Source of the DNA: Thioalkalivibrio sulfidiphilus HL-EbGr7
GTDB taxonomy: Bacteria > Pseudomonadota > Gammaproteobacteria > Ectothiorhodospirales > Ectothiorhodospiraceae
Assembly: GCF_000021985.1 (NCBI RefSeq)
Contig: NC_011901.1
Location: 1 to 64,000, forward strand
Reading direction: 5' to 3'
DNA: 64,000 bases
Positions 1-64,000 of this stretch are shown here, piece after piece. The notes beneath the pieces are model-generated. The model saw only the letters and a list, made by a program, of their open reading frames with translations, did not search any database and was not told where the DNA came from. The translations under genes and the position numbers were made by a program. The number at the start of each line of letters is the position of its first letter. Within the stretch, counting starts at the first letter, position 1.

Positions 1-60
1 AAAGTAACCAGTCGCCGGTCGCATGTCAATGATGATGCGGCTTTCAGGGCTACTCGGGGG

Positions 61-69
61 TGTGGATAA
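61..69 (-). promoter_or_regulatory. DnaA box upstream of dnaA
   Basis: TGTGGATAA on the plus strand is the exact complement of the consensus DnaA box TTATCCACA. It lies 70 bp before the dnaA start, where it could serve autoregulation of dnaA or form part of a split origin. It is a single site and I see no AT-rich stretch beside it. Confidence 0.7.
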
Positions 70-138
70 GTCTTCGGCGCGGGGGTAGACTCTTGCCCTC
101 ACCGGAAGTCCACGAATCCTCCCCGGAGACCCCAGATC

Positions 139-1506
139 TTGGCCGTCAGTCCACTTTGGCAACAGTGCGTGGCGAGGCTCGAGAGCGAGCTCTCCGAACA
201 GCAGCTCAACACCTGGATTCGCCCCCTCCAGGCGGTGGAGGACGACCACGCCCTGCGTCTGCTGGCCCCCAACCGCTTCGTCATGGACTGGGTCCGGGAC
301 CATTTCTTCCAGCGCATCGACGCCATGGTCACGGACCTGGGCACCCAGCGGCGGGTGATGCTGGAGGTGGGTTCCGGCCGCCCGCCGGCCCCGACCGTGG
401 AACCGCGTCCGAGCCCGGCGCCGGTGACCGCCGCGGTGAACGTGCAGCCGGTTTCACACCGGCCTGCCGCCAGCTCCGCGCAGTTCACCAACAACCTCAA
501 TCCCAATTTCACCTTCGACAACTTCGTCGAGGGCAAGTCCAACCAGCTGGCCCGCGCGGCAAGCCTGCAGGTGGCCGCCAACGTGGGGCTGGCCTACAAT
601 CCGCTGTTCCTGTACGGCGGCGTTGGCCTGGGCAAGACCCACCTGATGCATGCTATCGGCAACGCCATCCTGGCCCATCGGCCCGGCGCCAAGGTGGTCT
701 ACCTGCATTCCGAGCGCTTCGTAGCCGACATGATCAAGGCCCTGCAGCACAACGCCATCGACGAGTTCAAGGGCTACTACCGTTCCGTGGACGCGCTGCT
801 GATCGACGACATCCAGTTCTTCGCCGGCAAGGAGCGTTCCCAGGAAGAGTTCTTCCACACCTTCAATGCGCTCCTGGAAAGCCAGCAGCAGGTGATCCTG
901 ACCTGCGACCGATACCCCAAGGAGGTGGACGGTCTGGAGGAGCGGCTCAAGTCCCGTTTCGGCTGGGGGCTCACGGTGGCCATTGAGCCGCCGGAACTGG
1001 AGACCCGGGTGGCGATCCTGCAGCGCAAGGCGGAGCAGGCCAACACGGAGCTGCCCAGCGAGGTGGCCTTCTTCATGGCCAAGCGCATCCGCTCCAACAT
1101 CCGCGAACTGGAGGGCGCCCTGCGCCGGGTGGTGGCCAATGCCCACTTCACCGGCCGACCCATCACCCTGGACTTCGCCAAGGAGGCCCTGCGGGACCTG
1201 CTGGCGCTGCAGGACAAGCTGATCACCATCGACAACATCCAGAAGACCGTGGCGGAGTACTACAAGATCCGGGTCTCGGACCTGCACTCCACCCGGCGCA
1301 GCCGCTCCATTACCCGGCCACGCCAGCTGGCTATGGCACTGGCCAAGGAGCTGACCAATCACAGCCTGCCGGAGATCGGCGATGCCTTCGGAGGCCGGGA
1401 CCACACCACGGTGCTGCATGCCTGCCGCAAGGTGGTGGAGCTGCGGGAAACGGATCCGCGCATCAACGAGGACTATGTGAACCTGCTGCGTACCCTGAGC
1501 AGCTGA
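139..1506 (+). CDS. dnaA: Chromosomal replication initiator DnaA
   Basis: DnaA binds DnaA boxes in the origin, melts the adjacent DNA and recruits DnaB helicase. The 455-residue protein has the standard parts: an N-terminal DnaB-interaction domain (about 1-85), a Pro/Ala-rich linker, an AAA+ core with Walker A GGVGLGKT at 160-167 and Walker B LLIDDIQF near 220, and a C-terminal helix-turn-helix with the family signature [12 protein letters not shown] at 414-425. The start codon is TTG; it is chosen because the following residues (AVSPLWQQC) align with the known DnaA N-terminus. A TTG start would lower translation of this dosage-sensitive protein. The flanking DnaA boxes at 61-69 and 1540-1594 suggest autoregulation. 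Confidence 0.98.
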
Positions 1507-1757
1507 GCATGCAGGGTGTAAGGTGATCGGGCATAAACCTGTGGACAAGTTGTGTGGAACCCGGGGGTAGCGCCCCTGTGCTGACTTATCCACAATCCAT
1601 ACACAGGCTGTTGAGCAGGATAAACACCTGAAGCCCACAGGCAGAGACATTTCAAGGCTTTGATATTAATAGAATAAAATGACTTATACCTGTCAATCAG
1701 GCGTGCTTATTACTATCATCATCCTATAAACACTTAATAACTATTCGGGACCCAGCC
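1507..1757 (+). other. oriC: Probable oriC: dnaA-dnaN intergenic region
   Basis: This 251-bp gene-free stretch carries a perfect DnaA box TTATCCACA at 1586-1594, a strong inverted box TGTGGACAA at 1540-1548 and a weaker GGATAAACA at 1618-1626. From about 1650 to 1745 the base composition changes sharply to AT-rich, with runs such as GATATTAATAGAATAAAAT, in an otherwise GC-rich sequence. Boxes next to an AT-rich unwinding element between dnaA and dnaN is the layout of Pseudomonas-type origins. The dnaN promoter must lie here too. That replication starts here is an inference; strand-skew analysis of the full chromosome would test it. Confidence 0.75.
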
Positions 1758-2858
1758 ATGAGATTCAGCATCCAGCGAGAAGACCTGCTCAAGCCCCTGC
1801 AGCAGGTCATCGGGGCGGTGGAGCGCCGTCAGACCATGCCCATTCTTGCCAACGTGCTGATCAAGGCGGATGAGGATCGTTTGAGCGTCACCGGTACGGA
1901 CCTGGAAGTGGAGCTGGTGGCCGAGGCCTCTGAGGTCAGTGCCAGCCCCGGCGAGGCCACGGTACCCGCCAGGAAATTGCTGGACATCTGCAGGGCGTTG
2001 CCCGACGAGGCAAGCCTGGAGATACAGGCGGAAGGAGACCGCGTACTGATCACCTCCGGTCGTGCGCGCTTTACCCTGAGTGCCCTGCCCGCCGCTGACT
2101 TCCCTGCCCTGGACGAGATCTCCAGCAGCAAGGAACTCACCCTCACGGAACGGGAACTGCGTCACCTGATCCTGCGCACCAGTTTCGCCATGGCCAATCA
2201 GGACGTGCGTTACTACCTCAACGGGCTGATGCTGGAGGTGGGTCAGAACGTGATCCGCACCGTGGCCACTGACGGCCATCGCCTGGCCCTGTGTGAGCTC
2301 AACACCACGGTGGACACCGCCTCCTCCCAGCAAGTCATCATTCCGCGTAAGGGCGTACAGGAACTGCTGCGCCTGCTGGAGGACAGTGATGAACCGGTGC
2401 GCCTGCAGATCGGTGCGAACCATATCCGCGCCACCCTGCCGCGGCTGCGCTTCACCTCCAAGCTCATCGATGGCCGCTTTCCCGACTACGACCGGGTGAT
2501 CCCCAAGGATGGCGACCAGGTCATGAAGGTCGAGCGGGAAGCATTGCGCAAGGCACTGGCCCGCGCCTCGATCCTGTCCAACGAGAAATACCGCGGCATC
2601 CGCCTGGTGCTGGGTGACGGACTGCTGCGCATCCAGGCGCACAACCCGGAGCAGGAAGAGGCCGAGGACGAGATCGAGGCCCAGTACACCGGTACCGCCA
2701 TGGAGATCGGCTTCAATGTCACCTACCTGCTGGATGTGCTCAACACGGTGGAGGGTGACGTGATCGAGGCCACCTTCAAGGATGCCAACTCCAGCGTGTT
2801 GATGCGTGACCCGGGCGCCACGGATGCGCTTTACGTGGTCATGCCCATGCGCCTTTGA
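1758..2858 (+). CDS. dnaN: DNA polymerase III beta subunit (sliding clamp)
   Basis: This is the ring-shaped processivity clamp that tethers polymerase III and many repair enzymes to DNA. The 366-residue length equals that of the family, and the protein has the usual three repeated clamp folds (about 1-120, 121-245 and 246-366). The N-terminus MRFSIQREDLLKPLQQV and the C-terminal YVVMPMRL, part of the hydrophobic peptide-binding pocket, are typical. It follows dnaA across the presumed origin and precedes recF by 31 bp, so dnaN and recF are probably co-transcribed. Confidence 0.98.
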   Translation: MRFSIQREDLLKPLQQVIGAVERRQTMPILANVLIKADEDRLSVTGTDLEVELVAEASEVSASPGEATVPARKLLDICRALPDEASLEIQAEGDRVLITSGRARFTLSALPAADFPALDEISSSKELTLTERELRHLILRTSFAMANQDVRYYLNGLMLEVGQNVIRTVATDGHRLALCELNTTVDTASSQQVIIPRKGVQELLRLLEDSDEPVRLQIGANHIRATLPRLRFTSKLIDGRFPDYDRVIPKDGDQVMKVEREALRKALARASILSNEKYRGIRLVLGDGLLRIQAHNPEQEEAEDEIEAQYTGTAMEIGFNVTYLLDVLNTVEGDVIEATFKDANSSVLMRDPGATDALYVVMPMRL

Positions 2859-2889
2859 TCGCTGATCCGGGCCGCCTGCCCGGACACCC

Positions 2890-3972
2890 ATGATCCTCAA
2901 CCGGCTGGAAGTCCGAGGCCTGCGGATCCTGCGTCACGTGCGCATGGATCCCGTGTCCGGGCTCAATCTCGTCCATGGTGTTAACGGCGCCGGCAAGACC
3001 AGCCTGCTGGAAGCCATCCATCTCCTCTCCACCGGCCATTCCTTCCGTACCCGGCAGTTGTCTCCCCTTCTCGCGCCCGATTGCGATGCCGTCGAAGTGG
3101 TCGCCCGCATCCAATCTACTGGCGGCGGCGAACCCTGGCCGGTGGGCATCCGTAAAACCAGGGACTCCACGACAGCTCGTATCCGTGGCGAGAACGTCCG
3201 CAGCCTCGCGGATCTGGCCCGCCTGCTCCCGCTCCAGGTCATGCACCCGGAAAGTCATCTGCTGGTCAGCGGCGGACCCGGTTACCGCCGTGCCTTCCTG
3301 GACTGGGGCTGCTTCCACACTGATCCGGCCTACCACGACCACTGGCGCCGTTACCGTCACCTGCTGTGCCAGCGTAATGCCGCGCTCCGGGACCGGTCCC
3401 CAGCCAGGCTGCTGTCGGCCTGGGACACGGCCCTGGGTGAGGCGGGCAGCGCACTGGATCTGGCGCGTGCCACGCACCTGCAGACACTCCTTCCCTACCT
3501 TGATTCCCTCAAGCAGGAACTGCCTGAGACTTCTGGTCTCGCCCTCGAGTACCGCAGGGGCTGGAATCCAGAAGAGTCTTTGTCGGAGTCGCTTGCTCAC
3601 TCCGTACAACGGGACCGCTCGGCAGGATTCACCCAGGTCGGCCCCCATCGTGCAGAACTGCTGTGCCGCCTCGATGGACGGCCTGTGGCACAGGTTGCGT
3701 CCCGCGGTCAGCAGAAATCCGTGGTGCTGATGCTCAAGATGGCCCAATCCCTCTGGCTGATGGAAACACTGGGATTTCCACCGGTAGTCCTGGTGGATGA
3801 CCTGCCGGCGGAACTGGATGCAAGACACCGGGGCTGGTTGATGAACTGCCTGCAGGGTCTGGGGTCGCAGGTTTTCGTCACGGCCATCGAGTCGGATCAG
3901 GTTCCCCTGTCAGGCTGGGATTCCTGGCAGATGTTTCACGTGGAACATGGAACCCTTCGGGTCGGGGATTGA
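2890..3972 (+). CDS. recF: DNA replication and repair protein RecF
   Basis: RecF is an SMC-like ATPase that, with RecO and RecR, loads RecA at single-stranded gaps. The 360-residue protein has a Walker A motif GVNGAGKT at residues 30-37, the RecF signature GPHRAELL near 250 and a Walker B stretch VVLVDDLPAELD near 300. The ATG start is placed from homology because no strong ribosome-binding site precedes it. The downstream gyrB has its own -10 element, so the dnaN-recF transcript need not run into gyrB. Confidence 0.97.
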   Translation: MILNRLEVRGLRILRHVRMDPVSGLNLVHGVNGAGKTSLLEAIHLLSTGHSFRTRQLSPLLAPDCDAVEVVARIQSTGGGEPWPVGIRKTRDSTTARIRGENVRSLADLARLLPLQVMHPESHLLVSGGPGYRRAFLDWGCFHTDPAYHDHWRRYRHLLCQRNAALRDRSPARLLSAWDTALGEAGSALDLARATHLQTLLPYLDSLKQELPETSGLALEYRRGWNPEESLSESLAHSVQRDRSAGFTQVGPHRAELLCRLDGRPVAQVASRGQQKSVVLMLKMAQSLWLMETLGFPPVVLVDDLPAELDARHRGWLMNCLQGLGSQVFVTAIESDQVPLSGWDSWQMFHVEHGTLRVGD

Positions 3973-6444
<2,472 letters not shown>

Positions 6445-6483
6445 TTTTAAAGGGTTTTACTTCCAAGCGTCCGGCGTGCGGAC

Positions 6484-6518
6484 ACAAAAAAGCCCGGGTT
6501 GATCCCGGGCTTTTTTGT
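6484..6518. terminator. Bidirectional Rho-independent terminator
   Basis: A GC-rich stem AGCCCGGG / CCCGGGCT is flanked by six A on the left and six T on the right, so it can stop transcripts from both sides. It sits between the convergent gyrB and the binding-protein gene, 40 bp after the gyrB stop. Confidence 0.9.
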
Positions 6519-6539
6519 GGGCTGGAGAGATTCAGCCGA

Positions 6540-7415
6540 TCAGTTGTACAGACCCATGTCGCGGGCGCGGCGTTCCTGGTCAAGCTGCTTCATGATCAGG
6601 GCCAGGGCGTCGGTGTAGGGCACGCAGCCGTTGGCGCGGATCACGTCGCGACCCTGACGGGTTCCCACGAAGCGCACGAACTGCTGCACCTCGGCATTCT
6701 TGGGGTTGTCCGGGTTGGAGACCACGTACAGCGGGCGGTACAGGGTGTAGGCGCCGGTGCGGATGTTGTCGTAGCTGGGTTCCAGACCATCGAGCTTGAG
6801 GATCTTCACGTCACGGCGCTGGGCCGAGCTGATACCGGTCACGCCCACGGACCAGGGCGTTGCCTCGATGGCGCGCTCCAGGGGACCGCTGGAAGCGAAG
6901 AACTGGGTGGCGGTGAATTCCTGATCCATGTTGGCATAGATCAGGCGGCGCTTGGCAAAGCCAACGCCGGAGGTCTTACCCTGGCGGGCATAGACCAGCA
7001 TGGGCTGGTCAGGACCGCCCAGCTGACTCCAGTTGGTCAGCCGGCCCAGGAACATGTCACGCAGCTGCTCCAGGGTGATGTTATCCACCGGCACGTCCTT
7101 GTGGGCCATCACCACCAGGGCATCCCACGCCACCGGCTCCAGGTGCGCGCCGACCTCGGCCTCATGGCCATCCAGGGGCAGGCGGCAGGTACCGCCCATG
7201 TCGGCACCCATGGAGACGGTTTCGCGAATGCCGCGCGAGGCTCCACCGCCGACCAGATCGATGGTGATGCCGGTTTGTTCCTTGAAGGCGACCGCCAGTT
7301 CTTCCATGAAGGCATGACGGGAAATACCGCAACCGGCCCAGGACAGGGTGGTTTCGGCGTAGGCCAGGTTGGCAGTCAGGCCCAGCAGGCCTGCAAGAAC
7401 GATTTTGCGCATCAT
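6540..7415 (-). CDS. PstS-like periplasmic substrate-binding protein, orphan
   Basis: The protein looks like an extracytoplasmic binding protein of the phosphate (PstS) superfamily. It has a signal peptide (MMRKIVLAGLLGLTANLAYA, probable cleavage before ETT), then the type-2 periplasmic binding fold with the ligand loop GGGASRGIRETVSMGAD and a C-terminal NGCVPYTDAL segment. Three cysteines (in WAGCG, GGTCRL and NGCVPY) would be in the mature protein. No pstCAB or other transporter gene is nearby, so it may act as a sensor, a scavenger, or with a transporter encoded elsewhere. The start at 7415 is chosen for its spacing from AAAGGGTGAT; ATG codons at 7421 and 7412 are alternatives. The ligand is unknown; phosphate is only the family default. 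Confidence 0.8.
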   Translation of the reverse strand: MMRKIVLAGLLGLTANLAYAETTLSWAGCGISRHAFMEELAVAFKEQTGITIDLVGGGASRGIRETVSMGADMGGTCRLPLDGHEAEVGAHLEPVAWDALVVMAHKDVPVDNITLEQLRDMFLGRLTNWSQLGGPDQPMLVYARQGKTSGVGFAKRRLIYANMDQEFTATQFFASSGPLERAIEATPWSVGVTGISSAQRRDVKILKLDGLEPSYDNIRTGAYTLYRPLYVVSNPDNPKNAEVQQFVRFVGTRQGRDVIRANGCVPYTDALALIMKQLDQERRARDMGLYN

Positions 7416-7738
7416 GTTCATCACCCTTTGGTAGTGTGGCGCAGTTCGCGCTTTTATTGTGATTTATGTCTCTATTTAAAGTATTTGTCTTGGCTGTTGA
7501 CAATGTGTCCCTGTCCAGACGGTAGCAAACAGCCGCTGATCGTCACATTTCTGGGAAATATGTGAGGAAAATCACTATCTTGTTGTTGATGCAGAAAATA
7601 TAAGATGCATCCAAGCCCAGCCTTATTCCATCGCTGCGCGCATATCAGTCCAGGGAGCAGGGACATTACGGCCGTGAAGAGCCGCGTGATAAAGTGAGGG
7701 TCGCAAACATCTGACTGATCGAGACCCCAAGACCCGCC
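7416..7738. other. Divergent intergenic region with a candidate operator
   Basis: This stretch must hold the promoters of the divergent binding-protein and prlC genes. An imperfect palindrome at 7543-7565 has outer arms TCACAT and ATGTGA around an 11-bp centre containing TTC-N3-GAA. A TTGACA hexamer at 7497-7502 lacks a good -10 partner at 17 bp. I recognise no Pho box and no RNA gene here. Confidence 0.4.
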
Positions 7739-9799
7739 ATGGAAAACCCCTTGCTCAAGCAGGAAGGCCTGCCGGCCTTCAGCCAGATCAGACCCGAACA
7801 CGTGGAGCCGGCCATCGATCGCCTGCTGGCCGAGAACCGCGCCGCCATTGCGAAACTGCTGGATCGGGACAGTGGCTTTACCTGGCAGAACCTGGTGCAT
7901 CCCCTGTCCCTGCTGGAGGACCGGCTCAACAGGGCCTGGTCGCCGGTTCGGCACATGAACTCGGTGGTCAACAGCGAGGAGCTGCGCGCCGCCTACAACG
8001 CCTGCCTGCCCAAGCTCTCCGATTACGGCACCGAGATCGGCCAGAACGCGGCGCTCTACGCGGCCTACAAGTCCCTGAGCGAGGGTCCCGGCGCCGGGGA
8101 TCTGGACGAGGCCCAGCGCAAGGTGGTGCGCGATGCCCTGCGTGACTTCCATCTGAGCGGCGTGGATCTGCCGGAAGACAAGAAGGCCCGCTACAAGGCC
8201 ATTGCCCAGGAACTGTCCAATCTCCAGTCCCGTTTCGAGGAGAACATCCTGGACAGCACCCACGCCTGGAAGAAACCGGTGCTGGACCGTGCGGCCCTGG
8301 CCGGACTGCCCGATTCCGCCCTGGACATGCTGGCCCAGGCCTCCCGGCACGCCGATCAGGAAGGCTGGCTGATTACCCTGGACTTCCCCGCCTACTACGC
8401 GGTGATGACCCATGCCGAGGACCGTGCGCTGCGCAAGGAGCTCTACACTGCCTACGTGACCCGGGCCTCCGACCAGGGGCCCCATGACGGCAAGTACGAC
8501 AACAGCGCCCTGATGGAACAGATCATGGCCCTGCGCCATGAACAGGCCCAGTTGCTCGGCTATGGCGATTTCGCGCAATTGTCGCTGGCCACCAAGATGG
8601 CGGAATCACCCGAGGCCGTGGTGCACTTCCTCAAGGACCTGGCGGCACGCGCGAAGCCCCGTGCAGAGCAGGAACTCGACGAACTGCGCCGCTTTGCCGC
8701 CGAGCACCTTTCGATCGATGATCTGCAGGCCTGGGACATCGCCTACGCCAGCGAGCAGCTGCGCCAGCATGCCTATGCCCTGTCCCAGGAGGATCTCAAG
8801 CCCTACTTCCCGGTGAACCGGGTGGTGCCCGGCCTGTTCAGCCTGGTGGAGCGCCTCTACCAGGTGAGCATCGTAGAAGTGGACGGCGTGGACGTGTGGC
8901 ATCCGGACGTGCGCTTCTACGAGATCCGTGATCCCGACGGCACGCCCCGCGCACAGTTCTACCTGGACCTCTACGCCCGGCCCAAGAAGCGCGGCGGCGC
9001 CTGGATGGACGAGTGCATGAACCGGGTGCGGGACGGGGACCGGGTGCAGATCCCGGTCGCCTACATGACCTGCAACTCCACCCCGCCGGTGGGCGACAAG
9101 CCGGCCCTGTTCACCCATGACGAGGTGATCACCCTGTTCCACGAGTTCGGCCACGGCCTGCACCACATGCTCACCCGGGTGGACTATCCGGACATCGCCG
9201 GGATCAACGGCGTAGAATGGGACGCGGTGGAACTGCCCAGCCAGTTCATGGAGAACTGGTGCTGGGAAAAAGAGGCCATCGACCTGTTCGCCGGCCACTA
9301 CCAGACGGGCAAGCCGCTGCCCCAGGCGCTGTTCGACAAGCTCATTGCCACGCGCCATTTCCAGGCGGCCATGCAGATGGTGCGCCAGCTGGAATTCTCC
9401 CTGTTCGACGTGCGCATTCACGGCGAGTACGATCCGGCACGGGGTGCGCGCATCCAGGAGATCCTCGACCAGGTGCGCGCCGAGGTGTCGGTGGTCAAAC
9501 CGCCGGCCTTCAACCGCTTCCAGCACGGCTTCTCGCACATCTTCGCCGGCGGATACGCGGCGGGCTATTACAGCTACAAGTGGGCCGAGGTCTTGTCCGC
9601 AGATGCCTTCGCCCGCTTCGAGGAGGAAGGCCTGTTCAGCCCCGACGTGGGCCGGGCGTTCCTTGAGAACGTGCTGGAGAAGGGCGGCTCCGCGCCCGCC
9701 ATCGAGCTGTTCAAGGCATTCCGGGGACGCGAGCCCAAGATTGATGCCCTGCTGAGGCATTCGGGACTGATCGAGGAGTCCAGAGGCGCAGCCGCATGA
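7739..9799 (+). CDS. prlC: Oligopeptidase A (M3 metallopeptidase)
   Basis: This is a cytoplasmic zinc metalloprotease that degrades short peptides, including cleaved signal peptides. The 686-residue length is typical of PrlC/OpdA. The zinc motif HEFGH is at residues 468-472 and the third ligand lies in the segment GVEWDAVELPSQFMENW about 25 residues on. The C-terminal HIFAGGYAAGYYSYKWAEV is the conserved M3A substrate-pocket region. The start ATG lacks a strong ribosome-binding site but matches the family N-terminus. It stands alone, with xthA following 37 bp after its stop. Confidence 0.95.
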   Translation: MENPLLKQEGLPAFSQIRPEHVEPAIDRLLAENRAAIAKLLDRDSGFTWQNLVHPLSLLEDRLNRAWSPVRHMNSVVNSEELRAAYNACLPKLSDYGTEIGQNAALYAAYKSLSEGPGAGDLDEAQRKVVRDALRDFHLSGVDLPEDKKARYKAIAQELSNLQSRFEENILDSTHAWKKPVLDRAALAGLPDSALDMLAQASRHADQEGWLITLDFPAYYAVMTHAEDRALRKELYTAYVTRASDQGPHDGKYDNSALMEQIMALRHEQAQLLGYGDFAQLSLATKMAESPEAVVHFLKDLAARAKPRAEQELDELRRFAAEHLSIDDLQAWDIAYASEQLRQHAYALSQEDLKPYFPVNRVVPGLFSLVERLYQVSIVEVDGVDVWHPDVRFYEIRDPDGTPRAQFYLDLYARPKKRGGAWMDECMNRVRDGDRVQIPVAYMTCNSTPPVGDKPALFTHDEVITLFHEFGHGLHHMLTRVDYPDIAGINGVEWDAVELPSQFMENWCWEKEAIDLFAGHYQTGKPLPQALFDKLIATRHFQAAMQMVRQLEFSLFDVRIHGEYDPARGARIQEILDQVRAEVSVVKPPAFNRFQHGFSHIFAGGYAAGYYSYKWAEVLSADAFARFEEEGLFSPDVGRAFLENVLEKGGSAPAIELFKAFRGREPKIDALLRHSGLIEESRGAAA

Positions 9800-9836
9800 A
9801 GGCGGCTTTGGAAGTCTCTTGCCTCTAGAGCATCAA

Positions 9837-10604
9837 ATGAAAATCGCCACCTGGAACGTCAACTCTCTCAAGGTGCGCCTGCCCCAGGTGCTCGACTGGC
9901 TGGCCGCGCAGCAGCCGGACGTGCTGGCGCTCCAGGAGACCAAGCTCACCGATGACGCCTTCCCGGTGGAGGCCATCCGCGAGGCCGGCTATCACTGCGT
10001 GTACTCGGGCCAGAAGACCTACAACGGCGTGGCCATTCTGGCCAGGCACGAGCTGCTCGATCCGCTCACGGACATCGACGGACTGGATGATCCCCAGCGG
10101 CGCATCCTCGCCGCCACGGTGGACGGCGTGCGCGTCATCAACCTGTACGTGGTCAATGGCTCGGAAGTGGGTTCTGAGAAGTACGCCTACAAGCTGGACT
10201 GGCTGGGCAAGGTCACCGGTTTCATCGCCGGGGAGATGAAGCGCCACGAAAAGCTCGTGGTGCTGGGGGATTTCAACATCGCCCCCGAGGACCGGGACGT
10301 GCACGACCCCGAGGCCTGGCACGAGAAGATCCTCTGCTCCACCCCGGAGCGCGAGGCGCTGAAAAAGATCCTCGACCTGGGCCTGAGCGACTGCTTCCGC
10401 CGCTTCGAGCAGCCGGAGCAGAGCTTCTCCTGGTGGGACTATCGTGCGGCGGGCTTCCGGCGCAACCTGGGCCTGCGCATCGACCTGATCCTCTCGAGCC
10501 CCGCGCTCACCGAGACCTGCACCGCCTGCATCATCGACGTGGAACCGAGGCGGTTGGAACGTCCCTCCGATCACGCACCCGTGGTGGCGGAGTTCGTGAG
10601 TTAA
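9837..10604 (+). CDS. xthA: Exodeoxyribonuclease III / AP endonuclease
   Basis: This enzyme incises DNA at abasic sites and removes 3' blocking groups in base-excision repair. The 255-residue protein begins MKIATWNVNSLKVRLPQVL and has the metal-binding LQETKL, the catalytic LGDFNIAPEDRDV and the C-terminal PSDHAPVVAEF, all hallmarks of the exonuclease III family. The ATG at 9837 is chosen over an in-frame upstream codon at 9819 because MKIATWNVNSLK is the invariant start of the family. The upstream 20 bp resemble the intergenic repeat family that contains CTTGCC...CTAG, so the leader may be partly repeat-derived. Confidence 0.95.
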   Translation: MKIATWNVNSLKVRLPQVLDWLAAQQPDVLALQETKLTDDAFPVEAIREAGYHCVYSGQKTYNGVAILARHELLDPLTDIDGLDDPQRRILAATVDGVRVINLYVVNGSEVGSEKYAYKLDWLGKVTGFIAGEMKRHEKLVVLGDFNIAPEDRDVHDPEAWHEKILCSTPEREALKKILDLGLSDCFRRFEQPEQSFSWWDYRAAGFRRNLGLRIDLILSSPALTETCTACIIDVEPRRLERPSDHAPVVAEFVS

Positions 10605-10612
10605 CGTGATTA

Positions 10613-10697
10613 AAAGCAAACCGCTAAGGCAGGCGAATGTATGCGCAAAGGACGCCAGAATTTTTGGTCTTGCTAAGGACCCTGCGCGGTTTGCTTT
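10613..10697. repeat. 12-bp inverted repeat downstream of xthA
   Basis: AAAGCAAACCGC (10613-10624) and its exact complement GCGGTTTGCTTT (10686-10697) are 61 bp apart, starting 8 bp after the xthA stop. There is no T-run, so it is not a classical terminator. It may be a folded 3' end or a small mobile palindrome. Confidence 0.6.
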
Positions 10698-10751
10698 GCC
10701 TTACAGTCGTTTCTCCTACAGCCGCCGCATTCGCGGTAATATCGCCGCATC

Positions 10752-12215
10752 ATGAAATACCGAGACCTGAGAGACTTCATTGCCCAGCTGGAAGCCCTGG
10801 GTGAACTCAAGCGCATCGGCGTGGAGGTGGACCCGCATCTCGAGATGACCGAGATCTGCGATCGCACCCTGCGCGCCGGCGGCCCCGCCCTGCTGTTCGA
10901 AAAACCCAAGGGACACACCATGCCGGTGCTGGGCAATCTGTTCGGCACGCCCCGTCGCGTGGCCCTGGGCATGGGCGAGGATTCCGTCGAGGCCCTGCGG
11001 GAGGTGGGCAAGCTGCTGGCCTTCCTCAAGGAACCGGATCCGCCCAAGGGCCTGAAGGAGGCCTGGAAGACCCTGCCCATCTTCAAGAAGGTGCTGGACA
11101 TGGCGCCCAAGAAGGTGGGCAGCGCGTCCTGCCAGGATCTGGTAAGGGAAGGCGCCGACGTGGATCTTTCCAGCATCCCCGTGCAGACCTGCTGGCCCGG
11201 CGATGCCGGACCGCTGATCACCTGGGGACTGGTGGTCACCAAGGGTCCCCACAAGGAACGCCAGAACATGGGCATCTACCGCCAGCAGGTGATCGGACCC
11301 AACCGGGTGATCATGCGCTGGCTGTCCCACCGGGGCGGCGCCCTGGATTTTCGCGACTGGTGTGAGAAGTATCCCGGCGAGCCCTTCCCCGTGGCCGTGG
11401 CCCTGGGCGCCGATCCGGCCACCATCCTGGGCGCCGTGACCCCGGTGCCAGACAGCCTCTCGGAACACGCCTTCGCCGGGCTGCTGCGCGGCTCACGCAC
11501 CGAACTGGTCAAGTGCCTGGGCTCGGACCTGCTGGTGCCCGCCTCCGCCGAGATCGTCCTGGAGGGGGTGATCCATCCGGGAGATACCGCACCGGAAGGG
11601 CCCTTCGGCGACCACACCGGCTACTACAACGAGGTGGACCAGTTCCCGGTGTTCACCATCGAGCGCATCACCTCGCGCAGGGATCCCATCTACCACAGCA
11701 CCTACACCGGCCGTCCGCCGGACGAGCCGGCCATCCTGGGCGTGGCCCTCAACGAGGTGTTCATCCCCATCCTGCAGAAACAGTTCCCCGAGATCGTGGA
11801 CTTCTACCTGCCGCCCGAGGGATGTTCCTACCGGCTCGCCGTGGTGACCATGCGCAAGCAGTATCCGGGACATGCCAAGCGGGTGATGATGGGCGTCTGG
11901 TCCTTCCTGCGCCAGTTCATGTACACCAAGTTCGTGATCGTCACCGACGCGGACGTGAACGCCCGGGACTGGCAGGACGTGATCTGGGCCATGACCACGC
12001 GCATGGACCCCGCCCGTGACACGGTGATGATCGAGAACACGCCCATCGACTACCTGGACTTTGCCTCCCCCGTCTCCGGCCTCGGTTCCAAGATCGGCTT
12101 CGACGCCACCAACAAGTGGCCCGGTGAAACCACCCGCGAATGGGGCACGCCCATCGTCATGGACGAGGCGGTCAAGCGGCGTGTCGACGAGATGTGGGAA
12201 ACGCTGGGGTTATAA
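10752..12215 (+). CDS. ubiD: UbiD family decarboxylase (3-octaprenyl-4-hydroxybenzoate decarboxylase)
   Basis: UbiD uses prenylated FMN, made by UbiX, to decarboxylate 3-polyprenyl-4-hydroxybenzoate in ubiquinone synthesis. The 487-residue length and the N-terminus [19 protein letters not shown] are typical. The segment [13 protein letters not shown] is the conserved cofactor and active-site region, and [14 protein letters not shown] is another family block. Its partners ubiE, ubiJ and ubiB lie far to the right at 58-61 kb; ubiX is not in this window. Confidence 0.95.
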
Positions 12216-12222
12216 GTGGCCA

Positions 12223-12291
12223 GTGGCAAGTCTCAAGTGGCAAGGAAAAACCACCTGATTTCCTTGCCACTCACCACGTGAGACTTGCCAC
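12223..12291. repeat. Palindromic intergenic repeat, CTTGCCACTTGAGAC family, copy 1
   Basis: The left arm (12223-12245) reads as the complement of CCTTGCCACT TGAGACTTGC; the right arm (12262-12291) is the same sequence with a 7-bp insertion. The arms could form a hairpin 8 bp after the ubiD stop. Other copies lie at 24546-24621 and 55997-56030, with weaker ones near 22450 and 57364. Confidence 0.8.
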
Positions 12292-12358
12292 GGCGCTTAT
12301 ATCGTCCACACTCATTGATCGGGTCTGAAGCCGAAACGATCAGGAGAGGGGAATCCGC

Positions 12359-12994
12359 ATGCGTCACATCATGGTGCTCAACGCCAAGGGTGGTTCAGGC
12401 AAGACCACGCTGGCGACCAATCTTGCAGCCTATTACGCCAGTACCGGCAAGGACGTGGTGCTGGCCGATTTCGACCCCCAGGGTTCAAGCCTGGCCTGGC
12501 TGGAGGCGCGCGGCGCCGGGCGGCCAAGGATCCATGGCATGAATGGGGCCGGTGACGGCCTCAAGGGCGTGCGCAAGGCGGACGTGATGATCATGGATTC
12601 CCCGGCGGCGGTGCACGGCAAGGACCTGACCGCGCTGCTGCGTCGCGCCGAGACCGTGCTCATCCCGGTGCTGCCCTCGCCCATCGACATGCGCGCGGTG
12701 GCGAAATTCATCCACGAGGTGAAGGACTCCGCGCCGGTCTCCGGCAAGAAGGTCAAGCTCGCTCTGGTGGCCAACCGGGCGCGGGAGGTGACCAACATCT
12801 ACTGGGAGCTGGAGGCCTTCCTGGGCACCCTCAAGATACCCTTCCTGACCCACCTGCGGGATTCCATGAACTACATCCGTGCCGCCGAGCGCGGCATCGG
12901 CATCCACGAGATGGCCCCCTACGCCACCGCCCTGGACCGTGAGCAGTGGAAGCCCATCATCAGCTGGCTCAACAGCAAGCGCAGCCAGCCCTGA
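12359..12994 (+). CDS. ParA/MinD-family ATPase, orphan
   Basis: A 211-residue deviant-Walker ATPase of the ParA superfamily. It has the Walker A motif KGGSGKTT at residues 10-17, the A' motif DFDPQGSSLAW near 41 and a Walker B-like segment VMIMDSPAAV near 78. Family members dimerise on ATP, bind DNA or membranes and position plasmids, chromosomes or protein complexes. No ParB or parS-like repeat is nearby, and the chromosomal parAB are not in this window. Its immediate neighbour (5 bp gap) is a DUF1840 gene, which makes an operon likely. A strong GGAGAGGGG precedes the ATG. The cargo is unknown. Confidence 0.85.
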   Translation: MRHIMVLNAKGGSGKTTLATNLAAYYASTGKDVVLADFDPQGSSLAWLEARGAGRPRIHGMNGAGDGLKGVRKADVMIMDSPAAVHGKDLTALLRRAETVLIPVLPSPIDMRAVAKFIHEVKDSAPVSGKKVKLALVANRAREVTNIYWELEAFLGTLKIPFLTHLRDSMNYIRAAERGIGIHEMAPYATALDREQWKPIISWLNSKRSQP

Positions 12995-12999
12995 CATCC

Positions 13000-13317
13000 A
13001 TGCTGATCATCTTCAAATCACCCGCCCATGGCGACATCACCTATTTCGGCGAGATCGCCGAGGCACTGATCCGGCTCATGGGCCATAGCGGTACGGTGCC
13101 CGGGGCCATCGACGCCGAGGAGGTCCCTGCGGCGCTGGCCCGTCTCAAGGCGGGACTCGCCGCGAGTGTGCCCCGTTCCGGGGCCGCAAGCCGTGAACAG
13201 GAAGACGAGTCCGAGGAAGAGACACCCGTGCCCCTGAGCAACCGCGCCCTGCCCCTCGTGGAACTGCTGGAGGCCGCGGCCGCCGCCCGTGCCTACGTGA
13301 TGTGGGAATCAAAATAG
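13000..13317 (+). CDS. DUF1840 domain protein
   Basis: This is a 105-residue cytoplasmic protein starting MLIIFKSPAHGDITYFGEIAEALIRLMGH, which matches the uncharacterised DUF1840 family of beta- and gammaproteobacteria. The middle is an acidic, Glu-rich linker (EQEDESEEE), followed by a C-terminal helix rich in Ala and Leu (LPLVELLEAAAAA). The family's role is unknown. It starts 5 bp after the stop of the ParA-like gene and so is probably translated from the same mRNA, but no functional link is established. Confidence 0.8.
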   Translation: MLIIFKSPAHGDITYFGEIAEALIRLMGHSGTVPGAIDAEEVPAALARLKAGLAASVPRSGAASREQEDESEEETPVPLSNRALPLVELLEAAAAARAYVMWESK

Positions 13318-13351
13318 CGTTTCGACCCACCCCTGTTTCGGAGCCAGAGCC

Positions 13352-13555
13352 ATGCCATACGTGAACATCAAGATCACCCGCGAGGGCGCTACTCGTGAAC
13401 AGAAGCAGGCGCTCATCGAGGGTGCGACCCGCTTGCTGGTGGACGTGCTGGGCAAGAACCCGAACACCACCGTGGTGGTGATCGAAGAGGTGGACACGGA
13501 CAACTGGGGCGTGGGCGGCGAGAGCATCACCGTGCGGCGCGCCCGGGGCGACTAA
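13352..13555 (+). CDS. 4-oxalocrotonate tautomerase family protein
   Basis: A 67-residue small tautomerase. Its first residue after Met is Pro (MPYVNIKITREG), the catalytic base of this superfamily, and the central TTVVVIEEVDTDNWGVGG matches the family. Such proteins form hexamers and tautomerise keto-enol substrates; the physiological substrate cannot be told from the sequence, and no aromatic-degradation genes are nearby. It lies 34 bp after the DUF1840 gene and may share its transcript. Confidence 0.9.
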   Translation: MPYVNIKITREGATREQKQALIEGATRLLVDVLGKNPNTTVVVIEEVDTDNWGVGGESITVRRARGD

Positions 13556-13899
13556 CCAGGCCCGTGCACCAGGGCAAAGCAGGGACCTGTCGCGAAGCTT
13601 GCGGCTGACCGTGGGGGCGGCTGACGGCGGGCACGGCCCGCCCTATGGCGATTTGTCTGGAAGTCCGCGGCCTTTGCATCACGGTACGACCGACCCGGTT
13701 GCATAGGGCGGCCCATGGCCGCCGGCTGATCGTGAACCTGCGGCTGATGGCGGGCACGGTCCGCCCCGCGGAGGCGCGTGACCTGACCCGTATGGCCAGG
13801 CCCTGAAAACGCACAGGGGGTGAACGAACTGCAGTCGTTCACCCCCTGTGTTGACGCTTCCAGGATGGGGTAGGGTCCCGACCATACCCCGTTTCCCTG
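13556..13899. repeat. Gene-free GC-rich region with degenerate hairpin repeats
   Basis: No credible gene lies in these 344 bp. A short palindrome GGCGGGC-ACG-GCCCGCC at 13626-13642 recurs with one mismatch at 13749-13765, each preceded by a CGGCTGA(C/T)-like string. A related string GGGCGGCCCATGGCCGCC lies between them. It looks like decayed copies of a palindromic intergenic repeat. Confidence 0.55.
13812..13850. terminator. Strong 16-bp hairpin, probable terminator
   Basis: CACAGGGGGTGAACGA and its exact complement form a 16-bp stem with a 7-nt loop. There is no T-run on either side, so it may act as a processing or stability hairpin at the 3' end of the basic-protein gene on the minus strand, 50 bp after that gene's stop. 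Confidence 0.6.
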
Positions 13900-14361
13900 T
13901 CAGCCCGCGTTCTGGGTCGGGGCCTTCTTCTTCACGCGGCGACGCTTGGGACGCGCAGCGGCGCGCAGCTTCTTCGCCAGAGCGGTTTCCATCTTGCCCA
14001 GTTCGCGCTCGGCGGCCTTTTCCAGGCGCGTGGCGCGCGCCATGAGCTGGGACATCCAGTTGCTGGCCTGCTTGTGTTCGGCGATCGCGCCCTTGACGGC
14101 CTCCTTGGCCTTGCGCATCTCGTCATTGGCCTTGGCGACGGCATTGCGGGCGGCTTCCTTGGCCTTGCCGCTGGTGGCGGCGACGCGGGCCTTGGCCTTC
14201 TCGACACGCTCGGCCACCTTGGCGTGTTTGCTGTTGGCAGAGGCGATCTTCGCCTCGGCGCGAGCTACGTCCTTGCCGGCGCGTTCAATGGCGCGGCCGA
14301 AAACGGTACCGGGGGCGACGTTCCTCTGGGGCTTCTTGCGGGCTTTCTTTTTGACGGCCAT
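13900..14361 (-). CDS. Histone H1-like Ala/Lys-rich protein
   Basis: This 153-residue, very basic protein consists of Lys-rich ends (MAVKKKARKKPQRN at the start, RPKRRRVKKKAP at the end) around a long Ala/Lys/Glu heptad-like helix (about 30-125). That composition is typical of histone H1-like nucleoid proteins or of coiled-coil DNA-binding proteins in proteobacteria. I infer DNA or RNA binding from composition only; there is no defined domain. GGAG lies 8 nt before the ATG. It is a single gene flanked by the hairpin at 13812 and divergent from the BCCT remnant. Confidence 0.7.
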   Translation of the reverse strand: MAVKKKARKKPQRNVAPGTVFGRAIERAGKDVARAEAKIASANSKHAKVAERVEKAKARVAATSGKAKEAARNAVAKANDEMRKAKEAVKGAIAEHKQASNWMSQLMARATRLEKAAERELGKMETALAKKLRAAARPKRRRVKKKAPTQNAG

Positions 14362-14645
14362 GTAGGACTCCAGACGTGTGAGTGAAGATGTTTTTTCAAC
14401 GCCGTTGAGGGCGTGGTCAACAGGAGTCTATAACACGTTGAGGAAAACCGCTAAAAACTCGTCAATGGAAAACACGGCCAGGCGCCATGACTGCAACGTC
14501 ACCGGCGTGCCTGAAGTGAGAAAAAGGGATCGAAAAAACACTTCACGGTGTCGAGCCCCCCGAGATTTTCAGTCGCCTTGTGCAATGCCCGCGTAGGTCC
14601 CATCCCCGCAACAATGCAACGAAACCCTGACTAAGGACACGTGAC

Positions 14646-15398
14646 ATGAGCGATGCAAAGCAGGCTGATCCGCAGCCCCGCGCACGCATCAACCCACCGG
14701 TGTTCTATGCCTCGGCGATCCTCGCCCTGGCGTTCGTCTTGTATGCGGTGGTGTTCACCGAGTCTGCGGCGTGGTTGTTCACAAGTATCCACGAATGGGT
14801 GACCCATTCCGCGGGCTGGTTCTACATCCTGTCCGTGGCGTTATTTCCTGGTGTTCGTGGTGGTCATGGCGCTGACCGATTTCGGGCGCATCAAGCTGGG
14901 TCCCGACCACAGTGAACCGGATTACAGCTACGGTTCCTGGTTTGCCATGCTGTTCTCCGCGGGCATGGGCATCGGCCTCATGTTCTTCGGCGTGGCGGAA
15001 CCCATCATGCATTATCTGTCCCCGCCGGCGTGATGCAGGTGAACTCGGGACTTGAATACCTGTTCGGCATGCCCAACAACATCTCGGTTCAGGTGATCCT
15101 CATCGCGGCCATCACGGCGGTGGCCACGCTCTCGGTGGTGGTGGGTCTGGATGGTGGCATCCGGCGAATCTCGGAGCTGAACCTGGTCCTCGCATGGTTG
15201 CCCTTCGTGGGCATGTTCATCGCGTGCGTCTCCAGGGGTCGCAGCATCCGGGAAGTGGAAGGCGTCATCGCGGCGGTGCTGCTGGTGGCGGGCGGCCTGA
15301 GTGCGCTACAGACGGCGACCATTGCCAGCGCCCTGCTGTTCACGGATGTGCTGGATCAGTACGAACGGCACATGCACTTTTTGACGGCCGTGCGCTGA
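14646..15398 (+). pseudogene. Decayed BCCT-family betaine/choline transporter
   Basis: Three pieces of a BCCT transporter remain in order. 14646 to about 14840 encodes the N-terminus and first two membrane segments. A frameshift in the GTTATTTCCTGG stretch then moves the frame, and 14851-15033 encodes DFGRIKLGP and GSWFAMLFSAGMGIGLMF. A stop and a large deletion follow. 15030-15398 (original frame) encodes LEYLFGMP and VVVGLDGGIRRISELNLVLAW, fused directly to PFVGMFIACVSRGRSIRE and then to the C-terminal ALQTATIASAL. The remnant is 753 bp against about 1.5-2 kb for an intact gene, so at least three deletions plus one frameshift have occurred. The ribosome-binding site AAGGA and start survive. 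Osmolyte uptake from this copy is lost. Confidence 0.9.
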
Positions 15399-15493
15399 GG
15401 CCCTGTGTGGACACGCCGACCCCGGCACGAACCGCCATCGCCGATGCAGGCAAGCCGTTCGGACCGGGGTCAGGGCTGGCGTTTGATCGTGTA

Positions 15494-15775
15494 TCAGCCG
15501 TACAGGCACAGGTAGGCGGTATCCACCGCCACCTTGAGCTGGAACTTCTCCTTGGCCTGCACCTGGAAGCTGTCGCCCTGGGCAAAGGTGATCCAGTCAT
15601 CCTGGCCGGGGAGCTTCACGGTCAGGGCGCCGCTCACCACGGTCATGGTCTCCCGTTCGGCGGTGCCGAATTCATACTCGCCCGGGGCCATCACACCCAC
15701 GGTGGCGGGCAGGTTCTCGGCCTGGAAGGCAATGGACATCACCTTGCCGTCGAAATATTGGTTGGTCTTGAACAT
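15494..15775 (-). CDS. ppnP: Pyrimidine/purine nucleoside phosphorylase PpnP
   Basis: A 93-residue single-domain cupin of the PpnP (YaiE, formerly DUF1255) family. It phosphorolyses several nucleosides to free base and ribose-1-phosphate. The sequence keeps the family blocks [28 protein letters not shown] and [19 protein letters not shown] is placed 8 nt before the ATG. It is convergent with the BCCT remnant and divergent from gloA. Confidence 0.92.
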
Positions 15776-15889
15776 GGATCAGGCTCCAAAGGGTTTGGCG
15801 GTGCGAAAGTATGCCATGAGCCCATGAAACCCGCTGCCGGATTCGGGGTCTGTCAAACAACGGACACAGTATGAATGGAGACGTCACCC

Positions 15890-16429
15890 ATGAGCTTTAA
15901 GACTGAACATCAGCCCGGCATGACCGAAACCCCCGCGCCCCAGACCCGCGGCTTTCGCCTCAACCACAGCATGTTGCGGGTGAAGGACCCCGAGCGCTCA
16001 CTGGCATTCTACAGCCGGGTGTTCGGTATGCGTCTGCTGCGCAAGCTGGACTTCCCGGAACTGGATTTCTCCCTGTATTTCCTCGCCGCCCTGGACGAGG
16101 GCGAGACCGTGCCCGAGGACGTGGGCGAGCGTACCCGCTGGACCTTCTCCCAGCGGGGCATACTGGAGCTGACCCACAACTACGGCACCGAGATCGACCC
16201 GGACTTCCATTACCACGACGGCAACGCCGAGCCCCAGGGCTTCGGCCACATCTGCTTCGCCGTGCCGGACCTGGATGCCGCCGTGAAGTGGCTGGACGAT
16301 AACCAGGTGAGGTTCGTGAAACGCCCGGAGGACGGCGCCCTCAAGGACGTGGCCTTCGTCACCGACCCGGACGGTTACTGGATCGAGATCCTGGAGCCGG
16401 CGCGGCTGGGCAGGCTGGGACAGACATGA
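15890..16429 (+). CDS. gloA: Lactoylglutathione lyase (glyoxalase I)
   Basis: This enzyme converts the hemithioacetal of methylglyoxal and glutathione to S-lactoylglutathione. The 179-residue protein is the longer, eukaryote-like form of glyoxalase I. Metal ligands expected in the family are all present: His in LNHSMLRVKDP, Glu in LELTHNYGTE, His in GFGHICFAVPD and Glu in YWIEILEP. ATG 15890 is chosen because GGAG lies 9 nt upstream; an in-frame ATG at 15875 overlaps that ribosome-binding site. Confidence 0.95.
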   Translation: MSFKTEHQPGMTETPAPQTRGFRLNHSMLRVKDPERSLAFYSRVFGMRLLRKLDFPELDFSLYFLAALDEGETVPEDVGERTRWTFSQRGILELTHNYGTEIDPDFHYHDGNAEPQGFGHICFAVPDLDAAVKWLDDNQVRFVKRPEDGALKDVAFVTDPDGYWIEILEPARLGRLGQT

Positions 16430-16431
16430 AA

Positions 16432-16466
16432 AGTGGGAAGGGTGAATTGGGAGGTTGGAAGACAGA
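16432..16466. repeat. Purine-rich dispersed repeat, copy 1
   Basis: AGTGGGAAGGGTGAATTGGG and the adjoining GGTTGGAAG repeat short GGGAAG/TTGGAAG units. On the other strand this reads CTTCCAACCTCCC...TTCCCACTT, closely like 44286-44333. It sits just before the ribosome-binding region of the lipoprotein gene. Confidence 0.5.
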
Positions 16467-16502
16467 ACCCTGCAAAGGGCCGTGATTGCCTGGAGATGAG
16501 CG

Positions 16503-17450
16503 GTGCGATTGATTCCCTTCATCCTGGTCCTGTTGTTGCTCGCCGCCTGCGCGCCGGTGCGGGTGGCGCCGGGTGAGGCGGTGAAGACGCCGGTGATCGA
16601 GGACGGCGCGCTGATCACCCGGGACGGTGCGCGGCTGCCGGTGAGCCGCTTCGAGGCCGAGACGCCCCGGGCGGTGATCGTCGCCCTGCACAGCTTCCGG
16701 GACTACCGCGGCGCCTACGATCAACTGGGGCCCTGGTTCGCTTCGCGCGGCATAGACCTCGTGGCCATGGACCAGCGGGGTTTCGGTGATGCACCGCACC
16801 GGGGTTACTGGGCCGGCGAGCAGGCCATGCTCGATGACGTGCGCGATCTCGTCGCGGTGATCCACCGGGAACAACCGGGCCTGACCGTGTACCTGTTGGG
16901 CGAGAGCATGGGCGGATCCGTGGCCCTGGCGCTGATGGGCGATGGGCAGGCGCCGGCGGTGGCGGGCCTGATCCTCGCTGCCCCCGGGGTGCGCGAGGGC
17001 ATCCCCGCCAAGCCCTTCTGGGACGGTGCCCTGCGGCTCTCCGAGCGCCTCGCGCCGGGGCTCACGGTGCCCATCAACCAGGACTACGACGGGGTGCTGG
17101 CGCCGGAGGCGGTGGCCCGTTTCCGGGACGACCCGAAGGTACTGCGCCGCATCCGGACCGATACCTATGCGGGGCTGGTGTGGCTGGCGGAGACCGCCTC
17201 CCGGCGCGCGGACCGGGTGCGGGTGCCCATGCTGGTGCTCTACGGCAAGCCTGACCGCACCATCCGCCAGGAGGCCATCTGTCACCTGGCGCGGCATCAC
17301 GCCACGGGCCAGGTGGACCTGCGTATTCGCGACCACTGGCCGCACCTGCTGCTGCACGGCCCGGACCGGGAGGCCGTGGCCGGTGAGATCCTCGCCTGGC
17401 TGGATGGCAAGCGAAATGAATACGCCGTGAACCGTCACTGCCCCGCCTGA
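16503..17450 (+). CDS. Lipoprotein alpha/beta hydrolase (lysophospholipase-like)
   Basis: A 315-residue protein with a lipoprotein signal (LLLLAAC, Cys at residue 17), so it is probably anchored in the inner or outer membrane facing the periplasm. The rest is an alpha/beta hydrolase of the serine aminopeptidase / monoacylglycerol lipase type. It has the nucleophile elbow GESMGG, acid Asp in LYGKPDRTI and His in RDHWPHLLLHG. The substrate is unknown; lysophospholipids or acylglycerols are plausible. Start is GTG with GGAGATGA upstream. Two further genes follow closely (17470, 17960) and may form an operon. Confidence 0.85.
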   Translation: MRLIPFILVLLLLAACAPVRVAPGEAVKTPVIEDGALITRDGARLPVSRFEAETPRAVIVALHSFRDYRGAYDQLGPWFASRGIDLVAMDQRGFGDAPHRGYWAGEQAMLDDVRDLVAVIHREQPGLTVYLLGESMGGSVALALMGDGQAPAVAGLILAAPGVREGIPAKPFWDGALRLSERLAPGLTVPINQDYDGVLAPEAVARFRDDPKVLRRIRTDTYAGLVWLAETASRRADRVRVPMLVLYGKPDRTIRQEAICHLARHHATGQVDLRIRDHWPHLLLHGPDREAVAGEILAWLDGKRNEYAVNRHCPA

Positions 17451-17469
17451 TCCCGTACAATCCCCCGCC

Positions 17470-17946
17470 ATGCATCCCCGACGCACGCTTCTGCCCCTGT
17501 TGTTCCTGCTGGTCTTGGGCCTCTCCGGTTGCGGCCGGGAGTTGCCGCCGCCGGAGGAGCGTATCCGAGCCCTGGTCAGTGAGGCCCGGGAGGCCGCCGA
17601 GGCCCGGGATCTCTCCGCCTTGCGCAATCTGATCGCCGACGACTACCGGGATGCCCAGGGCCGGGAGAAGGGCGACCTGGTGAACATCCTGCGGGTGCTG
17701 TTCCTGCGTCACCAGTCGGTGCACCTGCTCACCCGGGTGGGCGAGATCGGTTTCCCCGAACCGGGCCTGGCCACGGTGACCGTGTACGTGGCGATGGCCG
17801 GGCGGCCCTTCCCGGAACAGGACATCGGCCTGCTGCGCGCCGACCTGCACCGCTTCGATGTCAGCCTGCGCGAGACCCGCGGCGGTGACTGGCAGGCGGT
17901 GGACATCGCCTGGCGTCGCCCCGACCGGGCCGACTGGCCCTTCTGA
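17470..17946 (+). CDS. Small lipoprotein with NTF2-like fold (predicted)
   Basis: A 158-residue lipoprotein: signal LLFLLVLGLSGC with the lipidated Cys at residue 21. The mature part (VSEAREAAEARDLSALRNLIADDYRDAQGR and a following mixed alpha/beta region) has the pattern of NTF2-like / SnoaL-type proteins found in periplasmic lipoproteins of unknown role. I recognise no catalytic residues. It begins 19 bp after the hydrolase lipoprotein, which suggests a shared envelope function. Confidence 0.7.
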   Translation: MHPRRTLLPLLFLLVLGLSGCGRELPPPEERIRALVSEAREAAEARDLSALRNLIADDYRDAQGREKGDLVNILRVLFLRHQSVHLLTRVGEIGFPEPGLATVTVYVAMAGRPFPEQDIGLLRADLHRFDVSLRETRGGDWQAVDIAWRRPDRADWPF

Positions 17947-17959
17947 ACCAGGAGTTTCC

Positions 17960-18334
17960 ATGGGCAACGAGTCCCGAACCGTGCTGGTGCTGGGCGCGAG
18001 CCCCAAGCCGGAACGCTTCGCCCACAAGGCCATCCTGACGCTGACCCGCCATGGCCACCGGGTCATCCCGGTGGGTCCGCGTCCCGGGGAGATCGGCGGC
18101 TGGCCGGTGCGCCAGCGGCTCGACGAGGTGGACGAGCCGGTGCACACGCTCACCCTGTACCTGGGACCGGCCAGAAGCGTGCAGGAGATCGACGCCATCC
18201 TGGCCCTGGCGCCGCAGCGGGTGATCCTCAACCCGGGCACCGAGTCCGCCGAGCTGGAAGACGCCCTGGACGGGGCCGGCATCGCCTGGGTGCACGACTG
18301 CACCCTGCTGATGCTCGACGGCGGGCGGTTCTGA
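17960..18334 (+). CDS. CoA-binding (Rossmann-fold) domain protein
   Basis: A 124-residue single-domain protein of the CoA-binding family related to YccU and the N-terminal domain of succinyl-CoA synthetase. It has the nucleotide-binding turn VLVLGASPKPERFAHKA, then IPVGPRPGEIGGWPV and VILNPGTESAELEDAL. Function is unknown for the stand-alone family. AGGAG lies 6 nt before the ATG; the gap to the upstream lipoprotein gene is 13 bp. Confidence 0.8.
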   Translation: MGNESRTVLVLGASPKPERFAHKAILTLTRHGHRVIPVGPRPGEIGGWPVRQRLDEVDEPVHTLTLYLGPARSVQEIDAILALAPQRVILNPGTESAELEDALDGAGIAWVHDCTLLMLDGGRF

Positions 18335-18347
18335 GGCGCACGGCCCG

Positions 18348-18809
18348 GTGGGCGACTGGTGGCGGCCCGAGCACTGGTGGAACGAGGACAACGCCCTGTG
18401 GGTGCTGTTCGCCAGCGCCTTCGTCTCCAGCACCCTGCTGCCGGGTTCCTCGGAAGGGGTGCTGGCCGCCTCGCGTCTGAGCGGCTTCGATCCCTGGAAC
18501 CTGCTGTGGGTGGCGACCCTGGGCAACACCCTGGGCGGCCTGACCAACTGGTGGCTGGGCCGCTGGATCGCCACCCGTTACCCGGCCCGGCGCCTGGTCA
18601 GGGCGGAGCAGGAAAAGGCCCTCGAGCGGGTGCGCCGCTTCGGCTGGCCGGTGCTGCTGCTGTCCTGGCTGCCGGTCATCGGTGACCCCCTGTGCCTCGC
18701 CGCCGGCTGGCTGCGGGTGAACTTCTGGCTCTGCGCCCTGGCCATCGCCATCGGCAAGGCGGCCCGCTACGCCCTGCTGCTGTGGCTGATCCCGGTGGCG
18801 GGAAGCTGA
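18348..18809 (+). CDS. DedA/YqaA-type membrane protein
   Basis: A 153-residue integral membrane protein of the SNARE-associated / VTT family, close to YqaA. It has about four hydrophobic segments and the motifs FVSSTLLPGSSEGVL, LGNTLGGLTNWWLGRW and WLPVIGDPLCLAAGWLR. DedA-family proteins are linked to lipid-carrier flipping and membrane homeostasis; for the YqaA branch this is an inference. Start is GTG, 13 bp after the CoA-binding gene, and a 92-bp perfect hairpin repeat follows its stop. Confidence 0.85.
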   Translation: MGDWWRPEHWWNEDNALWVLFASAFVSSTLLPGSSEGVLAASRLSGFDPWNLLWVATLGNTLGGLTNWWLGRWIATRYPARRLVRAEQEKALERVRRFGWPVLLLSWLPVIGDPLCLAAGWLRVNFWLCALAIAIGKAARYALLLWLIPVAGS

Positions 18810-18820
18810 ATCGTGATTCC

Positions 18821-18912
18821 AACGCAAAGGGCGCAGAGACGCAGAGTCCGCAAAGAAAAGCTTTTGAAGCTAAAACACTTTGCGGACTCTGCGTCTCTGC
18901 GCCCTTTGCGTT
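18821..18912. repeat. Perfect 35-bp inverted repeat, GCAGAGACGCAGAG family
   Basis: Arms at 18821-18855 and 18878-18912 are exact complements over 35 bp, separated by a 22-bp spacer. The arm is built from short units such as CGCAAAG, GCGCAGAG and ACGCAGAG. Related copies lie at 29482, 36632, 54397 and 57909. It sits between the DedA-type gene and the kinase gene and could end the upstream transcript. Confidence 0.9.
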
Positions 18913-18987
18913 AGCTGCTTGACCACCGAAGCCCGCACAGCAATGTGTTAAAATGGCACACCCATGCATTCCAGGGGACCGCTTCTC

Positions 18988-20437
18988 ATGGGTCTGCCTT
19001 CTGTTTCTCCCGTCAGTCTTCGCACCGCCCTGCTCGCCTTCGTGCTGCTGCCCCTGCTGGGGGTGATGCTGCTGGTGGGCGCCTCCGGGCTGCGCGCCGT
19101 GGAGGCGCGCCTGGAGGCGCGCATGCAACAGGACATCGAGCTGGTGGCCCGGGCCATCCAGCTGCCCCTCAGCCATGCCCTGGAACGGGACCGGCGGGGC
19201 AGCGTGCAGCAGTCCCTGGATTCCGCCTTTCGCATCGACCAGGTCTACGGTGCCTATGTCTATGACGCCGCCGGCGAGCTGGTGGCCGCCAGCGGTCCGC
19301 GCAGCCCCTCCATGGCCATTCGCCAGCAGGCCCGGGACCTGACCATCGGCGGCAGCCAGGGGCTCTACCAGGAACAGCCCGGCGGCCCGGTGTATTCCTT
19401 CTTCCTGCCGCTCACCGATGCCGGCGGGCGCATCAACGGCCTGCTCCAGGTGACCCGCCACGGGGCGGACTTCCGGGAAGACCTGGCACAGTTGCGCGGC
19501 CAGGCCCTGGCCCTGCTGGCGGCGCTTACCCTGCTGTTCCTGGGGGTGGTCGTGCTGGGCCACCAGCGCGCCGTGGGCCGGCACGTGGACCAGATGGTCA
19601 AGGCCATGGCCCGGGTGGCCGCCGGTGAACGGCGCTGCCGGGTGGCACCCGCCGGGCCCCAGGAACTGCGCGGTCTCGCCAAGGCCATGAACGCCATGCT
19701 GGACAGCACCGAGCGTTCCGAGGCGGCCCTGGCTCGGCAGCAGGACGAACAGCGGGCCCTGGAGGCGCGGCTGCGGGAATCGGAGAAGCTCGCCGCCATC
19801 GGCCAGCTGGCCGCCGGCGTGGCCCACGAGCTGGGCTCGCCCCTGGGGGTGATCGACGGCAAGGCGCAGCGCGGTCTGCGCCGGCTGATGGACGACGACC
19901 CCCTCAAGAGAGACCTGGGCGAGATCCGCGCCGAGGTGGCACGCATGGGCGGCATCGTGCGCCAGCTGATGGACTTCGGTCGGCGCAATCCCCTGCGCCG
20001 GCGCCCGGAATCCCTGCCGGAACTGGTGCGCGCCGAGGCGCGGCGTGTGACCCGGGGGGGATGCCGGGTGGCGGTGGAGGTGCAGGAGGGTGGCGAGATG
20101 CCGCCCCTGCCCCTGGACCGGTCGCGCCTGGAGCAGGCCCTGGGCAACCTGCTGCGCAACGCCGTTCAGGCGGCCCGTTCCCGGGTACGCGTCGCCTGGT
20201 CCCATGATGACCGGCAGGCCCGGGTGGTGGTGGAAGACGACGGACCGGGCATCGATCCGTCGGTGCGTGCGCGGCTGTTCGAGCCCTTTTTCACCACCAA
20301 GGCGGTGGGCGAGGGTACGGGCCTGGGCCTGTCCGTGGCCCACGGGGCGGTGAGTGACCACGGCGGCACGCTGGTCGTGGACCGAAGCCCCCTGGGCGGT
20401 GCCCGCTTCACCCTCAGCCTGCCCCGGGAGGCCGGCC

Positions 20438-20445
<8 letters not shown>
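18988..20445 (+). CDS. Membrane sensor histidine kinase of an NtrC-type pair
   Basis: A 485-residue sensor kinase: one membrane segment near the N-terminus (ALLAFVLLPLLGVMLLVGA), a roughly 140-residue periplasmic domain, a second membrane segment (ALALLAALTLLFLGVVVL), HAMP, then HisKA with phospho-accepting His280 in GVAHELGSPLG. The ATPase domain has the N box LGNLLRNAVQAA, DDGPGI and GTGLGLSVAHG. ATG 18988 is chosen because AGGGGA precedes it by 9 nt; an ATG at 18964 has none. Its last 8 bases overlap the regulator gene, so the two are translationally coupled. The stimulus is unknown. Confidence 0.9.
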
Positions 20446-21796
<1,351 letters not shown>

Positions 21797-21799
<3 letters not shown>

Positions 21800-21837
21800 C
21801 ACGGTCCAGGCTGACCCATGTGTCAGGATGACACGGT
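21797..21837 (+). promoter_or_regulatory. Candidate enhancer for the adjacent NtrC-type regulator
   Basis: A perfect palindrome GTGTCA-GGA-TGACAC at 21820-21834 and two direct copies of TGACACGGT (starting 21797 and 21829) lie about 125 bp before the predicted transcription start at 21952. That is the usual distance for activator sites of sigma-54 promoters. Confidence 0.6.
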
Positions 21838-21925
21838 TTTCGGGCCAAGCTGCCCGCCAGAGACCCAGGCGAGAAAGCATTGATAAACATGAAGTTGTAC
21901 GGGATGCCGTGGCTCGGGAAAGGGA

Positions 21926-21941
21926 TGGCATGGTGTCTGCA
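21926..21941 (+). promoter_or_regulatory. Sigma-54 promoter for the DUF4168 gene
   Basis: TGGCATGGTGTCTGCA matches the -24/-12 consensus TGGCAYR-N4-TTGCW with one mismatch (C for the first T of TTGC). GG and GC have the required spacing. The predicted start is near 21952, giving a 31-nt leader before the ATG at 21983. Confidence 0.7.
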
Positions 21942-21982
21942 ACGTATACGGGGAACATTCACAGCAACGATCCGGAGGATCC

Positions 21983-22396
21983 ATGCCCATGACATTCCGC
22001 AAGCTTCCCCTCGCCATTGCCCTCGCCGCCGCCTTCGGCTTCTCCGCCGCCGCCCATGCCCAGGGCCAGCCCCAGCAGGGTGACCCGAGCTACGGCGCCC
22101 AGCCCCCGGCCGGCATGGAGCAGCAGGGCGCGCAGATCGATCCCCAGACCCTGGACCGCTTCGTGGACGCCTTCGTGGCCGTGCAGGAGATCCGCCAGGA
22201 TTTCTCCGAGCGCCTGCAGGGGGTGGAGAACGAGGCCGAGGCCCAGGCCATGCAGCAGGAGGCCCAGGAGGAGATGATCAGCGCCGTGGAGGACAAGGGC
22301 CTGAACGTGGAGGAGTACAACCAGGTGGCCATGGCCCTGCAGTCCGACCCGGCCATGATGCAGCGGGTCCAGCAGATGGCTGAAGAACGCATGTAA
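21983..22396 (+). CDS. Secreted DUF4168 protein
   Basis: A 137-residue protein with a signal peptide (LAIALAAAFGFSAAAHA, cleavage before QGQ), a Gln/Pro-rich linker, and a C-terminal helical domain of the DUF4168 type (LDRFVDAFVAVQEIRQDF ... VEEYNQVAMALQSDPAM). It is probably periplasmic; the family has no assigned function. GGAGG precedes the ATG. The position behind a kinase/regulator pair and a sigma-54 promoter suggests that it is the output of that two-component system. A strong terminator follows. Confidence 0.85.
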   Translation: MPMTFRKLPLAIALAAAFGFSAAAHAQGQPQQGDPSYGAQPPAGMEQQGAQIDPQTLDRFVDAFVAVQEIRQDFSERLQGVENEAEAQAMQQEAQEEMISAVEDKGLNVEEYNQVAMALQSDPAMMQRVQQMAEERM

Positions 22397-22400
22397 GCCG

Positions 22401-22446
22401 CACAAAAAAGCCCCGCCCCTCCTTTGAGGGGCGGGGCTTTTTTGTG
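22401..22446. terminator. Bidirectional Rho-independent terminator
   Basis: Stem AGCCCCGCCCCTC / GAGGGGCGGGGCT flanked by six A and six T, 4 bp after the DUF4168 stop. Confidence 0.92.
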
Positions 22447-22449
22447 GGC

Positions 22450-22566
22450 AGAGACAAGAGGCAAGTGGCTAGAGGCAAGAAACAGCAGAGGCGTGGGTCG
22501 GTCTTCAAGCCCGACGACCGATGCGTATCGAGGCCGCTGCTGTCGGCCTGAAGGCCGACCTACCGG
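22450..22566. repeat. Compound of two intergenic repeat families
   Basis: 22450-22481 (AGACAAGAGGCAAGTGGCTAG and on) is a degenerate copy of the CTTGCCACTTGAGAC family. 22493-22566 holds an inverted pair GTCTTCAAGCCCGACGACC ... GTCGGCCTGAAGGCCGACC of the widespread GTCGGGCTTCAGCCCGAC type. The TAG stop of the SDR gene (22560-22562) lies inside the second element. Confidence 0.7.
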
Positions 22567-23441
22567 TCAGGCTCCTGGCGCAGGGCGTCGCGGATGCCGG
22601 ACTCGATGTTGGGGTAGCGCAACTGGACGCCCAGGGCCTGGAGGCCCTTTTCCGCCTTGATGATCCTGGATTCGCGGATGAAGGACATCATGGCGGGCGA
22701 GATGTGTTTGTCCGCCTCGGAGAGCGGCACGCAGGGGGGGCGTTCCAGCCCCGCCAGGTCGGCCACGGTGTAGATGAAGTCGGTCATGGAGGCGTGCTGA
22801 CCGTCGCCCACGTTGAACACGTCGCCCGGTTCGCCCCGCTCCAGGGCGGCGATGCACAGGCTGGCCAGGTCCTCGGCATGGATGCGGTTGCCGGGTGGCG
22901 CCTCTTCGGGGCAGATCACCGGGGTACGGTTGCGGATGCGCTCCAGGGGCAGGCGGCCGGGGCCGTAGATGCCCGGCACCCGCAGGATCACCACCGGCGT
23001 GCCGTGCGCGGCCATGAAGGCGCGCAGCTGGTTCTCGGCGTCCATGCGCCGGCGGGCCCGGTCGGTCTGGGGCCGGGTGGGTGTGTCCTCGGTGACCTCG
23101 GCGCCCCGCTGGTCGCCGTACACGCCCGTGGTGCTCACGTAGACGATGCGCGCCGGGGGCTGCGCCGCGCAGGCGGCAAGAAAGCCGCCCATGCGCGGGT
23201 CGCTGATGCCCGGCTCCGGGGGCTGGGCCAGGTAGATCACCGGCCGGCCCGCCAGGGGGATGCCGGCGGCCTGTTCCGGGATGTCCAGGTCGGCACGGTG
23301 CACCGGGATGCCCTCGGCCGCCAGGCGTTCGGCGCGCTCGGCGCTGCGCACCACCGCCAGGACCTCGCGGCCGCGGGCCATGAGTTGCCGGGCGGCGCGC
23401 AGGCCCACGTCGCCACAGCCGATGATCACTACTGGTTCCAA
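22560..23441 (-). CDS. NAD(P)-dependent epimerase/SDR family protein (YeeZ-like)
   Basis: A 293-residue extended short-chain dehydrogenase. The N-terminal dinucleotide-binding turn is VVIIGCGDVGLRAARQL (GxGxxG type), and TTGVYGDQRG resembles the active-site region. The usual YxxxK is not clear, which is common in this YeeZ-like, nucleotide-sugar-epimerase-related branch, so the catalytic function is uncertain. The start is a TTG with AAGGGG 8 nt upstream, divergent from the ferredoxin-reductase gene. Confidence 0.8.
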   Translation of the reverse strand: MEPVVIIGCGDVGLRAARQLMARGREVLAVVRSAERAERLAAEGIPVHRADLDIPEQAAGIPLAGRPVIYLAQPPEPGISDPRMGGFLAACAAQPPARIVYVSTTGVYGDQRGAEVTEDTPTRPQTDRARRRMDAENQLRAFMAAHGTPVVILRVPGIYGPGRLPLERIRNRTPVICPEEAPPGNRIHAEDLASLCIAALERGEPGDVFNVGDGQHASMTDFIYTVADLAGLERPPCVPLSEADKHISPAMMSFIRESRIIKAEKGLQALGVQLRYPNIESGIRDALRQEPDR

Positions 23442-23530
23442 GGTTTTTCCCCTTGCGCAGATGGGCGAGAATAGCGGGCTTTGATTCTACACTCCCCGGC
23501 CGCCCGGCCGGGCGCATCAAGGAACCCCCC

Positions 23531-24553
23531 ATGAGCTTTGAGATCACCATCCGGCCCAGCGGTCACGTGTTCGAGGCCGAGGACGACGAGACCATCCTCG
23601 AGGCGGCCCTGCGCCAGGGCTTCGCCCTGCCCTACGGTTGTCGCAACGGGGCCTGCGGATCCTGCCTGGGCAAGGTGCTCTCCGGCGAGGTGGATCACGG
23701 CCCGAAGCGCCCGCCGGCGCTCAGCGAGAAGGACGAGGCCGAGGGCAAGGCCCTGTTCTGCCAGGCCATCGCCATGAGCGACCTGGAGATCGAGGTGCGC
23801 GAGATCGGCGCCGCCCGGGACATCGTCATCAAGACCCTGCCCTGCCGGGTGGTGAAGCTCAACCGGCTGAACCACGACGTCATGGAGATGCAGCTCAAGC
23901 TGCCGGCCACCGAGCGCCTGCAGTTCCTGGCGGGTCAGTACATCGACGTGCTGCTCAAGGACGGCCGCCGGCGCAGCTTCTCCCTGGCCAACGCCCCGCA
24001 CCGGGACGAATTCCTGGAACTGCACGTGCGCCACGTGCCCGGCGGCGTGTTCACCGACCAGGTGTTCGGCGAGATGAAGGAAAAGGCCCTGATGCGTATC
24101 GAGGGCCCCCTGGGCAGCTTCTTCCTGAGGGAGGACTCGGAGCGCCCTGTCCTGCTGATGGGCGGCGGCACCGGTTTCGGCCCGCTCAAGGCCATCCTGG
24201 AGCACGCCTTCGAGATCGGCGTGAAACGCCCCCTGCACCTGTTCTGGGGCGTGCGCGCGAAGCGGGACCTGTACCTGGATGAACTGCCCCGGCAGTGGGC
24301 CGAGGCCCACGAGCATTTCCGCTACACCCCGGTGCTCTCCGAACCCCAGGCCGAGGATGCCTGGACGGGCGAGACCGGCTACGTGCACGAGGCCCTGTTG
24401 CGCCAGTATCCGGATCTCGCCGGCTTCGACGTCTACATGAGCGGCCCGCCGCCCATGATCCAGGCCGCCCGGGCCGCGTTCGCGGCTGCCGGCCTGCCGG
24501 AGGAGCAGCTGTATTTCGATTCCTTCGAGTACGGTGAGAAAGTCAGTGGCTAG
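23531..24553 (+). CDS. 2Fe-2S ferredoxin / FAD / NAD(P) reductase (CDP-6-deoxyglucoseen reductase-like)
   Basis: A 340-residue three-domain electron-transfer flavoprotein. The N-terminal plant-type ferredoxin has cluster ligands in CRNGACGSC plus the later Cys in LFCQAI. The FAD domain has RSFSLANAP, and the NAD(P) domain has GGGTGFGPLKAI and MSGPPPMIQAA. Proteobacterial homologues are usually named CDP-6-deoxy-delta-3,4-glucoseen reductase or compared with phenol hydroxylase reductase components. No partner oxygenase or deoxysugar genes are nearby, so the electron acceptor is unknown. The 3' end runs into an intergenic repeat that encodes the last codons. Confidence 0.88.
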   Translation: MSFEITIRPSGHVFEAEDDETILEAALRQGFALPYGCRNGACGSCLGKVLSGEVDHGPKRPPALSEKDEAEGKALFCQAIAMSDLEIEVREIGAARDIVIKTLPCRVVKLNRLNHDVMEMQLKLPATERLQFLAGQYIDVLLKDGRRRSFSLANAPHRDEFLELHVRHVPGGVFTDQVFGEMKEKALMRIEGPLGSFFLREDSERPVLLMGGGTGFGPLKAILEHAFEIGVKRPLHLFWGVRAKRDLYLDELPRQWAEAHEHFRYTPVLSEPQAEDAWTGETGYVHEALLRQYPDLAGFDVYMSGPPPMIQAARAAFAAAGLPEEQLYFDSFEYGEKVSG

Positions 24554-24621
24554 TCTCAAGTGGCTAGTGGCAAGGGATAAACCTCGACGGTTTAACTTGC
24601 CACTTGAGACTTGCCACTGCC
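24546..24621. repeat. Palindromic intergenic repeat, CTTGCCACTTGAGAC family, copy 2
   Basis: Left arm 24546-24574, a 20-bp loop, then right arm 24595-24621 (ACTTGCCACTTGAGACTTGC and on). The left end overlaps the last codons and TAG stop of the reductase gene; the right end abuts the hemY stop. As a hairpin it could end both convergent transcripts. Confidence 0.85.
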
Positions 24622-24622
24622 T

Positions 24623-25795
24623 TTATTCGGCCAGGCGCAGGCCATCCCGATAGCAGGCCTGGGCACGCTCGTTCTCGCCCATCTCTTCCAGCAGTTCCGC
24701 CAGTTCCCGGTAGGTCTCGGGGCGCGGGCGCAGGCCGGTGCTGGCCTCCAGGTAGGCCCGGGCCTTGCCCCAGAGCTTCGCCCGTCGGGCCAGGCGGCCC
24801 AGGGTCAGCAGCAGGGCGGCGTCCCGGCCGTGCTGCTTCGACCAGCCCTCGGCGGTCTCCAGGGCCCGGGCAGGGTCTTCCACCGGCAGGGTGCCGTAGA
24901 GATGCACCAGGCCCTCGTCCCAGCCGGACTTGAGCGCGCTGCGCAGCAGGTGCTCGGCCTGGTTGATCTCCTTGAGACGGATCAGGGCGCGGGCGTGGGC
25001 CTCCACCAGCCGCGGCCGGTGGCGGGCATCCCGGGGCAGCCGCTCCCAGAGGCGGCGCACGGCGTCGGCGTCGGCGGCCTTGGCGAGCAGCTCCCGGGTG
25101 GCGCGGTTTTCCATATCCGCCAGGTCCGTCTCCGGGAGGACCTTGGCGCGGCGCAGTTCCGGCAGCAGCTCGAACAGGGCGGCACAGTCGTTGAGTCGTT
25201 CGTGCAGCCGGGCGCGCAGCTTGAGCAGGTAGCGGTGCCGGGGCACCAGCTCGTTCAGGTGGTTGAGGGTGGCCAGGGCCTGTTCATGCTGGCCGTGGGC
25301 GATCTGCAGCTCCGCCTGGGTCAGCTCCACGGCCACGTCGGAGCCGGACTCGCAGCGGCTGGCCTCGGCCAGGTAGTGATCCCGGCGGGTGTAGGCGCCC
25401 AGCATCTGGGCGGCGCGGGCGGCGCTCAGCCAGTGGATCAGCGGGGTCTGGGAACGGCGCGCGGAGCGCACCAGGAGCTTCTCGGCCCGTTCCCAGCGGC
25501 CCTCGGCCATCTCGATGAGGCCCTGGTTGAGACCGCGCCGGGCGGCCTCGGCCTGATGGCGTCGGCGCAGATCACGCACCCCGCCGGGCAGGCCCCAGAG
25601 ACGGGTGAGCAGGCGCAGCAGCAGGTACAGGCCGAAGAACAGCAGCACCAGCGCCACCAGGAAGACCGCCAGCGAGGTCTCCACGCTCAGGTTGCCGTAG
25701 GCCAGCAGGGCGTAGCCCGGCTCGGTGAGGAAGAAGTGGGTCACCGCGGCCGTGGCCAGCAGGGCGATGAGCAGGATGAACAGCAGGCGCAGCAT
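24623..25795 (-). CDS. hemY: HemY-like TPR membrane protein
   Basis: A 390-residue inner-membrane protein with two N-terminal membrane segments (LLFILLIALLATAAVTHFF and LAVFLVALVLLFFGLYLLL) and a cytoplasmic tetratricopeptide-repeat domain with LIHWLSAARAAQMLGAY. This is the gammaproteobacterial HemY of the hemCDXY operon, not protoporphyrinogen oxidase. Its role in heme synthesis is not settled; a scaffold role is likely. It starts 6 bp after hemX ends. Confidence 0.9.
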   Translation of the reverse strand: MLRLLFILLIALLATAAVTHFFLTEPGYALLAYGNLSVETSLAVFLVALVLLFFGLYLLLRLLTRLWGLPGGVRDLRRRHQAEAARRGLNQGLIEMAEGRWERAEKLLVRSARRSQTPLIHWLSAARAAQMLGAYTRRDHYLAEASRCESGSDVAVELTQAELQIAHGQHEQALATLNHLNELVPRHRYLLKLRARLHERLNDCAALFELLPELRRAKVLPETDLADMENRATRELLAKAADADAVRRLWERLPRDARHRPRLVEAHARALIRLKEINQAEHLLRSALKSGWDEGLVHLYGTLPVEDPARALETAEGWSKQHGRDAALLLTLGRLARRAKLWGKARAYLEASTGLRPRPETYRELAELLEEMGENERAQACYRDGLRLAE

Positions 25796-25801
25796 GGGGG
25801 C

Positions 25802-27076
25802 TTATCCTTCCAGCTCGTCCAGCAGGGTGAAGGAGCCGCTGATGTCCGGCGGCTCGGGGCGCAGGGTCACCCCTTTGAGGGCCTGCAGGCGCTCCCGCAG
25901 GCCGGCACCTGCCGCGGCGTCGAAATGCTCGTCCAGCAGGGCGGTGGCCCCGTCCAGGTGGCGCTGGAATTCGGCGTCGTCGCGACGCAGCACGGCGATG
26001 CGCGCGGCCTCCAGGCGCAGGGTCAGGAGCTGGCGCAGAAACAGTTCCACCTCCGCATCGGGCAGGCCACGGATGGGCTCCGCATGGCGCCGGATGGAGA
26101 TGTGTTCGGCCAGGGCGGCGCGGATCTCGCTGTAGGCCTGCACCCACCAGGGGGCCTCCGCGTCGGCGCCATCGCCGGCGATCAGGCCCCGGTCCTCGGC
26201 ACCGAGGCCGACGTCCTGGGGCACCTGTCCCTTGAGCGGGATCGGGCGAAGCTCCGAGGCCAGGCGCTCCAGGCGCAGGGCGATGCCGGGGATGTCCGGG
26301 CGGGCCATGTCCTCCAGGGCCTGGACCTCGGCGGCGATGGCCTCGCGCACCGGCAGCAGGCGCGGATCGCCCAGCTCGGCCAGGATCTCGTCGGCGGCCG
26401 CCAGGGCGCGCCGGGCGCCGTCCGGGTCGTCCATCAGGCGCAGGCGATGGGCGGCCATGCGCTGCAGGTGCTTGACCTCCATGAGCTGCCAGCCCCGTTC
26501 CTGGCGGGTGGTGCGATCCTGCAGCCGGGTCAGGCCCTGCTCCACCGTGCCGAGGCGGGTGTCGATGCGCGTGGACAGTTCCTCGCGGCCGGCGGTCTCG
26601 CGCCCCAGCCCCGCATCGAGCCGGGCCAGGCGCTCATCCCGGGCCTGCAGCTCGGCGGTGAGGCGTTCCAGCTGGCGGGCCTGGTCCGTGCGCACGTCCT
26701 CGCCCTGTTGCCAGAGGTAGAACAGGGCGGCGCCCACGCCCAGGGACAGCAGGAAGGCCAGGGTGGCGATCAGCAGGGCGGCGGACTGGCCGCGGGCGGG
26801 GGACGAGGCGCGGGCCGCAGTGTCGGCGGATTTCGCCGGCGTGGGGGTGGTCTTGCTCACAGTGGGTTCTTCCTTGCCACTGGCTGCAGCGGAGGCGGTG
26901 CGCTCGGGCTTGGGTTCGCCCTTCCTGGCGCCGCCCTTGCGGCCGGGCCTGGACTCGGCGGCCGGGGACGTGCCCGGCCTGGCGGTGGAGGATTCGGTCG
27001 TGGCGGTCTCGCTGCCGGTGGCGGTGACCTCGGCCTTGTCCTCGGCGCCTGCGCCCTTGTCCTTGTCATTGCTCAT
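25802..27076 (-). CDS. hemX: HemX-like protein (uroporphyrinogen-III C-methyltransferase-related)
   Basis: A 424-residue protein with a low-complexity Lys/Glu/Ala/Pro/Thr N-terminus (about 1-90), a single membrane segment (SAALLIATLAFLLSLGVGAALFYL, written here only in part), a coiled-coil (TAELQARDERLARLDAG) and a large C-terminal domain. Despite the database name it lacks the SAM-dependent methyltransferase fold. It is probably a membrane-anchored regulator or scaffold of tetrapyrrole synthesis. Its ATG overlaps the hemD end by 11 bp, so the two are coupled. Confidence 0.9.
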   Translation of the reverse strand: MSNDKDKGAGAEDKAEVTATGSETATTESSTARPGTSPAAESRPGRKGGARKGEPKPERTASAAASGKEEPTVSKTTPTPAKSADTAARASSPARGQSAALLIATLAFLLSLGVGAALFYLWQQGEDVRTDQARQLERLTAELQARDERLARLDAGLGRETAGREELSTRIDTRLGTVEQGLTRLQDRTTRQERGWQLMEVKHLQRMAAHRLRLMDDPDGARRALAAADEILAELGDPRLLPVREAIAAEVQALEDMARPDIPGIALRLERLASELRPIPLKGQVPQDVGLGAEDRGLIAGDGADAEAPWWVQAYSEIRAALAEHISIRRHAEPIRGLPDAEVELFLRQLLTLRLEAARIAVLRRDDAEFQRHLDGATALLDEHFDAAAGAGLRERLQALKGVTLRPEPPDISGSFTLLDELEG

Positions 27077-27884
27077 GCTGCGGCTCCCGGGCCTGTGCCC
27101 ATTGCAACACTGCCTGCATCATCGATTCATCGCTGGGGTCCTCGGCCACCCAGGGGTCGCCGTTGAAGCCCAGTTCCCGTGCCGTCTCCACCATGCGCGG
27201 CGCGCCCACCAGCAGCGGCGTCTTGCGCAGCCACATGCGGCCCAGCTTGCCCACCATGTCGAACAGGTTGCGCAGGCCCTCGCTGCTGGTGCTGGTCACC
27301 AGGTGCAGTTCGCCCCGGGACCAGTGGATCATGAGTTTGCCCGTGTCCGCATCGGGGCGGCCGCGCCGGTAGGCTTCGGCATATTCCACCACCGCTCCCC
27401 GTTCTTTTAGCGTATCCCCCAGCAGTTCGCGTCCGCCGTCGCCGCGAAAGATCACAATGCGCTTGCCGGCCACGTCCTGCAATTCGGGTTCTTCCAGCAG
27501 GGCCTCGCTGTCGAAACGCCGGGGCGGACAGATGTGGGCCGGATGTCCGGCCCGGGCCAGTTCCTGGGCGGACTTCTGGCCCACGGCGCCAATGCGCAGA
27601 TGCTCCGGCCAGGGGCGTCGGGCATGGATGCGGTTCACGGCCATGGACACGGCGTTGGGGCTGATGAAGATGGCGATGTCGAACGCGTCCAGTCGGTCGA
27701 TCAGGGCGTCCAGCCGGCCGCTGTCCCGGGGCTCCAGGATCTCCAGCACCGGGAAGCGCAGGGGCACGCCTCCGGCCTGCTCGATCATGCGGCAGAAGAC
27801 CTCGGCCTGGTGGGCCGGGCGGGTCACCAGCACGCCGGCACCCTTGAGCGGCCCGATCACGGCCTGCTGCTGGGGCTGGCTCAT
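27066..27884 (-). CDS. hemD: Uroporphyrinogen-III synthase
   Basis: HemD closes and isomerises hydroxymethylbilane to uroporphyrinogen III. The 272-residue protein has the typical low conservation, with the recognisable blocks [23 protein letters not shown] near the start, [11 protein letters not shown] and [21 protein letters not shown]. The ATG at 27884 overlaps the TGA of hemC (ATGA), so it is translationally coupled. Longer reading in the same frame into hemC is not coding. Confidence 0.93.
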
Positions 27885-28831
27885 GACCGGTCCGCGTCCG
27901 GGCCCAGGCCCAGTTCGGCCAGGATCGGGCCGGCGCCCTCGTGGAGCAGGAGATCCGCCACGGCCCGGCCCAGGGCCTCGGCCTCGGCGCGGGGGCCGGA
28001 CAGCTCGGCGCGCAGGATCAGGCTGCCGTCCGGTTCGCCCACCAGGCCGCGCAGGCGCAGGGTGTCGGCATCGGTCAGTTCCGCGTAGCCGGCGATGGGC
28101 ACCTGGCAGCCGCCGTTGAGGCGTGCGTTCATGGCCCGCTCGGCGGCCACGCGCACGTGGGTGTCCGGGTCGTCCAGACTGCCGATCAGGGCCATGACCT
28201 CCGGGTCGTTCTCCCGGCACTCGATGCCGATGGCCCCCTGGCCGATGGCGGGCAGGCTCTGCTCCGGGGTGATCTCCGAGGCGATGCGCACCTCGAAACC
28301 CAGGCGCTTGAGGCCCGCGGCGGCCAGGATGATGGCGTCGAACTCGCCGGCGTCGAGCTTCGCCAGGCGGGTGTTGACGTTGCCGCGCAGGTCCAGGATC
28401 TGGAAATGGGGATGGTCGTGGCGCAGCTGGCACTGGCGGCGCAGGCTGGAGGTGCCCACCCGGGCGTCCCGGGGCAGCTCGTCCAGGCTCTTGAAGGTGT
28501 TGGACACGAACGCGTCCCGGGGATCCTCCCGGTCCAGGATCACCGGCAGGCACAGGCCTTCGGGCAGTTCCATGGGCACGTCCTTCATGGAGTGCACGGC
28601 GATATCGGCGCGACCCTCCAGCAGGCCGGTCTCCAGCTCCTTCACGAACAGGCCCTTGCCGCCCACCTTCGCGAGCGGGGTGTCCAGGATGCGGTCACCC
28701 TGGGTGGTCATGCCCACCAGCTCGACCCGCACCCCGGGGTGACGGGCCTTCACCAGGGCGGCGACGTGTTCCGCCTGCCAGACGGCCAGCGGGCTCTTGC
28801 GGGTGGCGATGCGAAGGGTGTCCAGGGGCAT
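27881..28831 (-). CDS. hemC: Porphobilinogen deaminase (hydroxymethylbilane synthase)
   Basis: HemC links four porphobilinogen units into hydroxymethylbilane. The 316-residue protein starts [21 protein letters not shown] and has the active-site blocks [20 protein letters not shown] and the dipyrromethane-cofactor Cys in [14 protein letters not shown]. It is the first gene of hemCDXY. A TATAAT on the minus strand at 28906-28911 gives a plausible transcript start about 67 nt upstream. Confidence 0.97.
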
Positions 28832-28905
28832 GAGGGTCGGAGTCCAGGTTGGGGTACGGATTGAACTAAAGGCTGCCCCATGGCGTCCTATGAGGCAAAT
28901 AGGCG

Positions 28906-28911
28906 ATTATA
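28906..28911 (-). promoter_or_regulatory. Candidate -10 element for hemCDXY
   Basis: A consensus TATAAT on the minus strand. I see no good -35 hexamer 16-18 bp upstream of it, so activator dependence or chance cannot be excluded. The divergent thioredoxin-fold gene begins 31 bp to the right. Confidence 0.45.
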
Positions 28912-28941
28912 TCCATTTATGCCTGACCACGGGATTGACTG

Positions 28942-29451
28942 ATGAAGAACCTGTTCCGCGCACTGATCGTCTTCGCCGCCCTGCTGGGCGTGGTGACCTG
29001 GGCCCAGTCGGGCAGCCGGGACGCCGAGGGCGAACTGCTGCGCGAGATCACCGACCTGCGCGAGGAGGCGGCCCATGGCCTGCCCATCCTGGTGGAATTC
29101 GCCCTGCATGCCTGCCCCTACTGCCGGGTGGCGGAGGAGGAGTTCCTCAAGCCCATGATCCGCAGCGGCGCCTACGAGGACCGGGTGCTGATCCGCAAGC
29201 TGTCCATGGATCGCAGAACGGTGATCGATTTCGACGGCCAGGAGATCCGCACCCATGAACTGGCCGCCCGCTACGGCGCCCGCATGGCCCCCACGGTTGT
29301 GGTGCTGAGCCCCGAGGGCGAACTGCTGTCCCGCCCGGTGGTGGGTCTGAAGACCGTGGATTTCTACGGCGGCTACCTGGACCGGGCCATCGATGAGGCC
29401 GAACAGGCCATGGCCGAGCGCGGCCAGCCCGAGGTGGTAGCGGCACGCTGA
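28942..29451 (+). CDS. Periplasmic thioredoxin-fold protein
   Basis: A 169-residue protein with an N-terminal signal or anchor (LFRALIVFAALLGVVTWAQ) and a thioredoxin-like domain with the redox motif CPYC (HACPYCRVAEEEFLKPMI). MAPTVVVLSPEGE carries the conserved cis-Pro. It is similar in type to SoxW-like periplasmic thioredoxins that reduce disulfides in sulfur-oxidation or cytochrome c maturation pathways. That specific role is an inference from the organism type; no sox gene is adjacent here. Confidence 0.8.
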   Translation: MKNLFRALIVFAALLGVVTWAQSGSRDAEGELLREITDLREEAAHGLPILVEFALHACPYCRVAEEEFLKPMIRSGAYEDRVLIRKLSMDRRTVIDFDGQEIRTHELAARYGARMAPTVVVLSPEGELLSRPVVGLKTVDFYGGYLDRAIDEAEQAMAERGQPEVVAAR

Positions 29452-29481
29452 GCCCGCTGTTCTTCCAAGGCCGCTTGATCA

Positions 29482-29551
29482 ACGCAGAGAGCGCAAAGAC
29501 GCAGAGATCGCAAAGGGGATTTTGATCAAAAGCTCTGCGCTCTCTGCGTTC
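29482..29551. repeat. Inverted repeat, GCAGAGACGCAGAG family
   Basis: AACGCAGAGAGCGCAAAGAC on the left pairs imperfectly with CTCTGCGCTCTCTGCGTT on the right; the left arm carries an extra CAAAGACG unit. It lies between the thioredoxin-fold gene and the convergent LytTR regulator and could end either transcript. Confidence 0.8.
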
Positions 29552-29589
29552 ATATCCAGATCTCGACCGGGCCCCCGCCGCCTGGTCGC

Positions 29590-30321
29590 CTACAGGGACT
29601 TGAGGAACTTGCGTACTTCTGCCACGTGACGACGGCTCACCTCCAGGCGCTCCCCGGTGCCCTTGAGCACCACCTCGAAACACCCCTGTGCGTTCTTCTC
29701 CATGCCGCCGAAGCTGTGCTTAGCCACCAGGGCGTTGCGGTGGATGCGCAGGAAGCTGTCGGCGAACTCCTCTTCCAGTGACTTCAGCGGCTCCTCGATG
29801 AGCACCTCGCCGCCCGTGTGGCGCACGGTGACGTATTTCTGGTCCGCCTGGAAAAAGTGGATGTCCTCCACCGGGATCAGTTCCAGGTTGCCGCGCACCC
29901 GGGCGCAGATGTGGCTGCGGCTGGATTGACCCACGGAACCGCCCAGCGCACCCATCTGCGCCTTGTTGGGCCGGCCGGCCGCCTCCAGGGCCGCCTTGAG
30001 CCGCTCGCCGCGTACGGGCTTGAGCAGGTAGCCCACGGCGTGGGTCTCGAAGGCCTCGATGGCGTGTTCCTCGTAGGCGGTGACGAAGATGACGGCAGGC
30101 GGCGTGTCCATCTGGGAGATGTGGCGCGCCGCCTCGAGGCCGTCCATGCCGGGCATGCGGATGTCCATGAGCACGATGTCCGGCTGGGTCTCCTGGGCCA
30201 GGCGCACGGCCTGCACGCCGTTGGCGGCGGTGCCGCAGACCTCGTATTGGCTGAGGGATTCCAGCAGGGAGACGAGACGCTCCCGGGCCGGGGCCTCGTC
30301 ATCGACGACCAGTACTTTCAT
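29590..30321 (-). CDS. LytTR-family response regulator (AlgR-like)
   Basis: A 243-residue regulator: receiver domain with Asp53 (DIVLMDIRMPG) and Lys in GYLLKPVRGERL, then a C-terminal LytTR DNA-binding domain (VEDIHFFQADQKYVTVRHTG ... FLRIHRNALVAK). It is the AlgR type that controls alginate, motility or virulence genes in pseudomonads; the targets here are unknown. The start at 30321 has AGGAGG at 7-nt spacing; an ATG at 30327 is too close to it. Its start overlaps the kinase gene end by 23 bp. Confidence 0.92.
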   Translation of the reverse strand: MKVLVVDDEAPARERLVSLLESLSQYEVCGTAANGVQAVRLAQETQPDIVLMDIRMPGMDGLEAARHISQMDTPPAVIFVTAYEEHAIEAFETHAVGYLLKPVRGERLKAALEAAGRPNKAQMGALGGSVGQSSRSHICARVRGNLELIPVEDIHFFQADQKYVTVRHTGGEVLIEEPLKSLEEEFADSFLRIHRNALVAKHSFGGMEKNAQGCFEVVLKGTGERLEVSRRHVAEVRKFLKSL

Positions 30322-31393
30322 CAACATTCCTCCTTGGCAGGACCAGGATGACCCGGTAACGGTCGGTCTCTTCGATCACTTCCATCAGTGCCTGGCCGCG
30401 GAAGGCCAGGTCCAGGCGCTGGCGGATGTTGTCCTGGGCGATGCGGTTGCCCGGTTTGCGCCGGTTGCGGGGCGGTGCCAGCGGGTTGACCACCTCAATC
30501 TTCAGGTTCTTGTCGGAAAGACTCAAGCCGATGGTGATCTCGCCGCCCTCGGTGAGGGGCTCGATGCCGTGGTAGATGGCGTTCTCCACCAGCGGCTGGA
30601 GCACCAGCCCTGGCATGGGATAGTCCATGGGCAGGGCCTCGTCCAGTTGCCAGTGGACGTTCAGGCGCTCGCCCAGGCGCAGGGCCTCGATGCGCACGTA
30701 GCGGCGCGCAAGCTCCAGTTCCTCGCCCAGGGTCAGGGTGTCCTTGTCGGTCAGGGTGGCGCGGAACAGGTCGGCCAGGTCCTCCACCGCCATCTCCGCG
30801 GCATCGGGGCGAGAGCGGGTGAGGCTCGCGATGGTGTTCATGCTGTTGAACAGGAAATGGGGGCGAATGCGCGCCTGCAGGGCCTGGATGCGGGAGCGGG
30901 CCTCGGCCTCCACGTTCTGCTTCCACTGGTGCTGCACGTACAGATAGCGCAGGGCCACGGCGCTGACGATGGCGCTGATGGAGACCGTACGGCCCAGGAA
31001 GCCCAGGTGATCGGTGACCGGCATGTGGGGTTTCAGGCCCAGGTAGCTGCCGGTCCACAGCGCCAGCAGGGAGAAGATCACCGTCACCACCAGCACGATC
31101 AGCCAGGCGGCGCCGGCGGCCTGCAGGGGCGGCAGGCTGAGCAGGCTGCGACGGGCCAGGCACAGCACCAGCACGGTACCGAGCGCCACCCACTGCACGA
31201 ACAGCGAGGTGAACGCGAGCGCCACCCAGAAGCCCTCCGGCGCGGGTCCCCGGGCCAGCGCCAGGATGAAGGCCAGCAGCTGGGCGATGAGCACCACCAG
31301 GAACAGGGTGTGGCTGGAGCAGAAGTTGGGCAGGAACGCACCCGCGTCCGCACCGTTGCCTGTCCCCTGGGCCGACTGTTTTTCCTCGGTCAT
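30299..31393 (-). CDS. LytS/AlgZ-type sensor histidine kinase
   Basis: A 364-residue kinase with several N-terminal membrane segments (about 30-150) and a HisKA_7TM/His_kinase-type catalytic part. The phospho-acceptor region is ARIRPHFLFNSMNTIASL, with His in RPHFLFN, and the ATPase domain includes LVLQPLVENAIYHGIEPL. The N-terminal membrane region lacks a large extracytoplasmic domain, so sensing is probably in or at the membrane. GGGGAGGA precedes the ATG. It is co-transcribed with the LytTR regulator. Confidence 0.9.
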   Translation of the reverse strand: MTEEKQSAQGTGNGADAGAFLPNFCSSHTLFLVVLIAQLLAFILALARGPAPEGFWVALAFTSLFVQWVALGTVLVLCLARRSLLSLPPLQAAGAAWLIVLVVTVIFSLLALWTGSYLGLKPHMPVTDHLGFLGRTVSISAIVSAVALRYLYVQHQWKQNVEAEARSRIQALQARIRPHFLFNSMNTIASLTRSRPDAAEMAVEDLADLFRATLTDKDTLTLGEELELARRYVRIEALRLGERLNVHWQLDEALPMDYPMPGLVLQPLVENAIYHGIEPLTEGGEITIGLSLSDKNLKIEVVNPLAPPRNRRKPGNRIAQDNIRQRLDLAFRGQALMEVIEETDRYRVILVLPRRNVDESTGRR

Positions 31394-31471
31394 CGGTATC
31401 CTCCCCGCCGGCTAGTGTGAAGCGCGCGGGGACGCTTGGGAAGTGTCGGTGTTCTTGCCGGCGCGGGAGTT

Positions 31472-31540
31472 TAGGAGCCTCTCGGACTTAGGTTGTTCCC
31501 ACTCGGCTCGCTACGGGCACCTAAGTCCGACAGGCTCCTA
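31472..31540. repeat. Inverted repeat with 22-bp arms, CTGTCGGACTTAGGT family
   Basis: Arms at 31472-31493 and 31519-31540 match over 21 of 22 bp, with a 25-bp loop. It lies between the divergent kinase gene and argH. Its right arm ends 10 bp before the argH -10 box and appears to contribute the -35 region. Confidence 0.85.
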
Positions 31541-31556
31541 GGGGAGTAGGTATAAT
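31527..31556 (+). promoter_or_regulatory. Candidate sigma-70 promoter of argH
   Basis: CCGACA (31527-31532) lies 18 bp before a consensus TATAAT (31551-31556). The -35 hexamer is inside the right arm of the inverted repeat. The predicted start near 31562 gives a leader of about 23 nt. Confidence 0.5.
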
Positions 31557-31584
31557 GTTGGGTTCAGACCAGCGAGGATCATCC

Positions 31585-32988
31585 ATGAGTACCCAGCATT
31601 CCGGCGACAAGCTCTGGGGCGGTCGCTTTTCCGAGCCCACCGATGCCTTCGTCGAGGCCTTCACCGCCTCCGTGAGTTTTGACCAGCGCCTCTACCGTCA
31701 CGACATCCAGGGCTCCAAGGCCCATGCGCGCATGCTCGCGCGGGTGGGTGTGCTGACCGAGGAGGAATGCGACAAGATCCACGACGGGCTGGATGCCATC
31801 CTGGCCGACATCGAGCGCGGCGACTTCGCCTGGTCCGTGGAGCTGGAAGACGTGCACATGAACGTGGAGGCGCGGCTCATCGAGCGCATCGGCGACGTGG
31901 GCAAGAAGCTGCACACCGGCCGTTCGCGCAACGACCAGGTGGCGACCGACATCCGTCTCTACCTGCGCGAGGCCATCGACGCCCTGATGCAGGAGATCCG
32001 TCGCCTGCAGGGCGGGCTGGTGGATCTCGCCGAGCGTGAGGCCCAGACCATCATGCCCGGCTTCACACACCTGCAGACCGCCCAGCCGGTGACCTTCGGG
32101 CATCACATGATGGCCTGGTACGAGATGCTGGAGCGCGACCATGGCCGCCTGGCCGACTGCCGCAAGCGGGTCAACGTGCTGCCCCTGGGCGCCGCCGCCC
32201 TGGCCGGCACCCCCTACCCGCTTGACCGCCACTACACCGCCGAACTGCTGGGTTTCGATGCGGTCACCGACAACTCCCTGGATGCGGTCAGCGACCGGGA
32301 CTTCGCCATCGAGTTCTGCGCCGCCGGCGCGCTGATCATGACCCACCTGTCGCGCTTCTCCGAGGAACTGATCCTCTGGGCCAGCGCCCAGTTCGGCTTC
32401 GTCGACCTGCCGGACCGCTTCTGCACCGGCTCCTCGATCATGCCCCAGAAGAAGAACCCGGACGTGCCCGAGCTGGTGCGCGGCAAGACCGGCCGGGCCA
32501 ACGGCAACCTGATCGCCCTGCTCACCCTGATGAAGGGCCAGCCGCTGGCCTACAACAAGGACAACCAGGAGGACAAGGAACCCCTGTTCGACACCGTGGA
32601 CACCCTGGCCGGCAGCCTGCGCGCCTTCGCCGACATGGTGCCCCACATCCAGGTGCGCGCCGAGGTCATGCGCGCCGCCGCGAGCCGAGGCTTTGCCACC
32701 GCCACGGACCTGGCCGACTACCTGGTACGTCGCGGCATGCCGTTTCGCGACGCCCACGAGGTGGTCGGCCGCGCCGTGCGCCACGGTGTGGAGACCGGAA
32801 AAGATCTCGCCGAGATGAGCCTGGATGAGCTGCGCAAGTTCTCAAAGACCATCGAGCAGGACGTGTTCGAGGTGCTGACCCTGGAAGGCTCCGTGGCCGC
32901 CCGCAACGTGCACGGCGGCACGGCGCCGGCGCAGGTGCGCGCGCGCATCCGCGCCGCCCGGGCGAAGCTGATGCCGGCAAAGGGCTAA
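31585..32988 (+). CDS. argH: Argininosuccinate lyase
   Basis: ArgH splits argininosuccinate into arginine and fumarate. The 467-residue protein starts [17 protein letters not shown] and has the superfamily signature [12 protein letters not shown] with the catalytic Ser loop, plus [13 protein letters not shown] and [13 protein letters not shown] 31585 is chosen, with GAGGATCA upstream. The stop codon TAA is part of the 4-bp duplicated target (CTAA) of a small inverted-repeat element inserted right behind the gene. Confidence 0.97.
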
Positions 32989-33242
32989 CCCGCATATCTC
33001 ACCGGTCGGACACCGGCGGACGCGTAACAGGCTGAAACGCGAGTGGAATACTCTGAAATCGTCGGCAATCTCAGCATGACAGTCTGTTCCCGCCGGAGTC
33101 CTATCGCGGTTCAGGCTCGTCTTCGCGCCCGTAGGCTTGCTCTTCACTCAACCCATAGCTATTGCTATGGGTTTCGCTCCAGAGCGGCGTCTACAGACAC
33201 GAATCCTTCGCCTGCTCCCGCGATCCCGGTGAGATATGCGGG
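32989..33242. mobile_element. 254-bp MITE with 17-bp terminal inverted repeats
   Basis: The ends CCCGCATATCTCACCGG and CCGGTGAGATATGCGGG are exact complements over 17 bp and are flanked by a direct repeat CTAA (32985-32988 and 33243-33246), the mark of a 4-bp target duplication. No transposase fits inside. The interior has a perfect 10-bp hairpin AACCCATAGC-TATT-GCTATGGGTT at 33150-33173. Four-base duplications and CC...GG ends recall the IS1380 family, but that assignment is from memory and unproved. The left copy of CTAA includes the argH stop codon. Confidence 0.82.
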
Positions 33243-33260
33243 CTAAAGGGTGCAGTGAGG

Positions 33261-33294
33261 AAGGCCGGGGCCTTGTCAGGCCCCGGCCTTTTTT
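33261..33294 (+). terminator. Rho-independent terminator of argH, overlapping the convergent CDS end
   Basis: A 12-bp stem AAGGCCGGGGCC / GGCCCCGGCCTT with a TTGTCA loop, followed by a T-run on the plus strand. It is now 270 bp from the argH stop because of the inserted element. Its right half is also the coding sequence for the last residues (KKAGA) and stop of the GGDEF-EAL gene on the minus strand. Confidence 0.88.
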
Positions 33295-35696
33295 GTGCTT
33301 AGGGGAATGACATTGTCGGCGCGCCCGGGCAGGGCCGCGGGTTCCAGGGGCGCGGGCATGTGCAGGCCGAAGCCCTGGCCGTAGTTCACGCCGATGGCCT
33401 TGAGGTGATCCATCACCGCCTCGTGGGCCACGCATTCCGCGATGGTCTGGATGCCCATGATGTGGCCGATGTGGTTGATGCTTTCCACCATGGCCCGGTT
33501 GATGGGGTCCTCGTTCATGTCGCGCACGAAGCTGCCGTCGATCTTGAGAAAGTCCACCTTGAGCTGTTTCAGGTAGCCGAAGGAGGACATGCCGGTCCCG
33601 AAGTCGTCCAGGGCGAACCGGCAGCCCAGGTTTCTCAGTGCCGACATGAAACGCTCGGCCTGGGTGAGGTTGGCGATGGCGGTGGTCTCGGTGATCTCGA
33701 AGCAGACCCGGCCGGGCTCCACCCCGGTGCGCGCCAGCATGTCGAGGATGAAGTCCAGCATCTGGTTGTCGCACAGGGACTGACCCGAGAGATTGATGGC
33801 GTAGAGCCCGTGCGGGCGCGGACCCGGGATGCGCAGGTGGTTCAGGACCCGCGCGATGACCCAGCGATCGATGGCCGGCATCAGGCCGTAGCGTTCCGCC
33901 GCGGGGATGAAGGCCATGGGCGCGATGATGGCGCCGTCCTCATCCAGCATGCGCACCAGCACCTCCGTGTGGGGGGGCTCGTTCCCGGACACCGGCACGA
34001 TGTGCTGGTGATAGAGGCAGAAGCGATCCCGCTCCAGGGCCTCGTTGATGCGCTGCACCCAGCTCATCTCTCCCTGGCGCCGGCTCAGGGCCTGGTCGCC
34101 GTGCTGGATGATGTGGATGCGGTTGCGGCCCTGTTCCTTGGCCAGGTAGCAGGCGGCATCCGCGTCGCTCATCAGGCTGGCCACGCTCTTGATATGCTCA
34201 TCGATGGGCGCCACGCCGATGCACACCCCCACGGTGTAGATCTTCTCCTGCCACTGGAAGCGGAACTCGGCGACCGTGGCGCGCAGGGTCTCAGCGATCT
34301 GCCCGGCACGCTCCATGGGGCAGCCCTCGAGCAGCACGCCGAACTCGTCCCCGCCCAATCGTGCCAGGGTATCGTTGTCCCGCAGTTGTCCCTGCAGGCG
34401 GCGGGTGAGCTGGCGCAGCAGTTCGTCGCCCGCGGCGTGGCCGCAGGTGTCGTTGACCAGCTTGAACTGGTCCAGGTCCATGAACAGCACCGCATGGCCG
34501 CGCCCTTCCTGGCGGGCGGTGGTGACCAAGAGATCCAGGCGGCGCTCGAACTCGGCGCGGTTGACCAGGCCCGTGAGGCTGTCATGGGTGGCGGCCCAGG
34601 AGAGCTTGCGCGCCATCTCGCGGGCCTGGGTGACGTCCCGGAACACCAGGGCCGCGCCGATCACGTGGCCGTCGCGGTCGCGGATGGGCGCGGAGACCTC
34701 CTCGACCGCAAACTCACGGCCATCGCGGGAAACCAGCACCACCCCCTGGTGCAGGCTGGAGGCGGTGGCATCGGGAACCGCATGGATGAGCGGATGGGGG
34801 ACGGGATCGCCGCTGCCCTCGTGGAAGGTGCGAAACACCTCCGCCAGGGAACGGCCGCGGGCCAGGTGATTGCGCCAGCCGGTGAGGTGTTCGGCCACCG
34901 GGTTCAGGTAATCCACCAGGCCCTGGGTGTCGGTGGTGATCACCGCGTCGCCGATGGCGTGCAGGGTCACCTGGGCCCGTTCCTTCTCCCGATAGAGATC
35001 GGCTTCCACCCTGGCCGTGCGCAGGCCCACCGTTCGGCCCACCAGTGCGCCCAGCAGCAGCGCCGCCAGCCCCAGCAGGCTCATCAGGATCACGGCGGAG
35101 CGGTAGCGCGCGGCAGCCTCCTCGACCATGGTTTCGCCCGCTTCCCGCTGCAGCGCCAGCAGGGCGTCGAGGTTGGCGAGCACGGCATTCTGCAAGGGGA
35201 TGGCCTGTTCCAGCAGCACCCGGTTGGCGTGCTCGGCCTCGCCGTTCAGGATGTGCTCGAGCACCGCCTCCTGGGCCTGCACCGCGCGCACGGTCAGGCC
35301 CCGGGAATCCTCCAGCAGGGCCTCTTCCCGCGCGCTCAGGCTCATCTGGGTCAGGCGGCCGCGGTTGACCATGAATTGCGAGGCCTCCTGGCGGAAGTCC
35401 ATGATGCCCGCGTCCAGATCGAAGGGGTCCGTGGTGATGGCCAGGCGCAGGAGGGTCACGGAGCGTTCCCGGGCGGCATTGCGCATGTTGCCCAGCAGCT
35501 CGGTCTTGACGTTGTGCTCGTGGACGATGCGTTCCAGCCGGTCCTGCACGTGGGCCATGCGGCTGAGTCCCAGCACGATCATGATCGCCATGAGGCACAG
35601 CACGATGCCGAAACCGACCAGGATGGTGCTGCGGGAACGGGCCGCGAAGACCGGCGAGTGTGGTCTTTCGGCCAATTGCACCTGATTGTCCTTCAC
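33276..35696 (-). CDS. Membrane PAS-GGDEF-EAL cyclic-di-GMP enzyme
   Basis: An 806-residue protein: membrane segment (ILVGFGIVLCLMAIMIVLGL), a helical periplasmic domain of chemoreceptor type, a second membrane segment (ILMSLLGLAALLLGALVG), a PAS domain (ITTDTQGLVDYLNPVAEHLT), GGDEF and EAL. The cyclase signature LGGDEF is intact and preceded at 5 residues by RDND, an RxxD product-inhibition site. The EAL signature reads EVL, and the other phosphodiesterase residues (NLSG, ITET, DDFG, KIDG, ECV, QGF) are present, so both activities are possible. GTG 35696 is chosen for its GGAGGAGA at 7 nt; a TTG at 35753 would extend it without such a site. Confidence 0.9.
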   Translation of the reverse strand: MKDNQVQLAERPHSPVFAARSRSTILVGFGIVLCLMAIMIVLGLSRMAHVQDRLERIVHEHNVKTELLGNMRNAARERSVTLLRLAITTDPFDLDAGIMDFRQEASQFMVNRGRLTQMSLSAREEALLEDSRGLTVRAVQAQEAVLEHILNGEAEHANRVLLEQAIPLQNAVLANLDALLALQREAGETMVEEAAARYRSAVILMSLLGLAALLLGALVGRTVGLRTARVEADLYREKERAQVTLHAIGDAVITTDTQGLVDYLNPVAEHLTGWRNHLARGRSLAEVFRTFHEGSGDPVPHPLIHAVPDATASSLHQGVVLVSRDGREFAVEEVSAPIRDRDGHVIGAALVFRDVTQAREMARKLSWAATHDSLTGLVNRAEFERRLDLLVTTARQEGRGHAVLFMDLDQFKLVNDTCGHAAGDELLRQLTRRLQGQLRDNDTLARLGGDEFGVLLEGCPMERAGQIAETLRATVAEFRFQWQEKIYTVGVCIGVAPIDEHIKSVASLMSDADAACYLAKEQGRNRIHIIQHGDQALSRRQGEMSWVQRINEALERDRFCLYHQHIVPVSGNEPPHTEVLVRMLDEDGAIIAPMAFIPAAERYGLMPAIDRWVIARVLNHLRIPGPRPHGLYAINLSGQSLCDNQMLDFILDMLARTGVEPGRVCFEITETTAIANLTQAERFMSALRNLGCRFALDDFGTGMSSFGYLKQLKVDFLKIDGSFVRDMNEDPINRAMVESINHIGHIMGIQTIAECVAHEAVMDHLKAIGVNYGQGFGLHMPAPLEPAALPGRADNVIPLSTKKAGA

Positions 35697-35931
35697 CCCG
35701 GCGTCTCCTCCAGAAGGGTGTTTGCCCGGCCAGAACCGGGTATCCCCGCGCAAGACACGGGGAAAACACGCTCTTGTTATTGATACGTCCCTGATGAGGC
35801 GTATTTTTTATGTTTTTGTGCCGTCCTACAGGCCAACTATGCCCCGAAGATCAGGAATCGCCAACACCGCCCGTCAGTGATAACAAGCATTCGGGGCCGT
35901 AAACCGGCGTTTTGCCGGCCGGAGAGAGGGA

Positions 35932-36597
35932 TCAGTCGGCAAGGCGCGCCAGAAACCAGGCGCGCAGGTCGGAGATCTCCGCCTCGCAGACCTGGTGGGC
36001 CATGGGGTACTCATGGGATTCCACCGAAAGTCCCAGGTCCTCGAGAGATTGAGTAGCCGCCCTGGCCGCTGTCAGGGGGATGATGGGGTCTGCCTGGCCG
36101 TGGGCCTGGTAGATGGCGGAGGTGCGCGGACCGGCCAGGGGCTCGAGGCCGGCATGGGTGAGGTTCGGCAGGTAGGTGGACAGGGCGAACACCCCCTCCG
36201 GCCGCAGCTCGGTGCACAGGGCCGTGGCCAGGGCCACGGCGCCCCCCTGGGAAAAGCCGCCCAGCAGCAGCCGGGGGCAGCTCGCGCGCAAGTGTCGACC
36301 CAGGGCCTCGATGGCGGCGATGGATTCACGCAGGTCGGGCCCAGATTCCCGTAGCGGCGAGAGGCTCAGCAGGTCATACCAGGCGCGCATGGCCATGCCG
36401 CCGTTGATGGTCACGGGCCGCACCGGGGCATGGGGAAACACGAAGCGCACCGGCGTGGCCTGCGGGATGCGCAGCACGGGGACCAGGGGTTCGAAATCGT
36501 AGCCGTCGGCACCCAGGCCGTGCAGCCAGAGGATGGCGGTGCGGGGCTCGGGACCGGTGTCGATCTGGAGGGTTTCGAGGCGGGGTGGTGAATCCAT
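35932..36597 (-). CDS. Carboxylesterase / phospholipase family hydrolase
   Basis: A 221-residue alpha/beta hydrolase of the acyl-protein thioesterase-like carboxylesterase type. It has the block AILWLHGLGADGYDFEPLVP, the nucleophile elbow LGGFSQGGA, acid Asp in AHGQADPIIPL and His in YPMAHQVCEAE. It acts on short-chain esters in the cytoplasm; the natural substrate is unknown. The start at 36597 (MDSPPRLETLQID) is chosen because the family begins near there; an in-frame ATG at 36630 is possible. It is convergent with nothing and followed by the GGDEF-EAL gene. Confidence 0.9.
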   Translation of the reverse strand: MDSPPRLETLQIDTGPEPRTAILWLHGLGADGYDFEPLVPVLRIPQATPVRFVFPHAPVRPVTINGGMAMRAWYDLLSLSPLRESGPDLRESIAAIEALGRHLRASCPRLLLGGFSQGGAVALATALCTELRPEGVFALSTYLPNLTHAGLEPLAGPRTSAIYQAHGQADPIIPLTAARAATQSLEDLGLSVESHEYPMAHQVCEAEISDLRAWFLARLAD

Positions 36598-36631
36598 GGC
36601 TTTGGATGATAACCCGATACGATGAAACATG

Positions 36632-36714
36632 ATTCTCTCGCCGGGACGCGGAGACGCAGGGAATAGTCCTGACGCGTTGGATTTTCCAGCGCCTCTGCGC
36701 CTCCGCGAGAGAAT
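36632..36714. repeat. Inverted repeat, GCAGAGACGCAGAG family
   Basis: Outer arms ATTCTCTCGC and GCGAGAGAAT pair exactly; inside them GACGCGGAGACGCAG pairs imperfectly with CTCTGCGCCTCC. It lies between the soxZ terminator and the esterase gene, in the leader of the latter. Confidence 0.75.
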
Positions 36715-36740
36715 GGGGTTCGGTATGTTCCAGCAGGCAC

Positions 36741-36775
36741 AAAAAAGGCCGGGCCCCTTGCGGAGCCCGGCCTTT
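36741..36775 (-). terminator. Terminator of soxYZ
   Basis: Stem AAAGGCCGGGC / GCCCGGCCTTT with a 10-nt loop and a T-run on the minus strand, 13 bp after the soxZ stop. Confidence 0.9.
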
Positions 36776-36787
36776 GGGCTTTGAGAC

Positions 36788-37096
36788 TTAGCCCACCTGG
36801 ACTTCGGTGGAATCGGCCTCGCCCTTGTTGTCGACCCAGGAGATCTTGAGGGTGTCGCCGGCGGCGGCGCCGGTGAACTGGAACGACAGGTAGGGGTTGC
36901 GGGAGATGGCCGGACCCCAGTAGGCGGTCAGCACGTTCTTGCCCTTGACCTCGGCGACCACTTCCTTGATGTAGTGGGCGGGGATAGGCTCACCGGCCTT
37001 GTTCTTGCGCTGGCCGGTCTCCATGGGGTGGCTCATCAGGGCACGCACGGTGGTGGTGTCGCCGGCGAGCTGAGCACGTACACGAATGCTGGACAT
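36788..37096 (-). CDS. soxZ: Thiosulfate oxidation carrier protein SoxZ
   Basis: SoxZ pairs with SoxY to form the periplasmic carrier of the Sox pathway. The 102-residue protein starts MSSIRVRAQLAGDTTTVRAL and has the family blocks LMSHPMETGQRKNKAGEPIP and NPYLSFQFTGAAAGD. It has no signal peptide, as expected, since it is exported with SoxY through the Tat system. GAAGGAGA precedes the ATG, 51 bp after soxY. No soxA, soxX, soxB or soxCD is adjacent, so the other Sox proteins must be encoded elsewhere. Confidence 0.97.
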   Translation of the reverse strand: MSSIRVRAQLAGDTTTVRALMSHPMETGQRKNKAGEPIPAHYIKEVVAEVKGKNVLTAYWGPAISRNPYLSFQFTGAAAGDTLKISWVDNKGEADSTEVQVG

Positions 37097-37147
37097 GGTA
37101 TGTCTCCTTCAAATAGTCGTTAGGCAATCAAGGTGTCGGTGGGGGGC

Positions 37148-37615
37148 TTAGCCGCCGCAGCCGCCGATGGTGACCTTGACTTCCTTGGAGGCGTTGTAGA
37201 GCCGGCCGTTGGCCTTGACCACAGCGATGATGTCGGAGGTCTCACCCATCTTGATACGGGTGGAGACGAAGGGCTTGGCGCCCTCGCCGAGCTTGTAGCT
37301 GGAGGTCAGGGGGGCGTTGGCGGTGGCGGCCAGGATGGCGATGTCGGTGACGCCGCTCATGCCGGTTTCCACGGTGATGGGCACCACGGCGCCGTTCTCG
37401 GCGATGTCGGGGGCCTGGATGCTGATGTCGCCGGCGGACATGGAGTCGGAGCCCATGGCGTTCTTGATGGCGTCAGAGACGGAACGGGGACCGAAGGCGG
37501 ATTCGGGCCATGCGGCCAGGACGGTACGGGGGGCGAGCATGCCCGCGCCCACGGCGACGCCCACGGCGCTGGCGGCCAGGGTGCCCTTCAGAAATACACG
37601 ACGCTTGCTATTCAT
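37148..37615 (-). CDS. soxY: Thiosulfate oxidation carrier protein SoxY
   Basis: SoxY carries sulfur intermediates covalently on a Cys near its C-terminus. The 155-residue precursor has a Tat signal (KRRVFLKGTLAASAVG, twin Arg at 5-6), the SoxY core, and ends VTIGGCGG with the carrier Cys at 153. GGAGAG precedes the ATG. A full-consensus sigma-54 promoter lies upstream, with a double palindrome beyond it, next to an NtrC-type regulator gene. This implies induced expression of soxYZ. Confidence 0.97.
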   Translation of the reverse strand: MNSKRRVFLKGTLAASAVGVAVGAGMLAPRTVLAAWPESAFGPRSVSDAIKNAMGSDSMSAGDISIQAPDIAENGAVVPITVETGMSGVTDIAILAATANAPLTSSYKLGEGAKPFVSTRIKMGETSDIIAVVKANGRLYNASKEVKVTIGGCGG

Positions 37616-37668
37616 GTCATCTCTCCTGCTTGTAGTGGTGTGACACGGTTTACGGTCAACAGGGATAC

Positions 37669-37684
37669 AGCAAGCCCTGTGCCA
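37669..37684 (-). promoter_or_regulatory. Sigma-54 promoter of soxYZ
   Basis: On the minus strand TGGCACAGGGCTTGCT matches TGGCAYR-N4-TTGCW at every position. The predicted start is near 37658, which leaves a 43-nt leader before the soxY ATG at 37615. Confidence 0.85.
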
Positions 37685-37750
37685 TTCGTAGAAATTATTG
37701 CGGGATCAATGGGATAGGCAGGGCAGGCGTGACGAATACCACCCGCATCA

Positions 37751-37786
37751 TTGCGAATTGCAATGGCTGCAAGTTGCAATTCGCAA
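37751..37786 (-). promoter_or_regulatory. Double palindrome, probable enhancer of soxYZ
   Basis: TTGCGAATTGCAA (37751-37763) and TTGCAATTCGCAA (37774-37786) are exact complements of each other, and each is itself a TTGC-N5-GCAA palindrome. Their centres are 23 bp apart, about two helical turns. The pair is centred about 110 bp upstream of the predicted sigma-54 start, the normal place for an NtrC-type activator, and lies 4 bp past the regulator gene's stop. Confidence 0.75.
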
Positions 37787-37789
37787 CCC

Positions 37790-39157
<1,368 letters not shown>

Positions 39158-39214
39158 GGTGTCAGTTTAACTTGATGCTTTTCGCGCCGGTTCGTTCCCG
39201 AACTGCGAGACCGG

Positions 39215-41182
<1,968 letters not shown>

Positions 41183-41261
41183 TCTCGCATGCCCCGGCGC
41201 GCGCCGTCATGGGCGTGCAGAAATGTCCGCGACGCACTGTGGGACGGCGCGACACTGACGC

Positions 41262-41267
41262 TATAAT
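41262..41267 (+). promoter_or_regulatory. Candidate -10 element for lptM-lysA
   Basis: A consensus TATAAT 38 bp before the lptM start. The -35 position holds only a poor match (GTGGGA at 17 bp). Confidence 0.45.
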
Positions 41268-41304
41268 GCCCAGCCATTCATCGTCTTATCGAGGACGCAA
41301 GCCG

Positions 41305-41463
41305 ATGCGCATCTGCTGGTCCAATCTCCTCATGATCGCCGTGGTGGTGGCCCTGGGCAGCCTGTCGCTGCTGGCCAGCTGCGGTCAGAAGGGCGACCTC
41401 TACCTGCCCGAGGCCGAGGCGGCGCCGGCCGAGGAGACGCGCAACGAAACGCCGCGTCCGTAG
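41305..41463 (+). CDS. lptM: LptM-like small lipoprotein
   Basis: A 52-residue lipoprotein with signal MRICWSNLLMIAVVVALGSL and lipobox LLASC followed by GQKGDLYLPE, the signature of the YifL/LptM family. LptM stabilises the LptDE lipopolysaccharide translocon in E. coli. As in many gammaproteobacteria it stands directly before lysA. The short length makes a precise function assignment depend on this position and the CGQKGDLYLP motif. Confidence 0.88.
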   Translation: MRICWSNLLMIAVVVALGSLSLLASCGQKGDLYLPEAEAAPAEETRNETPRP

Positions 41464-41561
41464 TCTATTTCTCAACGACGCGAGTCATTCCCGCCATGCG
41501 GCCCGGAGTTGGGTCGCGTGGCGGAAACCCCCAACCCCGGCCCATCGGAGCCAAGCCCTGC

Positions 41562-42806
41562 ATGGATCATTTCCAGTATCGCGACGGTGTGCTGCACGCC
41601 GAGGAAGTCCCCCTGAGCCAGATCGCCGCCGCCCACGGCACGCCCTGCTACGTCTACTCGCGGGCCACCCTGGAGCGGCACTGGCGGGCCTTCGACACGG
41701 CCCTGGGCGACCATCCGCATCTCATCTGTTACGCGGTGAAGGCCAACTCCAGCCTGGCGGTGCTGAACGTGCTGGCGCGCCTGGGTTCCGGGTTCGACAT
41801 CGTCTCCGTGGGCGAGCTGGAGCGGGTGCTGCGCGCCGGCGGTGAGGCATCGCGGGTGGTGTTCTCCGGGGTGGGCAAGCGCGCCGACGAGATGCGCCGG
41901 GCGCTCGAGGTGGGCATCCGCTGTTTCAACGTGGAGTCCGAAGCGGAGCTGGCGCGCCTCAATGGCGTGGCCGGCGAGCTGGGCGTCGAGGCGCCGGTGT
42001 CCATCCGGGTGAACCCGGACGTGGATGCCAGGACCCATCCCTACATCTCCACGGGACTGAAGGAAAACAAGTTCGGCGTGGACATCCGCGTCGCCCCGGC
42101 CCTGTACCGCCAGGCCGCCGACATGGCCCACATCCGGGTAGTGGGCGTGGACTGCCACATCGGCTCCCAGCTCACGGGCCTGAGCCCCTTCGTGGATGCC
42201 CTCAAGCGCGTGCTGGAGCTGGCCCGCACCCTGGAGGCGGACGGCATCGGCCTGGATCACCTGGACCTGGGCGGCGGGCTTGGCATCCGCTACCGGGACG
42301 AGGAACCGCCCCTGCCGGACGCCTATGCCCGCGCCCTGTTCGAGGGCCTGGCCGACACCCGCTACGAGATCCTGCTGGAGCCGGGCCGGGCGATTGCCGG
42401 CAACGCCGGCGTGCTGCTCACCCGGGTGGAATACCTCAAGCACACCGAGCACAAGGACTTCGCCGTGGTGGACGCCGCCATGAACGACCTGATCCGCCCG
42501 GCCCTCTACGGCGCCTGGCAGGAGATCGTGCCGGTGGCGCCCCGCCTGGGCGAGTCGCGCACCTACGACGTGGTGGGACCGGTGTGCGAGACCGGTGACT
42601 TCCTGGGCAAGGAGCGCGCCCTGGTGCTGGCCGAGGACGACCTGCTGGCGGTGCGCTCCGCCGGCGCCTACGGCTTCACCATGAGCTCCAACTACAACAC
42701 CCGCCCCCGCGCCGCCGAGGTGATGGTGGACGGCGAGCAGGTGCATCTGGTCAACCGCCGCGAGAGCCTGGAAGAGCTCATGGCGCGGGAGACGCTGCTG
42801 CCGTAG
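41562..42806 (+). CDS. lysA: Diaminopimelate decarboxylase
   Basis: LysA makes lysine from meso-diaminopimelate using PLP. The 414-residue protein has the PLP-lysine in CYAVKANSSLAVL, the glycine-rich phosphate loop LDLGGGLGIRY, and EPGRAIAGNAG plus CETGDFLGKER (substrate and cofactor Cys). ATG 41562 is chosen with GGAG 11 nt upstream and a family-like start MDHFQYRDGVLHAE. dapF, the gene for the preceding step, lies 1.6 kb downstream, separated by inserted genes. Confidence 0.97.
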   Translation: MDHFQYRDGVLHAEEVPLSQIAAAHGTPCYVYSRATLERHWRAFDTALGDHPHLICYAVKANSSLAVLNVLARLGSGFDIVSVGELERVLRAGGEASRVVFSGVGKRADEMRRALEVGIRCFNVESEAELARLNGVAGELGVEAPVSIRVNPDVDARTHPYISTGLKENKFGVDIRVAPALYRQAADMAHIRVVGVDCHIGSQLTGLSPFVDALKRVLELARTLEADGIGLDHLDLGGGLGIRYRDEEPPLPDAYARALFEGLADTRYEILLEPGRAIAGNAGVLLTRVEYLKHTEHKDFAVVDAAMNDLIRPALYGAWQEIVPVAPRLGESRTYDVVGPVCETGDFLGKERALVLAEDDLLAVRSAGAYGFTMSSNYNTRPRAAEVMVDGEQVHLVNRRESLEELMARETLLP

Positions 42807-42832
42807 CGGGCTGTTCGATTCAAAAGAAAATC

Positions 42833-42902
42833 GACAGGATTCACATGATTTACAGGATTGTGTTTAAAGGCCTTTAATCCCGTTAATCATGTAAATCCTG
42901 TC
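42833..42902. repeat. Inverted repeat, GACAGGATTAACATGATT family, copy 1
   Basis: GACAGGATTCACATGATT on the left pairs with AATCATGTAAATCCTGTC on the right over most of about 30 bp, with a central GGCC-containing loop. AT-rich against the surrounding DNA. It is placed between lysA and the methyltransferase gene; a second copy is at 57945-58030. Confidence 0.85.
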
Positions 42903-42928
42903 AACTCCCTTGCCGTTTGGTTTTTTCC

Positions 42929-43600
42929 ATGCACCGAACCCCCGAACCCGAACTGATGCTCGACCCGGACCAGGCCCGGGCCTACGCGGAGGCGGACTTC
43001 GAGGCGCCCCACAGCCGCTTCGTCGAGCTGTTCCGGGAGGCCTTCCCCGGTCTGGCGGTCAGCGGTCCGGTGCTGGATCTGGGCTGCGGACCCGGGGACA
43101 TCAGCATGCGCTTCGCCCGGGCCTTCCCCGAGGCGAACGTGGACGGAGTGGACGGCGCCCCGGCCATGCTGGCCGAGGGCGAGCGCCTGCTCGCCGGGAG
43201 CGGGCTCGAGGGTCGGGTGCGCCTGGTGCAGGCCTGCCTGCCGGCGGATGCCCCGCCCCGCGAGCGCTACCGGGGCGTGATCTCCAACAGCCTGCTGCAC
43301 CATCTCCATGAACCCGCCGTGCTCTGGGATGCCGTGGCCCATTACACCGAGCCCGGCGGTTTCGTGTTCATCATGGATCTCATGCGCCCCGATTCACGGG
43401 CATCCGCCGAGGCCATGGTGGCGCAGTACGCGGCCGACGAGCCGCCGGTGCTACAGCGGGATTTCTTCCACTCCCTGCTGGCGGCGTTTCGCGTGGACGA
43501 GGTGCGTGAGCAACTGGACAGGGCCAGCCTGGCCGGCCTGGATGTGCGGGCTGTGAGTGATCGACACCTGGTGGTGAGTGGGTTGATGCGCGCCGGGTGA
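42929..43600 (+). CDS. Class I SAM-dependent methyltransferase
   Basis: A 223-residue methyltransferase with motif I VLDLGCGPGDISMRFA, acidic post-I VDGVDGAPAMLAEGE and motif YRGVISNSLLHHLHEP. The substrate is unknown; the fold resembles small-molecule or cyclopropane/ubiquinone-type methyltransferases. The ATG at 42929 is chosen over an in-frame GTG at 42917. With higBA it interrupts the usual lysA-dapF order. Confidence 0.8.
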   Translation: MHRTPEPELMLDPDQARAYAEADFEAPHSRFVELFREAFPGLAVSGPVLDLGCGPGDISMRFARAFPEANVDGVDGAPAMLAEGERLLAGSGLEGRVRLVQACLPADAPPRERYRGVISNSLLHHLHEPAVLWDAVAHYTEPGGFVFIMDLMRPDSRASAEAMVAQYAADEPPVLQRDFFHSLLAAFRVDEVREQLDRASLAGLDVRAVSDRHLVVSGLMRAG

Positions 43601-43616
43601 GCCGGGTTGCCGAGGC

Positions 43617-43916
43617 TCACGCCGCGCGGGGCGCGACCTCTTTCTTGATGATGTCGCCGCGCTCGGCCTCGGCCAGGCGGAGCTCATAGGTGCTCTGAAG
43701 ATTCAGCCAGGACTGGGCGTCCCCGCCGAAGAAACGGGCGAGACGCAAGGCGGTGTCCGCGCTCACTGCACGACGTTCATTGACGATTTCATGCAGGCGC
43801 GTGGCCGGGACCCGCAACGCGCGGGCCAGGGCATTCACGCTCATGCCAAGTGGCGCCAGATACTCCTCGCGCAGGATCTCCCCTGGATGAATGGGACGCA
43901 TGCGGTGGGTGGCCAT
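43617..43916 (-). CDS. higA: HigA-family antitoxin
   Basis: A 99-residue helix-turn-helix protein of the HigA / VapI type. It starts MATHRMRPIHPGEILREEYL, with helix-turn-helix MSVNALARALRVPATRLHEIVN and the family block RLARFFGGDAQSWLNLQ. It binds and neutralises the HigB toxin and represses its own operon. The start at 43916 has AGGACAGGA upstream; it lies 13 bp after higB. Confidence 0.93.
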   Translation of the reverse strand: MATHRMRPIHPGEILREEYLAPLGMSVNALARALRVPATRLHEIVNERRAVSADTALRLARFFGGDAQSWLNLQSTYELRLAEAERGDIIKKEVAPRAA

Positions 43917-43929
43917 GGTGTCCTGTCCT

Positions 43930-44208
43930 CTAGTGATAGTCGACGATCCCGACGTCATAGGCATTGCCATCTTGCCAGCAGAAGCACAATCGCCACTGCT
44001 GGTTGATGCGGATACTCCATTGTCCTTTCCGGTCGCCGGTCAGGGCCTCGAGGCGGTTGCCCGGTGGACTGCGCAGGAATTCCAGCGTCGTTGCGGCATC
44101 GAGCAGGGCCAGCTTCCGCTCGGCCTGAGCGCGAAATGCCCGAAAGCGGCGTGGGTCACCGCCTTCGAACAAGGCGCGGGTATCCTTATCCGCGAAGCTC
44201 TTGATCAT
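43930..44208 (-). CDS. higB: HigB-family toxin (RelE superfamily)
   Basis: A 92-residue ribosome-dependent mRNA endonuclease of the HigB-1 type. It starts [17 protein letters not shown], with [24 protein letters not shown] and a C-terminal [16 protein letters not shown], which carries the basic and aromatic residues of the active site. Toxin-first order is normal for higBA. The predicted transcription start coincides with the ATG, so a leaderless mRNA is possible. Confidence 0.93.
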
Positions 44209-44214
44209 GGATTG

Positions 44215-44243
44215 AGGTTATTACGCGCCACGTAATACGTCAA
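44215..44243 (-). promoter_or_regulatory. higBA promoter with operator in the spacer
   Basis: On the minus strand a -35 TTGACG (44238-44243) and a weak -10 TAACCT (44215-44220) are 17 bp apart. The spacer contains a perfect inverted repeat TATTACG-CGCCA-CGTAATA (44219-44237, plus-strand reading), the expected HigA operator. Confidence 0.65.
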
Positions 44244-44285
44244 GCGGAACAGGCGGTGCAGCTCATGGATGATCCGGGAGACTGG

Positions 44286-44333
44286 TCACCCCTTCACCCG
44301 TTCCAACTTCCCCGTTCCCACTTCCCACTTCAA
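44286..44333. repeat. Pyrimidine-rich dispersed repeat, copy 2
   Basis: CCTTCACCCGTTCCAACTTC and the adjoining CCCGTTCCCACTTCCCACTTC repeat CTTCCC(A)-type units. It closely matches the complement of 16432-16466 and lies in the dapF leader. Confidence 0.5.
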
Positions 44334-44375
44334 AAATGCCTTTCCTTCCCCCCGGTGAGCGTCTACGCTACCGGA

Positions 44376-45212
44376 ATGCGCATACAATTCAGCAAGATGC
44401 ACGGCCTCGGCAACGATTTCGTGGTCATCGATGCCATCCATCAGCCGGTGGATCTGAGCCCCGATCAGGTGCGCCTGCTGGCACACCGGCGCTTCGGCGT
44501 GGGCTGCGACCAGGTGTTGCTGGTGGAGCGCCCCTCGGACCCGGCGGCAGCCGACTTCCGCTATCGCATCTTCAACGCCGACGGCAACGAGGTGGAGCAG
44601 TGCGGCAACGGCGCCCGCTGCTTCGCGGTGTTCGTGCGCGAGCGGGGGCTCACCGCCAAGGACCACATCCCGGTGGAGACCGCAGCCGGCATCATCCATC
44701 TCCAGGTGCAGCCGGACGGGCAGGTGACCGTGGACATGGGCCCGCCCCGCCTCAAGCCCTGGCAGATCCCCTTCGAGGCGGAGAGCGCCATGACCTCCTA
44801 CCCCCTGGAGGTGGAGGGCGAGACCTATGAGATCGGTGCCGTGTCCATGGGCAACCCCCACGCGGTGCTGCGGGTGGACAACGTGCAGACCGCGCCGGTG
44901 GCCCGGCTCGGTCCGCTGATCGAGGCCCACCCGCGCTTTCCCCGCCACGTGAACGTGGGCTTCATGCAGGTGGTCTCTCCGGGCGAGATCCGCCTGCGGG
45001 TCTACGAGCGGGGCGTGGGCGAAACGCTGGCCTGCGGCACCGGGGCCTGTGCCGCGGTGGTGTCCGGGCGCATCCAGGGCCTGCTGGACGAGACCGTGGC
45101 CGTGGACCTGCCCGGTGGACGGCTTGTGATAAACTGGGCCGGACAAGAAGAGGCGCCGGTGATGATGACCGGCCCCGCCACTCAGGTCTTCACAGGCAGC
45201 ATCGACATATGA
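44376..45212 (+). CDS. dapF: Diaminopimelate epimerase
   Basis: DapF converts LL- to meso-diaminopimelate for lysine and peptidoglycan synthesis. The 278-residue protein starts [19 protein letters not shown] and has both catalytic Cys: [13 protein letters not shown] and [16 protein letters not shown] 44376 is fixed by the invariant N-terminus. Its end overlaps the DUF484 gene start (ATGA). Confidence 0.97.
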
Positions 45213-45895
45213 GCACCCATACGAACCTGGCCGAGGAAGCGCTCAGCGAAGAGGCCGTGGAGGCTTGGCTGCGCAGTCATCCGGATTTTTTCGAACGCCA
45301 CCTGGCCCTGCTGGACGTGCTCAAGTTGCCCCACGCCTCCGGCGGCGCGGTCTCCCTGATCGAGCGCCAGATCGGCTGGCTGCGGGACAAAAACCGCCAG
45401 TTGGAAAGAAAGCTCCTGGACCTGGTGCAACTGGCCCGGGAGAACGAGCGCCTGAGCCAGCACATGCATCACCTGGCCCTGGGGTTGATGGACGCCGACA
45501 GCCTGGACGCGGTGCTGGCCACCACCCAGGAGCAGCTGCGCACCGAGTTCCGCGCCGACCACGTGGTGGTCCGGCTGCTGGGTGATCCCGCCCAGGGTCT
45601 GCATTTCGTGGCCGAGGGCGACCCCGCGCTCAATTCCCTGGAATCCCTGTTCGAGACCCGCCGCCCCCTGTGCGGACGCCTGAGCGATGAACAGCTCACC
45701 GCACTGCTCCCCGAGGCCGACACCCCGGTGCAGTCCGCCGTGGCCGTGCCGCTCATGGACGGCAACCGCCGTCTGGGCATCCTGGCCCTGGGCAGCCGCG
45801 AGGACACCCGTTTCCATCCCGGCATGGGCACCCTGTTCATCGGCTACCTGGGAGAGATCATCTCCCACGCGGTGGCGACAAGGCTCAAGGCCTGA
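45209..45895 (+). CDS. DUF484 (GAF-like) protein
   Basis: A 228-residue cytoplasmic protein of the DUF484 / YigA family, predicted to have a GAF-like fold. The N-terminal block [20 protein letters not shown] is the family signature, followed by a short coiled-coil and the GAF-like domain. It always sits between dapF and xerC in gammaproteobacteria but has no proven function; a link to XerC or cell division is a guess from context. Coupled to dapF by an ATGA overlap. Confidence 0.9.
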
Positions 45896-45936
45896 CGCCA
45901 GCCTGCGCGCCGGGCAGACTTTCCTGCGTTCATAGA

Positions 45937-46040
45937 GGGGGTCCGCAAATAAACGCGAATCAACGCAAATCGAAGCCGGGGCACAGGTATTCGACGTTCT
46001 TGTCCCCTATTTGCGTTCTTCGCGTTTATTTGCGGACCCC
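45937..46040. repeat. Inverted repeat with about 32-bp arms, CCGCAAATAAACGCGAA type
   Basis: The left arm (45937-45970) and right arm (46009-46040) match over about 30 bp with one small indel, with a 38-bp loop. It lies between the DUF484 gene and xerC, and its right end is 28 bp before the xerC start, so xerC lacks a normal leader. Confidence 0.88.
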
Positions 46041-46067
46041 TTCCCTTTTCTGTCGGACCGCAGCCCC

Positions 46068-46964
46068 TTGAGCGTCGCCAAATCGCCCTGGATCGATCGT
46101 TATCTCCGCCACCTGCGCGAGGAGCGTCGCTACTCCCCCCACACCGTCGAGAACTACGCCCGGGACCTTCGCCGCCTGTGTGAAGCGGTGGGCGATGACT
46201 GGTCCTCGGTGAAGGTCCATGACATCCGCGCCCTAGTGGCGAAGGAACACCGCCAGGGGGCCGGCAGCAAGACCCTGCAGCGCCTGCTGTCGGCCATCCG
46301 GGGCTTCTTCAATTACCTGATCCGGGAAGGGGTGGCGGACGCCAACCCGGCCCTGGACGTGCGCGCGCCCAAGTCCGGGCGCAAGCTGCCCGGGGTGTTG
46401 GACGTGGACCAGGTCGCCCGGCTGCTGGACCTGCCCGGGGACGAGGCCCTGGTGGTGCGCGACCGGGCGATCCTGGAGCTGTTCTATTCCTCGGGCCTGC
46501 GTCTCGCCGAGCTGGTGGGTCTGGACCTGGTGGACGTGGATCTCGGCGATGCCCAGCTGCGGGTCACCGGCAAGGGCCGCAAGGCCCGGGACCTGCCCAT
46601 CGGCCGCCACGCCGTCGCGGCGCTCAAGGCCTGGCTGCCCATGCGCGCGGGGCTCGCCGCCGCCGATGAACAGGCCCTGTTCGTGGGCCAGCGGGGCCGG
46701 CGCCTGGGGGCCCGGGCGGTGCAGACCCGGCTGGCGCGCCATGCGGGGTTGCAGGGCCTGGACCGGCGCGTGCATCCCCACCTGCTGCGCCATTCCTTCG
46801 CCAGCCACCTGCTGGAATCCTCCGGCGACCTGCGCGCCGTGCAGGAGTTGCTGGGCCATGCCGACATCAGCACCACCCAGGTCTACACCCATCTCGACTA
46901 CCAGCACCTCGCCAAGGTCTACGACGCCGCCCATCCCCGGGCCCGGCGCAAGCCCTCCAGCTGA
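46068..46964 (+). CDS. xerC: Tyrosine recombinase XerC
   Basis: XerC with XerD resolves chromosome dimers at dif. The 298-residue protein has the N-terminal core-binding domain (WIDRYLRHLREERRYSPHTV) and the catalytic domain with Arg in SGLRLAELVGLDL, HLLRHSFASHLL (His-x-x-Arg), GHADIS and nucleophile Tyr in TTQVYTHLD. The TTG at 46068 gives the family's normal length; an upstream in-frame ATG at 46011 lies inside the inverted repeat and is probably not used. No dif site is expected near the origin. Confidence 0.93.
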   Translation: MSVAKSPWIDRYLRHLREERRYSPHTVENYARDLRRLCEAVGDDWSSVKVHDIRALVAKEHRQGAGSKTLQRLLSAIRGFFNYLIREGVADANPALDVRAPKSGRKLPGVLDVDQVARLLDLPGDEALVVRDRAILELFYSSGLRLAELVGLDLVDVDLGDAQLRVTGKGRKARDLPIGRHAVAALKAWLPMRAGLAAADEQALFVGQRGRRLGARAVQTRLARHAGLQGLDRRVHPHLLRHSFASHLLESSGDLRAVQELLGHADISTTQVYTHLDYQHLAKVYDAAHPRARRKPSS

Positions 46965-47034
46965 TCCTTGGCGAGCTATCCATGGAATGCCGCGGGCGGG
47001 GCCCGCGTCCTGACACATTGAGCCCCAGGAAACC

Positions 47035-47991
47035 ATGAACACCATGACCGTCCAGCAGCAGATCCTCGCCCTGCGCGAACAACTCAACACCGTGGTGGTG
47101 GGCCAACACCGGCTGCTGGATCGCCTGGTGATCAGCCTGCTCACCGGCGGCCACGTGCTGGTGGAGGGCCTGCCGGGCCTGGCCAAGACCACGGCGGTGA
47201 AGGCCCTGGCCGACGGTGTGCACGCCCGCTTCAAGCGCCTGCAGTTCACCCCCGACCTGCTGCCCGGGGACCTCACCGGAAGCGAGGTCTACCTGGCTGA
47301 CCGCCATGAGTTCGTGTTCCGGGAGGGCCCCCTGTTTAACGAGATCCTGTTGGCGGACGAGATCAACCGCGCCCCGGCCAAGGTGCAGTCCGCCCTGCTG
47401 GAGGCCATGCAGGAGCACCAGGTCACCGTGGCCGGGGTCACCCGGCCCCTGCCGCCCCTGTTCATGGTCATGGCCACCCAGAACCCCCTGGAACAGGCGG
47501 GCACCTACCCCCTGCCCGAGGCCCAGCTGGACCGTTTCCTGCTGCACGTGGTGCTGGACTACCCTTCCGCCGAAGAGGAGCTGGCCATCCTGCGCCTGGA
47601 CCGGGCCAGGCTGCGGGGCGAACGTCCGGACACTGACCACGGCCCGGTGACCGTGGAGACCGTGCTGGCGGCCCGGGCGGAGGTGGCGGATCTGCACATC
47701 GACCCGTCACTGGAGGCCTACATCGTCGCCCTGGTGGGCGCCACCCGCAGCGGCGCCGGCGCCGGGCAGCTGGCCCTGGGCGCCTCGCCCCGGGCCTCCC
47801 TGGCCATCGCCCGGGCCGCCAGCGCCGAGGCCTACCTGCGCGGCCGGGACTACGTGAGCCCCGACGACATCCTGGCCGTGGCCCCCGACTGCCTGCGCCA
47901 CCGGGTGATGCTCAGCATGCAGGCCCACATGGACGGGGTGGACCGGGACACGGTGCTCGCCGGGCTCATCGGCGCGGTCCCCGTGCCCTGA
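47035..47991 (+). CDS. MoxR-family AAA+ ATPase
   Basis: A 318-residue AAA+ ATPase of the MoxR type with Walker A EGLPGLAKTTAVK, Walker B ILLADEINRAPAKVQSALLEAM and FMVMATQNPLEQAGTYPLPEAQLDRF (sensor and arginine-finger region). MoxR proteins act as chaperones that mature or insert metal cofactors into proteins with their VWA partners. It is the first gene of a six-gene operon with DUF58 and Bat-type VWA proteins; the DUF58 gene begins 3 bp after its stop. Confidence 0.95.
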   Translation: MNTMTVQQQILALREQLNTVVVGQHRLLDRLVISLLTGGHVLVEGLPGLAKTTAVKALADGVHARFKRLQFTPDLLPGDLTGSEVYLADRHEFVFREGPLFNEILLADEINRAPAKVQSALLEAMQEHQVTVAGVTRPLPPLFMVMATQNPLEQAGTYPLPEAQLDRFLLHVVLDYPSAEEELAILRLDRARLRGERPDTDHGPVTVETVLAARAEVADLHIDPSLEAYIVALVGATRSGAGAGQLALGASPRASLAIARAASAEAYLRGRDYVSPDDILAVAPDCLRHRVMLSMQAHMDGVDRDTVLAGLIGAVPVP

Positions 47992-47994
47992 TCC

Positions 47995-48990
47995 ATGCGC
48001 GCCTGGCTGCAAGCACGCTGGCGTCGCCGCCCCGGGGCAGGCGCCGATCCGGCCGTCCGGCCCCTGCTGGCGGCGGACGAACTGCAGACCCTGTTGCGGC
48101 TCGCGGAACAGGCCCCGCCCCGCCCCCCCGGCGGCGAGTTGCCCGGCGGCGAACGGCCCTCGCCCCTGCGCGGCCACGGCCTGGACTTCCAGGAGCTGCG
48201 CCGCTACCAGGCCGGTGATGACGTGCGCGCCATGGACTGGCGCACCACCGCCCGCACCGGCACCCCCCACATCCGCCTGCATCACCTGGAGCCCCGCCCC
48301 TGCCTGTACCTGCTGGTGGACCTGGGGGCCAGCATGCGCTTCGGCACCCGGGTGCGGCTCAAGGCGGCCCAGGCGGCGCGCATCGCCATTCACCAGGCCC
48401 TGGCCACCGTGGGCGAGGGCGGCAGCGTGGGCGCGGCGGTGCTGGGGGAGGATCACCCCCGCCAGTGGCCGGTGCGCGGCGGTCGGGGCCATGCCCTGGC
48501 ACTGGCCCGGGGGCTGGCCGCGCCCTGCCCGCCCCTGGAATCTGAGGCGACGGCGACAGGTGCCGCCCAGTTGGCCGCCCTGCTGGCTGGCCTGCCCCGG
48601 TTGCTGCCGGCCGGTGCCGGGATCCTGGTGCTCAGCGACCTGCGCTGGCTGGACCTTGAGCAGGCGGCGGCCCTGGGGCGTCTGGCCGCCGGTGGACGGA
48701 CCGTGACCGTGGTGCGCATCACCGACACCGCCGAGCGCAGCCTGCCCCCCATGGGCCGGGTGCCGTTCCGGCTGCCCGGTTCGGACCGGCCCCTGTGGCT
48801 GGACACTGCCCGGCCGGGGGTGCGCGCCGCCTTCGACGCCCACGCCGAGGCCCGCGCCCGGGACTGCCGGCGCTGGCTGAGCGGCGCCGGCGTGGGGCTG
48901 CTGGAACTGGGCGCCGAGACCCCGGCGCGGATCTGGGTCCGGCAACTGGCCGGACCGGGGGTGCCACGGGCGCCTCGGCGGCACCCGTGA
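47995..48990 (+). CDS. DUF58 domain protein
   Basis: A 331-residue cytoplasmic protein with the DUF58 core (LDFQELRRYQAGDDVRAMDWRTTARTGTPHIRLHHLE) and VWA-like LYLLVDLGASM. DUF58 proteins accompany MoxR ATPases almost without exception and form part of the same complex. Its stop overlaps the GTG of the next gene (GTGA). Confidence 0.92.
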   Translation: MRAWLQARWRRRPGAGADPAVRPLLAADELQTLLRLAEQAPPRPPGGELPGGERPSPLRGHGLDFQELRRYQAGDDVRAMDWRTTARTGTPHIRLHHLEPRPCLYLLVDLGASMRFGTRVRLKAAQAARIAIHQALATVGEGGSVGAAVLGEDHPRQWPVRGGRGHALALARGLAAPCPPLESEATATGAAQLAALLAGLPRLLPAGAGILVLSDLRWLDLEQAAALGRLAAGGRTVTVVRITDTAERSLPPMGRVPFRLPGSDRPLWLDTARPGVRAAFDAHAEARARDCRRWLSGAGVGLLELGAETPARIWVRQLAGPGVPRAPRRHP

Positions 48991-49400
48991 GCGAGCTGAT
49001 CGACATCTTCCCCCCCGAGGCCCCGGCCCTGGTGCCGTCGGCGGGCCTGGGCGGCGCCGGGCCGGCGTGGCTGGCAGTCCTGTTGCTGCTGATGCTCGTT
49101 CTTGCCCTGGGGCTGGCCCTGTTGTGGCGCCGGCGTCTGGCCCTGCGGGCCTGGTGGCTGGCCCGGTGCCTGGCCCGGGGCCAGCGGCCGCCCCGGACCC
49201 TGGCCCGCCAGGCCCTGGCCCTGCTGCACCGGGCCTTCGGCCCCGCCCCGTGCGGGGAGCTGGCCGAGCTGCGCGCCCGCCTGGACGCCCTGAGCTACGG
49301 CCGCGCAGTGCCGGACAGCGCCCGCTTGGGGGAGGCTCTTGCTCGATTACGGGCCCAATTACGGGTCCGATCGCGGGTCCACTTGAGGACCCGCGCGTGA
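48987..49400 (+). CDS. DUF4381 membrane protein
   Basis: A 137-residue protein with one membrane segment (LAVLLLLMLVLALGLALLW) and a short C-terminal cytoplasmic domain, of the DUF4381 type found in moxR-bat operons. Start is GTG overlapping the previous stop, and its own stop overlaps the next GTG, so the whole set is translationally coupled. Function unknown. Confidence 0.8.
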   Translation: MSELIDIFPPEAPALVPSAGLGGAGPAWLAVLLLLMLVLALGLALLWRRRLALRAWWLARCLARGQRPPRTLARQALALLHRAFGPAPCGELAELRARLDALSYGRAVPDSARLGEALARLRAQLRVRSRVHLRTRA

Positions 49401-50374
49401 ATGCCTCACTGGGCTTGGGCGTCGGCCTGGAACTGGCGGCGCCCCTGTGGCTGCTGCTCCTGCCCCTGGCCCTGCTGCCCCTGTGGCCGGGCCTAGGCGG
49501 GCGGCCCGTGGAAGGGGGGCAGACCTGGCTGCGTCACCCGGACGCGGCGGGCCTGGGCAGCGCTGCCCGGCAACGGGGGGCGGGCGCCGTGCCCTGGCTG
49601 CGGGTGCTGGCGCTTGCCCTGCTGTTGCTGGCCCTGGCCCAGCCCCGCAGCCCCGGCGAGTTCATCCCCGAGCCCGTGGCGGGCCGGGACCTGGTCCTGG
49701 TGGTGGATACCTCCGGCAGCATGCTGGTGCGGGACTACCGGGCCGAGGGCCGCCCGGTGTCGCGCATCGAGGTGTTGCAGGGGGTGGTCACCCGCTTCGT
49801 GCGCGCCCGGGAGGGGGACCGCTTTGCCCTGATCCCCATGGCCGAGGAGGCCGCCACCCTGGTGCCCCTGACCGGGGACCGGGAACTGGTGGCCAGCCAG
49901 CTGGCGCGCCTGCGGGCGGGCATGCTGGGGGACGACACCGCCATCGGCGACGGCATCGCCCTGGCCCTGCGCCAGCTGCAGGCCTCGGGGGCCGAGCGCC
50001 GCCCGGCGCTGATCCTGTTCTCCGACGGCGAGAGCAACGCAGGCCTCCTGCGCCCCAGCGAGGCCCTGGCCCTGGCCCGGGCGGCGGGGGTGGCGCTCTA
50101 TACCGTGGAGATCACCGGCGGCCAGGCCCTGGCCCCGGTGGAGGGCGAGCCGAGCCTGGCGGACATGGCCGAGACCACCGGCGGACGCCATTTCCACGTC
50201 ACCCGCAGTGCCGACCTGGAGGCCGTGATCGCCACCATCGACCGGCTGGAGGCCGCCGAGGCGGCCCCTCCGGGCGGCGAGCGCCTGTGGCGGCCCTGGT
50301 ATCCCCTGCCCCTGGGCGGCGCCCTGGCCCTGCTGGCCGTCGCCGGATTGCTGGCCCTGAGGCGCGGCCCGTGA
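49397..50374 (+). CDS. VWA-domain membrane protein BatA
   Basis: A 325-residue protein with membrane segments near both ends (LLLLPLALLPLW and LRVLALALLLLALA at the N-terminus; LPLGGALALLAVAGLLAL at the C-terminus) and a von Willebrand A domain with an intact metal site DTSGS (LVLVVDTSGSMLVRDY). It matches BatA of aerotolerance operons. It probably presents the VWA domain in the periplasm and works with BatB and MoxR. GTG start overlaps the DUF4381 stop. Confidence 0.9.
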   Translation: MNASLGLGVGLELAAPLWLLLLPLALLPLWPGLGGRPVEGGQTWLRHPDAAGLGSAARQRGAGAVPWLRVLALALLLLALAQPRSPGEFIPEPVAGRDLVLVVDTSGSMLVRDYRAEGRPVSRIEVLQGVVTRFVRAREGDRFALIPMAEEAATLVPLTGDRELVASQLARLRAGMLGDDTAIGDGIALALRQLQASGAERRPALILFSDGESNAGLLRPSEALALARAAGVALYTVEITGGQALAPVEGEPSLADMAETTGGRHFHVTRSADLEAVIATIDRLEAAEAAPPGGERLWRPWYPLPLGGALALLAVAGLLALRRGP

Positions 50375-50393
50375 GTGCCGCCATGACGGTCTG

Positions 50394-50570
50394 CTGCGGG
50401 GTGAGGCGCATCCCCGATCCCGTAGGCGCGGCGACCCCGCCGCGAACGGGCGTTCGGCCCGGGGTCGGGCCTCCTACAGGGGTTAAACCTGTTGCGGTGG
50501 GGTGTGAAGGTCGGCTGCGGGATGCGGGGCATCCCAGGTCCCGTAGGAGCGGCGACCCCGCCGCGAACGG
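50394..50570. repeat. Tandem REP-like repeats inside the moxR-bat operon
   Basis: Two 56-bp direct copies (50394-50449 and 50515-50570) share the exact core GGCGACCCCGCCGCGAACGG, and an inverted mate GGGGTCGGGCCTCCTACAGG lies between them. The element type is the widespread GTAGGAGCGGC... REP family. It separates batA from the batB/C gene by 240 bp, which no other gap in the operon approaches. Confidence 0.8.
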
Positions 50571-50614
50571 GGTAGCCCAGGCGGGCCGGGGGTTCGGGCC
50601 ATGAGCGTCGGTCC

Positions 50615-52384
50615 ATGAACCTGGGCACACAACTGGCGCTGCTGGAGTGGCGCGCGCCCCTGTGGCTGCTGCTGGCCGGGCTGCCCTGGCTGCTGGCGGC
50701 CCTGGGGCGGCTGCGGGAGCGGCCCCTGCGCCGCTATGCCGACCGTGCCCTGCGGCCCTGGGCCCTGTACCAGGCCGGCCGGGACACGGGGCTGCGCTTC
50801 GGGCTCCATGCCCTGGCCTGGCTGCTGCTGGCCGCCGCTCTGGCCGGGCCCCGGGTACCGGCCCCGGTACAGGTGGCCGGGGAGGGCCACCGGGGGGATG
50901 TCTCCCTGATGCTGGTGCTGGACGTCTCGGCCACCATGCAGGCGCAGGACCTCGCCCCCCGGCGCCTGACCCGGGCCCTGCTGGAGGTGGATGGCATGTT
51001 GGAAGGGCTGCGGGGGGAGCGGGTGGGCCTGGTGGCCTTCGCCGGGCGCGCCCTGATGCTCGCCCCGCCCACCCACGACCGCCGCCTGCTGAGCCATTAC
51101 CTGTCCCGGGGCCCCGAGGCCCTGGCGGACCCCGCCGGTCTGTCCGCCAGCCGGGCCGTGGCCGAAGGCCTGCGACTGGCCGGCGAGGCCCTGGAAGGCA
51201 GCGGCGCGGTGGTGCTGATTACCGATGGCGACGCCCGGGCCTTTGCCGGGGCGCGGCTGGCCGCCATGCAAACCCAGGCGCGGGCCCTGCGGGACGCGGG
51301 CCACACCCTGTACGTGCTGGGCGTGGGGGGCACGGAGCCGGTGCCGGTGCCCGACGGCGCGGGTGGCCTGCTGCGGGAGGGGGGCGAGACCCTGCTCTCG
51401 CGCCTGGATGCCGAGGCGCTCACCCGCCTGGCCGAGGTCGGCGGCGGCCACTATGCCCAGGCCGGCGCACTGGGCCAATCTTCACTGGGCCGGGCCTGGG
51501 AGCGGCTCTACGCCGACGCGGTGGTCCGTCTGCCCAGCAGCCGTTCCGTGACCCACTGGCAGGAACTCCACCCCTGGCTGCTGGCGCCGGGCTTGGTCCT
51601 GCTGCTGCTCTCCTGGCTGCGCCCCGCGCCCGCGCCCGCGTCCGCCCTGGTGCTGGCGCTGCTGCTGCCCCTGCAGCCCGCCCCGGTGTCGGCCGACGAG
51701 CCTGCCCTGGCGCTGCAGGCACACAGCGCCTGGAACGCCGGGGCCTTCGCCCGGGCCCTGAACGCCTATGCACGCCTGCCCGGCCACCCCGGGCGCCTGG
51801 GGGAGGGGGCCAGCGCCTACCGGCTGGGGGATTTCGAGCACGCCGCCGAGGCCTTCATCCAGGCCTGGCTGACGGCCCCCGGCGACCGGGAGCGGGCCGA
51901 GGCCCTGTTCAACCTGGGCAATGCCCGCTTCCGCCAGGAGGACTACGCCGCCGCCGTGGAGACCTACCGGGGGGCCCTGGCCTACCCCTCGCCCCATCGC
52001 CAGGCCATCGAGCACAACCTGGCCCTGGCGGCAGGCCGAGAGCGGGAGGCGGGCGGCCCCGGCCTGGCGGGGCGCCGCGCCCGCCAGGCCACCGAGGACG
52101 TGGGGCGCATGGACCTGGAGGAGACCCCGGGGTTTCCCGAGGACGAGGAGACGCCCCGGCTGCCCACCGAGGAGGGGGACCGGGAGGCCCTGGGTGAGGC
52201 GGTGGCCCGGGGCGAGCTGGAGGGCCGGGCCGAGCGGCCGGCGGGCGGCCCCGGGCGGCGCCTGGCCGTGGACCGGGAATACGACGCAGCCCTGCTCAAG
52301 CAGGATCAGCTGGAGGACCGGGATCTGCGCCTTTGGCGCGCCCTGCGCGACCGCGAATCGCCCGGTGGCGGGGGCGCGCCATGA
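50615..52384 (+). CDS. VWA-TPR fusion protein (BatB/BatC)
   Basis: A 589-residue membrane protein: N-terminal membrane segments, a VWA domain, two further membrane segments near 310-345, then a tetratricopeptide region (YRLGDFEHAAEAFIQAWL, ALFNLGNARFRQEDYAAAVETYRGAL) and a Pro/Glu/Arg-rich tail. This joins BatB and BatC into one chain. The VWA metal motif is DVSAT, with Thr for the second Ser of DxSxS, so metal binding may be altered. Its stop overlaps the batD start (ATGA). Confidence 0.9.
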   Translation: MNLGTQLALLEWRAPLWLLLAGLPWLLAALGRLRERPLRRYADRALRPWALYQAGRDTGLRFGLHALAWLLLAAALAGPRVPAPVQVAGEGHRGDVSLMLVLDVSATMQAQDLAPRRLTRALLEVDGMLEGLRGERVGLVAFAGRALMLAPPTHDRRLLSHYLSRGPEALADPAGLSASRAVAEGLRLAGEALEGSGAVVLITDGDARAFAGARLAAMQTQARALRDAGHTLYVLGVGGTEPVPVPDGAGGLLREGGETLLSRLDAEALTRLAEVGGGHYAQAGALGQSSLGRAWERLYADAVVRLPSSRSVTHWQELHPWLLAPGLVLLLLSWLRPAPAPASALVLALLLPLQPAPVSADEPALALQAHSAWNAGAFARALNAYARLPGHPGRLGEGASAYRLGDFEHAAEAFIQAWLTAPGDRERAEALFNLGNARFRQEDYAAAVETYRGALAYPSPHRQAIEHNLALAAGREREAGGPGLAGRRARQATEDVGRMDLEETPGFPEDEETPRLPTEEGDREALGEAVARGELEGRAERPAGGPGRRLAVDREYDAALLKQDQLEDRDLRLWRALRDRESPGGGGAP

Positions 52385-53874
52385 GGCGGTGGCGGTGGCG
52401 CTGGCTGTGGGTCTGTCTGGCGGCCCTGCTGCTCTGGGCGCCGGCGGGCGCCGACACGCCCCGCCTGCAGGTGCTCCCGGAGACCACCCGCCTGGAGTTG
52501 GGCGAGCCGCTGATCCTGCGCCTGCGGGCGGAGCACAGCGCCGGGGACCTGTTCGCCCTGGACCTGTCCGCCCTGGACCGGGATTTTGACTGGCGCTGGG
52601 AGCAGCGCAGCCGCGGCAGCCGGGGACCCGACCGGGTCTGGGCCCGGCAGGAGCTGCAACTGCGGCTCTATGCCCGGCGCAGCGGCGAGCTGGCGCTGCC
52701 CGCCCTGGCGCTGCTGGATGCCCGCAGCCCGCCCCTCACCGTCCAGGTACAGGCGCCCCGGCGCCTGGGCCTGGCCTTGCGGGCGGGCCTGGAGCATGAC
52801 ATGCCCTTCCTGCGCGAGCCGGTGCTGGCCTGGCTGGAGATCGACACGGATCACGACCAGTTCGAACTGCGCGAGCCCCCGCGCATCCTGTCCCGGGCGG
52901 TGCACGTGGAGGCCCTGGGCCGCAGCCGGGAGCGGCTCGCCGACGGCCGCTACCGGCTGCGCTACCAGTGGCTGCTGACGCCGCTCTATCCGGGCGAGCT
53001 GGCACTGCCCCTGGACTGGCTGGCCGTGCACGATTTCCAGCGCCAGGGGGTGCAGCTGCGCTACCTGGCCCCGGGGCTGCGCGCCCAGGTCCGGGAACTG
53101 CCCGCTTACCTGCCCGTGGACCTGCCCCTGGCGCCGATCCGGGCCAGCCAGCGACTGGAGGGGGGCGATCCGCAAGGGGCCGAGCCGCTGCGGGGGGAGC
53201 CGTTGCTGTGGGTGCTGGATGTGCGGGGGCGGGGCCTGAGTCCCCGGGCCCTGGAGCGCTGGCTGGCCCGTGAGCTGACCGCCCCCGAGGGCCTGCGCCT
53301 GCACGCGCCGGTGATCCGGCAGCTGGACGGCCCGGACCTGTCCCCGGGGGAGCGCCTGCTGCGGGTGGAGGTGCCGGTCACGCCCCGGGCCGGGGGCGAC
53401 CACGCCCTGCCCGGCCTGCGCCTGCCCTGGTTCGATACCGGCACAGGGCGACTGGCGGTGACCGAGCTGCCTGCACTGGCACTGACGGTGCGGGATCCGC
53501 TTCGGGTGTTGCTGTGGCGTTCGGCGCTCGCCCTGCTGGGCCTTGCCCTGAGTCTGCTGATGCTCTGGGGGTTGCTGGCGTGGCTGTGTCGGCTGCGGGT
53601 GCGCCGGGCCCTTCGGGCGGGCATCCGCCAGGCGGCGGATGCCCCGGCCATGGCGGCCGCGTTGCGGGCCGTGCCCGGCTCACCCGCCGCCCTGGGCCGG
53701 TGGCTGCGCACCCAGCGGGCAGGGCCCGCGCTGACCCGGGCGGTGCGCGCCCTGGAGGTGGCCTGTTACGGCCAGGCCGGGGCGGATCGGGAGGCCCTGC
53801 GCAAGGACCTGCTGGCGGCACTGCGCGGCCACCGCCTGGTGCTGCCGGGCGGATTTGTGAACCCGTCGCGTTGA
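52381..53874 (+). CDS. BatD family protein
   Basis: A 497-residue protein with a signal peptide (WLWVCLAALLLWAPAGA), a long periplasmic beta-rich region and a C-terminal membrane segment (ALALLGLALSLLMLWGLLAWL) followed by a cytoplasmic tail. It matches the BatD family, the last member of aerotolerance-type operons. It probably forms a periplasmic scaffold with BatA and BatB. The operon may serve metalloenzyme maturation or envelope stress; the evidence is the gene set, not a tested function. Confidence 0.88.
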   Translation: MRRWRWRWLWVCLAALLLWAPAGADTPRLQVLPETTRLELGEPLILRLRAEHSAGDLFALDLSALDRDFDWRWEQRSRGSRGPDRVWARQELQLRLYARRSGELALPALALLDARSPPLTVQVQAPRRLGLALRAGLEHDMPFLREPVLAWLEIDTDHDQFELREPPRILSRAVHVEALGRSRERLADGRYRLRYQWLLTPLYPGELALPLDWLAVHDFQRQGVQLRYLAPGLRAQVRELPAYLPVDLPLAPIRASQRLEGGDPQGAEPLRGEPLLWVLDVRGRGLSPRALERWLARELTAPEGLRLHAPVIRQLDGPDLSPGERLLRVEVPVTPRAGGDHALPGLRLPWFDTGTGRLAVTELPALALTVRDPLRVLLWRSALALLGLALSLLMLWGLLAWLCRLRVRRALRAGIRQAADAPAMAAALRAVPGSPAALGRWLRTQRAGPALTRAVRALEVACYGQAGADREALRKDLLAALRGHRLVLPGGFVNPSR

Positions 53875-53945
53875 CCCACCGGGGCCGGGCTGGCAAGGTG
53901 CCCGAAAGGCAACCCGCCTCATTCTGAACAGTCCAAGGAAACCTC

Positions 53946-54365
53946 ATGCGCCCGTACGCCATCGCCGTTCTACTGGCCGCCAGCCTGACCCTGCCGGCCT
54001 TCGCCGCCGAACCCAACATCACCCCCGGCCAGTGGGAGTACACCAACGTCACCCGCTTCGAGGGCATGCCCATGCCCGAGCAGACCCACAGCAACCGGGA
54101 ATGCATCACCATTGAGGACATCAAGAAGGGCGAGGCCTTCCTGGAGGCGCCGGAGGACTGTCAGGTCACCCACATGGACCTGCGCCGGGACGGCATGAAG
54201 TACGCCATGGAATGCACCCAGCAGGGGGTGCGCATGAAGATGAACGCGGACATGCGTTTTCGTGGCATCGAAGTGGACGGCACCATGCGCGCCGACATGG
54301 ACACGCCCATGGGGCCCATGAGCATGCACATGAACATCACGGGGCGGCGCATCGGGGACTGCTGA
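53946..54365 (+). CDS. Secreted DUF3617 protein
   Basis: A 139-residue periplasmic protein: signal MRPYAIAVLLAASLTLPAFA, then the DUF3617 core starting ITPGQWEYTNVTRFEGMPMP, with Cys in REC and EDC (a likely disulfide) and a C-terminal Cys as the last residue. Function unknown. AAGGAAA precedes the ATG. A separate short gene after batD, followed by an inverted repeat. Confidence 0.85.
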   Translation: MRPYAIAVLLAASLTLPAFAAEPNITPGQWEYTNVTRFEGMPMPEQTHSNRECITIEDIKKGEAFLEAPEDCQVTHMDLRRDGMKYAMECTQQGVRMKMNADMRFRGIEVDGTMRADMDTPMGPMSMHMNITGRRIGDC

Positions 54366-54396
54366 TCAGGGCGCCATGATTTGATTCAGGAAAGCA

Positions 54397-54479
54397 GCGC
54401 AAAGGGCGCAGAGACGCAGAGCTCGCGAAGGTTTGTCAGGTCATTCCTTTGCGGCCTCCGCGTCTCTGCGCCCTTTGCG
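54397..54479. repeat. Inverted repeat, GCAGAGACGCAGAG family
   Basis: Arms at 54397-54420 and 54456-54479 match over 23 of 24 bp. It sits between the convergent DUF3617 and fpr genes and may act as a shared terminator. Confidence 0.88.
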
Positions 54480-54509
54480 TGATCAGCCGGGTGCGGGAAG
54501 ACAACCGCC

Positions 54510-55262
54510 TCAGTCCCCGGCGTGGTGCAGCACGAAGGCCTGCTCCACGGTGAAGCTGCCCACGCCCTTGTAGTTGGTCATCACCCCGCCGATGGATTCC
54601 AGGTAGTCCTTCATCTCCCGGTTCATGTGCGGGTTGCCGCACAGCATGACCCGGTCCTGGTCCATGTCCGCGGGCGGCAGGCCCAGGCGCTCGAACAGGG
54701 CGCCGGAACGGAACAGGTCCGCGCCCCGCTCCGGGGTCTCGAAGGGCTCCCGGGTCACGGTGGGCACGTACACCAGCTTATCGCCGCTGCGAGACTCCAG
54801 CTCTGCCCGGTAGGCCAGTTCCACCACGGTGCGCACGCTGTGCACCAGGATCACCCGCTCGAAGCGCTCATAGACGCCGCGGCCCCGCACCAGGGACATG
54901 AAAGGGGCGAGTCCCGTGCCCGTGGCCAGCAGGTAGAGATGCCGTCCCGGCAGCACGTGGTTCACGGTCAGGGAGCCGGTGGGCTTGGTGTTCACCCACA
55001 CGCTCTCACCTTCCCGCACCCGGGCCAGGCGGCTGGTGAGCGGGCCGTCGGGCACGTGGATGCTCAGGAACTCCAGGTGCTCGGTGTCGTTGCTGGAGGC
55101 GATGGAGTAGGCCCGGGCGATCAGCTTGCCCTCGTCGCGCAGACCGAGGGTGACGAACTCGCCGTCCTTGAACTGGAAGCCCTCGGGCCGGGTGGTGGTG
55201 AAGGTGAAGGTCTTCTCCGACCAGCGGTGGACCGAGGTGACGCGCTGTTCCTGGTAGGGCAC
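54510..55262 (-). CDS. fpr: Ferredoxin-NADP reductase
   Basis: A 250-residue FAD enzyme that moves electrons between NADPH and ferredoxin or flavodoxin. It has the FAD motif RAYSIASS, the phosphate-binding VNTKPTGSLTV, the NADP motif ATGTGLAPFMSLVRG and MLCGNPHMNREMKDYL near the C-terminus. The start is GTG with GGGAGG 9 nt upstream. It stands alone, convergent with the DUF3617 gene. Confidence 0.95.
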   Translation of the reverse strand: MPYQEQRVTSVHRWSEKTFTFTTTRPEGFQFKDGEFVTLGLRDEGKLIARAYSIASSNDTEHLEFLSIHVPDGPLTSRLARVREGESVWVNTKPTGSLTVNHVLPGRHLYLLATGTGLAPFMSLVRGRGVYERFERVILVHSVRTVVELAYRAELESRSGDKLVYVPTVTREPFETPERGADLFRSGALFERLGLPPADMDQDRVMLCGNPHMNREMKDYLESIGGVMTNYKGVGSFTVEQAFVLHHAGD

Positions 55263-55443
55263 GGGCTTGAACCTCCCTGGTTGTGGATCTGTCCATCACG
55301 CTACCAGAGCGCCCCGGGTAATAACAGAGTGTAGAAGTAGGGAATTATCCGCAGGCCCATGTCCACGGCGGGCCCGTGGCCATGAGACTTGCCGCAGGCC
55401 AGCGGCTACAATGACCGTCTTTGCATGATCGGGAGTTCAGACC

Positions 55444-55977
55444 TTGGAACAGTTTCGCGGAACCACCATCGTCTGCGTGCGCCGCAACGGCCGGGTGGCC
55501 CTGGGCGGCGACGGCCAGGTGACCCTGGGCAATACGGTGATGAAGGGCAATGCCCGCAAGGTGCGCCGCCTGTACGGCGACAAGGTGCTGGCCGGCTTCG
55601 CCGGCGGCACCGCCGATGCCTTCACCCTGTTCGAGCGCTTCGAGGGCAAGCTGGAGAAATACAGCGGCAACCTCACCCGGGCCGCCGTGGAACTGGCCAA
55701 GGACTGGCGCACCGAGCGTGCCCTGCGCCGCCTGGAGGCCCTGCTGGCGGTGGCCGACAAGGAGACCTCCCTGCTGATCACCGGCAACGGCGACGTGATC
55801 GAGCCCGAGGACAACCTGATCGCCATGGGCTCCGGCGGCCCCTTCGCCCAAGCCGCCGCCCGGGCCCTGCTTGACAACACCGAGCTGTCCGCCCGGGAGA
55901 TCGCCGAGCGCGCGCTCAACATCGCCGCCGACATCTGCATCTACACCAACCGTCACCTCACCATCGAGGAGATGTGA
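55444..55977 (+). CDS. hslV: ATP-dependent protease subunit HslV
   Basis: HslV is the proteolytic core of the HslVU protease. The 177-residue protein begins [16 protein letters not shown]; the mature enzyme starts at the first Thr of TTIVCV after removal of six residues. [14 protein letters not shown] and [15 protein letters not shown] are family blocks. Start is TTG with GGGAG 9 nt upstream. A TACAAT near 55407 may be its -10; I do not see a clear heat-shock promoter. hslU follows after a repeat. Confidence 0.96.
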
Positions 55978-55996
55978 TCAGGGGACAGGGTTTTGA

Positions 55997-56030
55997 CCTT
56001 GCCACTTGAGACTCGCCACTTGAGACTGCC
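55997..56030 (+). repeat. CTTGCCACTTGAGAC-family repeat in the hslV-hslU gap
   Basis: CTTGCCACTTGAGACTCGCC followed by ACTTGAGACTGCC: two direct half-copies, only one arm of the usual palindrome. It ends 4 bp before the hslU ATG, where a ribosome-binding site should be. Confidence 0.8.
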
Positions 56031-56034
56031 TTAA

Positions 56035-57369
56035 ATGTCAGACATGACCCCCCGTGAGATCGTCCAGGAACTGGACAAGCACATCGTCGGCCAGAAGGAC
56101 GCCAAGCGCGCCGTGGCCATTGCCCTGCGCAACCGCTGGCGCCGCCAGCAGCTGCCCGAGGCCCTGCGCCAGGAAGTGACCCCCAAGAACATCCTCATGA
56201 TCGGCCCCACCGGCGTGGGCAAGACCGAGATCGCCCGGCGCCTGGCGCGGCTGGCCAATGCCCCTTTCATCAAGGTGGAGGCCACCAAGTTCACCGAGGT
56301 GGGCTACGTGGGCCGTGACGTGGAATCCATCATCCGCGATCTGGTCGACGCGGCCATCAAGCTGCTGCGCGAACAGGAGATGGGCAAGGTGCGCTTCCGT
56401 GCCGAGGAGGCCGCCGAGGAGCGCGTCCTGGACGTGCTGCTGCCCGCGCCCCGCCAGGCGGGCTTCATGAGCGAGCCGGCCTCCGCGCCGGAGCAGAGCG
56501 AGACGCGGCAGAAATTCCGCAAGCGCCTGCGCGAGGGCCAGCTGGATGACAAGGAGATCGAGATCCAGGTGAGCGCCACCCCCGTGGGCGTGGAGATCAT
56601 GACACCGCCGGGCATGGAGGAGATGGCCAGCCAGCTGCAGAGCCTGTTCCAGAACATCGGCGGTGGGCGCAGCCAGACCCGCAAGCTCAAGATCCGCGAC
56701 GCCATGAAGTTGCTCACGGATGAAGAGGCCGCGCGCATGGTCAACCAGGACGAGCTCAAGCTGCGTGCCGTGGCCAACGTGGAGCAGAACGGCATCGTGT
56801 TCCTGGACGAGATCGACAAGGTGGCCAAGCGCGGTGAATACGGCGGCGCCGACGTCTCCCGCGAGGGCGTACAGCGGGATCTGCTGCCCCTGGTGGAGGG
56901 CTGCACCGTGAACACCAAGTTCGGCATGGTGCGCACCGACCACATCCTGTTCATCGCCTCCGGTGCGTTTCACCTGTCCAAGCCCTCGGACCTGATCCCG
57001 GAGCTGCAGGGCCGCCTGCCGATTCGCGTGGAGCTGTCCGCGCTCACCGCCGAGGACTTCGTGCGCATCCTCACCGAGCCCGACGCCTCGCTCACCGAGC
57101 AGTACAGCGCGCTGCTCCAGACCGAGGGCGTGGAGGTGAACTTCGCCGAGGACGGCGTGCGGCGCATCGCCGAGATCGCCACCCGGGTCAACGAGCGCAC
57201 CGAGAACATCGGCGCCCGTCGCCTGCACACGGTGATGGAGCGCCTGCTGGAGCAGATCTCCTTCGAGGCCCCGGATCACCAGGGTCCGGTGAGCATCGAC
57301 GCCGCCTACGTGGACGAGCGGCTCGAGGAGCTGGTGCAGGATGAGGATCTGAGTCGATATATTCTTTAA
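56035..57369 (+). CDS. hslU: ATP-dependent protease ATPase subunit HslU
   Basis: HslU is the AAA+ unfoldase of HslVU. The 444-residue protein starts [20 protein letters not shown], with Walker A GPTGVGKT at 57-64, Walker [15 protein letters not shown], the I-domain insert (about 110-240) and a C-terminal EDLSRYIL that activates HslV. No Shine-Dalgarno sequence precedes the ATG; a repeat occupies that place, and the hslV stop is 57 bp upstream. Confidence 0.97.
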
Positions 57370-57481
57370 CCCGCTAGAGACAAGATCCAAGTTGCTAGAT
57401 ACAAGACACGTGGGTCGGGCTTCAGCCCGACGCCTCGGGTGACCGGAGCCACCGGTGTCGGGCTAAAGCCCGACCTACGGC
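57364..57481. repeat. Compound of two intergenic repeat families
   Basis: 57374-57404 (CTAGAGACAAGATCCAAGTT and on) is a degenerate CTTGCCACTTGAGAC-type sequence. 57410-57481 is an inverted pair of GTCGGGCTTCAGCCCGAC and GTCGGGCTAAAGCCCGAC, each itself palindromic. The same two families adjoin in the same order at 22450-22566. Confidence 0.8.
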
Positions 57482-57527
57482 CCGGCCCACGGATACAACA
57501 ACAATCACTGACTGCGGATTGAGAGCC

Positions 57528-57893
57528 ATGACGACCAAACACCGTCCCACCGAAATTCACCTGCACCAGAAGAGCCGGGTGCTGGAGCTGGTCTACGACA
57601 ACGGCGTGCGCCACAAGCTGCCCTGCGAATTCCTGCGCGTGTACTCCCCTTCCGCCGAGGTGACCGGCCACGGTCCGGGCCAGGAAGTGCTGCAGCTGGG
57701 CAAGGAAGACGTGAACATCAATGCCATCGAGCCGGTGGGCAACTACGCGGTGAAGCTGGTGTTCTCCGATGGCCACGACACGGGCATCTTTGACTGGAAC
57801 TACCTGTACCGCATGGGCGAGGACCAGGATGCCCTGTGGCAGAAATACCTCAAGCGCCTGGCCGACGCGGGCCACCAGCGCAAGGTGAACTGA
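57528..57893 (+). CDS. DUF971 protein
   Basis: A 121-residue protein with the DUF971 domain, related to the N-terminal domain of gamma-butyrobetaine hydroxylase: PTEIHLHQKSRVLELVYDNG, CEFLRVYSPSAEV and FSDGHDTGIFDWNYLYRMG. In plant and bacterial homologues this domain may bind metal or Fe-S assembly factors; its role alone is unknown. The ATG at 57528 has GGATTGAGAG upstream. It lies between hslU and ubiE, the common gammaproteobacterial order. Confidence 0.88.
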   Translation: MTTKHRPTEIHLHQKSRVLELVYDNGVRHKLPCEFLRVYSPSAEVTGHGPGQEVLQLGKEDVNINAIEPVGNYAVKLVFSDGHDTGIFDWNYLYRMGEDQDALWQKYLKRLADAGHQRKVN

Positions 57894-57908
57894 GGACGTG
57901 AACGCATC

Positions 57909-58069
57909 GCCGCAGAGGCGCGGTGACGCAGAGGAAAATCAATTCGACAGGATTAACATGATTAACAGGATGTTTAAAACCGAGTCTTCTGTTCTTGGTT
58001 ATTTATCATGTGAATCATGTTAATCCTGTCCATTCCTTTCTTTCCTCTGCGTCTCCGCGCCTCTGCGGC
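57909..58069. repeat. Nested palindromes of two repeat families
   Basis: Outer arms 57909-57937 and 58041-58069 (GCAGAG-rich family) match over 28 of 29 bp. Inside them, 57946-57971 and 58005-58030 belong to the GACAGGATTAACATGATT family and pair over the first 18 bp and most of the rest. The two can form one long cruciform-like structure in the ubiE leader. Confidence 0.9.
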
Positions 58070-58107
58070 AGAAGTGAACCGGATCGAACCATCACAAGGC
58101 CACCCCG

Positions 58108-58857
58108 ATGACTGACGACAACACCACCCATTTCGGTTTCAAGCAGGTGCCCAAGGAAGAGAAGGTGCGCCGGGTGGGCGAGGTGTTCCATTCGGTGGCG
58201 GCCAGGTACGACCTGATGAACGACCTCATGTCCATGGGCGTGCATCGCCTGTGGAAGCGCTACACCATCGAGATGGCGGCGGTGCGTCCGGGGCAGCGGG
58301 TGCTGGACCTGGCAGGGGGCACCGGTGATCTGGCCTCGCGCTTCGCGCGGCTCACCGGACCGACCGGCGAGGTGGTGCTCTGCGACATCAACGCCTCCAT
58401 GCTCAACGTGGGCCGCGACCGGCTCACCGACGAGGGGCTGGTGGAGAACCTGCGCTTCGTGCAGGGCAATGCCGAATGCCTGCCCTTCCCCGACGAGCAC
58501 TTCGATCTGATCACCATCGCCTTCGGCCTGCGTAACGTCACCGACAAGGACAAGGCGCTGGCCTCCATGCGCCGGGTGCTCAAGCCCGGCGGCAAGCTGC
58601 TGGTGCTGGAGTTCTCCCACCCGGTGACCCCGGGGCTCAAGCCCGTCTACGATCTCTACTCCTTCAAGGCCCTGCCGCTCATGGGCAAGCTGGTGGCAGG
58701 TGATGCGGAGAGCTACCAGTACCTGGCGGAGAGCATCCGCATGCACCCGGACCAGGAGACCCTCAAGGCCATGATGGAGCAGGCGGGTCTGGAACGCTGC
58801 GACTACTTCAATCTCACCGGCGGCATCGTCGCCCTGCACCGGGGCTACCGGTTCTGA
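58108..58857 (+). CDS. ubiE: Ubiquinone/menaquinone biosynthesis C-methyltransferase UbiE
   Basis: UbiE methylates the quinone ring at C2. The 249-residue protein has the UbiE signatures [23 protein letters not shown] motif [16 protein letters not shown] and [20 protein letters not shown], and ends ALHRGYRF. It heads ubiE-ubiJ-ubiB, the same order as in E. coli. The leader contains a long nested palindrome, so transcription probably begins after it. Confidence 0.97.
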
Positions 58858-58858
58858 C

Positions 58859-59497
58859 GTGGTTGACGCCGACATGGACATGAGTGTGTTGGCCGCCTTC
58901 AGCGCCGCCCTGGAAAAGGCGCTGAACGGCTACCTGGAGCTGGATCCCGACAGCCGCGAGCGGCTCGCGGCCATGCACGGCGGCGTGGTGGCCCTGAGCT
59001 TCACGCTGCCCGAGGCGACCCTCTACTTCATCCCCGGCGCCGACCGCCTGCAGGTGAGCACCGCCTGCGACGCCGAGCCGGACACCCGCATCAGCGGTTC
59101 CCCCATCGCCCTGGGACGGCTGGCCCTGGCCGGTGAGACCACGCGCCTGCCGGAGGGTGTACGCCTGGAGGGCGATGCCCGGCTGGGCCAGCAGTTCCGC
59201 GACCTGCTGCGGGGCGTGGACCTGGACTGGGAGGAGTGGCTGTCCCGGCTGACCGGCGATCTCGTTGCCCATCGCGTCGGCGAGGCCGTGCGCGGCGTCA
59301 CCGGCTGGGGAAGGCGCGCCGGCGAGAGCCTGCGCCTGGACCTGGGCGAATACCTGCGCGAGGAATCCGGCACCCTGCCCGGCCGTGACGAGGTGGAAGG
59401 CTTCATGGACGACGTGGACCGGATGCGCGAAGACGTGGACCGGCTGCAGGCGCGCATTGCCCGTCTGGAACAGATCCTGCGGGAACACAAGCCGTGA
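58859..59497 (+). CDS. ubiJ: Ubiquinone biosynthesis accessory factor UbiJ
   Basis: A 212-residue protein with an N-terminal SCP2 sterol-binding-like domain ([20 protein letters not shown]) and a C-terminal coiled-coil ([21 protein letters not shown]). UbiJ binds isoprenoid lipids and organises the soluble Ubi complex. The start used is GTG 58859, 1 bp after the ubiE stop; ATG 58874 or 58880 are alternatives. Its stop overlaps the ubiB GTG. Confidence 0.9.
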
Positions 59498-61170
59498 GCC
59501 GCGCGGTGCCGCTGCTCACACCTGCCCAGCTGTGGCGGCTGGTCACCATCAACCGGGTGCTGATCCGCCACGGGCTCGACGAGGTTGTGTTCGCCATCCA
59601 CCTGTTCCGGCCGCTGCGCTTTCTCATGTACCTGGCGCCCTGGAACTGGTTCCGCCGCCACCGCGCCGGTCGCGGTGAACGCATCCGCAAGACGCTGGAG
59701 GACCTGGGCCCGATCTTCATCAAGTTCGGCCAGATGCTTTCCACCCGCCGCGACCTGCTGCCCGACGACATCGCCGCGGAGCTTTCGAAGCTGCAGGACC
59801 GGGTGCCGCCGTTTGCGGTGAGCGAGGCCCGGGCCATCATCGAGCGCTCCCTGGAACGGCCCATCGAGACCCTGTTCGCCCGCTTCGATGACACCCCCAT
59901 CGCTTCGGCCTCCATCGCCCAGGTGCACGGTGCGCGCCTGCACGACGGCCGCGAGGTGGTGGTCAAGGTGGTGCGCCCGCTGATCCAGAAGGTCATTCGC
60001 CGGGACCTGGAGCTCATGTACATCCTCGCGGAACTGGCCGAGCGCTACTGGCCCGAGGGCCGGCGCCTGCGTCCCGTGGAGGTGGTGCAGGAATACGAGA
60101 AGACCATCATCGACGAGCTGGACCTAGTGCGCGAGGCGGCCAACGCCACCCAGCTGCGGCGCAACTTCGCCGGCTCGCGTCTGCTCTACATCCCCGAGGT
60201 CTACTGGGACTACACCCGCCGCGACGTCATGGTCATGGAGCGCATCAGCGGCATCCCGGTGGCGGATATCGACAGCCTGCGCGCCCGGGGCGTGAACATG
60301 CAGCTGCTCTCGGAGCGTGGCGTGGAGATCTTCTTCACCCAGGTGTTCCGGCACAACTTCTTCCATGCTGACATGCACCCGGGCAACATCTTCGTCAACG
60401 CCGAGCATCCGGAGGATCCCAGTTACCTGGCCGTGGACTTCGGCATCGTCGGCACCCTCTCGCCCATGGACCAGCGCTACCTGGCGGAGAACTTCTACGC
60501 CTTCTTCAACCGCGACTACCGGCGCGTCGCGGAACTGCACGTGGAGTCCGGCTGGGTGCCGGCGGACACCCGGGTGGATGAGTTCGAGTCCGCCATCCGC
60601 AGCGTCTGTGAACCCATCTTCCAGAAGCCGCTCAAGGACATCTCCTTCGGTCACGTGCTGCTGCGCCTGTTCCAGACCGCGCGACGTTTCCACATGCAGG
60701 TCCAGCCCCAACTGGTGCTGCTGCAGAAGACCCTGCTCAACATCGAGGGCCTGGGCCGCCAGCTCTACCCGGACCTGGACCTGTGGAAGACCGCCAAGCC
60801 CTTCATCGAGCGCTGGATGGACGAGCAGGTGGGCCTGCGCGCCATGATCCGCGGCGCCCGCAAGCACCTGCCGCGCATCCTGGAGAAGCTCCCGGAGATG
60901 CCCGAGCTGTTGCATGCGGCATTGGCCAGCCAGGGCCAGGTGGCTGACCATCACGCGGAGCAAGCTGCCCGAGATGAAACGCTGCGCCAGGAGATCCGCG
61001 CAGCCAATCGTCGCACCACCCTCGTCCTGACGGGTGGCGTGCTGTTTATCTCCGCGACCCTTCTGACCGCGCTCGTAGCGCTGCCCGGCGCCCTGGGTGT
61101 GCCCTGGGCGGCCTGGGTCCTGTTCGTCGCAGGTGCGGGTCTTCTGTCCGTGGGCCTGCTGCGAAGCTGA
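59494..61170 (+). CDS. ubiB: Ubiquinone biosynthesis protein UbiB (atypical kinase-like)
   Basis: A 558-residue ABC1/ADCK-type protein needed for aerobic ubiquinone synthesis. It has the family KxGQ motif ([19 protein letters not shown]), nucleotide-binding [18 protein letters not shown], the catalytic-loop [10 protein letters not shown] and metal-binding AVDFGIVG, and two C-terminal membrane segments ([37 protein letters not shown]). Start is GTG in the ubiJ stop (GTGA). Confidence 0.96.
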
Positions 61171-61527
61171 GACCGGCACATCGGCTCCACTGCCAGCAGC
61201 CGCATTTCCTGCTGCGGCACTCAGGTCGTCCCCGTCCAGTCCCCGACCGGCATCCGGTGCGGGGCATGCATTTCCCCTCTTCGCCGGGATGACCGACAAT
61301 CCCCTACAGCGTGCATTGCAAATCACAATGCGATGCCTCGTTCTTGGCCCTGATTGCAATCTGACTCGGAGGAAATCGTGGGTCGTAGCATCAAGGTTCT
61401 GATTCAAAACAAAAAACCTCTATGGCATGGAAGATGCTTTATGTGTCTCGGGCGCCCGTACTCCCCTGGGAGTCAGCCCGAACCTCAAGGCAGTCTCCAT
61501 GCGCAAGAGGATCGGGGGAGGGCGTGA
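61171..61527 (+). promoter_or_regulatory. Gene-free leader of the tusA-yeeE cluster with candidate enhancer sites
   Basis: No gene is visible in these 357 bp. At 61314-61330 lies the palindrome CATTG-CAAATCA-CAATG, which contains TTGCAAATCACAA, one base off the TTGC-N5-GCAA sites upstream of soxYZ. A half site within ATTGCAAT lies at 61353-61360. They are about 90-130 bp upstream of the sigma-54 start predicted near 61449. Confidence 0.55.
61423..61438 (+). promoter_or_regulatory. Sigma-54 promoter of the tusA-yeeE cluster
   Basis: TGGCATGGAAGATGCT matches the -24/-12 consensus with one mismatch (A for the first T of TTGC). The predicted start near 61449 leaves a 79-nt leader. Confidence 0.68.
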
Positions 61528-61863
61528 ATGTTTTTTTCATGGTTTGGCAAGAAGAGACGCACAGGAAAGCGAATCGGTATGCAGACGGCAATCATGGAGC
61601 CACACGCAGTGGATGTGCCGGGTCTTGGCATGGTCATCGTTGCGCGCACAGTCAACTGCATCGGTGATGGCTGTCCCAAGCCCCAGTTGCTGACGCTCAA
61701 GGCGCTCAACCTGGTGGACGAGGGCGAGATCGTGGAGTTGATCTCCGACAACCCCACGGCGGTAGAAACCATCCCGGCCATGATGCTCGCCGCCTACGGC
61801 AGTCATCTGGCGACGGTGCGTGGTGATGGTTGCTGGAAGGTGTATGTGCGCAAGGGCGTATGA
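61528..61863 (+). CDS. TusA/SirA-family sulfur carrier protein
   Basis: A 111-residue protein: a basic N-terminal extension (MFFSWFGKKRRTGKRIG) and a TusA-like domain with the active Cys in GDGCPKPQLLTLKAL (CPxP motif) and C-terminal WKVYVRKGV. TusA-type proteins carry persulfide sulfur or, beside YeeE transporters, accept sulfur from imported thiosulfate (YeeD/TsuB type). GGGGGAGGG precedes the ATG. It is followed by a YeeE-family transporter. Confidence 0.9.
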   Translation: MFFSWFGKKRRTGKRIGMQTAIMEPHAVDVPGLGMVIVARTVNCIGDGCPKPQLLTLKALNLVDEGEIVELISDNPTAVETIPAMMLAAYGSHLATVRGDGCWKVYVRKGV

Positions 61864-61933
61864 GGTCGACCATGTCGAGGTGTCTGTCAGTGCCGGACGT
61901 TAACCCTATCTAAACAAGTTGTCGGGGGAAGAG

Positions 61934-63388
61934 ATGAGTAACAGAGATGTATGCGATGTGGGTGTCGCCGGTATGGCGGGAACCAGTACCAAGGGCAAGG
62001 TGTATGCGGGGGTGATCGTTGCGCTGGTGGCCCTGGCCTCCGTGATCGCGCTGTCCATCGACAGCCGATTCCTTTACATGCTGGTCTATGTCTGGTTCGG
62101 CGTGATCTACGGTCTGTTCCTCCAGTATGGCCGCTTCTGCATGGCCTCCGCAGTCCGTGACCTGTTCGCGGTCGGCGTGCCGCGCATGGCCGTGGGCGTA
62201 ATGATCGCCGTGGCCTTGTACTCCCTGACTGCCGCGGCCGTGACCATGGCCGGTTTCAGTACCTTCCATGCGCACCCGTTGGGATGGCACATCATCATCG
62301 GCGGCGCCATCTTCGGTTTCGGCATCATCTTTACCGGCGGCTGCGCTTCCTCATCCCTGTACAAGAGCGGTGAAGGCAACGTCGGATCCATGCTGGTGCT
62401 GGTGAGCATCTCCTTCTCCCAGGCCATCTTCGTGGCCAGCGACTGGTTCAGCGGGCTGGTGCCCGAATCCTGGACCCAGTCCGCCCTGGAGAAGGGCATG
62501 CCGGAGGAGTTGACCATCACCTCCACCTGGTTCGACCAGTTCATGGCCGGTTACATCTGGGATCTGCAGGGCGGCACGGTGGCCGAGATGATGGGCCGCG
62601 AGGGCACCTTCTTCGGCATCTTCGTGGGCAATGCCCTGCTGGGCGCGATCCTGCCGACCTTCGCGATTCTGGTGTTCCTGTACATCGTGGCCTATCGCAA
62701 GGGCTACATGCGCCGCGCGAAGATCCAGAACCCCGCGTTCGGGGATCACATGCGCGGCATGTGGAGCATGTTCACCTCCTCCAAGAACACCGCGCTGGCC
62801 GGCCTGGGCATCGGTATCTTCGCGGGTCTGCAGATGTGGACCACCGGCGCCCTGCGCGACTACTACGGTATCTTCAACTTCGGCGAGATGCTGGAGGACA
62901 TGGGCTACTACACCGGTATCTCCATCCAGGGCACCGTGTTCGATCCGGGTTACTGGTACATCACCACCCAGGAAGCGCAGTGGGGTGGCTGGGTGCTGAA
63001 CAAGCTCGGCGTGGACAACATGAGCAACATCTTCTTCGGGCTGGAGAATGGCCTGCCCAACCCGCTGCTCAATGCCCCCGGCATGATGTCCATCGGCATC
63101 ATCCTGGGTGCCGCGATGCTGGCCAACATCAACCGCGAGTTCAAGTGGAAGCTGCCCAGCATGGAGACGGCGATCTTCGCCATCGTGGGCGGCACGCTGA
63201 TGGGCATCGGTGCCCGCGTGGGCATGGGTTGCAACGTGGGCGCCTTCTTCGCCGCGGTGACCAATGGCGACCTGACCGGCTGGATCTTCCTGTTCGGCAT
63301 GGCCCTGGGCGGTTACCTGGGCGTGAAGGCCTTCACCTGGTGGATGGAGTGGCGTGCGTCCCGCAGCAACGACGAGTTCGCCCTTTGA
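61934..63388 (+). CDS. YeeE/YedE-family sulfur-compound transporter
   Basis: A 484-residue integral membrane protein with about ten membrane segments. It carries the three family Cys motifs: YGRFCMASAVRDL, FTGGCASSSLYKSGEGN and GMGCNVGAFFAAV. In the thiosulfate importer TsuA (YeeE) three such Cys line the transport path. This protein is longer than the 350-residue E. coli type, with large inserted loops, so it may belong to a sulfur-oxidiser subfamily. GGGGGAAGAG precedes the ATG. TusA-like genes flank it on both sides. Thiosulfate is the most likely substrate but selenium compounds or others are not excluded. Confidence 0.9.
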   Translation: MSNRDVCDVGVAGMAGTSTKGKVYAGVIVALVALASVIALSIDSRFLYMLVYVWFGVIYGLFLQYGRFCMASAVRDLFAVGVPRMAVGVMIAVALYSLTAAAVTMAGFSTFHAHPLGWHIIIGGAIFGFGIIFTGGCASSSLYKSGEGNVGSMLVLVSISFSQAIFVASDWFSGLVPESWTQSALEKGMPEELTITSTWFDQFMAGYIWDLQGGTVAEMMGREGTFFGIFVGNALLGAILPTFAILVFLYIVAYRKGYMRRAKIQNPAFGDHMRGMWSMFTSSKNTALAGLGIGIFAGLQMWTTGALRDYYGIFNFGEMLEDMGYYTGISIQGTVFDPGYWYITTQEAQWGGWVLNKLGVDNMSNIFFGLENGLPNPLLNAPGMMSIGIILGAAMLANINREFKWKLPSMETAIFAIVGGTLMGIGARVGMGCNVGAFFAAVTNGDLTGWIFLFGMALGGYLGVKAFTWWMEWRASRSNDEFAL

Positions 63389-63400
63389 TTGAAGTGCACC

Positions 63401-63424
63401 GGGGCCGGGCGCCTGCCCGGCCCC
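63401..63424 (+). other. Intercistronic hairpin between yeeE and the second tusA-like gene
   Basis: GGGGCCGGGC and GCCCGGCCCC form a perfect 10-bp stem with a GCCT loop and no T-run. It may stabilise or process the mRNA. A second small hairpin TTGG-CATA-CCAA at 63441-63452 lies just before the ribosome-binding site GGGAGG. Confidence 0.65.
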
Positions 63425-63466
63425 AATGACAAATGACAGTTGGCATACCAACGGGAGGATGCTTCC

Positions 63467-63718
63467 ATGGCAATGAAATTCGAGAAATCGGGCGATGGCG
63501 CCTACATGCTCAACGTGACGGGCTACACCTGCCCGCACCCGCAGATGTACACCAAGAAGGCCCTGCAGAAGATCGAGTCGGGTTCGGTGCTTACCCTGGT
63601 GTTCGACAACCCCTCGTCCGGGGAGTCCATCATCTCCATGTGTGAAAGCGAAGGTAACGAGCTGTTCGAACGCAGCGATTCGGGCGGCACCTTCACCTGG
63701 AAGATCCGCAAGGGGTAA
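63467..63718 (+). CDS. Second TusA-family sulfur carrier protein
   Basis: An 83-residue TusA-like protein with active Cys in GYTCPHPQMYTKKAL (CPxP motif), FDNPSSGESI and C-terminal FTWKIRKG. ATG 63467 is chosen because GGGAGG lies 9 nt upstream; an in-frame codon at 63440 has none. It follows the transporter gene and precedes a DsrE-like gene by 3 bp. It probably relays sulfur from the transporter to a cytoplasmic acceptor. Confidence 0.9.
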   Translation: MAMKFEKSGDGAYMLNVTGYTCPHPQMYTKKALQKIESGSVLTLVFDNPSSGESIISMCESEGNELFERSDSGGTFTWKIRKG

Positions 63719-63721
63719 GAC

Positions 63722-64000
63722 ATGCAGCTTGGAATCGTGGTAGTCGATGATCGCTGCGCGCCGCACGCGATCGGCCTGCTCAAGGCGGCCCAGGCGCGTG
63801 ACTGGACCAGCCGATGTTTCCTCACGGACCGCGGCGTGTTCCTGCTCAAGGACCCGGAGTTCCGTGGCCTGCTTGACGAGGGCAAGACCCATTTCTCCAT
63901 CTGCGAGCTGAGCATCGAGCGCTACGCGGACGACGGGGTTTCGGTGCATGAGCTCGAGGACAAGATCGTTGTCGGGGGCCAGTATCAGAATGCGGAGCTG
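63722..64000 (+). CDS. DsrE-like protein, 3' end beyond the window
   Basis: The first 93 residues of a protein starting MQLGIVVVDDRCAPHAIGLLK, with VSVHELEDKIVVGGQYQNAEL at the edge. The alternating beta-alpha pattern and AIGLLKAAQARDWTSRCFLTDRG fit DsrE/DsrF-type sulfur-relay proteins. Cys residues are at DRC, SRC and SIC; which is catalytic cannot be told. It is coupled to the second tusA-like gene and completes a transporter plus sulfur-relay cluster. Confidence 0.75.
   Translation, partial: MQLGIVVVDDRCAPHAIGLLKAAQARDWTSRCFLTDRGVFLLKDPEFRGLLDEGKTHFSICELSIERYADDGVSVHELEDKIVVGGQYQNAEL

Follow-up and report, generated by a model that had tools for sequence, protein, structure and literature searches.

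How is the transcription of soxYZ controlled in Thioalkalivibrio sulfidiphilus HL-EbGr7, where the genes of a sensor histidine kinase and an NtrC-type response regulator are located upstream of soxY? Few mechanisms of sox regulation have been established, according to the accessible part of a 2023 paper (PMC10318464). As described in the available excerpts, SoxR is an ArsR-type repressor of the sox genes in Paracoccus, Pseudaminobacter, and Hyphomicrobium (PMC10318464, PMC12423496), and TTHA1953 is a CsoR-type regulator of the sox genes of Thermus (PMC10318464). In Acidithiobacillus caldus, the sox genes are reported to be under the sigma-54-dependent two-component control of TspS/TspR, with the upstream activator sequence (UAS) TGTCCCAAATGGGACA (PMC6335251, PMC12194929; also PMC10318464, PMC5093147). 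The locus considered here lies in the window, i.e., the whole 64,000-nucleotide stretch of DNA that was analysed, which is the start of a single-contig genome of 3,464,554 bases. Tgr7_0038-0041 of T. sulfidiphilus were reported as soxY, a sigma-54 Fis-family regulator, a histidine kinase, and a diaminopimelate decarboxylase (PMC6382920), and this gene order is apparently that of the window locus itself. Two soxYZ copies have also been reported in this genome (PMC3072093). The accessible parts of these two papers give the gene order and the copy number, respectively, without a promoter, UAS, or regulatory proposal for the locus, and no description of a promoter or operator at the soxYZ locus was found in the available text of the open-access literature.

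The minus strand of the window carries, in this order, the kinase gene, the regulator gene, an intergenic region with the promoter and the paired sites, soxY, soxZ, and a terminator-like hairpin. The soxYZ-side sensor histidine kinase (P0002, 655 aa; 39215..41182, minus strand) has a sensor region followed by HAMP-like, HisKA, and HATPase_c regions. HisKA and HATPase were assigned by Pfam, and the HAMP match was just below the cut-off (24 versus 25 bits). The approximately 300 residues N-terminal of the HAMP-like region are presumed to be periplasmic. The response regulator (P0001, 455 aa; 37790..39157, minus strand) consists of a receiver, a sigma-54 AAA+ domain, and a Fis-type HTH (GINKSTLWRKLQQY) according to Pfam and NCBIfam, and its sequence contains GAFTGA, as the original prediction had said of the adjoining regulator. 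The products of soxY (37148..37615, minus strand; thiosulfate-oxidation carrier protein) and soxZ (36788..37096, minus strand) both matched NCBIfam 'true' equivalogs. A probable intrinsic terminator, consisting of a G+C-rich hairpin and a subsequent T run, was recognised by eye 3' of soxZ (36741..36775, minus strand). The genome has one sigma-54 gene (rpoN).

AtoC, ZraR, and NtrC share the receiver-AAA+-Fis HTH architecture of the window regulator and differ from it in genomic context. They were its best NCBIfam models, with scores far under the cut-offs (AtoC, 430 versus 714 bits), and their binding sites differ from TTGC-N5-GCAA. SoxR also controls sox transcription, but it is a repressor that has no receiver domain and acts independently of sigma-54. 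TTHA1953 has the control of sox in common with the window regulator, whereas its protein family and mechanism are different. No ArsR-type repressor gene was noticed by eye among the open reading frames of 90 aa or more between 30000 and 46000, where the Pfam scan covered four window proteins.

Direct reading and a pattern search identified a predicted sigma-54 -24/-12 promoter element, TGGCACAGGGCTTGCT (37669..37684, minus strand), upstream of soxY. It contains GG-N10-GC and agrees with TGGCAC-N5-TTGCW at 11 of 11 positions. The -24/-12 consensus has G at position 7, where TGGCACAGGGCTTGCT has A; the original claim of a match at every position thus holds for these 11 positions but was slightly generous. 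Farther upstream are two putative upstream activator sites, TTGCGAATTGCAA (site 1; 37774..37786, minus strand) and TTGCAATTCGCAA (site 2; 37751..37763, minus strand), the former likewise found by direct reading and pattern search. Both are TTGC-N5-GCAA palindromes, and they are exact reverse complements of each other at a distance of 23 bp, in agreement with the mirror-image pair that had been predicted. Between the stop codon of the regulator gene and the first palindrome the offset is 3 nt, not 4 bp as originally stated; this palindrome starts directly behind the gene and is located 102 bp upstream of the -24 element.

TGGCAC-N5-TTGCW was found at 10 places in the 3.46-Mb genome, compared with 2 for a reversed-pattern control, and TTGC-N5-GCAA was found at 36 places, compared with 23 for its control. 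The exact paired palindrome sequence occurs once in the genome, and a pair of any TTGC-N5-GCAA sequences 6-14 bp apart also occurs once. A chance origin of the promoter and the pair was rejected on the basis of this uniqueness and the control patterns, together with the shuffled sequences, the unrelated loci, and the soxY genes without the regulator that are described below. As an alternative, most soxYZ transcripts might start at a sigma-70-type promoter or arise by read-through from the operon of the kinase and the regulator, with the sigma-54 site being secondary. Read-through would accord with the location of all these genes on one strand and with the failure to find a terminator-like site between the regulator gene and soxY. 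However, no sigma-70-like promoter was found in 37550-37850, where no terminator was found either, and the promoter and the sites are conserved across many families. We therefore regard this alternative as quite unlikely.

The kinase-regulator pair is very probably a local activator of soxYZ that acts via sigma-54. Sequence and comparison establish the gene order, the promoter element, and the paired sites, as well as the conservation of these features together and the lack of them at soxY genes that have no such regulator beside them; regulator binding, sigma-54 dependence, phosphotransfer, the identity of the signal, and the direction of regulation are what we infer from them. In the proposed circuit, the kinase would detect in the periplasm a reduced sulfur compound (most obviously thiosulfate) or a signal derived from one, and would then phosphorylate the regulator. 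Dimers of the regulator would bind to the two TTGC-N5-GCAA sites, which are about two helical turns apart, and an AAA+ oligomer would assemble there. Its GAFTGA loop, approximately 100 bp upstream of -24, would then remodel the RNA polymerase-sigma-54 complex at TGGCACAGGGCTTGCT, and soxYZ would be turned on.

A search of related genomes for the promoter and the palindrome pair upstream of soxY, which had been proposed together with the original prediction, found both to be conserved in many soxY-adjacent loci. The kinase sensor region was present in four of the four other genomes of the genus that were searched; two further sensor matches were weak (E about 5e-4, identity 24-26%) and were not counted as relatives. 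Both the palindromes and the promoter were present in the genus genomes G044 and G045. No pair was found in the two remaining genus genomes, in which the contig ends shortly beyond the kinase gene and does not include the region that would follow it. The palindrome cores of G045 are ATCCT/AGGAT, versus GAATT/AATTC in the window, and the half-sites and the 23-bp spacing are the same. Within the genus, both cores have changed while TTGC/GCAA, the spacing, and the promoter have been kept.

The regulator search gave matches in 53 of 369 genomes of the class at E values up to 1e-130, several genomes having two paralogues. Among the 73 matches, the window and eight others (seven with 49-54% identity and one with 56% identity and an internal stop) were not fetched, and the 66 relative loci consist of 64 from the class search and the two genus relatives. 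Upstream of the regulator, a kinase match was found in 65 of these 66 loci, and in 31 of the 66, belonging to 19 families, the regulator gene is directly upstream of soxY. Two sites, with at most one mismatch each, were found exactly 23 bp apart within 300 bp in 11 of the 65 relative loci with usable downstream DNA, one of the 11 (L248) being a distant paralogue. Nine of the loci with 23-bp spacing are upstream of soxY, and in these the sites are separated from -24 by 99-102 bp. The class genomes were also scanned blindly with the pair pattern alone, and 18 of the 369 matched, compared with 6 for the reversed control. Besides the window, three of the matches have a relative of the regulator nearby. 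Two of them (L043 and L047) are directly behind the regulator gene. The third (L052) is 638 bp behind it, yet a -24-like site follows the pair at 100 bp, ahead of soxY, which indicates that the pair stays with the soxY promoter. In 14 of the 18 genomes, no relative of the regulator was shown at the match, and those matches may be due to chance.

Among the 31 soxY-adjacent loci, which like all the locus counts include sister species and are thus not all independent, a strict -24/-12 site (GG-N10-GC, at least 9 of 11 positions) was present in 23 (shuffle mean, 0.9), and a site under a loose rule (GG and GC not required, at least 9 of 11) in 30 (shuffle mean, 2.2). A perfect TTGC-N5-GCAA was found in 17 (shuffle mean, 0.3), and two or more sites with at most one mismatch were also found in 17 (shuffle mean, 0.4). 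Unrelated control loci were collected with generic AAA+ peptides and comprised 80 NtrC-type regulators with 38-47% identity, 78 of which had enough downstream DNA. Neither the 23-bp site pair nor a perfect TTGC-N5-GCAA was detected in any of these 78 loci, and -24/-12 sites were found behind 13 (strict) and 17 (loose) of them. A second control consisted of 32 soxY genes without the regulator beside them, taken from the same order together with second copies elsewhere (L290 was left out because it has no upstream DNA). No strict -24/-12 site (9 of 11) was found upstream of any of these genes, and two sites were found in only one case. The agreement among the 31 loci is not complete: 8 were below the strict -24/-12 threshold, 14 had no perfect site, and L213 and L216 had neither. 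The soxY match showed less than 45% identity in 4 of the 31. The 23-bp spacing is limited to one group of loci, and the others have one site or other spacings.

Two further arrangements were observed. L254 (G011:C12) has a regulator with 77% identity by soxY, together with a -24/-12 site and a pair of sites spaced 22 bp; a search of this genome, a draft with 81% completeness, did not find the kinase sensor. L036/L056 (G217:C40:6186-6219) contains a perfect mirror-image pair, TTGCGGATTGCAA...TTGCAATCCGCAA, with a 21-bp spacing, and no regulator of the window-regulator family was found in the 8-kb contig.

The position of the palindromes immediately behind the regulator gene raises another explanation, namely that they act mainly at the RNA level, as a hairpin for termination or stabilisation of the kinase-regulator transcript, and not as an enhancer. 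The pair folds as one long stem (-17.9 kcal/mol), and complementarity of the cores is complete in the window and in L028, L030, and L189. However, the z-score of the fold was only -1.5, and no terminator-like site was found. Complementarity of the cores across nine non-redundant loci (L028, L198, and L248 were dropped as redundant or distant) was 31 of 45, barely above the permutation mean of 25.4 (p about 0.05), and this gives the exact mirror-image arrangement little support outside the genus. In addition, the half-sites and the spacing are kept elsewhere while the mirror relation is lost. Moreover, the distance of the sites from the stop codon varies from 0 to 64 bp, and is 638 bp in L055, yet their distance to -24 is constant. 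A hairpin or terminator as the main role was rejected on the basis of the z-score, the missing terminator-like site, the core complementarity close to the permutation mean, and the constant distance to -24, and we consider it very unlikely. The preferred function of the palindromes is that of activator sites for the adjoining regulator.

The two soxYZ copies of the genome differ in their upstream DNA. The window soxYZ (36743-37617) and the second copy at 2349532 on the plus strand (L279) are 99.1% identical over 875 bp; the identity ends at the start-codon region. The second copy adjoins a downstream soxB (NCBIfam equivalog), and no such sigma-54 promoter was found in the DNA upstream of it. 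The same is seen in the sister species G045, with 99.9% identity between its soxYZ copies over 867 bp. Between the two species, the second-copy regions share 83% identity, and the higher identity within each species suggests gene conversion between the soxYZ copies, one of which would be under the sigma-54 promoter. Contigs 5 and 54 of G044 (L281 and L028) end inside soxY, as was described for strain ALJ17 in the accessible part of PMC6382920. These assembly breaks were probably caused by the duplicate soxYZ.

In a quick tree with SH-aLRT support only, 31 of the 31 soxY-adjacent regulators were inside a 49-row clade (support 94). Among the 48 clade members besides the window, 31 are directly upstream of soxY, 5 are farther from soxY, and 5 are cut by contig ends; for the other 7, no soxY match was found in the 0.5 to 3.5 kb examined downstream. 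The other 18 family rows form a sister clade (L094, L095, L223, L227, L230, L231, L234-L240, L242-L244, L246, and L248), with no soxY match in the 0.9 to 3.5 kb examined downstream. The proteins of the next genes were scanned in 12 of these 18 loci, and all 12 matched DsrE (PF02635), with one match scoring slightly below the threshold. A strict -24/-12 site (at least 9 of 11) was present in 13 of the 18 (shuffles, 0.4), and TTGC-N5-GCAA with at most one mismatch was also present in 13 (shuffles, 2.8), although it was perfect in only 2. Inspection by eye indicated a porin-like gene farther downstream in L094, L095, and L236, and a SoxB-like reading frame approximately 1.2 kb behind the regulator gene in the distant paralogue L248 (G130:C2).

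A further place with both kinds of element was observed in the genome of the window. At G000:C1:1976440-1976596 (L027 10441-10597), TTGC-N5-GCAA occurs at 1976440 and 1976513, 73 bp apart, and TGGCACAGGCGTTGCA occurs at 1976581. This segment lies between a divergent NtrC-type two-component pair and the genes of a small protein and a SulP transporter; the Pfam scan of the small protein gave no match. Its sites could be used by either the window regulator or the divergent neighbour.

The sigma-54 promoter and the sites might be used by the adjoining regulator in response to a signal other than thiosulfate, such as the redox state, polysulfide or sulfide, or another periplasmic compound, and soxYZ might be one target of a broader sulfur regulon. 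Consistent with this reading are the second place near the SulP transporter gene, the sister regulator clade upstream of a DsrE-family gene, and the whole-kinase identity of 33-56% outside the genus. On the other hand, the divergent NtrC-type pair at the second place could be the true user of its sites, and nearly two thirds of the clade members, as counted above, are directly upstream of soxY. We regard this reading as a serious possibility, although the chances are slightly against it. Among 14 aligned kinases, dCache_1 was matched in 8, the kinase of the window not being one of them; the Pfam scan of its sensor region gave no Cache match, and the fold of this region predicted without an alignment had a mean pLDDT of 36.5. 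According to the accessible descriptions, TspS has sCache_3_2, a possible difference from these dCache_1 kinases.

The local activation of soxYZ by the kinase-regulator pair via sigma-54 resembles the TspS/TspR system in layout, i.e., a kinase, an NtrC-type regulator, a palindromic UAS, a sigma-54 promoter, and sox genes. Several features of a sigma-54 two-component sox system were found at the window locus, namely the regulator architecture, the adjacent kinase, the predicted -24/-12 element directly upstream of soxY, and putative palindromic activator sites approximately 100 bp farther upstream, and the genome has a sigma-54 gene. Li et al. reportedly described in 2017 similar clusters in other chemolithotrophs. 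The circuit might simply be TspS/TspR in another genus. The exact TspR UAS was found in 2 of the 369 class genomes and had no match in the genome of the window. Two regulators beside the published UAS with soxYZ downstream (L090 and L091) were taken as TspR, and they show 41-43% identity to the window regulator. In the quick tree, a branch with a support of 100 set the 67 family members apart and TspR was among unrelated regulators, although long branches meet at TspR and its place is unsure. The recognition helix is GISRKQLRTK in TspR and GINKSTLWRK in the window regulator. Furthermore, the window-regulator family is represented in both of the genomes that have the TspR UAS by a separate protein, which is 58% identical and is encoded upstream of DsrE-like and porin-like genes (the latter labelled by eye). 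Orthology with TspR was rejected on the basis of the identity, the separate clade, the recognition helix, and the absence of the UAS, and the identity of the two circuits is extremely doubtful. The separate clade and the separate family member in the TspR-UAS genomes make TspR and the window regulator look like separate recruitments. The two systems also differ in operator, TGTCCCAAATGGGACA for TspR versus the TTGC-N5-GCAA pair in the window, and in first target, soxX versus soxYZ.

The original prediction had presented a sigma-54 two-component circuit as a mode of sox control different from that by SoxR. The sigma-54 promoter, the double enhancer, and the adjacent two-component system of that circuit are strongly supported by conservation, but its novelty does not stand, since TspS/TspR of A. 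caldus and its UAS had already been published (PMC6335251, PMC12194929, PMC10318464; each as available in part). Sigma-54 two-component control of sox is thus already known, and what is new here, as judged by sequence comparison, is a non-orthologous regulator with a different predicted DNA signal. Grimm et al. (2011, PMC3153027) is said to be the source for a two-component system implicated in the control of sox in Allochromatium vinosum. This organism is a purple sulfur gammaproteobacterium. In the accessible part of PMC10318464, a two-component system is stated to possibly act on sox in A. vinosum, with regulators that have no homology to TspR/S; these could be relatives of the window family.

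Thiosulfate sensing and the switching of sox in gammaproteobacterial sulfur oxidizers have been little studied. A conserved regulator with a defined predicted operator offers a starting point for experiments in many families simultaneously, as well as a marker for further members of the sox regulon. T. sulfidiphilus HL-EbGr7 originates from a sulfide-removing bioreactor, according to the accessible part of PMC3072093, and knowledge of the switch of the thiosulfate branch would therefore be of practical value. The locus is also a probable example of a single pathway that has come under sigma-54 control independently. Taken as a whole, it is somewhat probable that the regulator and its kinase represent a separate sigma-54 two-component family for sulfur oxidation that is not orthologous to TspS/TspR and is distinguished by a sensor type and an operator of its own, the latter being TTGC-N5-GCAA, paired at exactly 23 bp in one group of loci. 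This family would be a common means of soxYZ control across Gammaproteobacteria, its sister branch would control a DsrE-family protein, and sox would have been put under sigma-54 at least twice. In T. sulfidiphilus and its nearest relatives, the system would drive only one of two near-identical soxYZ copies, so that one carrier protein would be under two controls.
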